From Agrobacterium sp. AGB01 (GTDB taxonomy: Bacteria > Pseudomonadota > Alphaproteobacteria > Rhizobiales > Rhizobiaceae), in the NCBI RefSeq assembly GCF_014851585.1, contig NZ_JACVAB010000008.1, positions 62,001 to 126,000 of the forward strand: a stretch of 64,000 nt of DNA, given 5' to 3'. Position numbers and translations under genes: made by a program. Shown here in pieces: positions 1-64,000 of this stretch; positions within the stretch are counted from its first letter, which is position 1, and every line of letters begins with the position of its first letter. The notes under the pieces are model-generated. The model was not told the DNA's origin and did no database searches. It saw nothing but the letters and a program-made list of their open reading frames with translations.

Positions 1-281
1 TTGCCATGAAGATTGTCGGTATCATGCTGATTACGTCACTATTGATCATTCCGGCGGCGGCGGCACGGCGCTTTTCCTCCACACCGGAAATGATGGCGAT
101 TTTTTCCGCCCTGATCGGCATGGTGGCGGTGATTGGCGGCCTGTTTGGATCACTTCACTTTGATACGCCGTCCGGACCGTCAATCGTGGTTGCAGCGGTG
201 GTTCTTTTTGTTCTAAGTCTGCTGCCGGCGCCCGGCAGAAACCGCGATGCCCGTCCATTGAATGAAGGAGGTTCATCATGA
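1..281 (+). CDS. znuB: Zinc ABC transporter permease ZnuB, C-terminal part
   Basis: This is the last roughly 92 residues of an ABC-3 family permease that imports zinc across the inner membrane; the start lies before the window. The reading frame is open from the first complete codon (position 3). It contains the family's C-terminal helix with [13 protein letters not shown], followed by helices around [15 protein letters not shown] and [14 protein letters not shown]. The stop codon overlaps the start of the zur gene (ATGA), so the two are probably translationally coupled, as expected for a znuCB-zur arrangement. Truncation is due only to the window edge. Confidence 0.85.
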
Positions 282-682
282 TTACTCCAGCGCTGACCAA
301 AAACCAGACGCTTGTGTTTGAAACGCTGTCCGGTTCGCAAGGGCCACTCAGTGCCTACAACATTCTGGACAAGCTGCGTGACCATGGTTTCCGTGCGCCG
401 TTGCAGGTATACCGCGCGCTTGAAAAGCTTGTGGAATTCGGGCTGGTACACCGGCTGGAAAGCCTCAATGCCTTCGTTGCCTGTGCACACACCCAGACCG
501 ATTGCTGTTCATCGCACCATGGCACCGTTGCGTTTGCCATTTGCAATTCCTGTGGTCAGGTCAGCGAATTCCATGACCATGAGATCGACCATCGCCTGCA
601 GACCTGGGTCAACGGCCAGAAGTTCAAGGCGGAAAAGACCACGATCGAAATTCGTGGGCTTTGCGAGGCCTGTGCGGCCTGA
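278..682 (+). CDS. zur: Zinc uptake regulator Zur (Fur family)
   Basis: This is a 134-residue Fur-family repressor that shuts off zinc-uptake genes when zinc is bound. The N-terminal half is a winged helix ([11 protein letters not shown] and [22 protein letters not shown]). The C-terminal half holds the metal sites: a CC-SHHG segment around residues 75-80 and two CxxC pairs, CNSC and CEAC, which form the structural zinc site. Placement directly behind znuB with a 4-base overlap distinguishes Zur from Fur or PerR. A ribosome-binding site GAAGGAGG lies inside the end of znuB. It probably autoregulates its operon, but the promoter is outside the window. Confidence 0.9.
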
Positions 683-701
683 GGCAAGCAGGAGCGATGC
701 A

Positions 702-1208
702 TTGACCATACGGATAGCGCGCCCGTCTGACGCTGCCATTCTTGCGGCCATTTCGATCGAAGTTTGGCTGGGTACCTACATCAGGCGCGGTGTGAATGCG
801 TTTTTTGCCGACTATGCGCTGAGTGAATTTACTGCCGCGCGGTTTTTTGCGCTGCTGGAAAATCCGAAAGAACATATATGGGTGTCGGAAAACGAGGACG
901 GCCTGGACGGATTTATCCGGGTCAGCGAAGGGCAGGTGGCACCGATCGCCGACTGCTCAACAACCGAGATATCAACCCTCTATGTGCAGCCGCGTCACCA
1001 CGGCAAGGGTATCGGATTTCAGCTGCTGAAACTGGGGCTGGCGTTTGCGCGCCAGTCCGGCAGCACTTCTGTATGGCTGACGACAAACTCTGAAAATGCC
1101 CCGGCAATCGGCTTTTACCTGAGACAGGGGTTTGAAAAGGTCGGAACCACGGATTTCCGTATTCAGGATCAGGCCTATAGGAACGACGTGTTCAAGCGCG
1201 TCCTTTGA
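702..1208 (+). CDS. GNAT-family N-acetyltransferase (TTG start)
   Basis: This 168-residue GCN5-related acetyltransferase transfers an acetyl group from acetyl-CoA to an unknown amine. The fold is shown by MTIRIARPSDAAILAA at the start, the beta-4 strand ISTLYVQPRHHGKGIGFQLL with the acetyl-CoA pyrophosphate loop (H-x-GKGIG), and the terminal NAPAIGFYLRQGFEKVG. I chose the TTG at 702 because GGAG sits 7 bases upstream and homology to GNAT N-termini begins right there. The same frame is open further upstream, through zur, but that part has no GNAT character. It follows zur by 19 bases, so it may be co-transcribed; the substrate is unknown. Confidence 0.8.
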   Translation: MTIRIARPSDAAILAAISIEVWLGTYIRRGVNAFFADYALSEFTAARFFALLENPKEHIWVSENEDGLDGFIRVSEGQVAPIADCSTTEISTLYVQPRHHGKGIGFQLLKLGLAFARQSGSTSVWLTTNSENAPAIGFYLRQGFEKVGTTDFRIQDQAYRNDVFKRVL

Positions 1209-1231
1209 TGGCTGTGGTGGCCTGACAACGT

Positions 1232-1759
1232 TCAAATCTCGTGCAGGTCTTTTGCGAACCGCTTCCAGTTGCCGATATATTTCTGTGCCGACAGTTTCAG
1301 CCCGGCAACGGCATCATCGTCCAGTGTGCGTATGACGCGGGCAGGTGAACCGACAATCAGCGAATTGTCAGGAAATTCCTTGCCTTCGGTGATCAGCGCA
1401 TTGGCGCCGACAAGGCAGTTCTTGCCGATCTTTGCACCGTTGAGAATAGTCGCCCCCATGCCGACCAGCGAGTTGTCGCCAATGGTACAGCCATGCACGA
1501 TGGCGTGGTGGCCGATGGTACAGCCTTCACCGATGGTGGCAGGAAAACCGGGGTCGCTATGGACCATCACGCCTTCCTGGATGTTGGTTTCGGCACCGAC
1601 GGTAATCGGTTCGTTATCACCACGCAGCGTGGCGCCAAACCAAATGCCAACATCGTCGCCCAGCGTTACCAAGCCAATGACATTGGCATCCGGCGCTACC
1701 CAGTAACGGTCAGCGTCCGGCAGCGTTGGTGTGTTGTCGCCAAGGCGGTAAATCGGCAT
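1232..1759 (-). CDS. Gamma-carbonic anhydrase-like hexapeptide-repeat protein
   Basis: This 175-residue left-handed beta-helix protein belongs to the gamma-carbonic anhydrase / YrdA / PaaY group. Hexapeptide repeats run through the middle (VIGLVTLGDDVGIWFGATLRGD, GAETNIQEGVMVHSD, GEGCTIGHHAIVHGCTIGDN). The three histidines expected for a metal site are visible in VMVHSD and in TIGHHAIVHG. The ATG at 1759 is preferred over the one 33 bases upstream because GGAGGAG lies 7 bases before it and MPIYRLGD is the usual family start. It lies 69 bases beyond the FAH hydrolase on the same strand. Enzymatic carbonic anhydrase activity is not assured in this family. Confidence 0.85.
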   Translation of the reverse strand: MPIYRLGDNTPTLPDADRYWVAPDANVIGLVTLGDDVGIWFGATLRGDNEPITVGAETNIQEGVMVHSDPGFPATIGEGCTIGHHAIVHGCTIGDNSLVGMGATILNGAKIGKNCLVGANALITEGKEFPDNSLIVGSPARVIRTLDDDAVAGLKLSAQKYIGNWKRFAKDLHEI

Positions 1760-1828
1760 GATGTTTCTCCTCCCACATATCTCCCGAAACATGACACGGT
1801 TTCGGGAGTAGGCTGTTTTCGTGACGGA

Positions 1829-2518
1829 TCAGGCGACCTTGACGGTCAGTGTGCCGATGCCATCAACACCACATTCCATCACGTCACCGGCAACGACTGC
1901 GCCAACCCCGGCCGGTGTTCCGGTCATGATGACATCGCCGGGCGCAAGCACAAACAGCTTGGATAGTTCGGCAATGATTTCAGGCACTTTCCAGATCATC
2001 TGGTTGAGATCACCAGACTGGCGGCGTGTGCCGTTGACATCAAGCCAGATCGCGCCCTGATCGAGGTGGCCGGCGTCAGTTGCCGCAACCAGTGCCGAGA
2101 TCGGTGCAGAGGCTTCAAAGGCCTTGGCTGCTTCCCATGGGCGCGACATCTTCTTGGCAACGTCCTGCACGTCACGGCGCGTCATGTCGATACCGACAGC
2201 GTAACCCCACACGCAGTCCAGCGCGTCTTCAACGGCAATGTTTGCGCCGCCCTTTTTCAGCGCAACGACAAATTCTACTTCGTAATGCACGTTTGATGAC
2301 AGTGACGGATAGGGAAAGTCCTGGCCTGCGGGCAGCAGGTTATCGGCATTTTTCTGGAAAAAGAACGGCGGCTCACGTGACGGATCATGGCCCATTTCAA
2401 TGGCGTGGTCGGCGTAGTTGCGGCCAACGCAATAAACGCGGCGCACCGGGAACACGCTGGCCGTTCCAGCAACAGGCAAGGTAACCGGCTTGGGTGCGGG
2501 GATAACAGTTTCAGCCAT
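1829..2518 (-). CDS. Fumarylacetoacetate hydrolase (FAH) family protein
   Basis: This 229-residue FAH-fold enzyme hydrolyses or decarboxylates beta-diketo acids with a divalent metal. Visible signatures are YCVGRNYADHAIEMG near residue 28, PPFFFQKNADNL, the metal-binding HYEVEFVVALKKG, AVGIDMTRRDVQ, and MTGTPAGVGAV near the C-terminus. The ATG at 2518 has GGAAGGA just upstream; a start 42 bases earlier lacks this support. Such proteins in proteobacteria are often acylpyruvases or oxaloacetate decarboxylases rather than true fumarylacetoacetases; the length fits that short subgroup. The exact substrate cannot be told from sequence. Confidence 0.87.
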   Translation of the reverse strand: MAETVIPAPKPVTLPVAGTASVFPVRRVYCVGRNYADHAIEMGHDPSREPPFFFQKNADNLLPAGQDFPYPSLSSNVHYEVEFVVALKKGGANIAVEDALDCVWGYAVGIDMTRRDVQDVAKKMSRPWEAAKAFEASAPISALVAATDAGHLDQGAIWLDVNGTRRQSGDLNQMIWKVPEIIAELSKLFVLAPGDVIMTGTPAGVGAVVAGDVMECGVDGIGTLTVKVA

Positions 2519-2574
2519 GGAAATGTCCTTCCGAAAGGAGTGACCCGAAGGGTGGGCCAAAAGGGACGGGGTAT

Positions 2575-3789
2575 TTAGATGCGAAGCAGAATAATCGGGC
2601 AGGGGTCTCCGGCCTTCAAGGGCGGGGCATTGGGCGGGCGCACAATCAGGGCGTGGGAATTGGCCAGCGTCTTCATCATCGATGAATCCTGCTTGTCGAA
2701 ACTTTTTGCCACCAGCGTACCATCATCACAGATGGTCAGAGTGGCGCGCACGTAGTCCTGCCTGTGGTCATTGGCCTTAAGGTCGGTTTCGGTTACGGCC
2801 TGAACCTCGCGACGGCGCAAAGGCGTGCGCGCCAATTTATGAACCAGCGGCTCCAGAAACAGCAGGCTGCATACCAGGCTGGCAACCGGGTTTCCGGGGA
2901 GGCCAAGCACCTGCATGGTGTCGATGGCGCCGACCATCAGCGGTTTGCCGGGGCGCATGGCAATGCGCCAGAAATCCAGCTCCATGCCCTTGGCCTTGAG
3001 GCTGGCCTGCACCAGATCATGGTCACCGACCGATGCACCGCCCAGTGTCACCAGCACGTCGGCCTTGGCGGTTATGGCGCGCTCGATGGCTTTGCCGATC
3101 AATTCCTTGTCGTCGCTGATAATGCCGAGATCCAGCACCTCTGCACCGGCATTGCGGGCAATAGCCGCCACACCAAAGGTGTTGGAGGCAATGATCTGGT
3201 CGCTCTTTGGCACGCTGCCAGGCTGCACCAATTCGTCGCCAGTGGCAAGAAGGGCAACCAGCGGCTTGCGATAAACACGCAGTTCCGCATGGTTCATGCC
3301 AGCGGCAACCGTCACATCGGCAAAGGACAGCAGCCGGTCTTTTTGAAGAACCACTTCGCCTTCCATGAAGTCCTGCCCCTTGGGGCGGATATGGCGATCC
3401 CTGACCACTTCGAACGTGCTGCGGATCTGATTGTGATCCAGCAGGTCGGCATCTTCCTGAATGAGAATGGTGTCGGCGCCTTCAGGCACCGGTGCGCCGG
3501 TGAAGATCCGCACCGCCTCACCCTTGCCTACCGTGCCGTCAAAGGCGTGACCAGCCGACGCCGTGCCGATGACGGTCAGGACCGAACCGAGTTGAGGCGC
3601 GTCTTCGGCCCGCAGCGCATAACCATCCATGGCGGAGGAATTGAACGGAGGCTGGGTCAGCCGGGCAGTGACATCTTCACCGAGAATACGTCCATCAGCA
3701 GAGGCCAGCAGCACCGATTCCGTTTCAAGGACAGGCTTTGCGCGCGACAGCAATCGGTCCAAAGCGTCTTCTACTGGCAGCAATGACAC
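2575..3789 (-). CDS. moeA: Molybdopterin molybdenumtransferase MoeA
   Basis: This 404-residue MoeA inserts molybdate into adenylylated molybdopterin, completing molybdenum cofactor. Markers are PPFNSSAMDGYALR near residue 47, RIFTGAPVPEGADT near 94, the MoCF-biosynthesis domain with LATGDELV and VTLGGASVGDHDLV, and LGLPGNPVAS. The start is GTG at 3789, with AGGAG inside the end of moaC; only two bases separate the genes. It ends the ppiD-trpD-trpC-moaC-moeA run. The length matches the family (about 400 residues) and no key motif is missing. Confidence 0.93.
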   Translation of the reverse strand: MSLLPVEDALDRLLSRAKPVLETESVLLASADGRILGEDVTARLTQPPFNSSAMDGYALRAEDAPQLGSVLTVIGTASAGHAFDGTVGKGEAVRIFTGAPVPEGADTILIQEDADLLDHNQIRSTFEVVRDRHIRPKGQDFMEGEVVLQKDRLLSFADVTVAAGMNHAELRVYRKPLVALLATGDELVQPGSVPKSDQIIASNTFGVAAIARNAGAEVLDLGIISDDKELIGKAIERAITAKADVLVTLGGASVGDHDLVQASLKAKGMELDFWRIAMRPGKPLMVGAIDTMQVLGLPGNPVASLVCSLLFLEPLVHKLARTPLRRREVQAVTETDLKANDHRQDYVRATLTICDDGTLVAKSFDKQDSSMMKTLANSHALIVRPPNAPPLKAGDPCPIILLRI

Positions 3790-3791
3790 GT

Positions 3792-4283
3792 CTAGTTCTC
3801 CTGACGTTTATAGTCCCCGGATTTTCCGCCGGTCTTTTCAGACACGACAATGCCGCCAATTTCCATGGCCTTATCAACCGCCTTGGCCATGTCGTAAATG
3901 GTAAGGCAAGTCACTGACACGGCGGTCAGCGCCTCCATTTCAACGCCGGTCTTGCCGGTCAGTTTTACGGTGGCGCGCACGCGCAGGCCTGGCAGGTCAT
4001 CGTCTTCGGTAATGTCGACGGAAACCTTGCTCAGCATCAGCGGATGACACAGGGGAATGAGATTGGACGTCTGTTTGGCGGCCATGATGCCGGCAATGCG
4101 GGCGGTGCCAATGACATCGCCCTTCTTGGAATCACCCTCGCGGATGATGCGCAGGGTCTCCGGCTGCATGCGCACATAACCCTCGGCGCTGGCAACACGA
4201 ACGGTTTCGTTCTTGTCACCGACATCAACCATATGCGCCTCGCCGGAAGCGCTGATATGGGAGAGTTTGTCACCTGCGTTCAC
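3792..4283 (-). CDS. moaC: Cyclic pyranopterin monophosphate synthase MoaC
   Basis: This 163-residue enzyme converts the MoaA product into cyclic pyranopterin monophosphate in molybdenum-cofactor synthesis. The conserved MVDVGDK near residue 18, [27 protein letters not shown] with the catalytic-region Cys-His, [12 protein letters not shown] and the terminal SEKTGGKSG are all present. The GTG at 4283 is chosen because the following [15 protein letters not shown] matches the family N-terminus and AGGGG lies upstream. It sits 12 bases after trpC and two bases before moeA, so the genes are very probably one transcript. Confidence 0.93.
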
Positions 4284-4295
4284 GAGGGATACCCC

Positions 4296-5111
4296 TTATT
4301 CTGCGGCCTGTATATTTGCCTGTCCGGTCAGCAATGTGTGGGTTGCTGCGGTCACGTCGTCCTTGCGCATCAGGCTTTCGCCGACGAGGAAGGTGCTGAT
4401 GCCGACCTTTTGCAGGCGCAGGCAATCCTCATGGGTGAAGATGCCGCTTTCACCGACCAGCAGACGGTCGGAAGGCACCATGCCGGCCAGCTTTTCACTT
4501 GTTTCAAGTGTCACTTCGAAGGTGCGCAGGTTGCGGTTGTTGATGCCAACCAGCGGAGAGGCCAGTTTCAACGCGCGCTCCATTTCTTCGGCGTCGTGCA
4601 CTTCCACCAGAACATCCATGCCAAGGCCAAAGGCCTCGTCTTCAAGGCGCTTTGCCTCATCATCGGACAGCGATGCCATGATCAGCAGAATGCAATCGGC
4701 ACCCCAGGCGCGGGCTTCGTGCACCTGATAGGTTTCGAACATGAAATCCTTGCGCAGGGCCGGCAGGCCGCAGGCTTCGCGTGCTGCTGTCAGAAACTCC
4801 GGTGCACCCTGAAAACTTGGTGTGTCGGTAAGCACGGAAAGACAGGCAGCATCACCGGCTTCATAGGCGCGGGCCAGTGCCGGCGGATCAAAATCCGGGC
4901 GGATCAGACCCTTGGACGGGCTTGCCTTCTTGATCTCGGCAATCAGGCCGAACTTGCCGTCGGCCTGTTTCTGCTGCAATGCCTTATAGAACCCGCGCGG
5001 TGCGCTCTGGTCCTTAGCCATGGCCTGCAGATCGGCCAGAGAGACTTTTGCCTTGGCCGCAGCGATTTCTTCACGCTTGTACAGCTCGATCTTTTTCAGA
5101 ATGTCGCTCAT
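4296..5111 (-). CDS. trpC: Indole-3-glycerol phosphate synthase TrpC
   Basis: This 271-residue TIM-barrel enzyme closes the indole ring in tryptophan synthesis. Landmarks in order are [15 protein letters not shown] with the catalytic lysine, [31 protein letters not shown] with a second catalytic lysine, [25 protein letters not shown], and [11 protein letters not shown]. It is a stand-alone TrpC with no TrpF fusion. It lies 29 bases after trpD and 12 before moaC. The mixing of tryptophan and molybdopterin genes in one operon is typical of rhizobia. Confidence 0.95.
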
Positions 5112-5140
5112 GGCTTGTCTCTGGCCTTCGTGGGCAAATA

Positions 5141-6154
5141 TTACGCTTCGTTCGATACCGCGACCAGCCGCTCAAGCGCCAGTGTCGCATTACCATCGTC
5201 AAGGGAGGCAGAGGCAAGGCGCATACCGTCGGCAATGGTGCCGGCCTTGCCAGAAATGACCAGTGCTGCAGCGGCATTGCACAGCGCGATATCGCGGTAG
5301 GCATTGCGTTTGCCCGACAGAACATCGCGCAGGGCTGCGGCGTTGACGAGGCCGTCTCCGCCCTTCAAATCGTCCATTTGTGCAACCGGCACACCAAAAT
5401 CTTTGGGCGTCAGTTCGAAGGTTCTGATCTTGCCATCTTCAAGGGCGGCAACATGGGTTGTGCCCGTGGTGGTGATTTCGTCCATGCCGTCGCCGTAGAC
5501 GACCCAGATATGTTCGGAGCCGAGATCGCGCAGCACTTCAGCCAGCGGCACCACCCACTTGTGCGCAAAGACGCCAAGCAGCTGCTTTTTCACGCCAGCC
5601 GGATTGGACAGCGGGCCGAGCAGGTTGAAAATCGTACGTGTGCCAAGCTCGACGCGTGATGGGCCAACATGGCGCATCGAACTGTGGTGCATCTGGGCAA
5701 ACATGAAACCGATATTGGCATTGGCAATGCAGTTTTCGATCTGCTGCGGGCCGTTATCCAGCTTGACGCCGAGATTGGACAACGCATCGGCTGTGCCGGA
5801 CTTGGAGCTGAGTGCGCGGTTGCCATGTTTGGCAACGGTCACGCCTGCACCGGCAACGATCAGCGCTGCCAGGGTGGAGATGTTATAGGTACCGATGCCA
5901 TCGCCACCGGTGCCAACAATATCAACGGCCGTTTCAGGCGCTCTGACGGTGAGCATTCTGGAGCGCATCGATGACACGGCGCCGACGATTTCATCAACCG
6001 TTTCGCCGCGCACCCGAAGCGCCATCAGGAAACCGCCTATCTGGGAAGGGGTGGCTTCACCGGACATCAGAATATCGAATGCGCTTCGAGACTCTTCCTT
6101 TGTCAGGCTTTCGCCGTTTGCCACCTTTGCGATAAGCGGTTTCAACTCAGCCAT
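5141..6154 (-). CDS. trpD: Anthranilate phosphoribosyltransferase TrpD
   Basis: This 337-residue enzyme joins anthranilate and PRPP, the second committed step of tryptophan synthesis. The PRPP-binding loop is seen in [18 protein letters not shown] near residue 79, with [19 protein letters not shown] and [19 protein letters not shown] further on. The start ATG is preceded by GGAGGGAG. It follows ppiD by about 21 bases. It is a stand-alone protein, not the TrpG-D fusion of enteric bacteria. Confidence 0.95.
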
Positions 6155-6175
6155 TTCAAAATGCTCCCTCCGGGA

Positions 6176-8068
6176 TCAAAAACCAACCATTGCCTGATCG
6201 GCTGCGGCCTGGTTGATCGTCACACCATAATCGGACTGCAGACGGTTGACCATCTGATCCAGGATATCGTCGCCAGCGGCCTGCGCCATGGCAGTCAGCT
6301 GCTGGTCGTCATTGTTGAGTGCGTCGGGCAGGGCGTCTGCATCAACGGCTGTAACCTGCAACAGAATGCGGGATTCTCCATCGGCACCCGGTGTGCTGGC
6401 AGTGGCGCCAACCGGGCCGGAGAAGGCTGCAGTCACAGCCTGGGCACCAAGAACGGCGTCTTCGCTGTTGCGCTTCAGGCCAGTCTTGTTTTCGACGACA
6501 ATACCGAGATCGTCGGCAATGGCTGCCAGTGTCTCACCCTTTTCAAGGCGGGCTTTCAGCTCGTCTGCCCTGGTGGCCAGTGCTGCCTTCTGCTGTTCGG
6601 CAGTCCAGTCAGCCTGTGCGTCTTCACGAACTTCAGCCAATGTGCGGTCACGCTCAGGGATGATCTGCTCAACGTCGAACCAGACATACCCTTCACGGCC
6701 AAGGTTGATTGGCAGTGATTCTGCGCCAGGCTCGGTCTTGAACACTTCGGTCACCAGCGAAGGTGCCGGCAGGTCCTTGACAGCATCACCCTTGTCGTCA
6801 AGACCTGTTGTGTCGACGGCAGCAACGGTAACTGCCTTGAGGTTCAGCTGGTTTGCAGCGTCGGCCAGCGAGGAACCGGAAGCGCGCAGGTCTTCATAAC
6901 GGTCATGAACGCTGTTGATCTGGTCTACGGCTGCGGCCGTTGCCAGTTCGGTTCTGATCTGCTCGCGGGATTCGTCGAGTGTCTTGACGGTTTCAGGCTT
7001 GATGCCGGATACGCGCAGGATAACAGGGCCGAATGCGCCGCTGAGTGCACCGGTGGCGCCGCCGTCCTTCTGGACAGCAAAAGCGTCGGCAGCAATCGAC
7101 TGGTCAGGCATGGTGTCCTTCGTGAACTCGCCGAGCATCACGTCGTTTGGTGTCTTGCCCTGATCCTTTACGACCTGATCGAAGGTGGTGGTGCCTTCGC
7201 GCAGCTGCGTTGCAGCGGCATCTGCCATTTCGCGATTCGGGAACACGACCTGTTCGATGGTGCGGCGGCCGGCGGTGCGGAAGCTGTCCTTATGGCCGTT
7301 ATAGTACTCATCGATCTGCGCTTCGGTAACAGCGGATGCATCGGCGATATCCGACGGTTCCAGCTTGACGTAGGAGAACTTGCGGTATTCCGGCGCGCGG
7401 TAACGGTTCTTCACACCTTCAAACCATGCAGCCAATACATCGTCAGCCGGTGCCTTGACCGGGTCGATATTGGCGTTGGACAGAATGATGTAATCGATCG
7501 AGCGACGTTCATTGCGGTACTGCTTGAGCGCATCGACCAGCACTTTTGGTGGGGTAAAGCCATCAGATACGGCGTCGACGATCTGGCTGCGAACAGCGAC
7601 CTTGCTTCTTTCCTGGATGTAATCGTCTTCGCGCAGACCGGAGTTGCGCAGACGCTCACTGAACAGGTTACGGTCAAACTGGCCGTTTACCGAGCGGAAT
7701 GCCGGGTCTTCGGCGATCAGCGAGGCCAAACGATCTTCAGACAGACCCAGGTTCATGTCTTCGGAAAGCTGGTCGAGGGCTGCACCGGCTGCAAGCTGGC
7801 TAAACACCTGGCGATCAATACCGAAGGCCTTGGCCTGTTCGGTCGTCAACCGCGTGCCAAACTGGCGGCTCAGATCCGAGATCTGGCGCTGGTAGGCAAG
7901 GCGGAAATCATTTGGCGAAACCGTCTGATCGCCAACCGTCACCACCGAGTTCGAGGCTGATGTAACCAGCGAGGCCGAAACACCCCACACACCGAAGGAA
8001 ACCACAAGAAGCAAAAGCAGCAGTTTTGCGGCCATCGTTTTGGAAGCATTTCGCAGGGAATCGAGCAT
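6176..8068 (-). CDS. ppiD: Inner-membrane periplasmic chaperone / peptidyl-prolyl isomerase, PpiD type
   Basis: This 630-residue protein is anchored by a single N-terminal helix (about residues 12-33, LLLLLLVVSFGVWG) and faces the periplasm. It has a SurA-type N-domain (VNGQFDRNLFSERLRNSGLREDDYIQER near residues 110-145) and a parvulin-type isomerase region around residues 240-360, then a second degenerate parvulin-like segment. PpiD helps newly exported proteins leave the Sec translocon and fold. It heads the trpDC-moaC-moeA run. A GAGG element lies about 11 bases before the ATG. The fused order ppiD-trpD is common in Rhizobiales. Confidence 0.88.
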   Translation of the reverse strand: MLDSLRNASKTMAAKLLLLLLVVSFGVWGVSASLVTSASNSVVTVGDQTVSPNDFRLAYQRQISDLSRQFGTRLTTEQAKAFGIDRQVFSQLAAGAALDQLSEDMNLGLSEDRLASLIAEDPAFRSVNGQFDRNLFSERLRNSGLREDDYIQERSKVAVRSQIVDAVSDGFTPPKVLVDALKQYRNERRSIDYIILSNANIDPVKAPADDVLAAWFEGVKNRYRAPEYRKFSYVKLEPSDIADASAVTEAQIDEYYNGHKDSFRTAGRRTIEQVVFPNREMADAAATQLREGTTTFDQVVKDQGKTPNDVMLGEFTKDTMPDQSIAADAFAVQKDGGATGALSGAFGPVILRVSGIKPETVKTLDESREQIRTELATAAAVDQINSVHDRYEDLRASGSSLADAANQLNLKAVTVAAVDTTGLDDKGDAVKDLPAPSLVTEVFKTEPGAESLPINLGREGYVWFDVEQIIPERDRTLAEVREDAQADWTAEQQKAALATRADELKARLEKGETLAAIADDLGIVVENKTGLKRNSEDAVLGAQAVTAAFSGPVGATASTPGADGESRILLQVTAVDADALPDALNNDDQQLTAMAQAAGDDILDQMVNRLQSDYGVTINQAAADQAMVGF

Positions 8069-8279
8069 CGTCAGGCAAACCTCGTCTTTTCACTCTGGCA
8101 TAGCCACGAGTTGATTGTTGCGGGTTCCTTAGAACAATCCTTGAGGAATTTGAAGGCTAAATGCGCGAGAGAATAATGTGAATGAATTCACAATGATCTT
8201 ATCTTGATGCTGAACGTTGATTTCGCATGTATCAAAGCGGCTTTGGCCATGCTGGCAAGCGCTATTCACCGGGCAATGA

Positions 8280-8312
8280 AAAGCCGCCCGTCGCGGTTGG
8301 GCGAGGGCGGCG
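8280..8312 (-). terminator. Intrinsic terminator of the small membrane-protein genes
   Basis: On the minus strand a perfect 7-bp GCCGCCC / GGGCGGC stem (8305-8311 with 8283-8289) with a 15-base loop is followed by TTTT. It lies about 75 bases downstream of the 44-residue gene ending at 8387. This supports real minus-strand transcription through this stretch. Confidence 0.65.
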
Positions 8313-8386
8313 AAAACTTTGCCGTGAGGCCAATTATATCAGCCTATGTTTCATCGTCTAAGCGATCAGATTCGCGTCGATCAAAC

Positions 8387-8521
8387 TTAAAATGGCTTGT
8401 TGCGCTCCAGAACGGCGCGAACCTCTTCATGTTCACGCTTCAGTTCTGTCAGGGCGGTAATAAACGAGGCCATGAACATCAAACTTATCAATGCTGCAAG
8501 TGCTGTAAGGATAACGAACAT
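8387..8521 (-). CDS. Small membrane protein with cytoplasmic helix (44 aa)
   Basis: This 44-codon frame encodes a protein beginning MFVILTALAALISLMF. It has one strongly hydrophobic segment (about residues 2-23) followed by a charged, probably helical tail rich in Glu, Lys and Arg (ELKREHEEVRAVLERN). A GGAG sequence ends 9 bases before the ATG; a GTG five codons upstream is an alternative start. It follows the 59-residue gene by 43 bases on the same strand and precedes an intrinsic terminator. I do not recognise the family. It is shorter than usual annotation cut-offs, so it may be missing from automatic annotations. Confidence 0.55.
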   Translation of the reverse strand: MFVILTALAALISLMFMASFITALTELKREHEEVRAVLERNKPF

Positions 8522-8564
8522 AGCCGGGTACTCCACAAAGGCTTGGCGATGTTCCTCGCCTACC

Positions 8565-8744
8565 TCAGTAGTAGTTCATATATTGATAACGGGAGGAAAC
8601 CTGCGGGAATTCAGGACCCTGTTTTTCGATTTGTTGTTCATAAAGGGTAAATGTGGTGGCCAACATGGTAAACACCAGAACCATCCAGGCTGTGCTGATC
8701 GCACCAATCTTGGTCGAAGTTGACTGTTTTCCCTTGATAAACAT
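8565..8744 (-). CDS. Small membrane protein (59 aa)
   Basis: This frame encodes a 59-residue protein starting MFIKGKQSTSTKIGAIS. A polar, basic N-terminus is followed by one membrane segment (about residues 14-34, including AWMVLVFTMLATTF) and a polar tail ending in several tyrosines (RYQYMNYY). An excellent ribosome-binding site, AGGAAGGA, lies 6 bases before the ATG. With the next gene and terminator it forms a compact minus-strand unit between ppiD and coaD. The family is unknown to me. Confidence 0.6.
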   Translation of the reverse strand: MFIKGKQSTSTKIGAISTAWMVLVFTMLATTFTLYEQQIEKQGPEFPQVSSRYQYMNYY

Positions 8745-8852
8745 ATGTTTATTCCTTCCTCGAGTGGGTCATTTTGCCCATCATTGTCGCGTTGTTCGCG
8801 CCATCATAAAAATCGATTAGCATCCCGCCTCTGAAGCTTCCTTGAATGGTCC

Positions 8853-8869
8853 GTTCATCTGGCGTTCAT
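8853..8869. promoter_or_regulatory. Direct-repeat motif GTTCAT-N5-GTTCAT, possible OmpR-type operator
   Basis: Two identical hexamers GTTCAT are spaced by five bases, giving an 11-bp period typical of OmpR-family response-regulator sites. It lies about 110 bases upstream of the minus-strand small membrane-protein gene starting at 8744. Related sites occur at 9059-9075 and 53429-53445. Confidence 0.4.
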
Positions 8870-8887
8870 CTTTCTCGGAGGCCTGCC

Positions 8888-8965
8888 TTAAAATCGTTCA
8901 CCGTAGAGCGCGTATTCAACGGCAAACGAAACGGCAATGGCACCCAAAACCAACACGATAATCAC
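8888..8965 (-). CDS. Possible 25-residue hydrophobic peptide (KdpF-like in shape)
   Basis: A GTG-started frame of 25 codons encodes a peptide that is almost all hydrophobic (VIIVLVLGAIAVSFAVEYAL) and ends YGERF. An AAGGGA sequence lies 9 bases before the GTG. Its size, single helix and terminal ERF resemble KdpF, but no kdpABC genes are adjacent. It could equally be a chance frame or a free-standing micropeptide. Confidence 0.3.
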   Translation of the reverse strand: MIIVLVLGAIAVSFAVEYALYGERF

Positions 8966-9040
8966 GTTACGTAATCCCTTTACCCCTGATGTCTTTCGAC
9001 AACGTCTAGCCCGAAGACAGGTCTAGAGGAGCAGCGCTGA

Positions 9041-9075
9041 AACGGCCCTGAATGATGCATTCATGTGCCGTTCAG
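9041..9075. promoter_or_regulatory. Nested inverted repeat overlapping an ATTCAT-N5-GTTCAG tandem motif
   Basis: AACGGC (9041-9046) pairs with GCCGTT (9067-9072), and inside it TGAATG (9049-9054) pairs with CATTCA (9058-9063). Overlapping this, ATTCAT (9059-9064) and GTTCAG (9070-9075) form a five-base-spaced tandem like that at 8853. It lies about 100 bases upstream of the gene at 9176. It may be an operator; the absence of a T run argues against a terminator. Confidence 0.35.
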
Positions 9076-9175
9076 CATGGGGTGCTGACAGGTAAGACGT
9101 GTAATTGTCATGTGGTCACTGCAACAAGTTCCAGAACTGGTTTTAGTTCCAAAGCTTTTGCATTAAGGATTGGGA

Positions 9176-9565
9176 ATGATTGACGCGGTCGGCGGAAACG
9201 ACATCAAAACGTTGCCAAAAGTCTTTGCCTCATGGGCTGATGTTGAATCGGCGGTTCATGAGCTCGTGGCCGCCAAGTCCGACATTCAACGAGACACATT
9301 TGAAAATACACGTGTGCTGATCCGTTTTGCCTCTGATCGATATCCTGTGCCCGATAAGGTCTGTCTTGGGTATTGGCCTAACATTCGTCTTTGCTGGAGT
9401 TCGACCGAATCTACCTGCGAGATCGAGGTGAATGAAAACCAATATGAGTTTTATCGCTTTTCCGACGCGGCGTCCCAGATCACGCATGTTGATGTGACGC
9501 GCGACGATGTCCTCGATGAGGTGCGTGCGCTTCTGGATGGCGCATTGTTGCAGGTTGGTGGGTAG
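9176..9565 (+). CDS. Hypothetical protein (129 aa)
   Basis: This is a soluble-looking, acidic protein of 129 residues beginning MIDAVGGNDIKTLPKVF. AAGGA lies 6 bases before the ATG at 9176; a TTG two codons upstream is too close to that site. Features seen are an aromatic and cysteine-bearing middle (CLGYWPNIRLCWSS) and a mixed charged C-terminus. No signal peptide, membrane segment or known motif is evident. It stands alone between the small-protein unit and coaD. I do not recognise the family. Confidence 0.55.
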   Translation: MIDAVGGNDIKTLPKVFASWADVESAVHELVAAKSDIQRDTFENTRVLIRFASDRYPVPDKVCLGYWPNIRLCWSSTESTCEIEVNENQYEFYRFSDAASQITHVDVTRDDVLDEVRALLDGALLQVGG

Positions 9566-9822
9566 AGTGGCGTCTGGATCCATGTTGGCCGGCCTTCAGC
9601 AGGTGTCTGAAAACGGCAACGGGCTATCCTCAGATGTCTGTAGGACATAGAAATTTTGTCTGCTTTGTCGGGTAAGTGCGGCGTCACAGGTTGCGGCTTT
9701 GTGCGGGATGCCCCAAATATGGCGTCGCAACCGCGTGTATGGTTGCAAGAAACGGCAAAACTCTTGCGATGCGCTGCTGTCCATGACAAAAGGCGGCGAC
9801 ATCGTACTGGCTTGAGAGCGAA

Positions 9823-10323
9823 ATGACGGTTGCTTTTTACCCTGGGTCTTTTGACCCGATGACCAATGGACATCTGGATGTACTCGTCCAGTCGCTGAAT
9901 ATTGCATCCAGCGTCATCGTGGCCGTTGGCATCCATCCCGGCAAAACACCGCTTTTTTCGTTCGATGAACGGGCAGGGCTGATCAAGGATTCGCTTGTTC
10001 AGGCGCTGCCTGATGCCGCACACCGTATTTCAGTCGTCTCCTTTGATAATCTGGTGGTGGATGCCGCCCGCAAGCACGGCGCCAGCATTTTGCTGCGCGG
10101 TCTGCGCGATGGTACCGACCTTGATTATGAAATGCAGATGGCTGGCATGAACAGGCAGATGGCTCCGGATATACAGACCGTGTTCATTCCGGCCGGAAGC
10201 GCATCACGACCCATTACCGCCACATTGGTTCGCCAGATCGCTGCCATGGGAGGCAATGTTTCTGCCTTTGTACCGACCGCAGTGCTTGATGCGCTGAGTG
10301 GTAAATTCAAACGCCAGAGTTGA
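9823..10323 (+). CDS. coaD: Phosphopantetheine adenylyltransferase CoaD
   Basis: This 166-residue nucleotidyltransferase makes dephospho-CoA from 4'-phosphopantetheine and ATP. The start [17 protein letters not shown] carries the T/HxGH nucleotide-binding motif. [25 protein letters not shown] is the family core. The C-terminal loop reads [12 protein letters not shown] instead of the more usual ISSS/T form, which keeps the threonine and arginine. Length fits the family. It opens a plus-strand run with two cyclophilins and the queuosine genes. Confidence 0.94.
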
Positions 10324-10356
10324 CCTGGTTCACATTAATGAATTCCGGAGCTTGAT

Positions 10357-10926
10357 ATGAAATTGCTTCACCTTGCCCTTGCTGGCGCACTCTTTCTTGG
10401 CGCGGCCATCACCAACGCGGTGGCTGCCGACGACGACTTCCTGACCATTCAGCTGAAGGATGGTCCGGTGGTTATCCAGCTTATGCCGGAAGTTGCACCA
10501 AAGCACGTTGCGCAGATCAAGGAACTGGCCAAGGCCGGTGAATATGACAATGTTGCATTTCACCGTGTGATCGACGGTTTCATGGCGCAGACTGGCGACG
10601 TGGAATTTGGCGATATGGAAAACGGCTTTAACGCCCGTCGCGCAGGCACAGGCGGTTCCAAGCTGCCGGATATTCCTGCAGAATTTTCAAAGACACCGTT
10701 TGAGCGTGGCACGGTTGGCATGGCCCGTTCGCAAAACCCGAACTCCGCCAACTCGCAGTTCTTCATCATGTTCGATCAGGGCTCGTTCCTGAACGGCCAG
10801 TACACCGTGGTTGGCAAGGTCGTTTCCGGCATGGAAGCGGTTGACAAGATCAAGCGCGGCGAAGGCGGTAACGGCGAAGTTTCCGACCCGGACAGAATGA
10901 TTAAAGTCACTGTCGGCAAAAACTGA
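10357..10926 (+). CDS. ppiA: Periplasmic cyclophilin-type peptidyl-prolyl isomerase
   Basis: This 189-residue cyclophilin has a cleavable signal peptide (about residues 1-23, ending AVA before ADDD), so it acts in the periplasm. The catalytic core includes FHRVIDGFMAQTGD with the active-site arginine, GTVGMARSQNPNSANSQFFI and YTVVGKVVSGMEAVDKI. It lies 33 bases after coaD and 35 bases before a second cyclophilin that lacks a signal peptide. The two are clear paralogues with the same motifs. A short GGGCT-AGAA-AGCCC hairpin (10931-10944) lies between them. Confidence 0.92.
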   Translation: MKLLHLALAGALFLGAAITNAVAADDDFLTIQLKDGPVVIQLMPEVAPKHVAQIKELAKAGEYDNVAFHRVIDGFMAQTGDVEFGDMENGFNARRAGTGGSKLPDIPAEFSKTPFERGTVGMARSQNPNSANSQFFIMFDQGSFLNGQYTVVGKVVSGMEAVDKIKRGEGGNGEVSDPDRMIKVTVGKN

Positions 10927-10961
10927 AACAGGGCTAGAAAGCCCGATTGAAGGAGATAAAA

Positions 10962-11471
10962 ATGGCCGAGATCAAAGATCCGCAGAACACCCTGATCATG
11001 GAAACCACCAAGGGTAAGGTTGTTATCCAGCTTCTTCCCGAAGTTGCCCCTGGTCACGTTGCGCGCATCAAGGAACTGACTGCGGAAAAGGCCTATGACG
11101 GCGTTGTTTTCCACCGCGTTATCGAAGACTTCATGGCGCAGACCGGCGACGTGCAGTTCGGCAAGCAGGGTTCTGAAAACTTCAACCCGGCCCGCGCTGG
11201 CATGGGCGGTTCCGACAAGCCGGACCTGAAGGCCGAGTTTTCGGCAACCTCGCACATTCGCGGCACCTGCTCGATGGCCCGTTCGCAGAACCCGAACTCC
11301 GCCAACTCGCAGTTCTTCATCTGCTTCACCGACGCTCCCTGGCTGAACAAGCAGTACACGGTCTGGGGCCAGGTTATTGAAGGCATGGAAGTTGTCGACA
11401 AGATCAAGCGCGGCGAACCTGTTCGCGATCCTGATTCCATCGTTTCGATCCGTCTGGCTTCCGAAGCCTGA
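10962..11471 (+). CDS. ppiB: Cytoplasmic cyclophilin-type peptidyl-prolyl isomerase
   Basis: This 169-residue cyclophilin lacks a signal peptide and should act in the cytoplasm. It carries FHRVIEDFMAQTGD, SMARSQNPNSANSQFFICF and YTVWGQVIEGMEVVDKI. The ATG at 10962 is preceded by AGGAG 6 bases upstream; an in-frame ATG 15 bases earlier has no such site. Together with the upstream ppiA it looks like a tandem duplication with divergent targeting. An intrinsic terminator follows at 11491. Confidence 0.92.
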   Translation: MAEIKDPQNTLIMETTKGKVVIQLLPEVAPGHVARIKELTAEKAYDGVVFHRVIEDFMAQTGDVQFGKQGSENFNPARAGMGGSDKPDLKAEFSATSHIRGTCSMARSQNPNSANSQFFICFTDAPWLNKQYTVWGQVIEGMEVVDKIKRGEPVRDPDSIVSIRLASEA

Positions 11472-11490
11472 TTTGCGATTTTAACAGCAG

Positions 11491-11522
11491 AACCCGCTTC
11501 GCAGACATGCGGAGCGGGTTTT
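11491..11522 (+). terminator. Intrinsic terminator after ppiB
   Basis: AACCCGCTtCGCA pairs with TGCGgAGCGGGTT around a short loop and is followed by TTTT. It lies 20 bases after the ppiB stop codon. Confidence 0.75.
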
Positions 11523-11554
11523 GGTCGACTGACACAGGCATCAAGCCTCTCTGT

Positions 11555-11638
11555 CGTCATCCTCGGGCTTGACCCGAGGATCCAACCACTTCTGATGTTG
11601 TGGTTCATTAGATCCTCGGGTCAAGCCCGAGGATGACG
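11555..11638. repeat. Palindromic intergenic repeat
   Basis: Two 28-base arms (11555-11582 and 11611-11638) are perfect inverted copies of each other. Each arm is itself nearly palindromic around CTCGGGxxxxxCCCGAG. The 28-base centre also holds AACCAC/GTGGTT. Similar CTCGGGC-CCGAG cores recur at 40.3, 43.7, 44.7 and 45.1 kb. It resembles REP/RPE-type elements of rhizobia and Brucella (inference). Confidence 0.7.
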
Positions 11639-11668
11639 GCGAGAATGACTGGCCCTGTCATCGTATTC

Positions 11669-11702
11669 ACCCGCCCCACACCAGATTGCGGGGCGGGTTT
11701 TG
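11669..11702 (+). terminator. Intrinsic terminator before queA
   Basis: A perfect 9-bp stem ACCCGCCCC / GGGGCGGGT with a 12-base loop is followed by TTTT and, shortly after, a run of seven T. It lies only 24 bases before the queA start, so it isolates queA-tgt from upstream transcription or could act as an attenuator. Confidence 0.65.
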
Positions 11703-11724
11703 ATATTTTTTTGAGAGTCTTGAA

Positions 11725-12843
11725 ATGCGTGTAGACCTGTTCGATTTCGACCTGCCAGACGAAAATATTGCGCTGCGCCCGGCCAATCCGCGCCATAGCG
11801 CACGCCTGCTGGTGGTTGATCCGAACACTGGGGCCTTGGCGACAGAATTGTCTGACCACAGCGTCATTGACCTGCCAACGTTTCTGAAGCCGGGTGATGC
11901 GCTGGTGTTTAACGACACGCGCGTTATTCCAGCCCAGCTTGAAGGTGTACGCCTGCGCGAAGGTGCGCCGGAAACGCCTGTTTCTGCGACGCTACACATG
12001 CGGGTTGGTGCCTCGCGCTGGAAAGCCTTTGCCAAACCCGGCAAACGAATCAAGGCCGGAGACCGCATCCGTTTCGGTACGGGTGCCAGTGGTGGGCATA
12101 GTGGTGGGCATGGTGAGGCCTGCCTGATTGGCACGCTGGATGCGACCGTCGAGGAAAAGGGCGAGGAGGGTGAAATCACCCTGCTGTTCGATTTTTCCGG
12201 TCCGGCTCTCGATGAGGCGATTGCGTCAGTCGGCCATATTCCATTGCCGCCCTATATTGCGGCCAAGCGTCCTGAAGATGAGCAGGACCAGACCGATTAC
12301 CAGACCATTTATGCGCGTGAAAAAGGTGCGGTTGCCGCCCCGACCGCCGGTCTGCATTTTACGCCAGAGCTGTTTGAGGCGCTGGACAAGGCCGGTATCG
12401 AGCGCCACTTCGTGACGCTGCATGTCGGCGCCGGCACCTTTCTGCCCGTCAAGGCCGACGATACCAATGACCACCGCATGCACCATGAGGTTGGTTATGT
12501 CTCTGAGGAAACGGCTGCCAAGCTTAATGCGGTGAAGGCACGGGGCGGGCGCATCATTTGCGTTGGCACGACGTCGCTTCGCCTGATTGAAAGTGCAGCC
12601 GACGGCAGTGGCGCCATTCAGCCATGGTCCGGTTCCACCGATATTTTCATCACGCCCGGTTACCGCTTCAAGGCGGTTGATGTGCTGATGACAAACTTCC
12701 ATTTGCCGCGGTCCACACTGTTCATGCTGGTCTCAGCATTCAGTGGCCTGGAAACGATGAGCCGTGCCTACACGCACGCCATTTCAACCGGCTACCGTTT
12801 CTATTCCTACGGCGATTCCAGCCTGCTTTTTCGGAAAAACTGA
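11725..12843 (+). CDS. queA: S-adenosylmethionine:tRNA ribosyltransferase-isomerase QueA
   Basis: This 372-residue enzyme transfers and isomerises the ribosyl part of SAM onto preQ1 in tRNA, giving epoxyqueuosine. Markers are [19 protein letters not shown] at the start, [15 protein letters not shown], the core [18 protein letters not shown] and [15 protein letters not shown] Gly/His-rich insertion ([13 protein letters not shown] near residues 117-129) makes it slightly longer than the usual 345-360 residues. The stop overlaps the tgt start, so both queuosine genes are coupled. Confidence 0.94.
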
Positions 12844-13973
12844 TGCACGACAAATTTACGTTCACCCTCAAGGCCACCAGCGCTGGCGCCCGTCTTGGCG
12901 AAGTGGCCATGCCACGCGGCGTTATTCGCACGCCAGCCTTCATGCCCGTCGGTACTGTCGGTACCGTCAAGGCCATGTATCTCGATCAGGTCCGTGATCT
13001 CGGCGCCGACATCATTCTTGGCAACACCTATCACCTGATGCTGCGTCCGGGCCCGGAGCGCGTTGCGCGCCTTGGCGGTCTGCATGAGCTGATCCGCTGG
13101 AAACACCCGATCCTGACCGACAGTGGCGGTTTTCAGGTGATGTCGCTGTCTGGCCTGCGCAAGCTGGACGAGCAGGGCGTGACCTTCAAGAGCCATATCG
13201 ATGGCAGCTTGCACCACATGTCGCCGGAACGGTCGATCGAAATTCAGGGTCTTCTGGGTTCCGATATCCAGATGCAGCTGGATGAATGCGTGGCGCTGCC
13301 TGCCGAGCGGCGTGAAATCGAGCGCGCCATGGAAATGTCGCTGCGCTGGGCAGAACGTTGCCGCGTGGCGTTTGGCGAACAACCAGGCAAGGCGATGTTC
13401 GGTATCGTGCAGGGCGGTGATGTTCCTGAACTGCGTATCCGTTCGGCCGAAGGCCTGAAGCAGCTTGACCTCAAGGGTTATGCGGTTGGCGGTCTGGCCG
13501 TGGGTGAGCCGCAGGAAGTGATGCTGCGCATGCTCGACACCACCTTGCCGGTACTGCCAAGCGAAAAGCCACGTTACCTGATGGGCGTTGGTACACCTGA
13601 CGATATCCTCAAGTCTGTGGCACGCGGTATCGACATGTTCGACTGCGTGATGCCGACCCGTTCGGGCCGTCATGGTCTGGCCTTTACCCGCCGTGGCCGC
13701 GTCAATATTCGCAACGCCCGCCATGCCGAAGACATGCGCCCGCTGGACGAACAGTCCAACTGCCCGGCGTCGCGTGATTATTCGCGCGCTTACCTGCATC
13801 ACCTTGCCCGTTCCAACGAGGCACTGGGCGGCATGCTGTTGTCCTGGCACAACCTTGCCTACTATCAGGAACTGATGCAGGGCATCCGCAAGTCCATCGA
13901 AGAGGGGCGTTTTGAGGACTTTTATGCGGAAACGCAGGAGATGTGGGCCAAGGGTGATATTGACCCGATCTGA
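12843..13973 (+). CDS. tgt: tRNA-guanine transglycosylase Tgt with reduced zinc-site cysteines
   Basis: This 376-residue enzyme exchanges guanine-34 for preQ1 in Asp, Asn, His and Tyr tRNAs. TIM-barrel landmarks are [24 protein letters not shown] with the catalytic aspartate, GIVQGG and [15 protein letters not shown]. The usual zinc motif CxCxxC before RxxSRAYL reads SNCPAS here, so only the middle cysteine and the later histidine (SWHN) remain. This matches my recollection of some alphaproteobacterial Tgts, but I cannot check it. It is translated from an ATG overlapping the queA stop. Confidence 0.94.
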
Positions 13974-13980
13974 CGTAACG

Positions 13981-14002
13981 GCAGGCCGTTCAACCGGCCT
14001 GC
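13981..14002 (+). terminator. Hairpin after tgt, probable terminator
   Basis: GCAGGCCG (13981-13988) pairs perfectly with CGGCCTGC (13995-14002) around TTCAAC. The stem lies just after the tgt stop. There is no clear T run, so termination efficiency is uncertain. Confidence 0.45.
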
Positions 14003-14178
14003 GTTAACCGGTTGCTAACCATAACCAATACAATTTTACCGAAAAAGGCATCAGGACTCGCATTTTCGCCATGTTGTCCACAAGATTAAGCATCTGTTAG
14101 ACGCTTGGTGGCAGGTCAATACCATCAAGCATCGCGGCCAGTGTGGAAGCTGGCCAGACAGCAGGATGGGGCGTAGTT

Positions 14179-15231
14179 TTGACTTTTGACGGCAATAAAT
14201 TCGGATTGAGCGCAAGATTTTTCGCGGTCGCAGCTTTGTGTGTGGCGACGGCATCCTGTTCAACAACATCCGAGCCTAAGAAGAAAACACGGAGCAAGGA
14301 ATACTTCTCCGAATCCGAATATGGCGTGAAGGCAAGTCCTCGCGTGGCCACGGGCAAAAACATCCCCAAAGGGGGTGGGCGCTTCATGGTCGGTAACGCA
14401 TATACAGTGAAAGGCCGCCGGTACTTCCCGAAGGAAGATGCCAGCTATGACAAGAGTGGTCTGGCCTCGTGGTATGGCTCTGCCTTCCACGGTCGCCTGA
14501 CGGCAAATGGCGAAGTTTACGATTCTGATCATCTCTCGGGTGCGCACCCGACATTTCCACTGCCCAGCTATGCCCGCGTTACCAATCTGGAAAACGGCTC
14601 CTCGGTCATTGTTCGCGTCAATGACCGAGGGCCATACCACGAAGGCCGCATCATCGACGTATCGAGCAAGACTGCTGAGATGCTCGACATGAAGCGCACC
14701 GGCACCGCCAATGTGCGCGTACAATATGTTGGCCGCGCCCGCATGGACGGCCATGACATGCCGTATCTGATGGCATCCTACTCTCCGAAGGGGTCTCGCA
14801 GCCCGATTGTGAACCCGGAAGGGCAGATCGCAACCGGTGTGATGGTGGCGTCCGCCTCACGGGATAATATTCCGGTGCCATCCTTCAATCCGTCTTATTC
14901 CTCCTCCGCGCAGACGGCCATGGTTGGCAACACGCCAAGCCATACGCTGCAGGCGCCGACACCGTTTGCCAATGCAGCGCCTGCCGCGCAGCCGCAGCAG
15001 GGTTATGAGCAGTTTATGGTTCTGCCGGAATTTGGCCCCTTCGTGCAGCAGCGTCCGGATAGCAACTATCTGAGACTGCCATCGGCCAAATATGCCGCTG
15101 CCTATTCTGCCGACAATGACACGACCTCCAAGACCGAAGCCGTGTTCCAGCAGGTTTTGACGGGCGATCGTGGCGAGTTGACAGAGCAGTCCATTCTCAG
15201 CTTCGTGAAAAAGAAGCAGGCCAGACAGTAA
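14179..15231 (+). CDS. rlpA: RlpA-family septal ring lytic transglycosylase (lipoprotein)
   Basis: This roughly 350-residue RlpA-like protein cuts peptidoglycan strands lacking stem peptides during septation. A lipoprotein signal is seen (FFAVAALCVATASC), so the mature protein starts at that cysteine. The double-psi beta-barrel domain runs from SGLASWYGSAFHGRLTANGEVYD through VRVNDRGPYHEGRIIDVS, with conserved H and D residues. The C-terminal 130 residues are low complexity without a clear SPOR domain. I prefer the TTG at 14179 (AGGATGGGG upstream, short n-region) over the GTG at 14143; either is possible. It begins the rlpA-dacA-tmk-holB run. Confidence 0.85.
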   Translation: MTFDGNKFGLSARFFAVAALCVATASCSTTSEPKKKTRSKEYFSESEYGVKASPRVATGKNIPKGGGRFMVGNAYTVKGRRYFPKEDASYDKSGLASWYGSAFHGRLTANGEVYDSDHLSGAHPTFPLPSYARVTNLENGSSVIVRVNDRGPYHEGRIIDVSSKTAEMLDMKRTGTANVRVQYVGRARMDGHDMPYLMASYSPKGSRSPIVNPEGQIATGVMVASASRDNIPVPSFNPSYSSSAQTAMVGNTPSHTLQAPTPFANAAPAAQPQQGYEQFMVLPEFGPFVQQRPDSNYLRLPSAKYAAAYSADNDTTSKTEAVFQQVLTGDRGELTEQSILSFVKKKQARQ

Positions 15232-15287
15232 AATCTGTTCACGGGTCATTGATCTGGCGGTACGCTTTAACCGCCAGACAGGGTTCA

Positions 15288-16502
15288 ATGCGTATCATCG
15301 CAAAAATGAGACGACGATTCGGGCCTTTCATGCGTAAGACCACACTCCATTCCCTTTGTCTTTTGGCCGTTCTGGTAACAGGTGCGGTTGTTGAGCCTGT
15401 GGTGGCGCATGCCCAGACGGCCGCCTTTACGGTCAAGGCAAAACAGGCCTATGTCATTGATGCCGAAACCGGCACGGTGCTTTTGTCGCAAAATGAGGAG
15501 GAGGTGTTTCCGCCTGCCTCGCTTTCCAAACTGATGACCGTTGATCTGGTGCTGGATGCGGTGGTGAAGGGCGAACTTAGCCCCACACAGACCTATGCCG
15601 TATCGGAATATGCCTGGCGTACCGGTGGCGCGCCATCGCGCACCTCCACGATGTTTGCGGCGTTGAAATCCCAAATCCCCGTCAAGGACCTGCTGACCGG
15701 TATCATCGTGCAGAATGCCAATGATGCCTGCATCATTCTGGCAGAAGGCATGAGCGGCTCTGACGCCAATTTTGCAAAACGCATGACCGAGCGCGGGGTT
15801 GAGCTGGGGCTGGAACACAGCGCGTTCACCAACTCCACTGGCCTGCCGGACCCTGGCAACAAGACCACGGTCAAGGATATGGTGGTACTGGCGCAGCACC
15901 TGCACCAGACCTATCCGGCCTTTTACAGCCTGTTCAGCAAGCCGGATTTCGAGTGGAACAAGATCTACCAGCGCAACAAGAACACGGTTCTAGGCGCTGC
16001 ACCGGGCATTGATGGGTTGGGGCTTGGTTTCGATCAGGCCAATGGTTTTGCGGTTGTTGCCTCTGCCGAGCGTGACGGCCGCCGCATCTATCTTGGCATG
16101 GCCGGCCTGCCCGATGACAAGGTGCGGTTTGATGAAACCCGCCGTGTGGTGGAATGGGGCCTGACGAGTTTTCAGAAACGCACGCTCTACACCAAGGGCG
16201 AGACGGTGGGTGCCGTCAGCGTTTATGGTGGTACGCAGTCGTCGATCGATGTTGCGGTGGCAGAGCCGGTCAATATTGTCGTGCCGATCAGCAATCCGGA
16301 CCGTCTGACTGGCAATATTGTCTACCACTGGCCGCTCAACGCGCCGGTGGAACCCGGTTTTACGGTCGGTACCTTGCAGATTTTTGCCGGTGACAGGTTG
16401 CTTCGCGAGGTTCCGTTGGTCACAACCGCGTCTGTGGAAAAGGGTACTCTTTCGCAAAACGCCGGAGATGCGCTTATGGAGCTTCTGTTCTTCTGGTTAT
16501 AA
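15288..16502 (+). CDS. dacA: D-alanyl-D-alanine carboxypeptidase homologue with altered catalytic motifs
   Basis: This roughly 404-residue penicillin-binding protein 5/6 homologue has an N-terminal signal ([21 protein letters not shown]) and a peptidase S11 domain. The SxxK motif is intact (PASLSKLMT). The second motif, normally SxN followed by DAC, reads QNANDAC, so the serine is asparagine. The third, normally DGLKTG, reads DGLGLG, so lysine and threonine are lost. A beta-rich C-terminal domain (about residues 300-390) is present, ending in a hydrophobic LMELLFFWL that may anchor it. Three in-frame ATGs compete as start; 15288 has AGGG upstream. The family normally trims pentapeptides, but this copy may be inactive or altered. 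Confidence 0.85.
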
Positions 16503-16584
16503 CAACACGGGTGTTGCGACTGGTCGCCCACCGAATATTCAACTATGCTTGAAAATTGATGATTTGCCGATCAAGCAAACGGGA

Positions 16585-17265
16585 ATGCTGAAATTGTCCG
16601 ATAAACGTGGATTGTTCATAACCTTTGAAGGTGGCGAGGGCGCCGGAAAATCCACGCAGATTCGCATGCTGGCAGAGCAACTGCGTGAGCGCGACCTGGA
16701 CGTTATCATCACCCGCGAGCCGGGCGGCTCGACCGGTGCAGAAGCCGTGCGCCATGTGTTGTTGTCCGGCGCTGCGGAATCCTTCGGCGTGCGCATGGAG
16801 GCAATCCTGTTTGCTGCTGCGCGCAACGACCATGTGGAAGAGGTTATTCGCCCGGCGCTTGAAAAAGGCACGGTCGTTCTTTGCGACCGTTTTCTGGATT
16901 CGTCGCGTGTCTACCAGGGCACAACAGGCAATCTTGAACCGGACTTTATCGAGACATTACAGCGTATTGCGGTCAACGGCTTTATGCCCGACGTGACCCT
17001 GATTTTCGATATTCCCGCTGCGGCAGGCCTTGCACGTGCACGTAAACGTGCCGACGATGGCGCGGTGCCTGATCGTTTCGAGAAGGAAGAGATCGAGACG
17101 CATGAAAAGCGCCGCGAAGCCTATCTGGATATTGCGCTTGCCGATCCGCGTCGTTGCCGGGTGATCAATGCCGACCAGCCGCTGGAACAGGTAGCGGAAG
17201 ATGTATGGGCGATGGTTGAGCCCTTGCTGAACACACCAGCTGCGCAGAAGCAGGCATCGAAATGA
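16585..17265 (+). CDS. tmk: Thymidylate kinase
   Basis: This 226-residue kinase phosphorylates dTMP to dTDP. The P-loop [12 protein letters not shown] lies near residue 15, followed by [14 protein letters not shown], the LID-region [13 protein letters not shown] and [14 protein letters not shown]. The frame is open far upstream through dacA; the ATG at 16585 gives the expected family length. The stop overlaps the holB start (ATGA). The order tmk-holB-metG-tatD is the widespread bacterial arrangement. Confidence 0.94.
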
Positions 17266-18284
17266 GCGACATTCCCGGCGTTCTCGAAGGTGCCATTCCA
17301 CCGGCGCAGAACACGAAGCTTTTCGGACATGCCGAGGCTGAACAGTTTCTGGCAACTTCCTACCGCTCTGGCAAAGGCCACCATGCCATTCTGGTCGAGG
17401 GACCGGAAGGCATTGGCAAGGCAACGCTTGCCTTCCGGTTTGCCAACCATATTCTGTCCTATCCTGATCCGGCCAGCGCACCTGAGGTGATTGCCGATCC
17501 CGTGCCCGACAGTGCCGTCAGCCGTCAGATCATGTCCGGTGCGTCCCATAACCTGCTTCACCTGTCGCGTCCGGTCGATGAAAAGACCGGCCGGGTGAAG
17601 TCTGCCATCACCGTCGACGAAGTGCGCCGTGCCGGGCATTTCTTCTCGCAGACCTCGGGCACCGGCAGCTGGCGTATCGTGATCATCGATCCCGCCGACG
17701 ACCTGAACCGCAACGCTGCCAATGCTATTTTGAAGATACTGGAAGAACCGCCGAAACGGGCGATGTTTCTGGTGCTGTCGCATGCGCCGGGCAAGTTGCT
17801 GCCAACCATCCGTTCGCGCTGCCTGCCTTTGAAACTCAACCCGCTTGATGACGGTAACCTGGAACGCTCTTTGGCCAATCTTGGCGTTGGTGTGCCTGAT
17901 GACAAGAAGACCGAGCTGTTGACGGCGGCGCGTGGCAGCGTTGCGCAAGCGCTGAAGCTGCTCAATTACGGCGGCGCCGACATAATCGAGGCCTTTGGCG
18001 CGATCATGAGCAATACTGGCCCTGCGGCCAGAAAATCTATGCACAAGCTGGCCGATGTGCTGTCGCAGAAAGACAGCGACACGGTTTTGAGCTTCTTTAT
18101 GGATTATGCCAGCGAAGAACTGATTGCTCGCGCCAAGGCAGCAGCGCTGGCCGGTGATCTGCACACGGCCGACTATCACGCCCGGCTGTCATCCTCGATC
18201 GGTGAACGCATTACCATTGCGCAGGCCTATAACCTTGACCGCAAGCAGACTGTGCTTTCCATTCTCGAGGAAATGCAGCGCTGA
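17262..18284 (+). CDS. holB: DNA polymerase III delta' subunit HolB
   Basis: This 340-residue AAA+ clamp-loader subunit helps load the sliding clamp. A Walker A-like region reads [17 protein letters not shown] near residue 45, [25 protein letters not shown] is the hallmark sensor region, and [20 protein letters not shown] carries the arginine finger motif SRC. As usual for delta', the P-loop is degenerate. It is coupled to tmk by a 4-base overlap and followed by metG. Confidence 0.93.
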
Positions 18285-18414
18285 CTGTGCGCTGGTTCAC
18301 GTCATCTCACGTCAGATAAAAAGCCCCGTCGCGTCCAAGTTGGTGTTTCGCTTGTGCGAACAATAGGCTATGAGCGGTTTACCTAGGAAACATAGTGTAA
18401 AGCTGATAGCCGTC

Positions 18415-19965
18415 ATGACAGACAAGACACCTTTTTATATCACCACCGCGATTTCTTACCCCAATGGCAAGCCGCACATCGGCCACGCCTATGAGCTGAT
18501 CGCAACCGATGCCATGGCGCGTTTCCAGCGTCTGGACGGTCGTGATGTGTTCTTTCTGACCGGAACCGACGAGCATGGCCAGAAGATGCAGCAGACCGCC
18601 AAGGCAGAGGGCATTACGCCGGAAGCACTGGCGCAGCGCAATTCCGACCAGTTCCGTGACATGGGCAAGCTGCTGAACGCGTCCAATGACGATTTCATCC
18701 GCACCACCGAAGAGCGTCACCACGAGACATCGCGCAATATCTGGAACCTGATGGCCGACAATGGCGACATCTACAAGGACAGCTATGCCGGCTGGTATTC
18801 GGTGCGTGACGAAGCCTATTACGGCGAAGACGAAACCGAAGTGCGCGCCGATGGCGTACGTTACGGGCCGCAGGGCACGCCGGTGGAGTGGGTGCAAGAA
18901 GAAAGCTATTTCTTCAAGCTGTCCGAATACCAGGACAAGCTGCTGAAGCTTTACGAAGAAAACCCAGACTTCATCGGCCCGGCTGAGCGTCGCAATGAAG
19001 TGATCTCCTTCGTCAAGTCTGGCCTTCGTGACCTCTCGGTGTCGCGCACCACCTTTGACTGGGGCATCAAGGTGCCGAATGATCCTGCACACGTCATGTA
19101 TGTGTGGGTGGATGCGCTGACCAACTACATTACCGCCACCGGTTACATCGAAGACAAGGATGGCCCACGCGCCAAGTACTGGCCAGCCGACGTGCATATC
19201 ATCGGCAAGGACATCATTCGTTTCCACGCCGTTTACTGGCCTGCATTCCTGATGAGCGCCGGTCTGCCGCTGCCAAAGCGCGTCTTTGCCCACGGCTTCC
19301 TGCTCAACAAGGGCGAGAAGATGTCGAAGTCGCTCGGCAACGTGGTTGATCCGGTCAATCTGGTGAACCATTTCGGCCTTGATCAGGTGCGGTATTTCTT
19401 CCTGCGCGAAGTCTCCTTCGGCCAGGACGGCAGCTACAGCGAAGAAGGCATTGGCATCCGTATCAATGCCGACCTTGCCAATGGCGTTGGCAACCTCGCC
19501 AGCCGTTCGCTGTCGATGATTGTCAAGAACTGCGATGGCAAGATCCCGGCACCGGGCGCTTACACCGATGAAGACAAGGCGATGCTGGCTTCTGCCGATG
19601 CGCTGCTCGAAATCTGCCGCGACGAAATGGGCAAGCAGATGATCCACAAGGCACTGGCCGCGATCATTGCCGTTGTGTCTGAAACCGACCGTTATTTTGC
19701 CGGTCAGGAGCCATGGGCACTGAAGAAGACCGATCCGGAACGTATGGGCACTGTGCTTTACGTAACGGCGGAAGTCGTGCGCCAGATTGCGCTTCTGTTG
19801 CAGCCATTCATGCCTGACAGCACAGCAAAGCTGCTGGATCTGGTGGCAGCACCGGCTGACAAACGTGATTTTGCAGCACTGGGTGAGGCGGGACGTCTGG
19901 TTCCCGGCACACCGCTTGAGGCACCGACACCCGTTTTCCCGCGTTATGTGGCGCCGGAAGCGTAA
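18415..19965 (+). CDS. metG: Methionyl-tRNA synthetase
   Basis: This 516-residue class I synthetase charges initiator and elongator tRNA-Met. The start [27 protein letters not shown] holds the HIGH motif, and [11 protein letters not shown] holds [14 protein letters not shown] and [14 protein letters not shown] are further markers. The ATG at 18415 is preferred to one 45 bases upstream because homology begins there. It lacks the C-terminal tRNA-binding extension of longer MetRS types, as common in alphaproteobacteria. Confidence 0.95.
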
Positions 19966-19975
19966 GGTATAACAG

Positions 19976-20761
19976 ATGCTGATCGATACCCATTGCCATC
20001 TGGATTTTCCGGATTTCGAAGCGGAGCGCGATGACATCATCGCGCGCGCGCATGCGGCCGGCGTCAAGCAGATGGTGACGATTTCAACCCGTGTGCGGCG
20101 TTTGCCTGAACTGTTGAAAATCACCGAAAAGTACCCGTCAGTGTTCTGCTCGGTGGGTACCCATCCTAACAATGCAGATGAAGAACTCGACATAACTGCC
20201 GAGGAACTCATCAAGATCGCCAATAGCCATGAGAAGATCGTGGCGATTGGCGAGGCGGGTCTGGACTATTTCTACGACACGCAAAAGCCTGAAGACCAGA
20301 AGACCGGATTGCTGCGCCACATTGAGGCCGCACGGGTCACCGGCCTGCCGCTGGTCATTCACAGCCGCAGTGCGGATGATGACATGGCAGCCATTTTGAA
20401 AGGCGAGAGCGCCAAGGGTGCCTTTCCGTTTATCCTGCATTGTTTCTCGGCCGGGCCCGAACTGGCAAAGACCGGTGCGGAGCTTGGTGGTTATGTGTCG
20501 TTCTCCGGTATCCTGACTTTCCCGAAGTCGCAGGACATCAGGGACATTGCCGCAACCGTGCCGCTCGACCGCCTGCTGGTGGAAACCGACGCGCCTTATC
20601 TGGCGCCGAAACGCTGGCGCGGCAAACGCAACGAACCGTCCTATGTCATCAACACCGCCGAGGTTCTGGCCGAGGCGCATGACATGAGCTACGCCGAGAT
20701 GGCGCGCATCACCACCGAAAATGCATTCCGGTGCTTTTCAAAAATGCCGAGGCTGGGATGA
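19976..20761 (+). CDS. tatD: TatD-family metal-dependent deoxyribonuclease
   Basis: This 261-residue TIM-barrel metallohydrolase probably acts as a 3'-5' exonuclease or D-aminoacyl-tRNA-type hydrolase. Metal ligands are seen in LIDTHCHLDF at the start, IGEAGLDYFYD, PLVIHSR, ILHCFSAG and LVETDAPYLAPKRWRGKRNEP. It follows metG by 10 bases and its stop overlaps the next start (ATGA), so the run metG-tatD-MBL is one operon. The length is typical (about 260). Confidence 0.92.
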   Translation: MLIDTHCHLDFPDFEAERDDIIARAHAAGVKQMVTISTRVRRLPELLKITEKYPSVFCSVGTHPNNADEELDITAEELIKIANSHEKIVAIGEAGLDYFYDTQKPEDQKTGLLRHIEAARVTGLPLVIHSRSADDDMAAILKGESAKGAFPFILHCFSAGPELAKTGAELGGYVSFSGILTFPKSQDIRDIAATVPLDRLLVETDAPYLAPKRWRGKRNEPSYVINTAEVLAEAHDMSYAEMARITTENAFRCFSKMPRLG

Positions 20762-21582
20762 GCGTCTATAAAAGACGCTTTACAGTTCTAGGCTGCGCAT
20801 CGTCCCCCGGTGTGCCGCGCATCAACGGTGACTGGGGCGCCTGCGACCCTGATAATCCGAAAAACCGACGCAGCCGGGCCGCCTTCATGGTGGAGCAGTT
20901 TGCGCCTGATGGCGGAAAGACCACTGTCGTTGTCGATACCGGGCCTGATTTTCGCCATCAGATGATCAGCGCCGGTGTCGACCATATCGACGCCGTTATC
21001 TACACCCATGCCCATGCCGACCATCTGCACGGCATTGATGACCTGCGGGTGTACTGGGCGCTGCAACGACAGCGTATTCCCATCTATGCCGACCAGGCGA
21101 CCCTGGACCGCATTCGCGACGGTTTTGCCTATTGCCTGAAGACACCGGTGGGCAGCAATTACCCCGCGATCATCGAGGCCAATATCATTGACCCGAAGGC
21201 CGGTACATTCGTGATTACGGGTGAGGGTGGGCCAATCGATTTTACGCCGCATCTGCAACATCATGGCGATATTTTTTCGCTAGGTTTCCGCATGGGTGAT
21301 GTGGCCTATTGCACTGACGTCAGCCGGTTCCCCACGCAAAGCCTTGCGCATTTGCAGGGGCTCGATGTGCTTGTTATCGATGCGCTTCAATACCAGCCGC
21401 ACCCCAGCCACCTGTCCTTGTCGCAGGCGCTGGAATGCATCAATACGCTGTTGCCAAAACGTGCAGTGCTGACGCACATGCATACGCCGCTGGATTACGA
21501 TACCGTGATGCGCGAAACGCCTGATCATGTTGAACCGGCCTACGACCAGATGCGTTTCGAGGTCGAAATCCACGCCCCCTGA
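20758..21582 (+). CDS. MBL-fold metallohydrolase, PhnP-like
   Basis: This 274-residue metallo-beta-lactamase-fold enzyme resembles PhnP, a cyclic phosphodiesterase. The metal motif is HAHADHLHGIDDLR near residue 82, with VDTGPDF before it and the downstream CTDVSRF, and a terminal LTHMHTPLDYD. LGCASSPGVPRINGDWGACDP near the start is the PhnP-family signature and includes cysteines that can bind an extra zinc. It overlaps tatD by four bases. The neighbourhood has no phosphonate genes, so a general cyclic-phosphate role is more likely. Confidence 0.88.
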   Translation: MSVYKRRFTVLGCASSPGVPRINGDWGACDPDNPKNRRSRAAFMVEQFAPDGGKTTVVVDTGPDFRHQMISAGVDHIDAVIYTHAHADHLHGIDDLRVYWALQRQRIPIYADQATLDRIRDGFAYCLKTPVGSNYPAIIEANIIDPKAGTFVITGEGGPIDFTPHLQHHGDIFSLGFRMGDVAYCTDVSRFPTQSLAHLQGLDVLVIDALQYQPHPSHLSLSQALECINTLLPKRAVLTHMHTPLDYDTVMRETPDHVEPAYDQMRFEVEIHAP

Positions 21583-21603
21583 TACTGCCTGTAAAGGACT
21601 ACC

Positions 21604-23385
21604 ATGTCGACCAAGCCTTTCCGTGCTCCCAATATGGCAAGCTTTTTCGACAATGTGCGCGCCAGCCGCTTGCGCGCCATGTTCCGGCGTGGCGAACTGG
21701 GCTTGGTGGCCTTGGCTGTCATCATCGGCATTGCCGCCGGTCTTCTTGTCTGGCTGATTGGCGCGATGAGCACGGCGTTGCATGTGCTGGTGTTCGGGGT
21801 AGAACGGTTAAGCAGCAGCGCTCTTTCGGGCTGGGTTGTTTTTATCGGGCCCATGGCCGGTGGCGCGGTGCTTGGCCTTATCATATTCATTTTGTCGAAA
21901 ACCCGCAAAAAACCGATGATCGACCCCATTGAGGCCAATGCGCTGCATGGCGGGCGTATTTCCCTGACCGACAGTATTCTGGTGTGCCTGCAAAACATCG
22001 TGTCTAACGGTTTTGGTGCCTCTGTCGGTCTTGAGGCCGGTTACACGCAGATTGCCAGTGGTGTGGCCTCAAAGCTTGGCACCAAGCTGAAACTGCGGCG
22101 CGGCGACATGCGCATTCTGGTCGGCTGCGGGGCCGCCGGTGCCATTGCCGCCGCCTTCAATGCGCCGCTGACCGGCGCGTTTTACGCCATTGAACTGATT
22201 ATCGGCACCTATACGATTGTCACGCTGGCACCGTTGATCGTCTCGGCGCTGGTTGCGACCATCGTCATCGGTTTTATTGGTGGCCACGGCCTGACAATTG
22301 ACCTGTTTGATGCCAGCCGCGTGACGGCACCGGATTATGTGCCGGCCATCATTCTTGGCATTATCTGCGCGGCGATCGGTATCGTGCTCATGCAGGCGGT
22401 GTCCTTCATCGAGGAAACGGCGCGCAAAAGCGCTATTCCCACCTGGTTGCGCCCGACACTGGGCGGCGCTGTGGTCGGGGCACTTGCTCTGATTTCACCG
22501 CAGGTTCTGTCCAGCGGTCATGGGGCGCTGCATCTCAACATCGATGCCGACCTGCCGATTTACATGCTGGCCGGGCTGTTCCTGCTGAAAGCCGCCGCCA
22601 GCGCGATTTCCATCGGCTCCAACTTCCGTGGTGGCCTGTTCTTCGCATCACTGTTCATGGGCGCGCTGCTGGGCAAGATTTTTGCCATTATCGTGCCCTT
22701 CATCGGCTACGGCCAGACCGCGCCCATCGTTTACGCCGTTATCGGCATGAGCGCCTTTGCCGCCGCCATTATTGGCGGGCCGCTGACCATGACCTTCCTG
22801 GCGCTGGAACTGACAGGAGACTTCCAGATTTCCGTGCTGGTGCTGGCAGCCGTGGTCACCACATCGCTGGTGGTGCGCACCACATTCGGTTATTCCTTCG
22901 CCACATGGCGTTTTCACCTGCGCGGTGAAAGCATTCGCAGCGCCCATGATATTGGCTGGATCCGCGACCTGACGGTGGGCCGCATGATGCGCGCCGACAT
23001 TCGCAAGGCCAATGTCAGCATGGGGCTTTCCGACTTCAAGGAAAAGTTTCCGCTGGGTTCCACGCAGCGCGTGATCATGACCGATGATGACGGCCGTTAT
23101 GCCGGCATGGTGCTGGTGCCGGAAATCTATGCCGACCCGATGGACCGTGATCCGGAAACCATAAATCTTGGAACCTATCTGCACTACAAGAACGACATTC
23201 TGCTGCCGACCATGAATGCACGGCAGGCGGCAGCGGCCTTTGATGCAGCGGAAAGCGAAGCTCTGGTTGTCGTCAATGACAAGATCGAGAACCGGCCGGT
23301 TGGCCTGTTGACCGAAAGCCACACACTGCGCCGTTACAGTGAAGAGCTGGAACAGCGCCGCCGTGAAGCATCCGGTGAGCTTTGA
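21604..23385 (+). CDS. ClC-family chloride channel/transporter with CBS region
   Basis: This 593-residue membrane protein has about ten to twelve hydrophobic segments typical of the voltage-gated chloride channel family. Recognisable parts are GASVGLEAGYTQIASG (the GxExP-type region), GCGAAGAIAAAFNAPLTGAFYAIE, and GSNFRGGLFFASLFMGALLG. After residue 450 comes a soluble part resembling CBS domains (VGRMMRADIRKANVS and RVIMTDDDGRYAGMVLVPE). AAGGA precedes the ATG. The glutamate gate cannot be assigned with certainty by eye. It moves Cl- or a related anion across the inner membrane. Confidence 0.88.
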   Translation: MSTKPFRAPNMASFFDNVRASRLRAMFRRGELGLVALAVIIGIAAGLLVWLIGAMSTALHVLVFGVERLSSSALSGWVVFIGPMAGGAVLGLIIFILSKTRKKPMIDPIEANALHGGRISLTDSILVCLQNIVSNGFGASVGLEAGYTQIASGVASKLGTKLKLRRGDMRILVGCGAAGAIAAAFNAPLTGAFYAIELIIGTYTIVTLAPLIVSALVATIVIGFIGGHGLTIDLFDASRVTAPDYVPAIILGIICAAIGIVLMQAVSFIEETARKSAIPTWLRPTLGGAVVGALALISPQVLSSGHGALHLNIDADLPIYMLAGLFLLKAAASAISIGSNFRGGLFFASLFMGALLGKIFAIIVPFIGYGQTAPIVYAVIGMSAFAAAIIGGPLTMTFLALELTGDFQISVLVLAAVVTTSLVVRTTFGYSFATWRFHLRGESIRSAHDIGWIRDLTVGRMMRADIRKANVSMGLSDFKEKFPLGSTQRVIMTDDDGRYAGMVLVPEIYADPMDRDPETINLGTYLHYKNDILLPTMNARQAAAAFDAAESEALVVVNDKIENRPVGLLTESHTLRRYSEELEQRRREASGEL

Positions 23386-23387
23386 CC

Positions 23388-23537
23388 ATGATGCCAAACG
23401 ATCTCGCTATCATCCATCCGCAATCTCATCATGCTCAGGCCATGGGGCAGGGGTGTCACCACGTCTTCCGCCACCACCCTCACTGTCATCGCTCAGAAGT
23501 TGATCGCCGCGACCTCCCGACATGGTGCCGCCGCTGA
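23388..23537 (+). CDS. Possible small His/Cys-rich protein (49 aa)
   Basis: A frame starting two bases after the ClC stop encodes 49 residues with nine histidines and three cysteines, clustered in HHAQAMGQGCHHVFRHHPHCH. Its stop codon overlaps an in-frame ATG (23537) of the following DedA-like gene as TGATG, an arrangement seen in coupled genes. No strong ribosome-binding site is visible and no family is recognised. It may be a metal-binding micropeptide or a chance frame. Confidence 0.3.
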   Translation: MMPNDLAIIHPQSHHAQAMGQGCHHVFRHHPHCHRSEVDRRDLPTWCRR

Positions 23538-23974
23538 TGGGTGATCTTGCTGCCCTCTCGGGCTTGTTTATGGCCGCCTTTGTGGCCGCTACCATTTTGC
23601 CCGCCCAATCGGAAGCGGTGCTGGTGGGGCTGATCTATGTCGGCCATTACGCCGTGTGGATATTGGTGGCAGTCGCCAGCGTCGGCAATGTGCTCGGCTC
23701 CGTCGTCAACTGGCTGCTGGGGCGCGGGATCGAACGCTTCCGCAACCGGCCATGGTTTCCGGTCAAGCAGACGGCACTGGAGCGCGCGCAGGGCTGGTAT
23801 CAGCGTTACGGCAAATGGTCACTGCTGCTCAGCTGGGCACCCATTATCGGCGACCCGCTGACCGTGGTCGCCGGCGTGATGCGCGAACCTTTCCCGGTGT
23901 TTCTTTTGCTCGTCATCATCGCCAAGGTCGGCCGCTATGTGGTGCTGGCAAGTGCGACGTTGAGTATAATGTGA
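23522..23974 (+). CDS. YqaA/DedA-like small membrane protein
   Basis: This roughly 150-residue integral membrane protein resembles the YqaA group of the DedA/VTT superfamily, which may move lipids. The marks are ILPAQSEAVLVGL, GNVLGSVVNWLLGRG, WYQRYGKWSLLLSWAPIIGDPLTVVAGVMR and several hydrophobic helices. The start may be ATG at 23522 or 23537; the latter overlaps the stop of a small upstream frame. It follows the ClC transporter on the same strand. Confidence 0.82.
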   Translation: MVPPLMGDLAALSGLFMAAFVAATILPAQSEAVLVGLIYVGHYAVWILVAVASVGNVLGSVVNWLLGRGIERFRNRPWFPVKQTALERAQGWYQRYGKWSLLLSWAPIIGDPLTVVAGVMREPFPVFLLLVIIAKVGRYVVLASATLSIM

Positions 23975-24045
23975 GTGTTTCTAGAGATCGGTCTCGCCGA
24001 AACCTCACGTTGCAATTGTGAGAAATTCATTGCTACAAAGTAGCA

Positions 24046-24396
24046 GTGCTTACTGGATCAACGAGGCCGAAAATCAAACGCGTATTATTTATCTGCAGTC
24101 AAAACAAACTGCGCAGCCCTACTGCCGAACAGGTGTTCGCAAGATGGGACAATCTTGAGGTTTCGTCTGCCGGAACCAATAATGACGCCGTTAATCCGCT
24201 TGATGGTGAACAGATCGAGTGGGCGGATATCATCTTCGTCATGGAAAAGGCGCACCGGAACAAGGTTCAGCAAAAGTACAAGAAGTTCCTGCTCGGCAAA
24301 CGGCTTATCTGTCTGGATATTCCTGATGATTACGAGTTCATGGACCCTGAACTGGTAAAGATACTTGAAGCGCGAGTTCCGCGTTATCTGCCGTGA
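24046..24396 (+). CDS. Low-molecular-weight protein tyrosine phosphatase-like protein
   Basis: This 116-residue protein (about 105 from the likely core start) carries the phosphatase loop CSQNKLRS, matching CX5R, right after the first strand RVLFI. DIIFVMEKAHRNKV and ICLDIPDDYEFMDPEL follow; the aspartate before P may be the general acid. The family is a short, atypical LMW-PTP relative often seen in proteobacteria. The start is GTG at 24046 with a weak upstream site. Its target is unknown. Confidence 0.8.
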   Translation: MLTGSTRPKIKRVLFICSQNKLRSPTAEQVFARWDNLEVSSAGTNNDAVNPLDGEQIEWADIIFVMEKAHRNKVQQKYKKFLLGKRLICLDIPDDYEFMDPELVKILEARVPRYLP

Positions 24397-24450
24397 CAAC
24401 TGGTGGATCCGGCACCAGCGGGCACGACGTGGCAAAACGGAAAATGACCT

Positions 24451-24981
24451 GTGAATGCGGACATGATGACACTGATTGATTTTGAAACGCAGCACTTTAC
24501 CGCTTTGCGCGGTTGGCTGAGCAGCGAGAAAGAACTGGTGCAGTGGGGTGGGCCTGATCTGACCTTTCCTGTCAGTGACGAGCAGCTGGAGCAGATGCGC
24601 GCCGAGGCGTCTGGCACGCCGCCCAAACGCCTGTGCTGGATGGCGGTTGATGCCAATCAGGCGCTGGCCGGGCATATTCAGTTGGCCATGGATTGGCGGC
24701 ATGGCGTTGCCCGCATCGGGCGGGTGATCATTGCGCCGGATCATCGCGGCAAGGGACTTGCCGGGCCGTTGTTGCAAGCGGTTTTGGAGCAGGCTTTTTC
24801 CTTTTCCGAAATCGAGCGTGTCGAGTTGAACGTCTATACCTGGAATACGCCGGCCATACGCACCTATGCCAAGGTGGGGTTTGTGCCGGAGGGGGTACGG
24901 CGCTCGTCTGTTCAGGTGGGCGACGAGCGCTGGGACACTGCAATCATGGGCATGTTGCGAGCCGAATGGCAGGCCATTTAA
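24451..24981 (+). CDS. GNAT-family N-acetyltransferase
   Basis: This 176-residue acetyltransferase shows ARIGRVIIAPDHRGKGLAGPLLQ, the acetyl-CoA binding strand and loop, and ERVELNVYTWNTPAIRTYAKVGFVPEGVRR, typical of RimJ/RimL-like members. GTG at 24451 or ATG at 24463 could start it. It overlaps the end of the convergent AraC-type gene by four bases. The substrate is unknown. Confidence 0.83.
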   Translation: MNADMMTLIDFETQHFTALRGWLSSEKELVQWGGPDLTFPVSDEQLEQMRAEASGTPPKRLCWMAVDANQALAGHIQLAMDWRHGVARIGRVIIAPDHRGKGLAGPLLQAVLEQAFSFSEIERVELNVYTWNTPAIRTYAKVGFVPEGVRRSSVQVGDERWDTAIMGMLRAEWQAI

Positions 24982-25793
24982 GCCCGGTGTGCGTTCAGAG
25001 TGGCTGGCCTTGTCCGGCCATCTGCGCATTCTATGGTGTGTGTTTCAAACCGCGGCGCGTAGCCATAGGCACGAGAAAATGCCCGTGAAAACGCAGCTGC
25101 ACTGCCGAAACCAACGTCTGCGGCAACGGATTTGACACTGCGGCCTGAACGCAGTTGCGCGCGTGCCAGCGACAGCCGCCACTGTGTGAGATAAGCGGCG
25201 GGTGGTTGGCCGACCACATGTTTGAAGGTTGCGATGAAGGTGCTGCGTTTCATGCCCGCACGTTGCGCCAGTTCACTGATCTGCCAGTTGCGTGCCGGGT
25301 CTTCATGCATGGCAATCAGGCTGACATGCAGCTCAGCATGCGCAAGTCCGGCCAGCAAACCGGCATTGACGGTGCCTGCCGCAATGGCCTTGCGGATGGC
25401 CAGAACCACCACCACTTCGCACAGCCGGGCAAAGATTGTGCCGCCGCCACAGCGCCGTTCAAGACTTTCGGTGACGATGAGATCTGACAGTCCGCGCAAG
25501 TGCGGTTCCTGTGAAAGATCAAACGACAACGTGTCGGGCAGGGTGTTGACCAGTGGATTGATGATGCCGCTGAAATCGATGACAGCGGCGGTCAGCAGCG
25601 TGGTGCCCGGCAGGGGCGCCCCGGCGCTGCGCGGCGCGTAAAGCAGATGGGTTGGCGCGCCCGCGCCATCAGCATCCAGAATGAGCAGATTGGCATTGCC
25701 AGGCTGTTCGGCGTGATGGGCCTGAAGACCATAGGTGCGCAGGAAGGCTGCCAGCCGGTCATGCTTTTGGTTCTGATTTGAACGTTCGATCAT
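24978..25793 (-). CDS. AraC-family transcriptional regulator
   Basis: This roughly 271-residue regulator has an N-terminal cupin-type sensor domain (about residues 1-150) and a C-terminal double helix-turn-helix. The latter shows WQISELAQRAGMKRSTFIATFKHVVGQPPAAYLTQWRLSLAR and VKSVAADVGFGSAAAFSRAFSRAYG. ATG at 25793 is chosen as the homology start; another lies 12 codons upstream. It is divergent from the methyltransferase gene at 25870, which is a natural candidate target. Confidence 0.85.
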   Translation of the reverse strand: MIERSNQNQKHDRLAAFLRTYGLQAHHAEQPGNANLLILDADGAGAPTHLLYAPRSAGAPLPGTTLLTAAVIDFSGIINPLVNTLPDTLSFDLSQEPHLRGLSDLIVTESLERRCGGGTIFARLCEVVVVLAIRKAIAAGTVNAGLLAGLAHAELHVSLIAMHEDPARNWQISELAQRAGMKRSTFIATFKHVVGQPPAAYLTQWRLSLARAQLRSGRSVKSVAADVGFGSAAAFSRAFSRAYGYAPRFETHTIECADGRTRPATLNAHRA

Positions 25794-25869
25794 GCAATTA
25801 GCCATAGGCTTGATTGATATTGAGGTAAACTGATGACAACGCACTCATGCCATAAAATGGACTGCCGTC

Positions 25870-26592
25870 ATGTCAGACACACCCGCAAACTCCGTCACCA
25901 AATTTGATCAGTCACGCGCAGTGGAATATGCGCGCCAAAGCCGGATTGCGCTTGCCGGTTACGATGCCTGCCATGAACTGTCTGCCTGCATGGTGTCGGC
26001 CTCTCTTGCCGATGTGCGTCAGGCCCGCATTCTGGTGGTTGGGGCGGGTGGCACAGCTGGCGAAATCATTGCCCTTGCGGGACTGGAACCCGACTGGTCC
26101 TTTGTGGCTGTCGATCCATCCATACCGATGCTGGAAGCGGCGCAGGAAAACATTGCAAAATCCGGGCTGGCGGCGCGGGTTACCTGCATAGCGGGTGACC
26201 TTTCGTGTGTGGCCGGAGATGCGGTGTTTGATGCCGCCATCATGATTGGGGTTTTGCACCACCTGCCCGGTGATGCCGCCAAGCGTGACATCATGCGCCA
26301 GCTGGCGACCCACCTGAAAGACGGTGCACCGCTTGTGGTGGCCGGAAATTACCGGGCCTACCAGTCTCAGCCGCTGTTTATGGCGGCATGGGCGCGACGA
26401 TGGAAAATGTCCGGCGCGCAGCCGGACGAGATCAGGACAAAGATGGACCGGATATTGCAGGGTGCCGAACCGCCTGTTTCGGAAGAGGCGGTTGATACGC
26501 TGTTTACACAAAACGGGTTTGAACAACCCACGCAGTTTTTTGCCAGTCTGTTCTGGGGTGCATGGATTTCGAGGCGTCGACTGCACCCCTGA
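25870..26592 (+). CDS. SAM-dependent methyltransferase
   Basis: This 240-residue class I methyltransferase has the SAM-binding motif ILVVGAGGTAGEIIALAG followed by the acidic strand end FVAVDPS, motif II with DAAIMIGVLHHLPGD and motif III with LKDGAPLVVAGNY. No specific substrate signature is seen. It is transcribed away from the AraC-type regulator. It could methylate a small molecule or a tRNA; I cannot decide. Confidence 0.82.
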   Translation: MSDTPANSVTKFDQSRAVEYARQSRIALAGYDACHELSACMVSASLADVRQARILVVGAGGTAGEIIALAGLEPDWSFVAVDPSIPMLEAAQENIAKSGLAARVTCIAGDLSCVAGDAVFDAAIMIGVLHHLPGDAAKRDIMRQLATHLKDGAPLVVAGNYRAYQSQPLFMAAWARRWKMSGAQPDEIRTKMDRILQGAEPPVSEEAVDTLFTQNGFEQPTQFFASLFWGAWISRRRLHP

Positions 26593-26604
26593 TTGCCAGG
26601 GGCG

Positions 26605-26844
26605 TTACTGGCGGGAAATGCGGATGCGCTTTGCCACCTTCTTTTCCTCAACATCAAGCCATTGTTCGGTGAAGGCGGTTGGTGGGTCATTCAGAAGCGC
26701 GTCAATATCGAGGCCATGGCGCAGCATGTCGCGTCGCGCCTTTGCCGGCAGAAGTTTTGCCAGCAATTGCAGCGGCGTGACGGGCAGGTGCAGTTTTTCC
26801 ACGCAGGTGCCATCGACATATTTTTCGATAAGAAGTGTGCTCAC
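26605..26844 (-). CDS. Conserved-looking small protein (79 aa, GTG start)
   Basis: This 79-residue soluble protein starts at GTG 26844, with GAAGGA 7 bases upstream; the frame remains open upstream but without any start support. The sequence has amphipathic helical stretches (LPVTPLQLLAKLLPAKARRDMLRHGLDIDALL) and a basic C-terminus (EEKKVAKRIRISRQ). It lies 51 bases beyond the PAP2 phosphatase on the same strand, so the two may be co-transcribed. The family is not recognised. Confidence 0.6.
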   Translation of the reverse strand: MSTLLIEKYVDGTCVEKLHLPVTPLQLLAKLLPAKARRDMLRHGLDIDALLNDPPTAFTEQWLDVEEKKVAKRIRISRQ

Positions 26845-26894
26845 GGGTTTGTCCTTCGATGTGGTTGTTGATTGGGGAGGGAGGTGCCGCGGCG

Positions 26895-27671
26895 CTAACT
26901 GCGCCGGGCTGGTGCGACCCGTGCCCGGGTCAGAAACGCATCTATGCGTTGTTGCTGTGGCAACAACCACCGCCAGATCAGCACCATGGCAAACAAGGTC
27001 AGCAGCCAGCCAAGCATGACATCAGACAGGAAATGGGCGCCAAACAGCACGCGATTAAGCGCGACCACCGCAAGGAAAGGTGTGAGGACGAGGGCGGCGA
27101 TGCTGCGCAATCTCTCAGGGATAAACACCAGAAGTGAAAGAGCGGCTGCAGCGCCCGATGCCTCGCCTGACGGGAAGGAACAGTTGCGGGCGCAGGTGGC
27201 GGCAAACTGCCAGACCGGTGTGAAATCTGCACTGCCGCCAAATTCCAGGAGGTGGCGGGGCCGGGCGCGACCAATCAGGGCCTTTAATGTCTCGACGATG
27301 ATGACCGGCCCCGCGGCAAAGCTGAGCAGCACAAACAGTGGCTTGTGCAGCTGGCAGAACCGGTATCTGCGCGGCAGAGCCATGTTGAGGCCAAGGAGCA
27401 GCAGCATGGCAGTGATGATGTAGTAGACGCTGCCACGGCTGACGTTTCGCACCGCTTTCAGGAATGGTTGCTCGGCCAGAACAAACACCGAGCCGCGCGC
27501 AAACCAGCGTGATACCGCAAGGTCCACCATGGGAAAGACCACGAAGAAAAAGCTGGTCAACACAATGGCTGTGCCAAGCAGGCTGACGGCCCTTTCCGTA
27601 CCTGTCTGTGTGGTCGGCTGGTGTTTTTGAAGGGACGCGCTGGACAGATAGTCCGATGCGGTTTTTGACAT
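26895..27671 (-). CDS. PAP2-family lipid phosphatase, membrane-bound
   Basis: This 258-residue protein has about six hydrophobic segments and the three phosphatase motifs: KALIGRARP (KX6RP), SFPSGEASG in place of PSGH, and NRVLFGAHFLSD (RX5HX3D). It should dephosphorylate a lipid phosphate such as undecaprenyl pyrophosphate, phosphatidylglycerol phosphate or lipid A on the periplasmic face. The glutamate replacing the usual histidine in motif 2 recurs in some rhizobial members as I recall. The start ATG at 27671 is the third in the frame and matches the hydrophilic lead. Confidence 0.83.
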   Translation of the reverse strand: MSKTASDYLSSASLQKHQPTTQTGTERAVSLLGTAIVLTSFFFVVFPMVDLAVSRWFARGSVFVLAEQPFLKAVRNVSRGSVYYIITAMLLLLGLNMALPRRYRFCQLHKPLFVLLSFAAGPVIIVETLKALIGRARPRHLLEFGGSADFTPVWQFAATCARNCSFPSGEASGAAAALSLLVFIPERLRSIAALVLTPFLAVVALNRVLFGAHFLSDVMLGWLLTLFAMVLIWRWLLPQQQRIDAFLTRARVAPARRS

Positions 27672-27974
27672 GCTGGTCATTCCTGAGGCCACGGCACAGA
27701 CCGGAAAATGCTGTGAGATTTTCCGCCGGCCTGATGCGTAAGTTCGACGATATGGAGCAGCCTTGCGCCGTTAAGTGACGGCAGGTGCCCGTGTGTGGCC
27801 GGAATTTGAAATTCAATTGTCAAGAAACGGCCAAGACCGGGTCAAGGGCCTGTTCAGATTGGGTTTTCCGACGATCAAGAGACTGTTTGGAATTGCGTGA
27901 GGGCGGTTTATTTCCCATAGTCGCGGCGGCTTCGACGGCCAAATGTAAGACCTAAATGATAGCCAGGGACAAAA

Positions 27975-28667
27975 GTGGACAATAATCTTGTTCTCATCGT
28001 TGAGGATGAGCCGGCAATTGCAATGATCCTTGAAGGATATCTGCAGCGCGACGGCTTTCGCACCGTGCATGCCGCCGATGGTGAAACCGCCCTGCAGCAC
28101 CATGCCATTCTAAAACCGGACCTTGTGCTTCTGGATGTGCGCATTCCCAAGCTGGATGGTCTGGGCGTACTGGCGCGCCTTCGCCAGACCAGTTCGACAC
28201 CTGTGATCATGGTCACTGCACTGGCCGATGATCTGGACCGGTTGAGCGGCCTGCATCTGGGCGCCGATGACTATGTGGTAAAGCCGTTCAACCCGCAGGA
28301 AGTTGTGGCGCGGGTGAGGGCGGTGTTGCGCCGGACACTGGGGGAGCGAAAGGACACCATAAGGCGGTTTCGGGCGATTGAAGTGGATTTCGGCAGTTAT
28401 TCGGTTTTCGTCAACAAGGATGGGCAGCGTATCGCCCTGACATTGACGCTGAGTGAATTCCGCATTCTGGCGCATATGATCCGGCACCCGACGCAGGCAT
28501 TTGGCCGCGCCGATATTCTTGACGCGTGCCTGCCAGAAAGTGACGCGCTGGTGCGCACCGTCGATACGCATATTTCAAACCTTCGCCGCAAGCTGGAGGA
28601 GTTTGGGCAAACCGGTTTCTTTTCCGCCGTGCGTGGCATCGGCTACCGGTTTTCTGATCCGCTATGA
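27975..28667 (+). CDS. OmpR-family response regulator
   Basis: This 230-residue regulator has a receiver domain (VLIVEDEPAIAMIL; phosphoacceptor D in LVLLDVRIPKLDG; K in VVKPFNP) and a C-terminal winged helix (LTLSEFRILAHMIRHPTQAFGR, VRTVDTHISNLRRKLEE, VRGIGYRF). The GTG at 27975 has AGGGA 6 bases upstream. It is coupled by a 4-base overlap to the histidine kinase. BaeR- or AdeR-like families are closest in style, but the stimulus is not known. Confidence 0.9.
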   Translation: MDNNLVLIVEDEPAIAMILEGYLQRDGFRTVHAADGETALQHHAILKPDLVLLDVRIPKLDGLGVLARLRQTSSTPVIMVTALADDLDRLSGLHLGADDYVVKPFNPQEVVARVRAVLRRTLGERKDTIRRFRAIEVDFGSYSVFVNKDGQRIALTLTLSEFRILAHMIRHPTQAFGRADILDACLPESDALVRTVDTHISNLRRKLEEFGQTGFFSAVRGIGYRFSDPL

Positions 28668-29830
28668 GGTTGCCAAGATTTAAAAACCTGTCGCTTGCAA
28701 CGCTGACAGCCATTGTCATCGCAACCATGTTGTTGCTCAGCGTTGGCATGGCCTATGTCGGGGTCAACTGGTATTCGGCTTATCTGGATGACACCATCAA
28801 CAGCAACCTGCCTCCTGAGGCGGCAACGGCCTATAAGGACTTGACCGAAGGCCGTGTGCCGGATGGTGCCGGCGTCAAAACCCTTGTTGAACATCTTAAC
28901 GCCCAGGATGCGCAGACCGATTTGCAGATCCAGCTTGCCGCCCTTGTGTGTGGCCTGCTGTCCGCGCTGGTTTGCGCCATTATCGGCATCTATCTGGCGC
29001 GGCGCATCGCCCGGCCGCTGGAAGACTTGACTGTGGCGGCAGAGGCGCTGAAATCGGGTGACTTTTCAGCACGAGTTGCGGTTTCCACCAGCAATACGCA
29101 GGAAGTTTCAAGCCTCGTCGAGACGTTCAATGCGCTGGCGACCAGCCTTGATACGATGGAAAAGCGTTTGCGTTTCAACAATATGGCCATTGCCCATGAG
29201 TTGCGAACGCCGCTGACCATTCTACAGGGCGCGCTGCAAGGTATGATTGACGGCGTGTTTCCGATGGAGCGGAAGATTATCTCCGACCTTCTGCTGCAGG
29301 TGGAGGGGCTGGGGCGAATTGTCGAAGATTTGCGCACCCTGTCGCTGGCGATTGGCCATAAGCTGGTGATGCAACGCCAGCCGCTTGATGTGGCGCAGGT
29401 GGTGGAGGCGGTTGTTGCAGCGGCCCGGCCGATGCTGGAGGAACGCGCGTTCGAGATTGAAACCGCCCTGAAACCGGCAACGATCTTAGCCGACCCCTCA
29501 CGGGTGCGCCAGGCGGTGCTGGCCCTCCTCAACAATGCCAGCCGTTATGCCGAAAGCGGTCGCTGGCTGCGCTGTGAGACGGAAAGTCTGCCCGACGGCA
29601 GCGTGGTTATCCGTGTTCTCGATCGCGGCCCCGGTTTTCCTGAGGATATGGACGCGGTGGCCGTCAATCCCTTCTGGCGTGGCGATCCATCACGATCACG
29701 GGCAACCGGCGGGACCGGGCTTGGATTGTCTGTCGTGCAGGCCATAGCAACCGCTCATGGCGGCCATCTTGAATTCAACAATCGTCCGGAGGGCGGCGCG
29801 ATGGTGGCCATTCATCTGCGCCCGGAGTGA
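28664..29830 (+). CDS. Sensor histidine kinase, partner of the preceding regulator
   Basis: This 388-residue kinase has a transmembrane helix at residues 15-37, a short periplasmic loop, a second helix near 87-108 and a HAMP linker (RIARPLEDLTVAAEAL). The H-box NNMAIAHELRTPLTIL carries the phosphoacceptor histidine, and N, G1 and G2 boxes appear at ALLNNASRYAES, VLDRGPGFPED and TGGTGLGLSVVQAIATAHGG. The periplasmic sensor is short, about 50 residues. It is translationally coupled to the response regulator. Confidence 0.9.
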   Translation: MRLPRFKNLSLATLTAIVIATMLLLSVGMAYVGVNWYSAYLDDTINSNLPPEAATAYKDLTEGRVPDGAGVKTLVEHLNAQDAQTDLQIQLAALVCGLLSALVCAIIGIYLARRIARPLEDLTVAAEALKSGDFSARVAVSTSNTQEVSSLVETFNALATSLDTMEKRLRFNNMAIAHELRTPLTILQGALQGMIDGVFPMERKIISDLLLQVEGLGRIVEDLRTLSLAIGHKLVMQRQPLDVAQVVEAVVAAARPMLEERAFEIETALKPATILADPSRVRQAVLALLNNASRYAESGRWLRCETESLPDGSVVIRVLDRGPGFPEDMDAVAVNPFWRGDPSRSRATGGTGLGLSVVQAIATAHGGHLEFNNRPEGGAMVAIHLRPE

Positions 29831-30061
29831 TGAAGGCCAAGGCTGACCACATGGCAGCCCTCGCGCATCTTTAGCCCGGTGCGGCGGTGATTTTCACGGC
29901 TGGCTTGGCGTATCAGCGGCTTAATATATGTTACCGTCGTCAACCCCAGGTTTTGTTGTTTGTTAAGCACAAATCCATTCGCCAGACGTCTGGTCTTATT
30001 GCCGCGCATATCCGTCCGTAGAGGCTGACAGCATCGACATTGTTTGGGCGGAGACTTGCGC

Positions 30062-30988
30062 GTGCGACATAATATTCAAAATATCCTGCTGGCGGCACTG
30101 ATGGCTGGCGTCAGCGTTACCGGTACCGCAACGCAAACTTATGCGCAGTCAGCACCAAAGGCGCAGACGGGTGAGGGGCGGGCCTATGAGATAGTTGGTA
30201 GTGAGGTCTGGGATGTGCCTGATCCGGTTTCAGGCCGCGGCTACCAGGTCTTTGTTGCTTTGCCGCCGTCCTATGCAGCCCAGCCAAAGCGGCGCTATCC
30301 CGTGCTTTATGTCACGGATGCTGATTACGCTTTCCCTATTATCCGGCAGATCGGCCGTCGGCTTAACGTCGAGGGGCCGCAGATCAAGGAATTTATCCTT
30401 GTTGGCCTGTCCTATGCCAAGGGTGAGGATGGAAAAGTCAGTCGTCAGCGCGACTATACCCCGACCCCTAGAGGTCCGAGCACGGCATCAGCAGGCGCAG
30501 TGCATGGGGAAGGAAAAGCCTATCAGCGTTATCTGGCCGATCAGGTCAAACCGTTCATTGCCAGCCGTTACCGGACAGATCCTGCCGGTTCGTTTTTCCT
30601 TGGACACTCCTACGGGTCTTTGCTCGGCGCGCAGATTTTGTTGACGCAGCCTGACCTGTTTAACGGCTATGTGCTCGGTAGCCCGTCACTGTGGTATGAC
30701 AAACGCCATGCCTTGAAGCTGGAAGAGATTTACGCGAAAAACAACAAGGACTTGAGCGCCAAGGTCTATCTTTATGTCGGCGCTTACGAAGCCTTGCGCA
30801 AAGGCGACAGACGCTACAACCAGTCTGTGGATATGGTGGCGGATAACAAGGCTTTCGAAGCGGCTTTGAAAAGCCGTCACTATCCGAACCTGCAATTGAA
30901 ATCAGTTGTGCTTGAGGACGAAGATCACCTGACCGTTGCGCCGCGCGGTTTCACCCTAGGCCTGAAATACCTTCTGTCCGTGCGTTGA
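30062..30988 (+). CDS. Secreted alpha/beta hydrolase (esterase-like)
   Basis: This roughly 308-residue hydrolase has a signal peptide (LLAALMAGVSVTGTATQTYAQS) and an esterase D/IroE-like fold. The nucleophile elbow is SFFLGHSYGSLLG; GSPSLWYD and the late DEDHLTV supply likely acid and histidine residues. I chose GTG at 30062 because GGAG lies 8 bases upstream. IroE- and Fes-type proteins cleave siderophore or trilactone esters; no siderophore genes are near, so the substrate is open. It acts in the periplasm. Confidence 0.8.
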   Translation: MRHNIQNILLAALMAGVSVTGTATQTYAQSAPKAQTGEGRAYEIVGSEVWDVPDPVSGRGYQVFVALPPSYAAQPKRRYPVLYVTDADYAFPIIRQIGRRLNVEGPQIKEFILVGLSYAKGEDGKVSRQRDYTPTPRGPSTASAGAVHGEGKAYQRYLADQVKPFIASRYRTDPAGSFFLGHSYGSLLGAQILLTQPDLFNGYVLGSPSLWYDKRHALKLEEIYAKNNKDLSAKVYLYVGAYEALRKGDRRYNQSVDMVADNKAFEAALKSRHYPNLQLKSVVLEDEDHLTVAPRGFTLGLKYLLSVR

Positions 30989-31074
30989 GCACATTGCAGC
31001 GAAACGGCCTAGGCGCTCTTGCCACTCCGGTCGGCATGTCGTCTAAAGACGTTGATTTTCAAGTGAGGTTTTAA

Positions 31075-31815
31075 ATGCGTATAGCGGTGTTGTCAGATGT
31101 TCATGGAAATCGTGTCGCACTTGAAGCCGTTGTAGAACATTTGCGCCGAGCTAACCCTGATGTCGTCGTGAACCTCGGTGACCTTGTGTCTGGGCCATTT
31201 GACCCTGCCGGTTGTGCGGATCTGCTTATGAGCTTGGGCCACGAGACCATTGCGGGAAACCACGAGCGACAATTGCTTGAAAGCGGAACAGGCGCTTCCG
31301 ACGCTTTCGCACGGCCGCGCCTGACCGAAGCACATTTCAAATGGATTGCTGGATTGCCTGCGACCCTGACGCTTGCCGATGGAGAGGTGTTTGCATGCCA
31401 TGGAAGCCCCGCTGGCGGCGATCTTGAATACATGCTTGAAGACGTTCGCTCTGGAAGGGCTACTCTTGCCCCGGAGGATGCTATTCTTGGCAAGCTCACG
31501 GGTATAGGAGACGCCCGTGTGGTCTTATGTGGACACACCCATATTCCTCGTGTTGCGTATGTTCGCGATGTTCTCATCGTAAACCCCGGTAGCGTGGGAA
31601 TGCCCGCATACAGTGACGATATGCCTGTGGCTCATGTGATTGAATCCGGCGCGCCTCACGCACGGTATGCTCTGCTTGAAAAGCTCTCTTCCGGCTGGTC
31701 CGTTGATTTGCGCGCTGTTCCCTATGATTTTGGGCTTGCAGCACGCCAGGCAGAACAGGCAGGCCGCTATGAGGTCTCATATTCTTTGCGCACCGGGCGC
31801 ATGCCTGCGGAATAG
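31075..31815 (+). CDS. Metallophosphoesterase (YfcE-like)
   Basis: This 246-residue phosphoesterase carries the di-metal signatures SDVHGN near residue 7, NLGDLVSGPFDP, AGNHERQ, CHGSPAGG and LCGHTHIPR with a final NPGSVGMPAY. It has no signal peptide and acts in the cytoplasm. Distantly related proteins hydrolyse phosphodiesters or Ap4A; the specificity is unknown. The neighbours offer no hint. Confidence 0.85.
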   Translation: MRIAVLSDVHGNRVALEAVVEHLRRANPDVVVNLGDLVSGPFDPAGCADLLMSLGHETIAGNHERQLLESGTGASDAFARPRLTEAHFKWIAGLPATLTLADGEVFACHGSPAGGDLEYMLEDVRSGRATLAPEDAILGKLTGIGDARVVLCGHTHIPRVAYVRDVLIVNPGSVGMPAYSDDMPVAHVIESGAPHARYALLEKLSSGWSVDLRAVPYDFGLAARQAEQAGRYEVSYSLRTGRMPAE

Positions 31816-31922
31816 TGCGCTGTGAGGCACCGCAGTTCTGATGTGTTGCGGCGGTCAGTCTTTCAATTGGCCAGATGGGCCAGTCTGCTTTATGCTCCAG
31901 TTGCTATATCCGCGTCGTTACC

Positions 31923-33020
31923 TCAAGGCGTCTGGTGGCTTTCGCTGGTGAGGCTGATCTTCTGTTTGCGGGCTTTGACTGCGCGGTTGATGGCGCGTTG
32001 GAACGGGCCTTCCAGCAGAATGGCGAAAACCAGCGTGACGAGAGCGGTCACCGGAATGGTCAGCCAGGGCGAGAGTTCAAGGCTTTCACGCATGTCCGCC
32101 ATGATCGGAAAATGCAGCACGTAAACGGCGTAAGAGACCGGTGCCAGCAAGGCAAAGGGTGCAAACAGCGGCCGGAACCCTTTCCAGCCGTTGAGCGACC
32201 AGACAAACATGGCAAGCGCAATGACCAAGGCACCCGCAAAGTGGCGAAGTTCCAGAAACGGAAACAGCACACTTGTGCCAATATCAATCTCGACATCGCT
32301 GTTGGAGGCCAAAAGAGCAAGGCAGAGTGCGACCAGAGCAACCGGCAACAGCGCCAGGAAAAACTCCTTTGCCTGCGCGCGGCCCAGATAGATTTCACTC
32401 ATGACAGCACCCAGCCACCAGATGCAAAAATAAGCCAGAAAACGGCTGAGTTGATTGGGATAAGACAGCATGACCAGGAAAAACACCACCGAGGTGATGC
32501 CGACAACGACGGTTCTGTGTGCCGGCGGCGTAAACCGCACCAGCATGTAATAAAACAGGTAAAAGGCCACTTCGTAAGACAGCGACCACAGTGCCTGATT
32601 GCCCATGTAGGGTTCAACAATGGTACCGAGGCGAGGGCGGTCCTGCAGCATTAGCGCATTGCCGATGAAGGTGCCGAGGTCGATGTCGATCCATTCACGG
32701 GCTGCCAGTGCGGTGCAGATATAGGTCGCAAGCAGTGCCACCAGAAAGATCGGCATGATGCGGACAAGCCGGTCGCGCGCAAAAATGCGGAAAGTCTTTT
32801 GTGGCCGTTGCGACCAGGAATAGTTGATTGAAAAACCTGACAGCAAGAAAAACAGGATGACCGCCTCTTGCCCGAAGCGGAAGGGAATGGACAGGATGTA
32901 GGAATATTCCTGAATCTGCGGCCGCAGGACATGGAAGGAGACCACATAAAGAGCTGCAAAGCCGCGCAAGCATTCAATCTCGAAGAGGCGATTTGTCTTC
33001 GGGTCTTTACTGAATATCAC
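31923..33020 (-). CDS. Acyltransferase family 3 membrane protein
   Basis: This 365-residue integral membrane protein belongs to the OafA/NodX-type acyltransferases that O-acylate surface sugars. The N-terminal helix reads ECLRGFAALYVVSFHVLRP, with the catalytic histidine, and LFFLLSGFSINYSW follows; about ten hydrophobic segments continue to the C-terminus. There is no SGNH tail domain. A nearby glycosyltransferase island at 35.7-39 kb makes a surface-polysaccharide role plausible but unproven. Confidence 0.83.
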   Translation of the reverse strand: MIFSKDPKTNRLFEIECLRGFAALYVVSFHVLRPQIQEYSYILSIPFRFGQEAVILFFLLSGFSINYSWSQRPQKTFRIFARDRLVRIMPIFLVALLATYICTALAAREWIDIDLGTFIGNALMLQDRPRLGTIVEPYMGNQALWSLSYEVAFYLFYYMLVRFTPPAHRTVVVGITSVVFFLVMLSYPNQLSRFLAYFCIWWLGAVMSEIYLGRAQAKEFFLALLPVALVALCLALLASNSDVEIDIGTSVLFPFLELRHFAGALVIALAMFVWSLNGWKGFRPLFAPFALLAPVSYAVYVLHFPIMADMRESLELSPWLTIPVTALVTLVFAILLEGPFQRAINRAVKARKQKISLTSESHQTP

Positions 33021-33245
33021 TTGCGGCTCACCGTAGGGTCACGTCATCGCTGCTTGGCGGAAGAGGGGTGTTTTCATGCTGTTTCGTTTTCTGCAACGCC
33101 CAGATTAAAGGAAAATTGTTAATTAGCCGGGACATGCGGCTCATAAAAATGGCTGCTCACGCTGCTGCGACACGGCGTTGTATCGTCAACATCCTTGCCA
33201 AATGGCATAACTATGTTATTTATACGCCAGATTGTGAGGTTTGCC

Positions 33246-33659
33246 ATGTTGTTACAGCCGATTGTGCCTACTCTGGCCGATGCCAGTTCAGCAGACATCA
33301 GCGATGCGGAAGCGGGGGCTTTGGCACGCACCACGGTAAACCTGTTTAATGCTTGGAAGCTTACGGATGCGCAGGCCTGCACGTTGCTGGGCGGGCTTTC
33401 CGCCCGCACCTGGGCACGCTGGAAAGAGGGCAGCCCCGGCCGCATAGACCGTGATCTGCGAATGCGGATGGCGCATTTGATGGGCATCCACAAGGGTGTG
33501 CGTTATCTGTTCAAGGATGTGGCGCGTGGTTACGAGTGGATCAAGGCGCCCAACGCCGCCTTTGCCGGCAAGTCGGCACTGGACATCATGCTGCAGGGCG
33601 AGTTGTCGGATCTGGCCGTTATGCGGGAATGGCTCGATGCCGAGAGAAGCGCATGGTAG
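33246..33659 (+). CDS. Xre/MbcA/ParS-type antitoxin of a RES toxin
   Basis: This 137-residue antitoxin has an N-terminal helix-turn-helix (VNLFNAWKLTDAQACTLLGGLSARTWARWKEG) and a C-terminal toxin-binding part (GIHKGVRYLFKDVARGYEWIKAPNAAFAGKSALDIMLQG), typical of the DUF2384 family. GAGG lies 6 bases before the ATG at 33246. The stop overlaps the toxin start by 7 bases. It should bind and block the RES toxin and repress the shared promoter. Confidence 0.87.
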   Translation: MLLQPIVPTLADASSADISDAEAGALARTTVNLFNAWKLTDAQACTLLGGLSARTWARWKEGSPGRIDRDLRMRMAHLMGIHKGVRYLFKDVARGYEWIKAPNAAFAGKSALDIMLQGELSDLAVMREWLDAERSAW

Positions 33660-34348
33660 GGCACCTGTCCGTTCGCGCCCATGTGCGTTCGCAGACCTAC
33701 CGCATCATCCGGTCTATCTTTCCACCCATCCACCTGTTTGAAGACATCGCCGACCCGCGTGACTGGGAGGCGCTGGTGGCCGTGGAGGAAAAGACCAATC
33801 CACGGGTGCGCTACGAGGTGGGTGATCTGGGCAAGGTGCCGGCCGACCGGCGGGTGTCGGGCCCCGGTTCCAGCCTTGTCATGGCACCCTTCGTGCATTG
33901 TTCTACTGATCGGCCGGGTCGCTTCAGCGATGGCAGCTATGGCATTTATTATGCCGGCGGCACGGAAGATGTCGCAGTGGCAGAAACCGTGTATCACCAC
34001 CAGAATTTTATGCGCGCAACACAGCAGGCGCCCGGCTGGACATCCGATTTTCGGGTGCTGGTGGGCCGTATCGACAGGACATTGGATGATGTGAACGCTG
34101 TGCCTGGTGTGCTGCATCCCACGGATTACAGTGCATCGCATGTCGAGGGAAAACGGCTGCGCACCGCAGGCAGCGACGGCCTGTTATGGGACAGCGTACG
34201 CATGCCGGGCGGGCGTTGCATCGGCGTGTTCTGGCCTGACGTGATTAGCATTCCCGATCAGGGCCGGCATTATTGTTATCACTGGAACGGCAAACGTGTG
34301 GACTATGTGCGCCAATACGACACCGGCGCGGTGCTGAAGGTGGATTGA
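33653..34348 (+). CDS. RES-domain toxin (NAD+-consuming)
   Basis: This 231-residue toxin belongs to the RES family, whose members degrade NAD+ by phosphorolysis or hydrolysis. Conserved features are the early SQTYRIIRS with arginines, GRFSDGSYGIYYAGGTEDVAVAET with R, Y and E residues, and YSASHVEGKRLRTAGSDGLLWDSVRMPGG. The ATG at 33653 lies inside the antitoxin end, so translation is coupled. Residues are largely intact and it is probably functional. The same frame is open upstream but gives no RES-like sequence. Confidence 0.87.
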   Translation: MVGHLSVRAHVRSQTYRIIRSIFPPIHLFEDIADPRDWEALVAVEEKTNPRVRYEVGDLGKVPADRRVSGPGSSLVMAPFVHCSTDRPGRFSDGSYGIYYAGGTEDVAVAETVYHHQNFMRATQQAPGWTSDFRVLVGRIDRTLDDVNAVPGVLHPTDYSASHVEGKRLRTAGSDGLLWDSVRMPGGRCIGVFWPDVISIPDQGRHYCYHWNGKRVDYVRQYDTGAVLKVD

Positions 34349-34469
34349 GCAGGGGCGGATATGGCGGTGTATTTTGGCTGGCTTTTAGACGACCGGAATT
34401 TTCTTATAAACCACTATAGGTTATTGCTTTAGTGATCTGAATTTAAATAATTTATCTAGGTTGAATTAA

Positions 34470-34820
34470 ATGAAAACTATCACATTGTGGAGGCCTGTAG
34501 GTCCCGTTGAACTGGATTTGATTAGGCAGAGCGGCATGACGGCGTTTCCGCCACGCTTGCCTGATCAGCCGATCTTTTATCCTGTGCTGACAGAGGAATA
34601 TGCCATTCGTATTGCGCGGGATTGGAATGTCTGTCGAGATGGCGCTGGCTATGTCACGCGCTTTGACGTTCAGGCTGCGTTTCTTTCCGCCTATGCTCCG
34701 CAAGAGGCTGGTGGCCAGGCGCTCAGAGAATACTGGATACCGGCGGAAGACCTCGGAAAATTCAATGCTGCGATTGTTGGCCAAATCGTTGTGACCAAAA
34801 GCTTTGAACGGAACCGGTAA
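34470..34820 (+). CDS. Small conserved protein, ADP-ribosyltransferase-like pattern
   Basis: This 116-residue protein belongs to a small family that I recall as annotated 'ADP-ribosylation/crystallin J1'. It starts KTITLWRPVGPVELDLIRQSG, then PPRLPDQPIFYPVLTEEYA, YVTRFDVQAAFL and REYWIPAEDLGKFNAAIVG. The order arginine-tyrosine-glutamate resembles an ART fold, but this is inference. It lies 122 bases after the RES toxin and before a broken RraB-like gene. The function is unproven. Confidence 0.7.
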   Translation: MKTITLWRPVGPVELDLIRQSGMTAFPPRLPDQPIFYPVLTEEYAIRIARDWNVCRDGAGYVTRFDVQAAFLSAYAPQEAGGQALREYWIPAEDLGKFNAAIVGQIVVTKSFERNR

Positions 34821-34901
34821 CAGGTGAAGTCTGATTGCTTTGCCATGATATGGAAAACATGGCTCGCGAATTCGGGGTGATTTTCAGGGCAAGGGTTTAG
34901 T

Positions 34902-35243
34902 ATGCAATATGACCTTCCAGACGACGTCAACGGCGATGTCCTGCGCAGATTGGTGGCAGAGGGAGACAATCTGTCCGTACCACGGACGATTGATTTCCAG
35001 ATAATATTTCCCGATGAAAAATCAGCGACATGATTTGCAGAGGTCGTCAGTTCGAAATTTGACAGTGTCAAAATAAAGCTTTTTGAGGACGACACGTCTG
35101 GACTTGCCTGTGATGTAACTGCCAGTCGAATGATGCTGCCGGACCATAAAGAAATCACGGAAATCAAAATGTTCCTGGAAGACGCGGCAGCTCCGTTCGG
35201 CGGTGAGAATGACGGTTGGGGATGTTTTGCAATTGAGGACTGA
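34902..35243 (+). pseudogene. RraB-like (ribonuclease E inhibitor) gene with in-frame stop
   Basis: A continuous frame from ATG 34902 to TGA 35241-35243 encodes an RraB-type protein (about 112 residues). It starts MQYDLPDDVNGDVLRRLVAEG, continues VPRTIDFQIIFPDE, and ends AAPFGGENDGWGCFAIED, the family hallmark. A TGA at 35031-35033 (codon 44) breaks it. No frameshift is seen on either side, so this looks like a single nonsense mutation or a sequencing error. RraB regulates RNase E in gamma-proteobacteria; related proteins occur widely. Confidence 0.65.
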
Positions 35244-35728
35244 ACGTTGAACGTTTCGATGTTGCGTTCGATTGCGCCGTTCTTTCGGATGATTATTGGC
35301 GAGGGAGGCGCTTCATTCTTGAACCCTCCCAAGCCCACACATAAATCGCATAAGATATATTATGGAACTTATTTGTGTCGGGTATTGACCCAGAAAGCCT
35401 GAAAACCTGGTCTTGGGCGCTTTGGATGTTGCCTCTGTTACGCTGTGGCTTTGCTGACTGTCATTTGCTTTGCCGAGTGTCGACGGCCCACTGTGTCATC
35501 CTCCGCAACGCGCTACGATGCGCTGCGCTGTGTTGACTTGCCATGCCAACGACGATGCATGGGCGGACCAATACCAGGTTCGTGTAGATGATTTGGAATG
35601 CGCGACAAGCGACGCGTCTGATGTCTTCTCAGCCAATCACCAATACAAGCCGTCAGGCATCTCTCTTTACAGTTGGCCGGCGCTAAGACGCAAATGCGAG
35701 AGATGCCAGCAAGCAGCGGTGGATCTAA
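35244..35728. other. 485-base stretch without a supported gene
   Basis: Between the broken RraB-like gene and the glycosyltransferase I see no convincing frame. One frame at 35470-35739 lacks a ribosome-binding site and family resemblance. The stretch may hold decayed genes at the edge of the glycosyltransferase island. Confidence 0.5.
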
Positions 35729-36631
35729 TCATGCGTTGAGGTAGAAGAGACGCTTCATTTCACGGCGAGATCTTGCAACTTGATCGAGTACCAGCCCTAC
35801 TGCAAACGACCCAACCGCTATAATCCCGATAGCCGCACTTAAAACGGCGGTGGGCAACCTAGGAACGAGGCCGGTTGCTAGAAACTCAATTGCAACGGAG
35901 ATACCTAGCGCCGCGGAAATAATAGCCAAGACGAGCGATGCTGTGCCGAAGAACGCAAATGGACGTTCATCTTTGACCAGTCGACCAATAAGCATAAGGA
36001 TTTTCGTGCCGTCCCTGAAGGTGTGAAGCTTTGAGTGGGAACCCTCGGGTCTCGCGCGGTAAAAACCAACGACTTCTGCGGCTGGCAAATTCAGTTCAAG
36101 GCAATGAATTGCAAGCTCTGTCTCAATTTCGAATTCGTTAGATTCCGATGGGAATGATTTCGCAAATCGACGTGATATAACCTTGTATCCCGAGAGGATA
36201 TCGGTGAACGTACGCCCGAACACGCGACTGACGATTTCGGTAATGGCCCAGTTGCCCATGCGGTGTGATGGTCGGTATGCCTCGGTCTGGTTGTCGACTC
36301 TGCGAATGTTCACAAAATCCAGGCGTTGTTCTTTTGCCAATTTCAACGCGTCGAGCGCGGCTGCTGGATCATAAGTGGCGTCGCCATCGACCATAATGAG
36401 ATAATCTGCGTCGACTTCGGACAGCATTCTGCGGACGACATGCCCCTTCCCTTGACGGGTTTCATGCCTGACCACAGCGCCTTCTTTCGCTGCGATTGCG
36501 ACCGTTTCATCGGTAGAGTTGTTGTCGTAGACGTAGATTTCAGCCTCTGGCAGAACTTCTCGAAATCCAGTGATGACCTGCTTGATAGCAACAGCTTCAT
36601 TGAAGCATGGGATTACAATTGCAATACGCAC
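35729..36631 (-). CDS. Family 2 glycosyltransferase with C-terminal membrane helices
   Basis: This 300-residue protein has a GT2 catalytic domain (IAIVIPCFNEAVAIKQVI; YVYDNNSTDET; YLIMVDGDATYDP as the DxD motif; DILSGYKVISRRF) and two C-terminal helices (FFGTASLVLAIISAALGISV and AIGIIAVGSFAVGLVLDQV). It resembles ArnC/GtrB-type enzymes that load sugars onto undecaprenyl phosphate. The start is GTG with AAAGGG upstream. It sits 11 bases beyond the GT39 gene on the same strand, suggesting a donor/transferase pair. Confidence 0.85.
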   Translation of the reverse strand: MRIAIVIPCFNEAVAIKQVITGFREVLPEAEIYVYDNNSTDETVAIAAKEGAVVRHETRQGKGHVVRRMLSEVDADYLIMVDGDATYDPAAALDALKLAKEQRLDFVNIRRVDNQTEAYRPSHRMGNWAITEIVSRVFGRTFTDILSGYKVISRRFAKSFPSESNEFEIETELAIHCLELNLPAAEVVGFYRARPEGSHSKLHTFRDGTKILMLIGRLVKDERPFAFFGTASLVLAIISAALGISVAIEFLATGLVPRLPTAVLSAAIGIIAVGSFAVGLVLDQVARSRREMKRLFYLNA

Positions 36632-36642
36632 GACGATACCCT

Positions 36643-38232
36643 TTACAGTATGCTATTTACTAGCTCGCCGCATTTGACGGGCTGCACGGTGGTGAATGAC
36701 GAAAGTGGTGCAACCCACCACCTGTACTGTGAAGCTGACACAAATACATTTCGAGTGTCACTCGGCAACCGATTGAACTGTGTTTCAGACAATGCCAACC
36801 ACGATCGCTTTGCGTCGCAGTCCTCGGGAATTGTCCCGGGCAAGGTGAGCTGCTTGTCCAACTCCCAGCGAGCGAGGTAGCCTACTCCTAAGTAGATTCC
36901 GTCATCGGGGCTGATGATCAATTGGGCGCTCTTGAGGCTGTTTACTAAGGCGAGATCCGCCTGCTTGGGAGCTGTAATATCCAAGTCAGTTATCCGGTTG
37001 ACGGTGCGATCTGCTTTAAGGACAATGAAAACAAATGTCGAAGCAACAAGGACTTTCCCAATCCAGGCAGAGGAGGTCTTCTTGACTAGCCGCAATAAGA
37101 GTTCCGGCACGAATGACGCGCCGACAGCCACCGCCGGCAGCAGATAGTAGACCCAAAAATTGTGTTCTCCTGCCCATTGCTTGAATGCAAACACATTCAA
37201 TGTGGCGCTCAACACAAACGCCAGCCAAATGATATGCCGCACATCACCCCGATTTCCGGCGAGGAAGAACGCCAGCACTGGCGCAGCTGCCATCAACAAC
37301 CCATATTTGGTAAAGCCGCTGAAAGCGTATGTCTGCACGTTGTACAGAATTTCTGCCCATGAACGGAAGTGCGGTAAAGCAACTGAATCCAAAAGTGGTG
37401 CCATTGCGCCAGTAGCAAACCTGATCGGGTAATTAGGATCACTTGTGACGAAAGCCATGTAGCCAAACGTGCCAGCCAATATGGTCACCGGCAACACTCC
37501 AATGATAAGTCCCATTCGCCAGCGCTGGGTGAATACACAAGACAAAAAGAACACCGGAGCAAGGAAATAGGCAGGCCAGTCCACCAGCATCCCCATAGCC
37601 CATACAACGAGTGCAAGCGCAATTTTCCAACCCGCTGGCCTGGCCAAATATTCCACGAAAAATATGCTTGCTAACGTCATGAAAAATGTCGTAGCCGGCT
37701 CAAAATTTGCGACCACGGCGTGATTAAGAAAAAGAGGACTAAGAGCGAACGCGGCCAAACAAAATAAGCCGGACCATACACCCGCACGGTGAGTAACCCA
37801 GCCGGAAAGTGCCAATGCGGTGCCGAAGCTGAGCAAGATGCTTGGCACTCTGGCCGCTGCGATTGTTTCGCCAAGTAGCGTGAAAGCAAGCGCAATGAGG
37901 TACATTAACCCTGGCGGGTGCGTGAAGTAAAATAGCCTCTGATTAGACTGCGGAAATTCAAGTTCATCCGCGACGATGCCACTCGAAATTGGAGCTCCGT
38001 CCGCCCCGACCTTATCGACCATTAGTAATTTTGATGTGGGTGCGTCGTATCTGATTAAATTTCGCGCGTAATAAGCATATAATACAGTGTTGGCGTCGTT
38101 GGCCACTTCGGGACCAACAAAATCTTTCGCAGTATGAGACGTCGTTAAGTAAAAGACCGAAGAAAAGCAAAATAAAGCAAGTGCACAGATCATTAATCTG
38201 CTTTTACCTGCAAAAAATCGCAAAATTGTCAT
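36643..38232 (-). CDS. GT39/ArnT-like membrane glycosyltransferase
   Basis: This roughly 529-residue polytopic protein has an N-terminal helix, a periplasmic loop with the acidic pair DFVGPEVANDA, FTHPPGLMYLIALAF, and at least ten hydrophobic segments, like dolichyl-phosphate-mannose or ArnT-type transferases. It would transfer a sugar from a polyprenyl-phosphate carrier to a lipid or protein acceptor. The partner GT2 gene follows 11 bases downstream. ATG at 38232 has GGGG upstream. Acceptor and sugar are unknown. Confidence 0.83.
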   Translation of the reverse strand: MTILRFFAGKSRLMICALALFCFSSVFYLTTSHTAKDFVGPEVANDANTVLYAYYARNLIRYDAPTSKLLMVDKVGADGAPISSGIVADELEFPQSNQRLFYFTHPPGLMYLIALAFTLLGETIAAARVPSILLSFGTALALSGWVTHRAGVWSGLFCLAAFALSPLFLNHAVVANFEPATTFFMTLASIFFVEYLARPAGWKIALALVVWAMGMLVDWPAYFLAPVFFLSCVFTQRWRMGLIIGVLPVTILAGTFGYMAFVTSDPNYPIRFATGAMAPLLDSVALPHFRSWAEILYNVQTYAFSGFTKYGLLMAAAPVLAFFLAGNRGDVRHIIWLAFVLSATLNVFAFKQWAGEHNFWVYYLLPAVAVGASFVPELLLRLVKKTSSAWIGKVLVASTFVFIVLKADRTVNRITDLDITAPKQADLALVNSLKSAQLIISPDDGIYLGVGYLARWELDKQLTLPGTIPEDCDAKRSWLALSETQFNRLPSDTRNVFVSASQYRWWVAPLSSFTTVQPVKCGELVNSIL

Positions 38233-38265
38233 CTGTTTACCCCAAGAAGTGCTCGACTTGAGCAC

Positions 38266-38722
38266 ATCTCACAAATTATCTGCGATCTCAATAGGCTGGC
38301 GACTTTATCATCCGCACAGGACTGCGCAGAGACGTTGTGGTGGGCGGCCAGGCCAGCGTTGTCGCCAAACCCCTGCCCTTTGGAACACTAGACTGTAACT
38401 GGGGGGGATGGCTTGTTTTTTCATGTTTTTTTTGAGGATTTTCTTTTAGATCATTGAAATAACAAAGAAAAAAAATATCACCACGTGATCGGTTTTAAGT
38501 GCTCGCCGAGGTTTTTGTCTTGTCGTGCATTATGGATTAGGTTTCCTAGATAGAGTGATGATTTTATTATTAAAATTAATTTTTATGCTGATTTTTGTGT
38601 TGGGTGTCTGTGCTTCAGCAATTACGTTAAGTGTGGGGTAATGTTTTAGTCGGCATTGCTGTCCAAGGACTGGTGGTGACGTAACCGATGGCTTGGGAGT
38701 TGACCGACGAGTTTGCAAATCC
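38266..38722. other. AT-rich stretch upstream of the glycosyltransferase pair
   Basis: This 457-base stretch, especially 38410-38640, is visibly rich in A and T with runs such as TTTTTTTT and AAAAAAAA, unlike the surrounding DNA. It holds no supported gene; frames here have unusual composition and no matching family. It may carry the promoter for the GT39 gene and mark a transferred or recombined segment. Confidence 0.6.
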
Positions 38723-39041
38723 TCATAACCTTCCCTTGGCCGCAAGTGCCTGTTCGAATGTTTGCAGACATTGGCGCGCTTTCGTTTGCCAGTCGTAGCT
38801 CACCAGCACGCGCGCTCGTCCAGCCTCGCCCATAACACGTATGCGAGCGGGATCGTCCATAAGCTGCTGTATGGCATCCGCGAAACCGGCAATAAAACTT
38901 GCCCGGTCGATGGGATCAACCAAAATGCCATCAACGCCATCCTGTACTACATCCTCAGCGCCACCCCAGCGCGTTGCGATGACAGGCACACCGGCCGCTA
39001 GCGTTTCCAGACAGACATTGCTGCCCGCTTCACGCAGTGAA
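38723..39041 (-). pseudogene. C-terminal fragment of a family 4 glycosyltransferase
   Basis: The frame encodes the final part of a GT4 glycosyltransferase: LREAGSNVCLETLAAGVPVIATRWGGAEDVV then GRARVLVSYDWQTKARQCLQTFEQALA. The start of homology (LREAG) lies inside the last codons of the LysE gene, whose stop is at 39030. No N-terminal half is present anywhere nearby. The gene was evidently truncated by a rearrangement that joined it to the LysE gene. Confidence 0.7.
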
Positions 39042-39653
39042 CTGAATGAGCTGTTCCATGATCAGCAGCAGCGCGATGGTGATCATTGCCGCGCCCGATG
39101 TTTTGCTGACCAGCCGGGCAACACGCGGGCGGGTGCGCAAAACGGCGCGGGAACTGGCCGACACTGCCGTATAGATGACAGCGCAATTGACGATATGGGC
39201 AAGGCCAAGCGCTGCGATCTGGCCGGAGATGGGCCAGGTGGCGGTCTGGCTGGTGAATTGCGGCAGGATGGCCAGAAAGAGCAGCAGTGCCTTGGGGTTC
39301 ACGCCACTAACGCCAAAACCGCGAATGAGCCAGTTGGACCATGAGGCAATGTCAGCCTCTGTGGCTTGCGGTACTGGCGGGTTGAGAAAAACACCCAGAC
39401 CAAGATAAAGCAGATAGCCGGAGCCTAGCAGCGTCAGCGCTGTCAGCATCAACGGCACGCTGGCGACAATGGTGCCAACACCGGCTGCCACCACGGCGGT
39501 AATGGCGACATAACCCAGCACCATGCCGCTGACGGCAGGTGCAATGGCGCGGTTGCGCATGCCCGCCGAAATCGCATAGGCCCAGTCTGCACCTGGCGTC
39601 AGAACCAGCGACAATGACAAGGCCCAGAAAGCACCAAGCAGACCAATTTCCAT
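39030..39653 (-). CDS. LysE/RhtB-family exporter
   Basis: This 207-residue membrane protein has about six helices and the LysE marks LSLVLTPGADWAYAISAGMRN, GLGVFLNPPV, GFGVSGVNPKALLLFLAILPQF. It exports amino acids or related compounds. GGAGAAGAG lies upstream of the ATG at 39653. It is divergent from the Lrp-type regulator at 39757, the usual pairing. Its last residues read through the junction with a truncated glycosyltransferase, so its own C-terminus may be slightly altered. Confidence 0.83.
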   Translation of the reverse strand: MEIGLLGAFWALSLSLVLTPGADWAYAISAGMRNRAIAPAVSGMVLGYVAITAVVAAGVGTIVASVPLMLTALTLLGSGYLLYLGLGVFLNPPVPQATEADIASWSNWLIRGFGVSGVNPKALLLFLAILPQFTSQTATWPISGQIAALGLAHIVNCAVIYTAVSASSRAVLRTRPRVARLVSKTSGAAMITIALLLIMEQLIQFTA

Positions 39654-39756
39654 TTCATCTCTTCTCCGTTGCGGCGAGCGAGATGTATGAGATTTGTTTG
39701 AGAAGGTGCTCCCTACTTCTTGCCAAACCCTGCCCTGTTGAGGCAGAATATCCCCC

Positions 39757-40209
39757 ATGGATGCTACAGACCGCAAGATAATCGCAATATTGCAAAAAGA
39801 GGGACGCATTTCTGCTACGGAACTGGCAGATCGCGTTGGCCTTAGCCTATCTCCCTGCCACCGGCGGCTACGGGCGCTGGAAGAAGCCGGCGTGATAACC
39901 GACTACCGGGCAACGGTGGACCCGTTGAAACTCGGCATCGGCTTTTCAGCCATCGTATACGCAACGCTGCGCGAGGCCAGCAAGGACAGCGTATCGGCCT
40001 TTGAGGCGGCGCTGCTGAAAGTGCCTGAGATCGTGCAGGCACAGCGGCTGTTTGGCGAGCCTGACTATATGCTGCATGTGGTTGCCAAGGACCTTGCGGC
40101 GTTCCAGCGGCTTTACGATAAAAGCCTGCTCGGCCTGCCGCATGTCATGCGGCTCAACTCCACGCTGGTCATGAAAAACGTCATCCCCAGCCGGCCATTT
40201 CCCATTTAG
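39757..40209 (+). CDS. Lrp/AsnC-family transcriptional regulator
   Basis: This 150-residue regulator has an N-terminal helix-turn-helix (DRKIIAILQKEGRISATELADRVGLSLSPCHRRLRALEEAGVI) and a C-terminal ligand-sensing RAM domain (IVYATLREASKDSVSAFEAAL). It is divergent from the LysE exporter gene with about 100 bases between, so it likely controls that exporter in response to an amino acid. Confidence 0.87.
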   Translation: MDATDRKIIAILQKEGRISATELADRVGLSLSPCHRRLRALEEAGVITDYRATVDPLKLGIGFSAIVYATLREASKDSVSAFEAALLKVPEIVQAQRLFGEPDYMLHVVAKDLAAFQRLYDKSLLGLPHVMRLNSTLVMKNVIPSRPFPI

Positions 40210-40258
40210 AGCGAAGGCACTTGGTCGCGTGCTTGGCACCGTCGCTAAAGCATTTCTC

Positions 40259-40350
40259 CGTCGTCATTCTCGGGCTTTCCCTAGAATCTAGTCACGTCGC
40301 GTATTTGGCGCCGGCTTAGATACTCACTACCGCAGAGACGATGACGTGGA
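40259..40350. repeat. Composite intergenic repeat, type A, degraded copy
   Basis: The segment CGTCGTCATTCTCGGGC...GGCGCCGGCTTAGAT...GATGACGTGGA is shared, with several changes, with 44675-44775 and 45088-45187. The inner stem is degraded here (CCTAGAATC instead of CCGAGAATC). It is non-coding. Confidence 0.6.
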
Positions 40351-40451
40351 TAGCTTGGTTTTCCAGTCGCTACCGGCTTTCGAACACCGACGTTATGTCC
40401 ACGAAAAAGGAATAGGCGTCAGAGAGTACGCACTGCCATCAGCCCCAACCG

Positions 40452-40590
40452 CCCCTCACCCCTGTGCCCGTCACAGGGGTCCAGTTGAGCGCATCTGCGC
40501 GAAGGAAGAGTCTTTTCAGCCCCAAGACTGGGTCTGGCCTGGATCCCCGTGACATCCCTCGGGTCAGGCCCGAGGATGAGGATGAGGGAG
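40452..40590. repeat. Composite intergenic repeat, type B
   Basis: A segment beginning CCCTCACCCCTGTG and ending GAGGATGAGGG contains CACAGGGGTCC opposite GGATCCCCGTG, so it can fold into a large hairpin. It contains AGTTGAGCGCATCTGCGCGA. A close copy lies at 44899-45019. Confidence 0.65.
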
Positions 40591-40746
40591 ATTGAGGTGA
40601 CCGCGCTACTTTCAATCATCGGCGTCGATCTGACCATCTCCTCAGAGTCATCCTTTGACGGCTGTCACTGCTTGCGGTGGTCTCCGTCCACCGCGCAGCT
40701 TTCGTTAATGACCACCCTTACCTCTTCACAACACCACAACAACACA

Positions 40747-41193
40747 TCACCGCATGGCATCGGCAATGCGCAGCAGTGCGGCGTAGATAATATCTGGGTC
40801 GTCAGGTGCTACGGCGTTGCGCACATCCGTTTCGGCATTGGCGGCAATTTCATGGGCTGCCTGCACGGCCTGTCGGCCGTCGTCTGTCAATTCGGTGGTC
40901 AGGATCCTGCCATTGTCCGGATGTGCCACCCGTTTGATGAGGCCCGCCTTTTCCAGCGTCACGATGATGGCCTGCATGGTTTGCGGTGTCACAAAGGCGC
41001 GGCGCGCCAGGTCGGCATTGGACAGGCCGCTGCTTTTTTCCAGTCCGGCCAGAACAGAATATTGCGGTGTTGTCAGGCCAATGTCGCGCAGCGCCGTATC
41101 AAGCCGACTGCGCAGCGCCTGCTGGGCGCGCTTCAAGGCATAACCAAGTGAACGATAGGTATCGTCGACAGGTGGGTCTATCAGGCTGGACAT
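40747..41193 (-). CDS. MarR-family transcriptional regulator
   Basis: This 148-residue regulator carries the winged helix LTTPQYSVLAGLEKSSGLSNADLARRAFVTPQTMQAIIVTLEKAGLIKRVAHPDNGRI, the MarR signature with the DxR wing (PDNGR). It is divergent from the VOC-domain gene at 41267. The intervening 73 bases hold several GATA/TATC repeats, including an imperfect palindrome at 41227-41241, that may be its operator. It possibly responds to a small aromatic or oxidant. Confidence 0.87.
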   Translation of the reverse strand: MSSLIDPPVDDTYRSLGYALKRAQQALRSRLDTALRDIGLTTPQYSVLAGLEKSSGLSNADLARRAFVTPQTMQAIIVTLEKAGLIKRVAHPDNGRILTTELTDDGRQAVQAAHEIAANAETDVRNAVAPDDPDIIYAALLRIADAMR

Positions 41194-41226
41194 ATCAGGG
41201 CCCTTACATTATCAAGATATCAGCAC

Positions 41227-41241
41227 CCTGATACTATCGGG
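41227..41241. promoter_or_regulatory. Imperfect palindrome, possible MarR operator
   Basis: CCTGATA-C-TATCGGG pairs with one mismatch. It lies between the divergent MarR and VOC genes among several more ATCAG and GATATC repeats. Confidence 0.35.
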
Positions 41242-41266
41242 TGATATCGAAAAAGGAAAGATAGAG

Positions 41267-41638
41267 ATGCCGAAACTGATTGGACCTGATTTCATTGGCA
41301 TCCAGACGAAAGATCTGGATGGCGCCCTCACCTTTTATCGTGATGTGGTTGGCCTGACGCCTTCGCCCAAGGCCCCGCCGGGCGCTGTTGTGTTTGACAC
41401 CAGGCCTATACCCTTCGCGGTGCGCACGCCCATTGAGCCATTTGATGATGGCCAAAAACTCGGTGTTGGCATTGCCATCTGGTTCGGTTGCGATGATGCC
41501 GATGCACTGCATGCGCATCTGCAGGCCAAGGGTGTGGAGATTGCCTTTGCACCGAAGGACGGGCCGTTCGGGCGATACTTCGCTTTTGTCGACCCGTTTG
41601 GCTACACGATCACCGCCCACACGGTTTTGCCGATTTGA
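41267..41638 (+). CDS. VOC-family protein (glyoxalase/bleomycin-resistance fold)
   Basis: This 123-residue protein has two beta-alpha-beta-beta-beta halves: FIGIQTKDLDGALTFYRDVVGLTPSP and VGIAIWFGCDDADALHAHLQAKGVEI, ending FAFVDPFGYTITAH. It may act as a metal-dependent isomerase, dioxygenase or drug-binding protein; the ligands are not clear. It is divergent from the MarR-type regulator, a common control arrangement. Confidence 0.82.
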   Translation: MPKLIGPDFIGIQTKDLDGALTFYRDVVGLTPSPKAPPGAVVFDTRPIPFAVRTPIEPFDDGQKLGVGIAIWFGCDDADALHAHLQAKGVEIAFAPKDGPFGRYFAFVDPFGYTITAHTVLPI

Positions 41639-41696
41639 ACTGAACGGTAACGAAGCGCCCATCTGCGTAGATGGGCGCAGCGATTTCCTCGCCTAG

Positions 41697-42323
41697 TTAT
41701 GCCTCGATGCGGACTTCTGTCGCAATGGATTGCTGATGGGCGCTGGCAATGTTGCTGCCAATCTGCAATGCCCTGACAAGGCCCGTTTGCGACGAGGCTG
41801 TGTCGAGCGGCAGTATCAGGTCCGTGCCGATTACCCGGGCACCGGTATAACCAAAAATACCCTGATCGATCTGGGTTTTCATGGCCTGCGAATATCCGCG
41901 ATGCTGATAGGTGCGCTCTGTTGCGCCGCCAATCGCAATGGTCTGCACGGACAAGCGGTTGAGCAGACGGATGGTGTCCTTGCCGCTTTCGTCGAAATAG
42001 GCCCAGCCTTGCGCAAACACCCGGTCGATCCAGCCTTTCATCACGGCTGGCATGGTCCACCAGAACACCGGGTAGATCAGGATCAGCGCATCGGCCCGAT
42101 CGATCCTTGCCTGTTCTGCCAGGACATCATCCGGTGGCGTGGCATTTTCGCGAAACACGGCATAGTCGGCGGTGTTGAACGTTGCGTCGAAGCCGCTTGT
42201 TGCGAGGTCAAGCAGTTCAAATGTGTGATCAGGTGTGGCCTTGATACCGGCAATTACCTCGCGGGCAACAGCGTGGGTATAGGCATTCGGTTCCGGTTGA
42301 GCCGTGACAATGAGGGAGTGCAT
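41697..42323 (-). CDS. NAD(P)H-dependent flavin oxidoreductase (MdaB/KefF type)
   Basis: This 208-residue flavodoxin-like oxidoreductase shows HSLIVTAQPEPNAYTHAVA near the start, ADALILIYPVFWWTMPAVMKGWIDRVFAQGWAY and the loop AIGGATERTY. It probably reduces quinones or xenobiotics with FAD or FMN. The first supported start is ATG 42323; the 41 residues before it are not family-like. It is divergent from a TetR regulator, with an operator-like palindrome between. Confidence 0.85.
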   Translation of the reverse strand: MHSLIVTAQPEPNAYTHAVAREVIAGIKATPDHTFELLDLATSGFDATFNTADYAVFRENATPPDDVLAEQARIDRADALILIYPVFWWTMPAVMKGWIDRVFAQGWAYFDESGKDTIRLLNRLSVQTIAIGGATERTYQHRGYSQAMKTQIDQGIFGYTGARVIGTDLILPLDTASSQTGLVRALQIGSNIASAHQQSIATEVRIEA

Positions 42324-42374
42324 GAGATAACCTTGTTGCATGAGTTGAATCGAGTGGGAGCTCGCTATATACTC

Positions 42375-42389
42375 ATAGTAGGTTACTAT
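42375..42389. promoter_or_regulatory. Perfect palindrome, probable TetR operator
   Basis: ATAGTA-GGT-TACTAT is a perfect inverted repeat, with a further copy of the AGTAGGTT half-site just downstream (42391-42398). It lies 20 bases before the TetR start and about 50 before the divergent oxidoreductase start, so it can control both. Confidence 0.55.
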
Positions 42390-42409
42390 TAGTAGGTTGA
42401 TTGTCAAGT

Positions 42410-42994
42410 ATGCAGGAAACAGCGTCACCCCGGCGAAGATTGTCACGCGACGAGCGGCACACGCAGCTTATTGAAACGGCACGGCATCTGGTGTTGCAGT
42501 CCGGAACCGACAGTCTGACACTTGGCCGTCTGGCGGAAGAAGCTGGCGTGTCGAAGCCTGTGGTCTATGATCACTTTGAAACGCGCAATGCGCTGCTGGC
42601 CGCGCTGTACCGGGATTATGATATTCGCCAATCGGAGTTGATGGACAGCGGCCTGTCCTCCTGCCCGGCCACCTTGGCCGACCGCGCCAGTGTCATTGCC
42701 AATGCCTATGTAGATTGTGTGTTGACGCAGGGTCAGGAAATTCCAGGCGTTGCCGCAGCACTTGTCGGCTCCCCGGAAATGGAGGCGGTGATCCGCAACT
42801 ATCAAACACGCTTCATAACCAAGTGCCGGGAGGCATTGGCACCCTTCAGCAAAGACGGTTCCATTCCCATTGCTGCCCTGTGGGGCATGATGGGGGCGGC
42901 TGATGCCCTGTCGACCGCAACGGCCTATGGCGAAATTTCCAAACAGCAGGCGCTTGATGAGTTGCGTCACACGATCATGAGCATGATCCGCTAG
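42410..42994 (+). CDS. TetR-family transcriptional regulator
   Basis: This 194-residue repressor has an N-terminal helix-turn-helix (DERHTQLIETARHLVLQSGTDSLTLGRLAEEAGVSKPVVYDHFETRNALLAALY) and an unspecific ligand domain. ATG at 42410 is chosen as the natural start, since the frame before it contains the operator region. It likely represses the divergent flavin oxidoreductase. Confidence 0.87.
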   Translation: MQETASPRRRLSRDERHTQLIETARHLVLQSGTDSLTLGRLAEEAGVSKPVVYDHFETRNALLAALYRDYDIRQSELMDSGLSSCPATLADRASVIANAYVDCVLTQGQEIPGVAAALVGSPEMEAVIRNYQTRFITKCREALAPFSKDGSIPIAALWGMMGAADALSTATAYGEISKQQALDELRHTIMSMIR

Positions 42995-43166
42995 TAACGT
43001 GATCCGGCGTGAGCCTGCGCCTTAAGGATAATAACGACAACTGACTGCTGCGCGACGCGCCGATTTTTTCCGCTGTGGTTGCAACCATTCCTCAAGCAAA
43101 TGAATTGCCACCTTGCCGTGCCCGTCAAAAGGCGCGGTGAAGTTTAATGTTCATGGAGACTATCCT

Positions 43167-43565
43167 GTGCGTCCATCGTCCACGTTATTTTCGGCAGCTG
43201 TGTTGTCCTCAGCCGCCAGCCTGTTTTTCGTGACTGCTCCCGCCCATGCGCAGAACGATGACTTTCATCTGGCTTATCATGTCGAGCGTACGCCCTCTGA
43301 AAAACTCAGCATTGAGACCTGCGGGTCGGTGGTGACGGCTGCGGCACAGAAGGTTGGGTTGAATGTCGGTTCGCAAAACTTCCCCGGCCAGCTGGTTTTG
43401 GTCAGTGGCGGTCTCAAGGGCAAAGGTGCCTTTGTCGTGCAGTGCATTTCGGTAGAGGATATTACCGTCAGCGTGGTGCAGGGTATTGATTACAGCCAAC
43501 AAAAAGGCGCACTCGGCAACTTCGCAGACAATGTGTATGAGGAATTGAAGGCGGCCGCCAACTAG
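43167..43565 (+). CDS. Secreted small protein (DUF6180-like)
   Basis: This 132-residue protein has a signal peptide (about residues 1-29, FSAAVLSSAASLFFVTAPAHAQ) and a mature part of about 100 residues with FHLAYHVERTPSEKLSIETCGSVV and CISVEDITVSVVQGIDY. Two cysteines in the mature part may form a disulfide. It resembles a rhizobial periplasmic family that I recall as DUF6180, with no known function. GTG at 43167 has GGAG 8 bases upstream. Confidence 0.75.
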   Translation: MRPSSTLFSAAVLSSAASLFFVTAPAHAQNDDFHLAYHVERTPSEKLSIETCGSVVTAAAQKVGLNVGSQNFPGQLVLVSGGLKGKGAFVVQCISVEDITVSVVQGIDYSQQKGALGNFADNVYEELKAAAN

Positions 43566-43698
43566 GGTGGTGCCATAGTACCGTCGCGCAACACAGTGCG
43601 ACGGGGTGGTGGTTGTTCGCACCTGCGCCCTGCTCATGAAGCGGTAAACCGCAGCCGTGAAAATGACTGAGGTGCCAGAACGTGGAAACTATTATTAG

Positions 43699-43830
43699 CC
43701 CCACCCGCCCCTCACCCTGTCCTCGGGCTTGCCCGAGGACGAGGATGGGGGAGTTCGTGGGACGCGCTTGTCGTCCCTAGTGAAGTTTTCAGTGCTTGGG
43801 TCCTCACGACTGCGGCAAGGATGACGTTTC
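43699..43830. repeat. Composite intergenic repeat, partial
   Basis: CCCTCACCCTGTCCTCGGGCTTGCCCGAGGACGAGGATGGGGGAG combines type B ends with the CTCGGGC-CCGAG core. The following GACGCGCTTGTCGTCCCTAGTGAAGTTTTCAGTGC matches the linker at 44610-44650, and AAGGATGACGT matches the type A end. It is non-coding and lies in a 377-base gap (43566-43942). Confidence 0.6.
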
Positions 43831-43942
43831 GCCTCCCACTCAATGACGCAAAAGTTGAAAACTAAAATACAACCCATCTAATTAAGTGCTTCTTCTGACG
43901 TTTGCATCTATTGCGTGTATCAACTTCAGTTTGGGAGCTTGA

Positions 43943-44371
43943 ATGCGCACTATCACTATTCTGGTCGTTGCATCGGTTATTGGCGGTTACGCCACCACGA
44001 TGATCAAAGACTATTTCACACCAGATGAAGCCTCCGTGCAGGCCGTGTTGGTTGAAAGATACAAGGCCAAACCACAGCAAACCATGCTCGACATGTCCGA
44101 TGCCGTAAAGCAGTGCTCTGACAGCCCGTTGCACGGCATTCAAGGCGCCACTGAACTTCGCGCGCAGTTGGCAAAAAACATTCTGGAGACGATATCCACG
44201 ACGCCCGACAGTCGTGACGCCACCGTTGCGCGGCTTGATGCCGAAACGACGCGTATCCTGACGACGTTGGTTCAGCGTCTGAACAAACCGGCGCAAGGCA
44301 AGTTGCTTGCTTATCTCAAAGACCTGCATAAGGCTGGAGTGGTCGATTGTGTCGTCTCAACAGTGGCTTGA
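43943..44371 (+). CDS. Hypothetical protein with N-terminal signal or anchor (142 aa)
   Basis: This 142-residue protein starts MRTITILVVASVIGGYAT, a possible signal or membrane anchor. The rest is helical and contains two cysteines (QCSDSPLHGIQG and the terminal VVDCVVSTVA). I do not recognise the family. It overlaps the next small membrane-protein gene by 23 bases, so both are probably translated together. Both lie between blocks of intergenic repeats. Confidence 0.65.
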   Translation: MRTITILVVASVIGGYATTMIKDYFTPDEASVQAVLVERYKAKPQQTMLDMSDAVKQCSDSPLHGIQGATELRAQLAKNILETISTTPDSRDATVARLDAETTRILTTLVQRLNKPAQGKLLAYLKDLHKAGVVDCVVSTVA

Positions 44372-44588
44372 GCGCATTGCCGACATTCTGTTGAGCAGCC
44401 GTCCATCGCTGATCGATTGGGGCAGTGTCGCCGTCGTTTGTTTTATTGCGAGCTTGTTGCCCGGCAGTTTTCTGCTGGACCGCTTACTCTACCCGTACAG
44501 GTATGACATGTCCTGGAGGACCGCCTATATTATTGCCGGCGGCCTTTTTGTGTTCATGCTTGTAACGATTATCATGGGCTGGCTTTGA
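44349..44588 (+). CDS. Small two-helix membrane protein (79 aa)
   Basis: This 79-residue protein starts at GTG 44349 with GGAG 9 bases upstream, inside the end of the previous gene. It has two hydrophobic segments, SVAVVCFIASLLPGSFLL and AYIIAGGLFVFMLVTIIMGWL, joined by a charged loop. No family is recognised. The overlapping arrangement suggests it works with the preceding protein. Confidence 0.6.
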   Translation: MSSQQWLERIADILLSSRPSLIDWGSVAVVCFIASLLPGSFLLDRLLYPYRYDMSWRTAYIIAGGLFVFMLVTIIMGWL

Positions 44589-44598
44589 GCAAGTGGTT

Positions 44599-44775
44599 GC
44601 CGGCGAGTTGAGGGATGCGCCTGTCGTTCCTCGTGAAGTTTTCGATGCCCGGTTCGAGGGGCCATCCCCCTCTTCGTCGTCATTCTCGGGCTTGTCCCGA
44701 GAACCCATTCACGTCGCGATTTTGGTGGACGGCTTGGATCCTCGCCTCAGGGGCGAGGATGACGTGGAGAGGTTG
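44599..44775. repeat. Composite intergenic repeat: linker plus type A
   Basis: A linker (GTTCGAGGGGCCATCCCCCTC) is followed by the type A unit CGTCGTCATTCTCGGGCTTGTCCCGAGAA...GATCCTCGCCTCAGGGGCGAGGATGACGTGGAGAGGTTG. Two internal hairpins, CTCGGG-CCCGAG and CCTCGCC-GGCGAGG, are evident. A near-identical unit lies at 45020-45187. Confidence 0.75.
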
Positions 44776-44898
44776 GATCGAGATGCAGAGAAACATGACC
44801 CCTCACCTGAAAAATCTATCACTTAGCAAGCTAAGGTGATGATTTTTCTTCCTCTCCCACAAGGGTAGAGGTAAAGGCGCCAGCGGCACGATACCAAC

Positions 44899-45187
44899 CT
44901 CCCTCACCCCTGTGCTCGTCACAGGGGTCCAGTTGAGCGCGTCTGCGCGACGGAATGGTCTTTCAGCCCCAATACTGGGGCTGGCCTGGATCCCCGTGAC
45001 AAGCACGAGGATGAGGGAGTTTGCGGCGTGCGCCATTCGTTCCCCGCATAGTTTTCGTTGTCCGGTTCGAGGGGCCATACCCCTCTCCGTCGTCATTCTC
45101 GGGCTTGTCCCGAGAATCCATTCACGTCGCATATCTGGCGCCGGCTTAGATCCTCGCCTCAGGGGCGAGGATGACGTGGAGAGGTTG
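44899..45187. repeat. Full composite intergenic repeat: type B, linker, type A
   Basis: This is the most complete copy, with a type B hairpin (44899-45019), the linker (45020-45087) and the type A double hairpin (45088-45187). It helps fill a 750-base gap (44589-45339) without genes. Parts are shared with the copies at 40.3-40.6, 43.7 and 44.6 kb. Confidence 0.75.
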
Positions 45188-45284
45188 TTTTCCCAACCGC
45201 GATCGGAGTTCGTGGCCGCGCATTTGCACCTGCTCCATTATCGGATCAGCGGTTCCCCAACGTTTCACATACCACCACCCAAAA

Positions 45285-45312
45285 ACAAAAGAGCGGGTAA
45301 ACCCCGCTCTCT
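45285..45312 (-). terminator. Intrinsic terminator of the M15 peptidase gene
   Basis: On the minus strand AGAGCGGG (45310-45303) pairs with CCCGCTCT (45297-45290) around a 5-base loop and is followed by TTTGTTTTT. It lies about 30 bases after the gene's stop. Confidence 0.75.
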
Positions 45313-45339
45313 TTAGTCTTTGCGATCGCTGAAACCTGA

Positions 45340-46671
45340 TCAGCCCTTTTTCGCCGTGGCTGTCGTTCTGCGGCAGCGCCAGTTCCAGTCCCGTGCTTCG
45401 CCAATGTCCATGTGCACGGATTCGGTGTGGCAGTAGGTGCCAACGCCGCCACGGTTTGGCAGCGAACGCAGGTAATTGGCCAGTTCCCACTTGGACACGC
45501 CCTTGATCTGGATATCAGCGGCTTCACAGGTGTGGTGTTTGGAACCCTGACGCACGCCACCCTTGGGCGGGCGGTAACCTGAGGTGACGATGGCCTTTTC
45601 TTTATAGTGGTTTTCCACCGCGTTGATCATCTGCACCAGTTCCGGCTTGAAACAGCCGACATTGACCTTTTCGGTCTGCAGAACCAGTCCATTGGGGGCA
45701 ACACGCGTCAAGCCAGACAGCGAGGCGAGCTTCATCAGGCCGGCAGGCGCGTCGTCTTCTTCCAGATGTTCGTCGTCAAATTCGTCGCCCATGGTGGCGC
45801 GGCCCTGCAAGGCAATGCCCATCTGGGATATATCAGTGGCGGTGTTGGTGGGCAGTTGCGCCACTTCCACACCGGCTGCCTTCTCACCGGACTGTTCGCC
45901 GTCTGCGGCTTTGCCAGTGCGCTTTTTGGCAGCGCCGGCAAAAAAGGCCGCAAGCGTCATGCCGGATTTTCCTGTTGGTGTTTCATCACTTTTTGCCGTT
46001 GTACTGGCAGCGACCGGCGGGGTTGGCGCGGTCAATGTGGCCTGGGGTGCTGTAGCCTGTGCTGCGGCCTGCGCAGGGGCTGCATTGGCGGCTGCTGCGG
46101 CATTCATCGCGGCGGCCTGCGCCTCCAGCGTCTGTGGCTGCACTTCGGCAATCGGTGGTTTGACCGGTGCCGGTGCCGAATAAACGCTTGAAAGTGACGG
46201 GTTTACGCCCGGTACCGGCACGTAAGCGGCGTCAGGCACGCTGACGCCTGTCTCGCCTGCCACGGGCATGTCCTGCACAGGCGCCGCATTGTTGGCAAAA
46301 ATGCTGGTATTGCCAGCGGAAATGGACGTGGACTGGTGAACGGCGCTGGCCAGATCCGGCCGCGCTTCGTTCATCTGCTGGCCTTCTGCCATTTGTGGTG
46401 CGCCCGCCTGCTGTGCACCACCGGACGCAACCAGCGCCGGGTCAACATAACCGCCATTGGCGGCAACAGCCTTGCCCGTGGCAGCATTATATTTGGCAGT
46501 TGTGTTGGTGTCGCCCTTGTTCAGTGCCGTTGCGGCATTGACGGAGGGTGAAAGTGATGCCGTATCGCCGTCTTCGGTGACCGCAGAAACGCAGCCAGAC
46601 AACGTTAGAAGCGAGACAGCGACCAGCAATTTATGCCGCCAGACGGTCGTCAAGTTCCTTGCTTCAATCAT
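45340..46671 (-). CDS. Lipoprotein with M15-type D,D-carboxypeptidase domain
   Basis: This 443-residue protein has a lipoprotein signal (LLVAVSLLTLSGC), a long Ala/Pro/Gln-rich low-complexity middle (about residues 80-240) and a C-terminal peptidase M15/DUF882-like domain. That domain shows IVTSGYRPPKGGVRQGSKHHTCEAADIQIKG and VGTYCHTESVHMDIG, with H, D and H as zinc ligands. It likely trims peptidoglycan from the outer-membrane side. Four cysteines in the domain suggest disulfides. Confidence 0.85.
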   Translation of the reverse strand: MIEARNLTTVWRHKLLVAVSLLTLSGCVSAVTEDGDTASLSPSVNAATALNKGDTNTTAKYNAATGKAVAANGGYVDPALVASGGAQQAGAPQMAEGQQMNEARPDLASAVHQSTSISAGNTSIFANNAAPVQDMPVAGETGVSVPDAAYVPVPGVNPSLSSVYSAPAPVKPPIAEVQPQTLEAQAAAMNAAAAANAAPAQAAAQATAPQATLTAPTPPVAASTTAKSDETPTGKSGMTLAAFFAGAAKKRTGKAADGEQSGEKAAGVEVAQLPTNTATDISQMGIALQGRATMGDEFDDEHLEEDDAPAGLMKLASLSGLTRVAPNGLVLQTEKVNVGCFKPELVQMINAVENHYKEKAIVTSGYRPPKGGVRQGSKHHTCEAADIQIKGVSKWELANYLRSLPNRGGVGTYCHTESVHMDIGEARDWNWRCRRTTATAKKG

Positions 46672-46894
46672 GGATATTGAGACCCCCGCTCAGTTCGTTT
46701 TTTCTGCCGGATAACACTTTAAAGGTGTATCCGGCATAGCTAACTATCTGCCTGAAAAGGCCTTTTCGATTCGGCGGCACTATGCCCCATGACGCGCATG
46801 GAACGCAATACAGGCTTTGTTTACCATTTTTGTCCCTGACATCGCAGTAGCATTTGACGTCTAGGATTTCCTGGGAGGCCTGTCTTTGCTGGTG

Positions 46895-47335
46895 TTACCA
46901 GGCGCCGGTGTTCTGCATAGATATCCATGGCTCGGCTGGTGCCAGGCTTGCGCCTTTTTGCAATATCTCAATGGAAATGCCGTCTGGCGAACGCACAAAG
47001 GCCATGTGGCCATCACGCGGCGGGCGGTTGATGGTCACGCCAGCGTCATGCAATTTCTGGCAGGTCTCGTAGATATTGTCGACTTCATAGGCCAGATGAC
47101 CGAAATTGCGGCCGCCTTGGTAATCTTCGGTATCCCAGTTATAGGTCAACTCAAGGCATGGCGCTTTTGCGTCCTTGGCCACAGTCACGTCATCGCGCGC
47201 TGCAAGAAACACCAAGGTAAAACGGCCCTTTTCGTTTTCAATTCTGCGTATCTCCTCAAGACCAAAGATATTGCTGTAGAAATTCAGAGATTGATCCAAA
47301 TCCCGTACACGCACCATGGTGTGCAAATATCGCAT
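46895..47335 (-). CDS. gloA: Lactoylglutathione lyase (glyoxalase I)
   Basis: This 146-residue metal enzyme converts the methylglyoxal-glutathione adduct to lactoylglutathione. Signatures are [56 protein letters not shown] and ISIEILQKG, which provide the H, E, H and E ligands. GGAGG lies 9 bases before the ATG at 47335. It stands alone. Confidence 0.9.
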
Positions 47336-47526
47336 TTTGTTTTCCTCCTTTGTTGGGGTACCTTGCAAGACATGCGTCGAAAGTCAGCTTTGGGCAAGCC
47401 CGGGCCTGTAGAAACCTATGGGTAATTTCCAAACTGGGCTTGCGTTAAACCGTTACCAAGATGTTAATCTAGTCCGCAGGAATCAGTTAACCGTAGTATG
47501 GCGCGTAATCGAGGGGTTGGCAGGAT

Positions 47527-48105
47527 ATGACGAACAGGGTTTCATCGAATAACGTACTAGATTTCGAAGACCTTTCGGGCGATCCGGTTGAACTGACCGA
47601 GATCACCGGCGTTGTGAAATGGTTTGATGTTGCCAAGGGGTTTGGTTTTATTGTGCCAGACAACGGCATGCAGGACGTGTTGCTTCATGTTTCCTGCCTG
47701 CGCCGCGATGGCTACCAGACTATTCTTGAAGGCACCCGCATTGTTGCGCTGATCCAGCGCGGCGGCCGTGGCTTCCAGGCGTTCCGCATTCTGTCCATGG
47801 ATCAGTCGACCGCCGTTCATCCTTCGCAGCTCCCACCCGTGCGCACCCATGTTCAGGTGACGGCATCGAGTGGTCTGGAGCGCGCCATCGTCAAGTGGTT
47901 CAACCGGACAAAAGGCTTTGGCTTTCTGACGCGCGGCGAAGGCACTGAAGACATTTTCGTCCATATGGAAACGCTGCGCCGCTACGGCCTGGCAGAACTT
48001 CGCCCCGGTCAGGTGGTGCTGGTTCGCTTTGGTGATGGCGACAAAGGCCTGATGGCGGCGGAAATCCACCCGGACAATCCAAGCCCCATCAATATGGCGC
48101 ACTGA
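47527..48105 (+). CDS. Tandem cold-shock domain protein
   Basis: This 192-residue protein has two cold-shock domains. The first spans about residues 20-85 ([32 protein letters not shown]), the second about 115-180 ([33 protein letters not shown]). Both keep the RNP1 and RNP2 aromatic residues for binding RNA or ssDNA. Double-domain forms are common in alphaproteobacteria. The stop is one base before the start of the DUF192 gene, so they form an operon. Confidence 0.9.
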
Positions 48106-48106
48106 G

Positions 48107-48598
48107 ATGATGACGAGATTTGGCATGATCATGAGAAGCGTCTTTGTGGCGCTTCTTTTTTTGTTTTCAGGCCTGGTCTCTTTGGCCAGCGCGCAAGGCT
48201 CTGAGACATTTGATCAGGAGCCGCTGATCATCATGAACTCCAAGGGCAGCCAGCACCGTTTTACGGTTGAGCTTGCCCTTGATGATGGCCAGCGCCAGCA
48301 AGGGCTGATGTATCGCAAGACGATGGCTGCCGATGCCGGCATGTTGTTCGACTTCGGCACGGACCGTGATGTGACCATGTGGATGCGCAACACCGTGCTG
48401 CCGCTCGACATGCTGTTCATCAATGCCGATGGCAGTATCCACCATATTCACCACGATGCCGTGCCCTACTCCGAATCCATCATCAGTTCGCGCGGGCCCA
48501 TCCGTTTTGTGCTGGAATTGAACGCGGGAACGGCGGCAAAACTCGGAATCAACCCAGGCGATCGTGTCACCAGCCGGAGAATTTCTTCAACAAAATGA
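48107..48598 (+). CDS. DUF192 family secreted protein
   Basis: This 163-residue protein has a signal peptide (VFVALLFLFSGLVSLASAQG) and a DUF192 domain, marked by LALDDGQRQQGLMYRKTMAADAGMLFDFG, VTMWMRNTVLPLDMLFIN and FVLELNAGTAAKLGINPGDRV. The biochemical role is unknown. It starts directly after the cold-shock gene, an association often seen in this order. Later in-frame ATGs at 48125 and 48131 could also start it. Confidence 0.87.
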   Translation: MMTRFGMIMRSVFVALLFLFSGLVSLASAQGSETFDQEPLIIMNSKGSQHRFTVELALDDGQRQQGLMYRKTMAADAGMLFDFGTDRDVTMWMRNTVLPLDMLFINADGSIHHIHHDAVPYSESIISSRGPIRFVLELNAGTAAKLGINPGDRVTSRRISSTK

Positions 48599-48745
48599 AG
48601 CGGTAAGACGTTTTTCCTGCCATTTTGCTGCGTTTGCGAAATTGCGCACAGGTTTTTTGAAAAATAATCTGTTTTCTGGCGAAAAATGTCATTTTGGGTG
48701 TTGCGGAAACAGAATGAACGATGTATCTCCGCATCAACACAGCGA

Positions 48746-48822
<77 letters not shown>

Positions 48823-48910
48823 CTTTCTCTAAAGAGAAAGAATGTTGTTGTGTCGACGCGGATAAGTTTTTACCATCCCGTTCTTGCCTTTTGCATGGAG
48901 CAGTTTTCAA

Positions 48911-49216
48911 ATGTCTGCCAAGATTTATCGCCCCGCAAAAACAGCAATGCAGTCCGGGAAAGCTAAAACTCACCTCTGGGTTCTCGAGTTTGATGCTGAA
49001 GCACCGCGCAAGATCGACCCTATCATGGGCTACACTTCCACGACTGACATGAACCAGCAGGTCAAGCTGACGTTTGATACTCTTGAGCAGGCCGAAGGTT
49101 ATGCGCAGAGAAACGGCATCGAATACCGCGTTATTCAGCCACAGGAAGCCACACGCAAGACTGTCTCCTACACCGACAACTTCCGGTTCTCGCGCACTCA
49201 GCCTTGGACCCACTGA
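48911..49216 (+). CDS. NADH dehydrogenase accessory subunit, NDUFS4 (ETC complex I) type
   Basis: This 101-residue protein is the alphaproteobacterial relative of mitochondrial complex I subunit NDUFS4/AQDQ. It begins SAKIYRPAKTAMQSG and contains WVLEFD, DPIMGYTSTTDMNQQVKLTFDTLEQAEGYA, YRVIQPQE and a terminal DNFRFSRTQPWTH. It supports complex I assembly or stability. It sits between two tRNA genes. Confidence 0.9.
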   Translation: MSAKIYRPAKTAMQSGKAKTHLWVLEFDAEAPRKIDPIMGYTSTTDMNQQVKLTFDTLEQAEGYAQRNGIEYRVIQPQEATRKTVSYTDNFRFSRTQPWTH

Positions 49217-49243
49217 TCTAAGCGCATTTTATTGTGCCATTTT

Positions 49244-49320
49244 GGCCCCTTAGCTCAACTGGATAGAGCAACTGCCTTCTAAGCAGTAGGTCGCAGGTTC
49301 GAGTCCTGCAGGGGTCGCCA
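49244..49320 (+). tRNA. tRNA-Arg (anticodon TCT)
   Basis: A 77-base cloverleaf begins GGCCCCTTAGCTCAACTGG and ends with encoded CCA. The anticodon stem ACTGC/GCAGT encloses CTTCTAA, giving anticodon TCT. The T arm GGTTCGAGTCC is intact. Rare-codon tRNA-Arg genes are frequent integration sites; see the genes that follow. Confidence 0.95.
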
Positions 49321-49515
49321 CTTCTATAGCTCTGATTTCCCTATATAAAATGCCGAATTTTGTACTGTGCTGAACATAGCGCAGTTTGCCGAATTGTCTG
49401 CCAGTTTGCCAAATCCGTTGCCGCTGTGTTCCGTCAGAACCTGTGCGCAGCTTAGCGGCTGGGACTTTTGAAGAAGACCAACGGGCGTCTGTGGTGAAAG
49501 ACGGGATTTCGCGTT

Positions 49516-50025
49516 TTAGAATGCGGCGAGTATCTTTGCGACCTGGTCATTGGTCATTGATCCGAGATCTCCGTCACTACAGGTGACATAGCGGTGGGAA
49601 AAATTGGCTAATTTCGCGCCGCCTTCCCCGCTGTCGCAAATCGCATAGATTGGTCGGTTGATGGTCCACAGCCATTCCGCGAGTTGTTTAGGGTCGTTGG
49701 ATAAGGTTGCGATCGCTGCGCATCCAAGATTATGCAGCCTGACACAATCAAAGATGCCTTCAACGAGATACAGTGGATCAGACCAGTTCCAGGTCTCCAG
49801 ACCGAAAACCGCATGGCGACCGGTCGATTTGTATGTGAAGTATCGGCCATCGTTCTGATCATTCTTTCTGACCTTTTCGGCAGCCGGCCGATACTGTTGA
49901 TAGCCGGACACTGCGCCGCTGAGATCAAAAAGAAGGAATGTTGCCACACCTTCGTTTTCGTCAATCATGACGCTGTATCGGCTCACATCGGTGTGACGCT
50001 CCAAAAGATGCTGCGCGATGGTCAT
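49516..50025 (-). CDS. Toprim-domain protein, primase-like
   Basis: This roughly 169-residue protein has a Toprim-type pattern: [37 protein letters not shown] with the key glutamate, and [16 protein letters not shown] with the key acidic residue. Its N-terminal 80 residues have no recognised zinc-finger. It resembles small phage-type primases or Toprim nucleases. The start ATG overlaps the stop of the HD-hydrolase gene, so they are coupled. The sequence lies 195 bases from tRNA-Arg, which is consistent with a mobile remnant. Confidence 0.7.
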
Positions 50026-50519
50026 TCGCACTGCGCCGCAGCTTGCTCCCACAGGACAGGATCGCCGTCCTTTAGCACCGCAAGCAGGTTTTTCTTTTCA
50101 ACTTTGTAGACCTGCCAAAAGCCGGGATCGAGGGTCGATATTGTTTTCGTGTTATCGATAAGGTCTGCCAGCTTGATGGTTTTGGCTTCTGACGGCGCAA
50201 GTGCTGTGTGCTGCAGGTCCAGAGCTTTTCGTGCAACTCTGTTGCCATGATAAGGCGTCGAGATGTCACTGAGATACGCTACCAATGTTGCGACCTTGCG
50301 TCCAAAACGTTCATTGATTTCAGCCAGGGTTATGCCGCAATCCTCGACGGTGTCGTGCAGATAGGCAGCGGCAATCATTTCGGGCGTGTGATCGACGGTG
50401 GCGACAATAGCCGCCACCGCAATAGGATGGTTGATGTAGGGTTCGCCGGTGTACTTGCGCAGTTGACCCTCGTGCGCTTTCGTTGCGAACCTTAATGCAT
50501 GTTTTTCAAGATCTTTCAT
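50022..50519 (-). CDS. HD-domain phosphohydrolase, SpoT/MESH1-like
   Basis: This 165-residue HD hydrolase looks like a small (p)ppGpp hydrolase. It shows [44 protein letters not shown] with the HD pair and ED, and a later [14 protein letters not shown]. No synthetase or regulatory domain is attached. It is coupled by four bases to the downstream Toprim-like gene. It may hydrolyse (p)ppGpp or another nucleotide. Confidence 0.82.
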
Positions 50520-50594
50520 GCCGCGATATGCACATCACCCACCGGTGCCTTGTCAAGGGATTGGTGGAGCGCAGCAGACGATCAGGCTGTGTGA

Positions 50595-51227
50595 TCAGTT
50601 TCTAGAACCCAGCGCCAGACGGCATGCGAGACCGGCAAACACCGTGGCCAGCAGATATTGCGGCAGTTTTTTAAAGCGCATGCGCGCGCCGACTTTTGTG
50701 CGGATATGGCTGCTGAGCAGGATGACCGTGCCGTTGACGACTAGGCCTGTTACATTCAGCACCGTGGCAAGAACCAGCATTTGCAGCGGCAGTGAACCGG
50801 TTTGCGGGGCCACGAATTGCGGAAACAGCGCCAGCACGAACAGGGCCATTTTGGGGTTGAGCAGATTGGTCAACAACCCCTCGCCCAGAATGCGCTGCAT
50901 GGAAAAGCGCTTCAGCCCCGTGGTGGGTGAAAAGGGTGTCGCGTCCGAACGGATGGTTTTGACGGCGAGATAAAGAAGATAGGCGCAGCCGGCCCAGCGA
51001 ATGGCGTCATAGGCCATGGGAACGGCAATAAACAGTTGCGAGAGACCGAATGCGGCGGCAAGTGCGTGGCAGTAAGTGCCAAGGGCAATTCCGGCATAGG
51101 TGAGAAAACCGGCGGCGCGGCCCTGGCTGATACTGCGCGAGGCAATCAGCAGCATGTCAGGTCCGGGCGTTGCAGTCAGAACAACGCAGGCGGCGGCAAA
51201 AAGCATAAGGGTGGAAAAATCCGGCAT
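50595..51227 (-). CDS. LysE/RhtB-family exporter
   Basis: This 210-residue membrane protein has the family start TLMLFAAACVVLTATPGPDMLLIASRSISQGRAAGFL and GEGLLTNLLNPKMALFVLALFPQF, with about six helices. It is a second LysE-type exporter in this window, not closely similar to the first. GAAGGAAACG precedes the ATG at 51227. Its substrate is unknown. Confidence 0.85.
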   Translation of the reverse strand: MPDFSTLMLFAAACVVLTATPGPDMLLIASRSISQGRAAGFLTYAGIALGTYCHALAAAFGLSQLFIAVPMAYDAIRWAGCAYLLYLAVKTIRSDATPFSPTTGLKRFSMQRILGEGLLTNLLNPKMALFVLALFPQFVAPQTGSLPLQMLVLATVLNVTGLVVNGTVILLSSHIRTKVGARMRFKKLPQYLLATVFAGLACRLALGSRN

Positions 51228-51350
51228 ATCGTTTCCTTCGAGTTGGCCGGAATTCCGGTCTATCAAAAGCAGCCGGAATGGCAAGCGGCAACGCGGCCGA
51301 TTTCACAATAAAACCTGTGGGGCTGGTGCCGGTCATGTCGGAGGTTTCCG

Positions 51351-52094
51351 TCATGCCGGGTCTTCAAGTGCTGAGGTCAGCGACTTGAACCGTTTGATGA
51401 TATCGCCGGCATGCGGATTTACCCTGAGGATGGCCTGCAGCACATCCGGTGCATCGTGGCGCACCATATCAACCGCCGACATCAGCGCCTGAAAGCTGCG
51501 CGTAGTCATGCGTGTTTCTCTGATATCCATTTTTACCAGCAGGTTGGCGACAAGATGGGTCAGTCCCTGCACCTGTGCAATCTCGCGGTCATGGTCCTCC
51601 GGCGTGGTCATGATGACCTCAAGGCCGGCCTTGCGGCAGAAGGCGGCGGCGCGTAAACGCGGCCCCCGGATGGGACATATGGCAATTTGCAAACCACGAA
51701 GGCCGTCACCGGCGCTTTTGGGGCCAAACAGCGGATGGGTGGCAACAATGTCGACGGTCGGTGGCAGCAGTTGCGCCATGATGGCGGCCGGTTCAACTTT
51801 CACGCTGCCAACGTCCAGCACCAGCGTGCCGACTTTTAGAAGCGGCGCCAGTGCCGTTGCCACGCTGCGCATGGCGCAGACGGGGACGGCGACAATGACC
51901 ACCGGACATTTGGCCACGGTTTCAAAGGGCGCAACGGCAACATCAAGGGTTTTGGCCGTGGCAAGATCAGGCGCGATATCGCTCACAAGCACCTGAAAAT
52001 GGGCGCGCAAATGCTGGGCAACCAACTGGCCAAAGGCACCAAAACCAATAATGCCGACCGGTCCGTTAAAGGATTTGGGAAGAGAGTTAGACAT
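51351..52094 (-). CDS. Prephenate/arogenate dehydrogenase family protein
   Basis: This 247-residue protein has an N-terminal Rossmann fold (PVGIIGFGAFGQLVAQHL, the GxGxxG motif) and a helical C-terminal part like TyrA/TyrC dehydrogenases. HPLFGPKSAGDGLRG is the family's substrate-site motif, with conserved H. It would oxidatively decarboxylate prephenate or arogenate in tyrosine synthesis. ATG at 52094 has GAGG 5 bases upstream. The sequence is a little shorter than typical. Confidence 0.85.
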   Translation of the reverse strand: MSNSLPKSFNGPVGIIGFGAFGQLVAQHLRAHFQVLVSDIAPDLATAKTLDVAVAPFETVAKCPVVIVAVPVCAMRSVATALAPLLKVGTLVLDVGSVKVEPAAIMAQLLPPTVDIVATHPLFGPKSAGDGLRGLQIAICPIRGPRLRAAAFCRKAGLEVIMTTPEDHDREIAQVQGLTHLVANLLVKMDIRETRMTTRSFQALMSAVDMVRHDAPDVLQAILRVNPHAGDIIKRFKSLTSALEDPA

Positions 52095-52314
52095 GACATC
52101 CTCATAGGCCACACGGCCAGAGGCATCCGTCAATATCAACCGCTGGCCATGCAGCGGTTAAACAATATGATTTGCCCGCCGCTATTTCAGCAGCGCATAA
52201 TACAGACCGGAAATGGTTGCAGCGGTAATCATGTCGCCCGGATAGCAACGAGACCGGGCCCTGTCAATTGCCGCCGAGACTGGTTCAGATCCAGGTTTGG
52301 TTTAGTCGGAGATA

Positions 52315-52962
52315 TCAGCTACTGGGCGTATCGATTGTCTGCGTCAGCATGTCGGTGCTGTCTTCACCTGCAATGCCAACGATGTCCTGCGAGACGGCAG
52401 TTTTGTCGAGCGACAGATGCTCCAGCTTTTCCCAGCTTTCATCCATTGGCCAGGCGGTGGAGACATAGGGCAGACCGACATGGCCGTAATAGAAGGACAG
52501 TTGGCCCTCAGCAAAATGTTCGCTCTTCTGCGCCACCCAGTGGCTATAAAGCGCAGAGGCCAGGCCGGAACGGTCGGCACCGGCCTGGCAATGGATGAGA
52601 ATGGGTTTGGGCGCGGATTTCATCACGGCAACCAGTTCGGCTGCGCGTTCAGGGTCGAGTTCCTGTGATGCACTCATGCGGAAATCAATGTGTTTGATGC
52701 CCAGTTTTTTCGATGTTGCGATTTCTTGTCTGTACCAGTCTGCGGTGTTTTCACCGCGCAGGTTGATGACGGTTTCAATGCCATGGTCGCGGACATACCG
52801 TTCCAGCTGCGCCGAGGTCGGTTGTGCCGAGCGATAGAGTTGACCCGCAATGACGGTGTGGAAGTTACCCGAAATCTGCAAGACACCCGCATAGGCTGCC
52901 AAACTGCCAAGCACCAAAGCAATTGCTGTTGCTGCAACACGGGTCTTTGAACGTTTCATCAT
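52315..52962 (-). CDS. Dual-specificity/tyrosine phosphatase-like secreted protein
   Basis: This 215-residue protein has an N-terminal hydrophobic segment (VAATAIALVLGSLAAYA), so it is anchored in or exported across the inner membrane. It then shows a phosphatase fold with GQLYRSAQPTSAQL, ETVINLRGEN and the active-site loop ILIHCQAGADRSGLASALY (CX5R). It likely removes phosphate from tyrosine or a phosphoinositide-like substrate. GGAG lies 6 bases before the ATG at 52962. Confidence 0.83.
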   Translation of the reverse strand: MMKRSKTRVAATAIALVLGSLAAYAGVLQISGNFHTVIAGQLYRSAQPTSAQLERYVRDHGIETVINLRGENTADWYRQEIATSKKLGIKHIDFRMSASQELDPERAAELVAVMKSAPKPILIHCQAGADRSGLASALYSHWVAQKSEHFAEGQLSFYYGHVGLPYVSTAWPMDESWEKLEHLSLDKTAVSQDIVGIAGEDSTDMLTQTIDTPSS

Positions 52963-52999
52963 TGGGTCTCCGATCAACTATCGTAGAGCCCAAATGCCC

Positions 53000-53503
53000 A
53001 CCATTCCTGACAGGTAGCTGAATGTCGGTAGATGACGTCGTTTCTTACATTTTGCCGGCTAAAGTCAGTTGCAACAGTGCGCCTGTACGCGATGGCAGGG
53101 CCAATACATTGCCGCCATGCAGTGCAGGTTCGATGGACAGTTGGTGTGCCGTTGCCAGTTGACGGTGTCGGTAGGAGCAGGACTGCACTGACAAGGACAA
53201 ACAGTCTAAGCGTCAGGAACGAAAAGAAATTTCGTCGCGTTAAGGCGTGGACGCAAAAATGAGCGGTAATAATCGCCACCTGCAATGTTGTTGCAATGCG
53301 CAGCAATCAATGTGGTGGTCCGGTTTCTGACTGTGCACCGTTCACCGGCATGCGGGGGTCCTCCAGTCTCCATGCCGGTGGATGGTGCATGTGCGATTCA
53401 GTTGTCGTTTCATTGTTGTCTTGATGTCGTTCAGGCGTCGTTCATGGGCGCAACGGCAAATGTCGAAGCGACCGCCACCCTTCTGCCCGTAATGGAGCCT
53501 TGT
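53000..53503. other. Intergenic region upstream of the efflux pump
   Basis: This 500-base gap between the phosphatase and the RND pump holds no supported gene. It contains a candidate operator at 53429-53445 close to the pump start and probably carries the pump's promoter. Frames running through it have no family resemblance. Confidence 0.5.
53429..53445 (+). promoter_or_regulatory. Direct-repeat motif GTTCAG-N5-GTTCAT, possible OmpR-type operator
   Basis: Two half-sites GTTCAG and GTTCAT are separated by GCGTC, giving the same architecture as the motif at 8853. It lies about 60-75 bases upstream of the efflux adaptor start at 53504. A two-component regulator may control the pump here; which one is not known. 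Confidence 0.4.
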
Positions 53504-54631
53504 ATGAAACCCACCCGAACAGCCCTTTTCGCGGCATTGCTGATCCCTTCGCTGGCCGTGGCCGGTCCGGCATTGTCACAAACGCCAGAGGCGCCCGCCG
53601 GTACACCAGCAAGTACGGCGTCGGGTGCTGCCGCTGGTAAGGTGGAGCTGGCCGGTGTTGACGTGACAACCGTTGCCGCCCGTAACCTGGGCAGTGAAGT
53701 GCGTGTGTCCGGTTCGTTGACACCCATCCGGCGCACCAGCCTGACAGCGCGGGTTGCCGGCACCATTACCGAATTGCCGGTGCAGATTGGCGATGTGGTG
53801 AAAAAGGGTGACCTTCTGGTGCGCATCGACACCGAGGGTCTGGCCTCGGCGCTGACGGCCCGCAATGCCGAGGTGGAAGCGGTTGAGGCGCAGCTGGAGC
53901 TTGCTGAAAATGTGCTTGCCCGCAATGTCAGCCTGCGCGATACCGGCGCGACATCAGAGGCGGTGCGGCTGGAGGCCAATGCCAATGTGCTGAACCTGAA
54001 GGCGCAGTTGCGTGCCAAACAGGCCGCCGTTGCCGATGCCGAGAGAGCCTTGAGTGACGCGCAGGTGCATGCCGCGTTCGATGGCGTGGTATCGGCGCGG
54101 CCAGTGGAACAGGGCCAGACGGTGCCGGTGAATGGTGAGCTTTTGACCATTGTCGATCTGCGCCGCATGGAGGTGGATGCCGGGGTGCCGACCAGCCGTA
54201 TTCCGCGTGTGCGTATTGGCCAGCCGGTGGAACTGACAGTTGAAGGTTTCTCGGACCGCAAATTTACCGGCGAAGTCACTCGCATTGCGCCCACGGCAGT
54301 CGCAGGCTCCCGGGCGGTGCGTGTGTTCATTGCCATAGACAATGACGACATGCTGCTGAAGGGTGGCATGTTCACCACGGGTGTTCTCAGCATTGACCAG
54401 CAGGACAATGTCATTGCCGTGCCGATTGCTGCCGTGCGCCACGATGCCACCGGCACTTTTGTGCTGAAGGTCGAGGACGGCTATCTGCGCCGCCAGGATG
54501 TGAAACTTGGTACCACATGGAATGATCAGAACCTGGTCGAGATCAATGGGCTGAGCTCGGGCGAAGTGGTGGTGTCTGCGCCGTTGCCGCAGCTGGTGGC
54601 TGATACGCCCGTGACCGTGGTGGGGAAATAA
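53504..54631 (+). CDS. RND efflux periplasmic adaptor subunit
   Basis: This 375-residue membrane fusion protein has a signal peptide ([21 protein letters not shown]), then the HlyD/MFP core [42 protein letters not shown], a helical hairpin, and a beta-barrel with [27 protein letters not shown]. It links the inner-membrane pump to an outer-membrane channel. GGAG lies 6 bases before ATG 53504. The permease gene starts 4 bases after its stop. Confidence 0.9.
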
Positions 54632-54635
54632 GCCG

Positions 54636-57600
54636 ATGTTCCTTACCCGCGTCAGCGTCAAACATCCGGTTTTTGCCACCATGATGATGGTGACGGTGCT
54701 CGTCATCGGGCTGTTTTCCTACAGCCGCCTTGGTGTCGACCAGTTTCCGGAAACCGATCTTCCCATCGTTGTGGTAACCGCCGCTTATACCGGCGCGTCG
54801 CCGGAAACGGTGGAAAGCGAAATTGCCCGCCCCATTGAATCCGCGCTGAACACCATTGGCGGTATCGATACGATTACCTCGGAATCCTATGAGGGTCGCG
54901 CCGTTGTGGTGGTGCAGTTCCAGCTGGATGTGGACTCGCAGGCCGCAGCGCAGGAGGTGCGTGACCGTGTTGCCCGCCTGCAGGCCGGTTTCCCTGACGC
55001 GGTTGATACACCGCAGGTTACCCGCTTCAACCCGGAGGATGCGCCAATCCTGTCTTTGGCGGTCTCCTCCTCCACACGCACGCTGTCGGAAATCACCACG
55101 CTTGCCGACCGGGTCATTACCAGCCGCCTCAACATCATTGCCGGTGTTGGCCAGATTACGCTTGTTGGCGGCAGTGAGCGGCAGATGCTTGTCGTGGTCG
55201 ATCCTGACCGGCTGGAAGCCTATGGTGTCGGCGTCGCCTCTGTCATGGATGCCATTCGCCGTGAAAATCAGGACCGTGCCGCCGGTACGCTGATTTCCGG
55301 TATCAACCAGCGCATTGTCACCGTTGAGGGACGTATTGAAAATACCGCCGGGTTCAACAGCATCATTGTCGCGCAAAGCGGCGGTTACCCGGTCTATCTG
55401 TCTGACGTGGCAACAGTGCTGGATACCGGTGCCGAAGTCACCAGCCGCGCCACCTATCAGGGCGTGCCATCGCTTGGCATGGATATCGTCAAGGTGCAGG
55501 GCGCCAATACGGTGGCGGTGGCCGGTGATTTGCGCAGCGAGATCGAGACGCTGAACACCGAGCTGAAGGCCGAGGGTGTGGAACTGACCATTACCCGCGA
55601 CAATTCCCGCGCCATTGCCGCGCAGGTGTCTGAAGTGCAGAGAACGCTGATCGAAGGCGGCGTGCTGACCGTGGTCATCGTATTCCTGTTTCTCAATTCC
55701 TGGCGCTCCACCGTCATCACCGGGCTGACGCTGCCGATCTCTGTTATCGGTACCTTTGCGGTGATTTATGCGCTGGGCTTTACGCTCAACACCATGACGC
55801 TGATGGCGCTGTCGCTGTCGATCGGTATTTTGATCGATGACGCGATTGTGGTGCGTGAAAACATCACCCGCCATTTGCAAATGGGCAAGGACCATGTGCG
55901 TGCGGCACTTGATGGTACCAATGAGATTGGCCTTGCCGTGCTGGCCACCACTTTGTGTATCGTTGCCGTGTTTTTGCCAGTTGCCTTCATGGGCGGGTTG
56001 ATTGGCCGGTTCTTCCTGCAATTTGGCGTGACCGTTGCCGTGGCGGTGCTGATTTCGCTGTTCGTGTCCTTCACGCTCGACCCGATGCTTTCCAGCGTCT
56101 GGTATGATCCGGATTCGGAAAAGAACGCCAAGCGCGGGCCGCTTGGCCGCTTGATCCATCGGTTCGATGTCTGGTTTGAAAAGCTGGCAGATCGCTACCG
56201 CAAGCTGATCCACTGGACGTTTGGCCACCGCAAGACAACCATTGGCATTGTGGTTGGCATGTTTGTCGCCAGCCTGATGCTGGTGCCGAAAATCGGTGCC
56301 GAGTTCCTGCCGGTCACTGACCAGGGTGAAGTGTCTGTTTCACTTGAAGCCAATCAGGGTGCGTCGCTGGAATATATGGCCGCCAAGGTTGGGCAGGTTG
56401 AAAATGCGCTGCGTGAATTCGATTATGTCGACACGATCTATTCCACCATCAATGCCAGCGGTGCGCGTGGTTTCAACCAGGCCAATGTTGCCGTGCAGCT
56501 GGTGCCCAATGACCAGCGCGAAATCAGGACGTCGGAATCGCTGGAGCCGGTTCGCCAGCGTCTGGCCCTAATTGCCGGATTGAAAGTTTCGGTCAGCCAG
56601 TCGGAAGGTGGTGCGACCGCCAAACCGTTGCAGCTTTCCGTGCTGGGGGATGGTGACGAGCAGTTGCGCAAGATTTCAAGCCAGATCACCACGGCCCTGT
56701 CGGCCATTCCTGGTGCGACGGAAGTGGAATCCTCGATTGAAAATGAGCGCCCTACCCTTGCCGTCAAGGTGCGGCGTGAAGCGGCCAGCGACCTTGGCGT
56801 GTCTATATCGATGATTGGTGACACGCTGCGGCCACTGGTGGCGGGTGATGCCGTCTCGGTATGGAATGCGCCTGACGGTGAAACCTATGATGTGATGGTG
56901 CGCCTGCCGGCCAAGGGACGACAGGACGCTGCCCAGCTTCGCAACCTGACGATTTCCACCAACCGCACCGATGAGGACGGCAAGCCGATTACCGTGCTGC
57001 TCGATCAGGTCGCCGATGTCGTTGAAAGCACCGCGCCTGATGCGATTACCCGCAAGGACCTGTCGCGTGAAATCCGCATTTCCAGCAATGTCGAGGGACG
57101 TCCGCTGGGTGATGTACGGCAGGATCTGGATGCAGCGATTGCCAAGATGGATATTCCAGCCGGTTACCGCGTGTCGTTTGGCGGTGACGTGCAGAGCCTG
57201 AATGAAAGCATGGGGTATGCCGTGCAGGCCTTGGTACTGGCGGTGATCTTCATCTACATCATTCTGGCGTCGCAGTTTGGCTCGTTCATCCAGCCGATTG
57301 CCATCATGATGACCCTGCCCCTGTCGCTGATCGGGGTGCTGATCGGCCTTCTGGCCACCGGATCGACCCTGAACATGTTTTCGATCATCGGTTTCATCAT
57401 GCTGATGGGTCTTGTGACCAAGAACGCCATTCTGCTGGTCGATTATTCAAACCATGAGCGGCGGGACGGAAAGTCGTTGCAGGAAAGTCTGGCCAATGCC
57501 GGTGCCGTGCGTCTGCGCCCCATTGTCATGACAACGCTGGCGATGATTTTCGGCATGTTGCCCATGGCCATCGGCATCGGTGAAGGCGGAGAATCCCGTG

Positions 57601-57761
57601 CGCCAATGGCCCATGCGGTGATTGGTGGTCTGATTTCGTCGACGCTGCTGACGCTGGTTTTTGTGCCTGTTGTGCTGACCTACCTTGATGCATTCAGCCG
57701 TCGTTTGTCGGCGCTGTTTCCCAAGGGGCCGGACCATCAGGCGGCAGAAAAATCCCTGTAA
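54636..57761 (+). CDS. RND multidrug efflux permease (AcrB family)
   Basis: This 1041-residue proton-driven pump has the typical twelve-helix architecture with two large periplasmic loops. The N-terminal [36 protein letters not shown] is classic, [20 protein letters not shown] holds the proton-relay aspartates in helix 4, and [21 protein letters not shown] holds the lysine in helix 10. No outer-membrane channel gene is adjacent. It follows the adaptor as an operon and is the main drug or toxin exporter here. Confidence 0.95.
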
Positions 57762-57853
57762 AGGCGGACAAAGCTGCGTCGGTGGGTTGGGCCTCACGCA
57801 CCGATACTCTGGCAGGCGTGGTTTGATCCCTGACTGGTCTGATCGGTCGTTAC

Positions 57854-57883
57854 ACCGGCGCCGCGTAAAAACGTAGCGCCGGT
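57854..57883. terminator. Hairpin between convergent genes
   Basis: ACCGGCGC pairs perfectly with GCGCCGGT around a 14-base loop with inner CGT/ACG pairing. It lies between the convergent pump and L,D-transpeptidase genes. No T run follows on either strand, so it may only weakly terminate. Confidence 0.45.
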
Positions 57884-57896
57884 AAAGTCAGATCCA

Positions 57897-58598
57897 TCAG
57901 CCCTTTACGATGATCTTGGCGCCCGGCGTGACGCGCTCATAGAGGTCCATCACGTCCTGGTTCATCAAGCGAATGCAGCCGGCCGATACTCCCTTGCCGA
58001 TGGAGCTTGGATCATTGGTGCCGTGGACACGGTAATAGGTGTCCTTGTTGTCCTTGTGCATGTAAAGCGCGCGTGCACCCATGGGGTTTTTCGGGCCGCC
58101 ATCCACGCCGTCCTTGTGCGGGCCGTAATGGGCAGGGTTTCTCTTGACCATCTCAGGGGTTGGGATCCAGCGCGGCCATGCGGCCTTTCTGGCAATGATG
58201 GCCTCGCCGCCGTCAAAGGAGCGCGCGACCGGGCCAACACCAACGGCGTAACGGATGGCCTTGTTGCCGGGCTGGATCAGATAAAGGAAACGGCTGTTCT
58301 GATCGACGATGATCGTGCCGGGCTTTTCTTCCGATGGATAGCTGACGACCTGACGCACATATTGCGGGTTCAGCTTCTGCACATCGATGGCGGGAATTTC
58401 AAAACCGCCATCGGTTCTGGCCGCATACATTTGCACCGGGTCACTGCCGACAGATTTCAATGCGTCGTCTTCGGCGCGTTGCTTGGCAAGCTGTGGCGTT
58501 GGCGCGGAACTGCCGTCGCCTGTGCTGGCACATGCCGACAGCAGCAGGGGCAGCGCAATCGCCAACGCGTTGCGAGGAGAGAAGAAAACACGAATCAT
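57897..58598 (-). CDS. L,D-transpeptidase (YkuD domain)
   Basis: This 233-residue protein has a lipoprotein signal (ALAIALPLLLSACAS) and a YkuD domain. The active site HGTNDPSSIGKGVSAGCIRLMNQDVMDLYERV provides His, Cys and Arg. It cross-links peptidoglycan by 3-3 bonds or attaches proteins to it. A PmrA/QseB-type box lies 55-71 bases upstream of its start, suggesting control by the neighbouring two-component system. Confidence 0.9.
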   Translation of the reverse strand: MIRVFFSPRNALAIALPLLLSACASTGDGSSAPTPQLAKQRAEDDALKSVGSDPVQMYAARTDGGFEIPAIDVQKLNPQYVRQVVSYPSEEKPGTIIVDQNSRFLYLIQPGNKAIRYAVGVGPVARSFDGGEAIIARKAAWPRWIPTPEMVKRNPAHYGPHKDGVDGGPKNPMGARALYMHKDNKDTYYRVHGTNDPSSIGKGVSAGCIRLMNQDVMDLYERVTPGAKIIVKG

Positions 58599-58652
58599 GG
58601 GGGGCCTGCCTAATGCGGATTGGAACTTTCCACGCTTGGCTGACGCCCTCAC

Positions 58653-58669
58653 CTTAACACTGCCTTAAG
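58653..58669. promoter_or_regulatory. PmrA/QseB-type box in the L,D-transpeptidase promoter
   Basis: CTTAAC-N5-CTTAAG fits the YTTAA-K tandem with one mismatch; the spacer is ACTGC. The stretch lies just upstream of the minus-strand transpeptidase. A perfect match lies at 60779-60795. Confidence 0.55.
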
Positions 58670-58700
58670 ATTGGTAAAACTAACGCAGCTGTGAACAGCT

Positions 58701-60062
58701 TCATTCGCCCGGTAGTGTCAAAACGACAACGAAGCCAGTCGCCACTGCGCGAAAATCCAGCCTGCCGCCCAGCTTTTTCATGGCCATGTCGACAATGGCC
58801 AGGCCAAGGCCGCTGCCATCAGCCGTTGGGGCGTGGCCGCGCTTGAACCGTTGACGCACACTGGCTTGATCTTCCACGGCAATGCCCTGCCCGCGATCGA
58901 TGACCTCGATCTGCATAGCGGCATCAGTGGTTTGAAGGCGGATGGTGACACTGCTGTCCTGCGGCGCATATTGAATGGCATTTTCAATGACATTGCGCAG
59001 CGCCAGACGCAGCAGGTTGATGTTCCGGACCACCACGTCCTGTTGCTGCGGCAGGTCATATTCCAGTGACACGGAACGTTTGCTGCTTAATCCTTCGAGG
59101 TCGCAGCGGATGTCCTCCAGCACCCGGTCAAGGCGTGCTACCTCAACCTCGTCGCCACGGTCGGCGGAATCGACCGAGGCAAGGTCGATCAACTGACGGA
59201 CAAGGCGGCCGGTTCTATCGACGCTGGTCGAGATATGCGCCAGTGCCTTGTTTCTGACGTCCTCCTCATGGCTTTTCAGCGCCACCTGTGCCTGGGTTTT
59301 CAGACCCGCCAGCGGTGTCTTCAGCTCATGGGCGGCATAGGCGATGAAGGATTTTTCGCGCTCACGCGCTTCCTCAACCCGCAGGAACAGCGAGTTCAGC
59401 GACTTGAGCAGCGGCTTGATTTCGCTTGGCGCATCCTTCTGCTCAATGGCGTGCAACTCGTCGGCGGTGCGCATGCCCAGCAGAGCGGCGATGCGGTTGA
59501 GCGGTCCCAACCCCTTGCCGACACTGAACCAGATCAACAGCGCAAGGATTGGCAACATGGCAACGGCTGGCACCAGCTGGCCCTTGACCACATCGGCCAC
59601 CAGCCGGTCGCGGATTTCAAGACTGTCACCAATCAGCACCCGCACATTGAGGCTGGTATTGACCACGGCAAATACCCGCCAGCGCACGCCATCCACTGTC
59701 GTTTCGCTAAAACCGCTGGTGTTGTCGGTCAACGCATCATCCGGCGCACTGGCCGAGCGGCTGACCAACTTGCCCTGCAACGACCAGATCTGGCAGGACA
59801 GCTGCCGGCGGTAATCGCCCTGCAGTTCAAAAGATGTGTCTGCGTCACTGGCCTTGGTCTCATCGATGGCGGCGGCAACATCGATATGGTGATCGGTGAT
59901 CAGTGAACTGACCATGCGGGCGGCTTCCATCAACCGTGCATCCAGCACCCGTTCTACCTGATGCTGAACGCTGAAATAGGTCCACAGCACCGCAAACAGC
60001 CACACGGCACCCGTGGTGGCGAGCAGAATGGAAAACAACCGAAGACGTATCGAGCGCATCAC
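58701..60062 (-). CDS. Sensor histidine kinase, QseC/PmrB-like
   Basis: This 453-residue kinase has an N-terminal helix (RLRLFSILLATTGAVWLFAVLW), a periplasmic domain of about 130 residues, a second helix near residue 165 (VAMLPILALLIWF), a HAMP-like linker and the H-box FIAYAAHELKTPLAGLKTQ. N, G1 and G2 boxes follow at RNVIENAIQYAPQ, VIDRGQGIAVED and TADGSGLGLAIVDMA. Overlap with the regulator gene is 4 bases. The stimulus is unknown; the family responds to metals, adrenergic compounds or low pH. Confidence 0.9.
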   Translation of the reverse strand: MMRSIRLRLFSILLATTGAVWLFAVLWTYFSVQHQVERVLDARLMEAARMVSSLITDHHIDVAAAIDETKASDADTSFELQGDYRRQLSCQIWSLQGKLVSRSASAPDDALTDNTSGFSETTVDGVRWRVFAVVNTSLNVRVLIGDSLEIRDRLVADVVKGQLVPAVAMLPILALLIWFSVGKGLGPLNRIAALLGMRTADELHAIEQKDAPSEIKPLLKSLNSLFLRVEEAREREKSFIAYAAHELKTPLAGLKTQAQVALKSHEEDVRNKALAHISTSVDRTGRLVRQLIDLASVDSADRGDEVEVARLDRVLEDIRCDLEGLSSKRSVSLEYDLPQQQDVVVRNINLLRLALRNVIENAIQYAPQDSSVTIRLQTTDAAMQIEVIDRGQGIAVEDQASVRQRFKRGHAPTADGSGLGLAIVDMAMKKLGGRLDFRAVATGFVVVLTLPGE

Positions 60063-60718
60063 CCCATCCCCAGCCGGTAACCGACGCCACGCACCGTCTC
60101 GATGACCGACGTGCCCAGCTTGGCGCGCAGCTTGTGCACATGCACCTCGATGGTGTTGCTCTCGACATCTTCCTGCCAGCCATAAAGCCGCTCTTCCAGC
60201 GCCTGTTTGGAATGGATGGCCTGCGGGCTTTCCATCAGGGCATGCAGAATGGAAAATTCCCGCCGCGACAGGCCAATCTCCACCTCAGCGCGGCGCACCA
60301 GCATTGAGGCCGGATCAAGCGTCAGGCCACGCAGGCTGATCTCGGCGCTGGCGCGGCCGCTAGAGCGACGGGTAATGGCGCGCAGGCGTGCGGCCACCTC
60401 ATCCAGATCAAAGGGTTTGCCGATATAGTCATCGGCACCGGCATCCAGACCATCAATGCGGTCGCCCACCTCGTCCTTGGCGGTCAATAACAGCACGGGA
60501 ATGCGGTTTCCGGCCTGGCGAATGCCGCGCAGCACATCCAGCCCCGACCCATCCGGCAACATTCTGTCGAGGACAACGGCATCAAAACGCCCGGTTTCCA
60601 GAGCCTCGGTGGCGTCGGCTACCGTGGTCACGCCATCGGCCACAAAACCGCTGAGTTTGAGGCCTTCGCGCAGGCCATCCAGCAGGATCGGGTCATCTTC
60701 GACAACAAGTATTCGCAA
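60059..60718 (-). CDS. Response regulator, QseB/PmrA family
   Basis: This 219-residue OmpR-type regulator has a receiver domain (ILVVEDDPILLDGLREGL; phosphoacceptor in AVVLDRMLPDGSGLDVLR; IGKPFDLDE) and a winged helix ending SKQALEERLYGWQEDVESNTIEVHVHKLRAKLG and TVRGVGYRLG, the QseB/PmrA hallmark. The TTG at 60718 has GGAG 8 bases upstream and starts the usual MRILVVEDD. A CTTAAG-N5-CTTAAG box lies just upstream, so it likely autoregulates and also drives the divergent dsbD operon. Confidence 0.92.
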   Translation of the reverse strand: MRILVVEDDPILLDGLREGLKLSGFVADGVTTVADATEALETGRFDAVVLDRMLPDGSGLDVLRGIRQAGNRIPVLLLTAKDEVGDRIDGLDAGADDYIGKPFDLDEVAARLRAITRRSSGRASAEISLRGLTLDPASMLVRRAEVEIGLSRREFSILHALMESPQAIHSKQALEERLYGWQEDVESNTIEVHVHKLRAKLGTSVIETVRGVGYRLGMG

Positions 60719-60778
60719 GTCACGTCTCCGCAAGCGGTCTATTCAACATTTCGTCCGGATTTTTAGTCCGATTTTCAC

Positions 60779-60795
60779 CTTAAGGCTGCCTTAAG
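60779..60795. promoter_or_regulatory. PmrA/QseB-type box between regulator and dsbD
   Basis: CTTAAG-GCTGC-CTTAAG is a perfect tandem of the PmrA/QseB consensus. It lies 61 bases upstream of the TTG start of the regulator and 53 bases before dsbD, so one site can serve both divergent units. Confidence 0.65.
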
Positions 60796-60847
60796 CTGCC
60801 GGTCGGATCAGTCCTGATAACAAAATGTAGACGAAAGGACATGGTGG

Positions 60848-62725
60848 ATGCGCATATTGGCGTTCACGTTTGCGATGCTGACGCTGGTCGGCATGACGCT
60901 GGCTGGCGTTGTCACGCCAGCCGTGGCAACGCAAACACCGCTTGAAATGGATCAGGCCTTCAAGGTGTCCGTGGAGCAGGCAGCGGATAATCGCGCCGTG
61001 ATCCGCTGGACCATCAATGACGGTTATTATCTGTACCGCGACTACCTCAGCGCCGAAGACAGCGCCGGAAACAAGCTGGAGCTGCAGACCCTGCCCGGCA
61101 AGGTCAAGGATGATCCGAATTTCGGCTCGACCGAGGTTTATTACGCCACCGCAACGGCTTCGGTGCTCAACGCACCACAGACATTTCGGCTGACCTATCA
61201 GGGCTGCCAGGAAGACGGCCTGTGTTACCCGCCAACGACCAAAATAGTGGATATGGCAACATTGTCACTTGCTGGTGATAACGCTGGTAAGGGCCTGTTT
61301 TCACAGGGTGGATTTGCAGCCGCAGCCAAGGCATCGAACGCTTTTTCCAGCGCTGCGAGCACCGGTAATGCCACTGATCGCCCTGATGACAATGGCAGTT
61401 TTACGCTGGCGGATGAACATGCCGAAACCGCCATCGACCGTATGCTCAGTGATGGCGGCTTGGCCCTTTTGCTGGCCGGGTTTCTGGGGTTTGGCGTGCT
61501 GCTGGCCTTCACGCCCTGCGTTTTTCCGATGTATCCGATCGTTGCGGCCATGTTGGCCCGCGAGGGGGAAGACCTGACGGCACGACGTGGTTTTACCCTG
61601 TCATCGGCCTATGTGCTGGCACTGGCCTGCGCCTTCGGGCTGCTTGGCATGGTCGCGGCATGGTCTGGACAAAATCTGCAGGTGGCGTTGCAGAGCACGA
61701 CCACGGTGGCGGCCATTGCCATTCTGTTTGTGGTGCTGGCGCTGTCGAATTTCGGTCTGTTCCATTTGCAGCTACCGGCCTTTATCTCGGCGCGGTTCAG
61801 CAAGGGTAAAACAAGGGCCGGCACCGTGCCAGGCGCCATGGCGCTTGGGTTTTCCTCGGCGCTGTTGATTGGTCCCTGTGTGACGGCACCTTTGGCCGGG
61901 GCGCTGCTTTACATTGCCCGCACCGGTGACATTGCCATTGGAGCGGCCGCGCTGTTTGCGCTGGGGCTTGGCAAGGGCATTCCACTTGTGATCATGGCGA
62001 CAGCCAGCGGCAAGGCTTTGCCAAAGGCCGGCCTATGGATGGAAAAGGTGCGCCAGATCTTCGGTTTCCTGTTTCTGGCAACCGCGCTGTGGCTGGCGAC
62101 ACCGCTTATGCCGCAACCCCTCGTGTTGCTGGGCTGGGCCGTGCTGGCGCTGTCCTTCGGGGTGTTTGCCTTTACCGCCGCAAGCGGCACCACCGGTTCC
62201 GGTTTCAGCGTGATCTCGCGTAGTGCCGGTCTGGCATCGATCATCTGGGCAGCCCTGCTATTTGTCGGTCTCGGCCTTGGTGCGAATGATCCGCTGGCGC
62301 CGCTTAAGCCGCTGCTATCAGGTAATGGTCCGCAGGCCGTGGCCAGAATAGAGAAGTCGGACTTTGCCAAGGTCGGTTCGCTGGGGGATCTTCAAAACCG
62401 TATCGCGTCTTCGCCGGGCAATGAGCCGACACTCGTTTATGTCACCGCCGACTGGTGCGTGACCTGCCGCACCATTGAACGTTCGCTGCTGACCAGTCCA
62501 GACGTTGTCGACGCGCTTGGCAAGGTCAACCTTGTCAGTCTCGACCTGACGCAGCTAAACGACGACAAACAGGCCATGCTGTCGGCGCTTGGGGTTATCG
62601 GTCCACCGACCATGGTCTTTCTCGACGCCAAACGCCGCGAACCGGCGGCAACCCGGCTGGTCGGCGAATTTTCCACCAGTGATCTGGCGGCCTCTGCCCG
62701 CAAGGCACGGGAGGACAGTCTTTGA
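60848..62725 (+). CDS. dsbD: Thiol:disulfide interchange protein DsbD
   Basis: This 625-residue protein passes electrons from cytoplasmic thioredoxin to periplasmic thiol proteins. The N-terminal alpha domain shows TYQGCQEDGLCYPPTTK with two cysteines. The membrane part shows LAFTPCVFPMYPI and ALLIGPCVTAPLAGALLY. The C-terminal gamma domain shows YVTADWCVTCRTIERSL. All six redox cysteines are present. It is followed by two periplasmic thiol enzymes in the same direction. Confidence 0.94.
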   Translation: MRILAFTFAMLTLVGMTLAGVVTPAVATQTPLEMDQAFKVSVEQAADNRAVIRWTINDGYYLYRDYLSAEDSAGNKLELQTLPGKVKDDPNFGSTEVYYATATASVLNAPQTFRLTYQGCQEDGLCYPPTTKIVDMATLSLAGDNAGKGLFSQGGFAAAAKASNAFSSAASTGNATDRPDDNGSFTLADEHAETAIDRMLSDGGLALLLAGFLGFGVLLAFTPCVFPMYPIVAAMLAREGEDLTARRGFTLSSAYVLALACAFGLLGMVAAWSGQNLQVALQSTTTVAAIAILFVVLALSNFGLFHLQLPAFISARFSKGKTRAGTVPGAMALGFSSALLIGPCVTAPLAGALLYIARTGDIAIGAAALFALGLGKGIPLVIMATASGKALPKAGLWMEKVRQIFGFLFLATALWLATPLMPQPLVLLGWAVLALSFGVFAFTAASGTTGSGFSVISRSAGLASIIWAALLFVGLGLGANDPLAPLKPLLSGNGPQAVARIEKSDFAKVGSLGDLQNRIASSPGNEPTLVYVTADWCVTCRTIERSLLTSPDVVDALGKVNLVSLDLTQLNDDKQAMLSALGVIGPPTMVFLDAKRREPAATRLVGEFSTSDLAASARKAREDSL

Positions 62726-62776
62726 ACAGACGTCATCAGCACGTAAATCAGCGCTTAACGCGGAAGGAGAATTCCG

Positions 62777-63388
62777 ATGTTGTCACGTCGTGATGTCTTG
62801 GCAGTCGGGCTTGCGACTGTCGCAGGTCTGACTTTGTTTAGCGCAGACGATAGCGCCGCTGCGCAAATGAGCACGAAGGAGATATTCTTTGACAAGGATG
62901 CACCGGTGCTTGGCAACCCCAAGGGTTCGGTGACGGTGGTCGAATATTTCGACTATCAGTGCCCCTATTGCAAAAGCTCACATGCCGCCTTGAAAAAGGT
63001 GGTGGCCGCCGATGGCGATGTGCGGCTGGTGCTGAAAGACTGGCCGATCCTCGGCGATGCCTCGGTTTTTGCCGCGCAGGCGGTGCTGGGGGCAGCACAG
63101 ATTGGCCACTATGAACCGGCCATGGAAGCGCTGATGAAAACCAGAGGACGCCTGTCGCAAAGTCAGGTTGAAAAGGCACTGGCCGGTGTGGGCCTGACGA
63201 TGGAAATGCTGTCTGCCGCCGTCAATGAAAACAACAGCAAGATCTCCGCATTGCTGGATCGTAATTACAGCCAGGCCCTGTCGTTCAATTTTGTCGGCAC
63301 GCCATCCTTTGTCATTGGCAAGGATGTCTATCCCGGTGTTCTCAGTGAAAAGGCACTGAAAGACGCCATCAAACTGGCGCGTGCCTGA
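62777..63388 (+). CDS. DsbA-family thioredoxin-fold protein, Tat-type signal
   Basis: This 203-residue protein has a twin-arginine-like signal (LSRRDVLAVGLATVAGL) and a thioredoxin fold with YFDYQCPYCKSSHAAL, the CPYC active site, and the cis-proline region FVGTPSFVIG. It could oxidise or isomerise disulfides in the periplasm, working with DsbD. AAGGAG precedes the ATG. It follows dsbD by about 50 bases. Confidence 0.9.
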   Translation: MLSRRDVLAVGLATVAGLTLFSADDSAAAQMSTKEIFFDKDAPVLGNPKGSVTVVEYFDYQCPYCKSSHAALKKVVAADGDVRLVLKDWPILGDASVFAAQAVLGAAQIGHYEPAMEALMKTRGRLSQSQVEKALAGVGLTMEMLSAAVNENNSKISALLDRNYSQALSFNFVGTPSFVIGKDVYPGVLSEKALKDAIKLARA

Positions 63389-63437
63389 GCCATGACTGGC
63401 CGCACGCCCCATACTCCAAATCTTGAAAGTAACGTCC

Positions 63438-64000
63438 ATGTCCCGTTTCTCCCTTACCCGCCATCTCATTGCTGTCACCTGCGCGCTTGGCCTCTTGTCA
63501 GCCCTGCCCGCCCGTGCCGAAGACAAGGCGGATCTACCGCCAATCCTGCGCACCATTGAGGGTCAGGGCATCACCATCCTCGGTGAAATGAAGGTGCCGG
63601 GCGGCCTGCGGGCCTTTGCCGCCAAGGCCGGTTCACAGCCGCTTGCCATTTATCTGACGCCAGACAATGAACATGTGGTGGTTGGCACGCTGGTTGATGG
63701 TTCCGGTCAGGACATGGCCGAAACGCAGCTGAAGGAAATGGTCGAAAAGCCGATCATGGAAGATGGCTGGAAACAGCTGGAACAATCCGCCTGGGTGGCG
63801 GATGGCAAGGCCGATGCACCGCGCATTGTTTATACCTTCACCGACCCCAACTGCCCCTACTGCAACAAGTTCTGGCAGGCCGCACGGCCATGGATCGATA
63901 GCGGTAAGGTGCAACTGCGCCACATCATGGTTGGTGTGATCCGGCAGGATTCGCCGGCCAAGGCAGCCGCCATTCTCGAGGCCAAGTCGCCATCTGAGGC
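63438..64000 (+). CDS. dsbG: DsbG/DsbC-like thiol:disulfide protein, 5' part
   Basis: This frame runs off the window end after about 187 residues. It starts with a signal peptide (HLIAVTCALGLLSALPARAED), a DsbC/G-type dimerisation region, and then IVYTFTDPNCPYCNKFWQAARPW with a CPYC active site. VGTLVDGSGQDM is also typical of DsbG. It likely works with DsbD to keep cysteines reduced. The C-terminal part lies beyond the window. Confidence 0.85.
   Translation, partial: MSRFSLTRHLIAVTCALGLLSALPARAEDKADLPPILRTIEGQGITILGEMKVPGGLRAFAAKAGSQPLAIYLTPDNEHVVVGTLVDGSGQDMAETQLKEMVEKPIMEDGWKQLEQSAWVADGKADAPRIVYTFTDPNCPYCNKFWQAARPWIDSGKVQLRHIMVGVIRQDSPAKAAAILEAKSPSE

Follow-up and report, generated by a model that had tools for sequence, protein, structure and literature searches.

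In Pseudomonas aeruginosa, the copper-responsive DsbRS system induces dsbDEG, according to the available parts of three articles (PMC10141476, PMC9233671, PMC11195947), and DsbRS homologues in P. fluorescens are reported in the accessible part of another (PMC13101516). BqsR of P. aeruginosa responds to ferrous iron and has the site TTAAG-N6-TTAAG; DsbD and DsbG are not mentioned in the accessible part of the article describing it (PMC4682146). In Escherichia coli, DsbG, which is kept reduced by DsbD, shields the single essential cysteine of transpeptidases from sulfenylation (Depuydt et al. 2009, as described in the available part of PMC3526765). L,D-transpeptidases (LDTs) are inhibited by copper according to the accessible part of PMC8263019.

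The locus analysed here contains a two-component system, dsbD and an LDT gene, and was proposed in a sequence-only reading to form one regulon of the PmrA/QseB family. We compared it with the described systems by following its regulatory box, its kinase and its regulator through related genomes.

Gene organization and boxes of the locus

In the window, i.e. the whole stretch of 64,000 nt analysed, the regulator–kinase pair adjoins dsbD and diverges from it (Table 1), and this arrangement is shared with P. aeruginosa DsbRS. The dsbG gene runs beyond the window end (its product has 266 aa in locus L206), and a further CxxC-motif gene, DsbA-like by eye, lies downstream of it outside the window. 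The LDT appears to be a lipoprotein when translated from the ATG at 58598. It has two cysteines only, one in a lipobox recognized by eye (LLSAC) and the catalytic one (SAGCIRL).

The sequence-only reading had described an exact CTTAAG-N5-CTTAAG between the regulator gene and dsbD, a one-mismatch copy ahead of the LDT gene and a QseB/PmrA-type peptide at the C-terminus of the regulator. Both boxes are where it placed them, and the peptide occurs in the regulator translation. The box ahead of the LDT gene is weaker than the one at dsbD. One of its half-sites is mismatched, its spacer reads GCAGT towards the LDT gene, and 54 bases separate it from the probable start codon. Its credibility comes mostly from relatives that share the gene order (L046, L047, L052, L053) and in which a box is kept at this position.

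Table 1 Features of the locus (positions in the window)
Feature	Position	Strand	Basis or remark
L,D-transpeptidase (LDT, YkuD)	57897..58598	-	ORF and PF03734; start = internal ATG at 58598 (probable)
One-mismatch box CTTAAC-ACTGC-CTTAAG (CTTAACACTGCCTTAAG)	58653..58669	.	putative, weaker operator for DsbR ahead of the LDT gene
Sensor histidine kinase (proposed DsbS)	58701..60062	-	2CSK_N sensor domain, Cys90 in RQLSCQIW
OmpR-type response regulator (proposed DsbR)	60059..60733	-	ORF, Pfam, NCBIfam, tree
Exact box CTTAAG-GCTGC-CTTAAG (CTTAAGGCTGCCTTAAG)	60779..60795	.	putative operator for DsbR, in the gap from which dsbRS and dsbD diverge
dsbD, protein-disulfide reductase	60848..62725	+	PF02683, PF11412; NCBIfam DsbD 460 vs cut-off 330
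DsbA-family protein (CPYC)	62777..63388	+	PF01323, PF13462
dsbG, gene start	63438..64000	+	NCBIfam DsbG 253 bits vs cut-off 124, in-window part

The two nearest named loci of the cluster are from Agrobacterium. A regulator at least 68% identical was found in 10 of the 37 genomes of the genus sample and relatives of the cluster were found on plasmids; the cluster is patchy in its distribution and probably mobile.

Two observations concern the surroundings of the cluster. In the Agrobacterium plasmid pAtK224b (L127), it is carried on a 200 kb replicon with recombinases nearby and lies between sulfide genes and genes for copper handling (a P-type ATPase, a multicopper oxidase and nirK). In the window, an RND pump (53285-57761) adjoins the LDT gene without a box of its own. 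The pump was ruled out as a regulon member because no box lies ahead of it in the window, and neither of its genes (adaptor and transporter) was matched at E 1e-15 among the 80 named loci.

Occurrence of the box in related genomes

The window and its genome alone were insufficient for judging the significance of the box. At up to two mismatches, 0.74 matches are expected in the window; two were found, and 17 of 100 shuffles equalled that number. The genome of 5.62 Mb contains one exact site and four sites at up to one mismatch, two of which are in the window. The other two lie inside a gene recognized by eye as waaA-like and beside one recognized by eye as mutL-like. They were treated as chance matches and not as operators, since several would be expected at the frequency of the control stretches (1 site per 0.8 Mb). 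The reversed pattern has a different base preference (217 places in the window's genome vs 46 for the box at up to two mismatches) and was for this reason rejected as a background. It was also present in many genomes of the family, so that a lone exact box in a single genome proves little.

The box was therefore searched for in other genomes irrespective of the genes present. Among 199 genomes of the family sample, 50 contained the exact CTTAAG-N5-CTTAAG and 33 the kinase at a threshold of 1e-70; the exact box was found in all 33 kinase-bearing genomes vs 17 of the 166 kinase-less ones (Fisher 2e-25). Sites are listed for 15 of these 17: eleven have other spacers only, and a C[T/A]G spacer occurs in four (G256, G320, G323, G338). 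The box precedes an LDT gene in G320 and G233, both kinase-less at 1e-70, where a more distant regulator may be at work. In the order sample (150 genomes), the refined box CTTAAG-NCTGN-CTTAAG was found in 8 genomes at 10 sites, i.e. in 8 of 10 kinase-bearing vs 0 of 140 kinase-less genomes (Fisher 9e-12). All 10 sites, including that of the window, lie beside genes for the response regulator (RR), dsbD, DsbG, DsbA or LDT. The refined box was not found in the kinase-bearing order genomes G135 and G160.

These two scans relied on the motif only, whereas a further set of 80 named loci, 56 after the removal of 24 for dsbD similarity, was collected via dsbD. A box with at most two mismatches was present within 450 bp upstream of dsbD in 78 of the 80 loci, and in 73 it was exact; none was found in that interval in L111 and L120, the latter sequence starting at the gene itself. 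With up to one mismatch, 85 boxes were counted in the 56 system loci (0.72 Mb) and a single one in the 40 control stretches (0.80 Mb).

The spacer distinguishes sites beside system genes from others. Among the matches listed for loci L129-L205, 85 distinct exact sites (identical 60-base flanks collapsed) fell into 58 whose spacer core is C[T/A]G and 27 with other spacers. A system gene adjoins 54 of the 58 vs 6 of the 27, as judged by a simple ORF picker that misses genes. The four C[T/A]G sites at which no neighbour was labelled are in L179 (two), L176 and L196; one of those in L179 is the same site as in L163, where tblastn does show DsbD and RR.

The counts in the window and in its own genome, taken alone, would agree with the boxes being chance or compositional matches. 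Such an origin has a negligible probability, however: the co-occurrence of box and kinase gene in the two motif-based scans already refuted it, and the position of the C[T/A]G sites beside system genes, the exact boxes at dsbD and the near absence of boxes from the control stretches point the same way. The comparative data settle that the box is more than chance.

Footprint and orientation of the box

The footprint was derived from 53 dsbD promoters, which remained of the 73 with an exact box after 20 had been removed for flank similarity. Their spacer is NCTGN, with C in 52, T in 51 and G in 51 of the 53 promoters. The second base past the box is T in 46/53, and the twelfth is A in all 53 (L046-L125), in divergent surrounding sequence. 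The box centre often lies 50-60 bp ahead of the ORF start given by simple ORF calls.

Among the sites found by motif, CTG is directed towards dsbD on 27/27 DsbD-facing sides and towards LDT on only 8/28 LDT-facing ones. Twelve bases beyond the box, the A is found on 23/27 DsbD, 15/20 RR, 4/28 LDT and 3/9 DsbA sides. This A might be a promoter element and the spacer CTG a part of the -35 element; we leave this as an idea, since the A holds on the DsbD and RR sides and fails on those of LDT and DsbA.

Classification of the regulator and the kinase

The best NCBIfam models were PmrA (215 bits vs cut-off 330) and QseB (208 vs 345) for the regulator and QseC (244.9 vs 475) for the kinase. The names PmrA, QseB and QseC do not apply because these scores are under the curated cut-offs. 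The system resembles enterobacterial PmrAB/QseBC in the class of its regulator and in the domain order of its kinase with 2CSK_N; it differs from them in falling under the cut-offs and in having a sensor-domain cysteine in place of a phenylalanine. This cysteine, Cys90, is the only one in the sensor domain and was kept in all 59 readable rows (of 60). QseC-like kinases and alphaproteobacterial paralogues not tied to dsb genes have Phe or Tyr at this position where it is readable.

In the kinase tree, 33 cysteine-bearing rows were split from 20 other rows, with E. coli QseC outside the cysteine-bearing group, by a branch with support of 97/98. The cysteine-bearing group includes Pseudomonas-like kinases (genus inferred) of three genomes (L224, L231, L236), and this grouping is a further likeness to P. 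aeruginosa DsbRS. Counted from a GTG start, their cysteine is residue 82; in the original DsbRS study, Cys82 of DsbS is said to bind copper. The Pseudomonas-like kinase of L236 adjoins dsbD. The regulator tree placed the dsb-linked alphaproteobacterial regulators in one group (98/91, 30 rows), and an alphaproteobacterial group not tied to dsb joins them (96/85) before the Pseudomonas-like regulators do.

The PmrA box is of the same shape class as CTTAAG-N5-CTTAAG. The alphaproteobacterial box also contains TTA-N8-TTAA, which was reportedly given as the DsbR site in the original study. TTAA repeats occur in the regulator-dsbD gap of Pseudomonas-like loci as well: L231 and L236 have GGTTAATCATCGGTTAATC there, and no such repeat was found in the part of the gap covered in L224. 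The CTTAAG half-sites and the NCTGN spacer are, in contrast to P. aeruginosa DsbRS, features of the alphaproteobacterial box. The pentamer pair and its spacing are the same as in the BqsR site as given in the accessible part of PMC4682146.

The model scores and the shape of the box, which is that of the PmrA and BqsR sites (the latter from the accessible part of its description), could indicate a true PmrAB or QseBC system, i.e. an envelope or quorum-type regulator with dsbD and LDT only incidentally in its regulon. We regard this as very unlikely in view of scores that are well under the cut-offs and of the single group of cysteine-bearing kinases, which leaves out E. coli QseC. The family label of the sequence-only reading can thus be kept in part: the regulator resembles PmrA and QseB, and the box has the shape of the BqsR site, but the curated names are not reached and the kinase group stands apart from QseC.

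The most suitable label for the system is alphaproteobacterial DsbRS and not PmrA/QseB, as suggested by the shared kinase cysteine, the common group with Pseudomonas-like kinases and the known induction of dsbDEG by DsbRS. This filing carries the reservation that the dsb-unlinked alphaproteobacterial group lies between the alphaproteobacterial and the Pseudomonas-like DsbR in the regulator tree.

L,D-transpeptidase and other putative targets

Boxes at LDT genes, and at DsbA genes in alphaproteobacterial loci, are a difference from P. aeruginosa DsbRS. Many LDT boxes lie in divergent promoters common to dsbD or RR. They could therefore be relics or by-products of shared promoters, with DsbRS controlling dsbRS and dsbD only; the different direction of CTG and the rarity of the A at position 12 on the LDT sides, as well as the mismatched half-site of the window LDT box, are in line with this. 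On the other hand, the LDT boxes of L145, L146, L147, L155, L169, L171, L177 and L182 have no labelled system gene opposite, and in G201, G301 and G369 (one genus) the box-bearing LDT gene is on another contig than the kinase gene. We thus consider a regulon restricted to dsbRS and dsbD unlikely and retain LDT as a putative member. YkuD matches number 13 in G201, 14 in G301, 17 in G369 and 15 in the window's genome, and among the last only the LDT of this locus has a nearby box (at most one mismatch).

In open-licence literature, we found no report of an LDT as a member of a DsbRS regulon, which is a weak negative since the search covered this literature only. The word 'transpeptidase' was not found in the available parts of the three texts on Pseudomonas DsbRS in which it was looked for. 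The LDT branch appears to be the new part of the regulon, and it would fit the protection of LDTs by DsbG and their inhibition by copper reported for other bacteria. One regulon joining disulfide repair and cell-wall crosslinking, as the sequence-only reading proposed, is strongly supported as a prediction by the motif, its co-occurrence with the kinase, the gene order and the recurrence in many genera.

Other boxed genes and an additional kinase were seen in a few loci. A box lies about 80 bp before an oxidase gene in two genomes, in L168 (position 6786; COX1 by Pfam) and L205 (position 15997; similar start). Two boxes, at positions 272 and 361 of L192, lie ahead of a gene for a DUF882/M15 peptidase; the genome concerned, G312, gave no kinase match at 1e-70. 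A second, longer DsbS-like kinase of about 540 aa by simple ORF calls is encoded beside LDT genes in L169 (10279-11901), L171 (6352-7977) and L190 (2972-4606), with no regulator called alongside.

Genes for copper and sulfur compounds near the loci

Copper genes showed no enrichment near the system loci (3 of 56 after dereplication vs 1 of 40 control stretches). Genes for sulfide and persulfide (Blh, BigR, TauE, YeeE, SQR) were near 11 of the 56 loci (L059, L062, L082, L083, L085, L092, L098, L107, L108, L121, L123; also L127:9899-13149) vs 0 of 40 controls (Fisher 0.0017); with a looser dereplication cut, the counts were 16/78 vs 0/20. This association is a lead only, since the queries were themselves genes of such loci and the controls belonged to genomes other than those of the named loci. 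It is possible, but rather doubtful, that alphaproteobacterial DsbRS senses reactive sulfur or general thiol damage through Cys90, and not mainly copper, that its regulon couples LDT supply to DsbD-DsbG thiol repair, and that some lineages add a heme-copper oxidase and a wall peptidase.

Discussion

DsbRS-dsbDEG of P. aeruginosa has already been described, reportedly by Yu et al. (2022, Sci. Bull. 67:198-212). The alphaproteobacterial pair is of this known kind.

We consider it likely that the locus encodes a DsbRS system with a regulon of its own. DsbS would sense thiol-active periplasmic stress through the single cysteine of its sensor domain. Copper would be the first candidate for the signal because of the Pseudomonas precedent. 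Phosphorylated DsbR would then bind CTTAAG-N5-CTTAAG and activate its own operon dsbRS, the LDT gene, and dsbD together with the downstream dsbA and dsbG. In this way, periplasmic reducing power would be rebuilt from DsbD to DsbG, and an LDT would be supplied whose one catalytic cysteine is of the type that DsbG protects and copper inhibits. Production of an LDT together with its repair system would be a coherent response, given the protection by DsbG, the inhibition by copper and the single cysteine outside the lipobox. The observations made here are the sequences, their conservation and co-occurrence and the trees; DNA binding, activation and the signal are predictions, and the protection of LDTs by DsbG, their inhibition by copper and the copper response of DsbRS are taken from work on other bacteria.

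Several findings count against the DsbRS reading: the order of groups in the regulator tree, the 17 kinase-less family genomes with an exact box, the lack of the refined box in G135 and G160, the A missing at position 12 on most LDT sides and the copper genes not being enriched.

For the recognition of such systems, kinase Cys90 together with CTTAAG-NCTGN-CTTAAG would pick out DsbRS among systems resembling QseBC and PmrAB, and would also point to their targets. The same three enzyme types are involved as in the protection of LDTs by DsbD and DsbG in E. coli, which is a relation at the protein level in the available part of the source (PMC3526765); in the loci studied here, a common operator seems to be a further tie, between the genes. 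The partners known from E. coli biochemistry, in which DsbG keeps LDTs working, thus appear under one regulator and one operator. This apparent wiring spans many alphaproteobacterial genera, and a connection of redox damage in the periplasm with crosslinking of the cell wall becomes directly testable.
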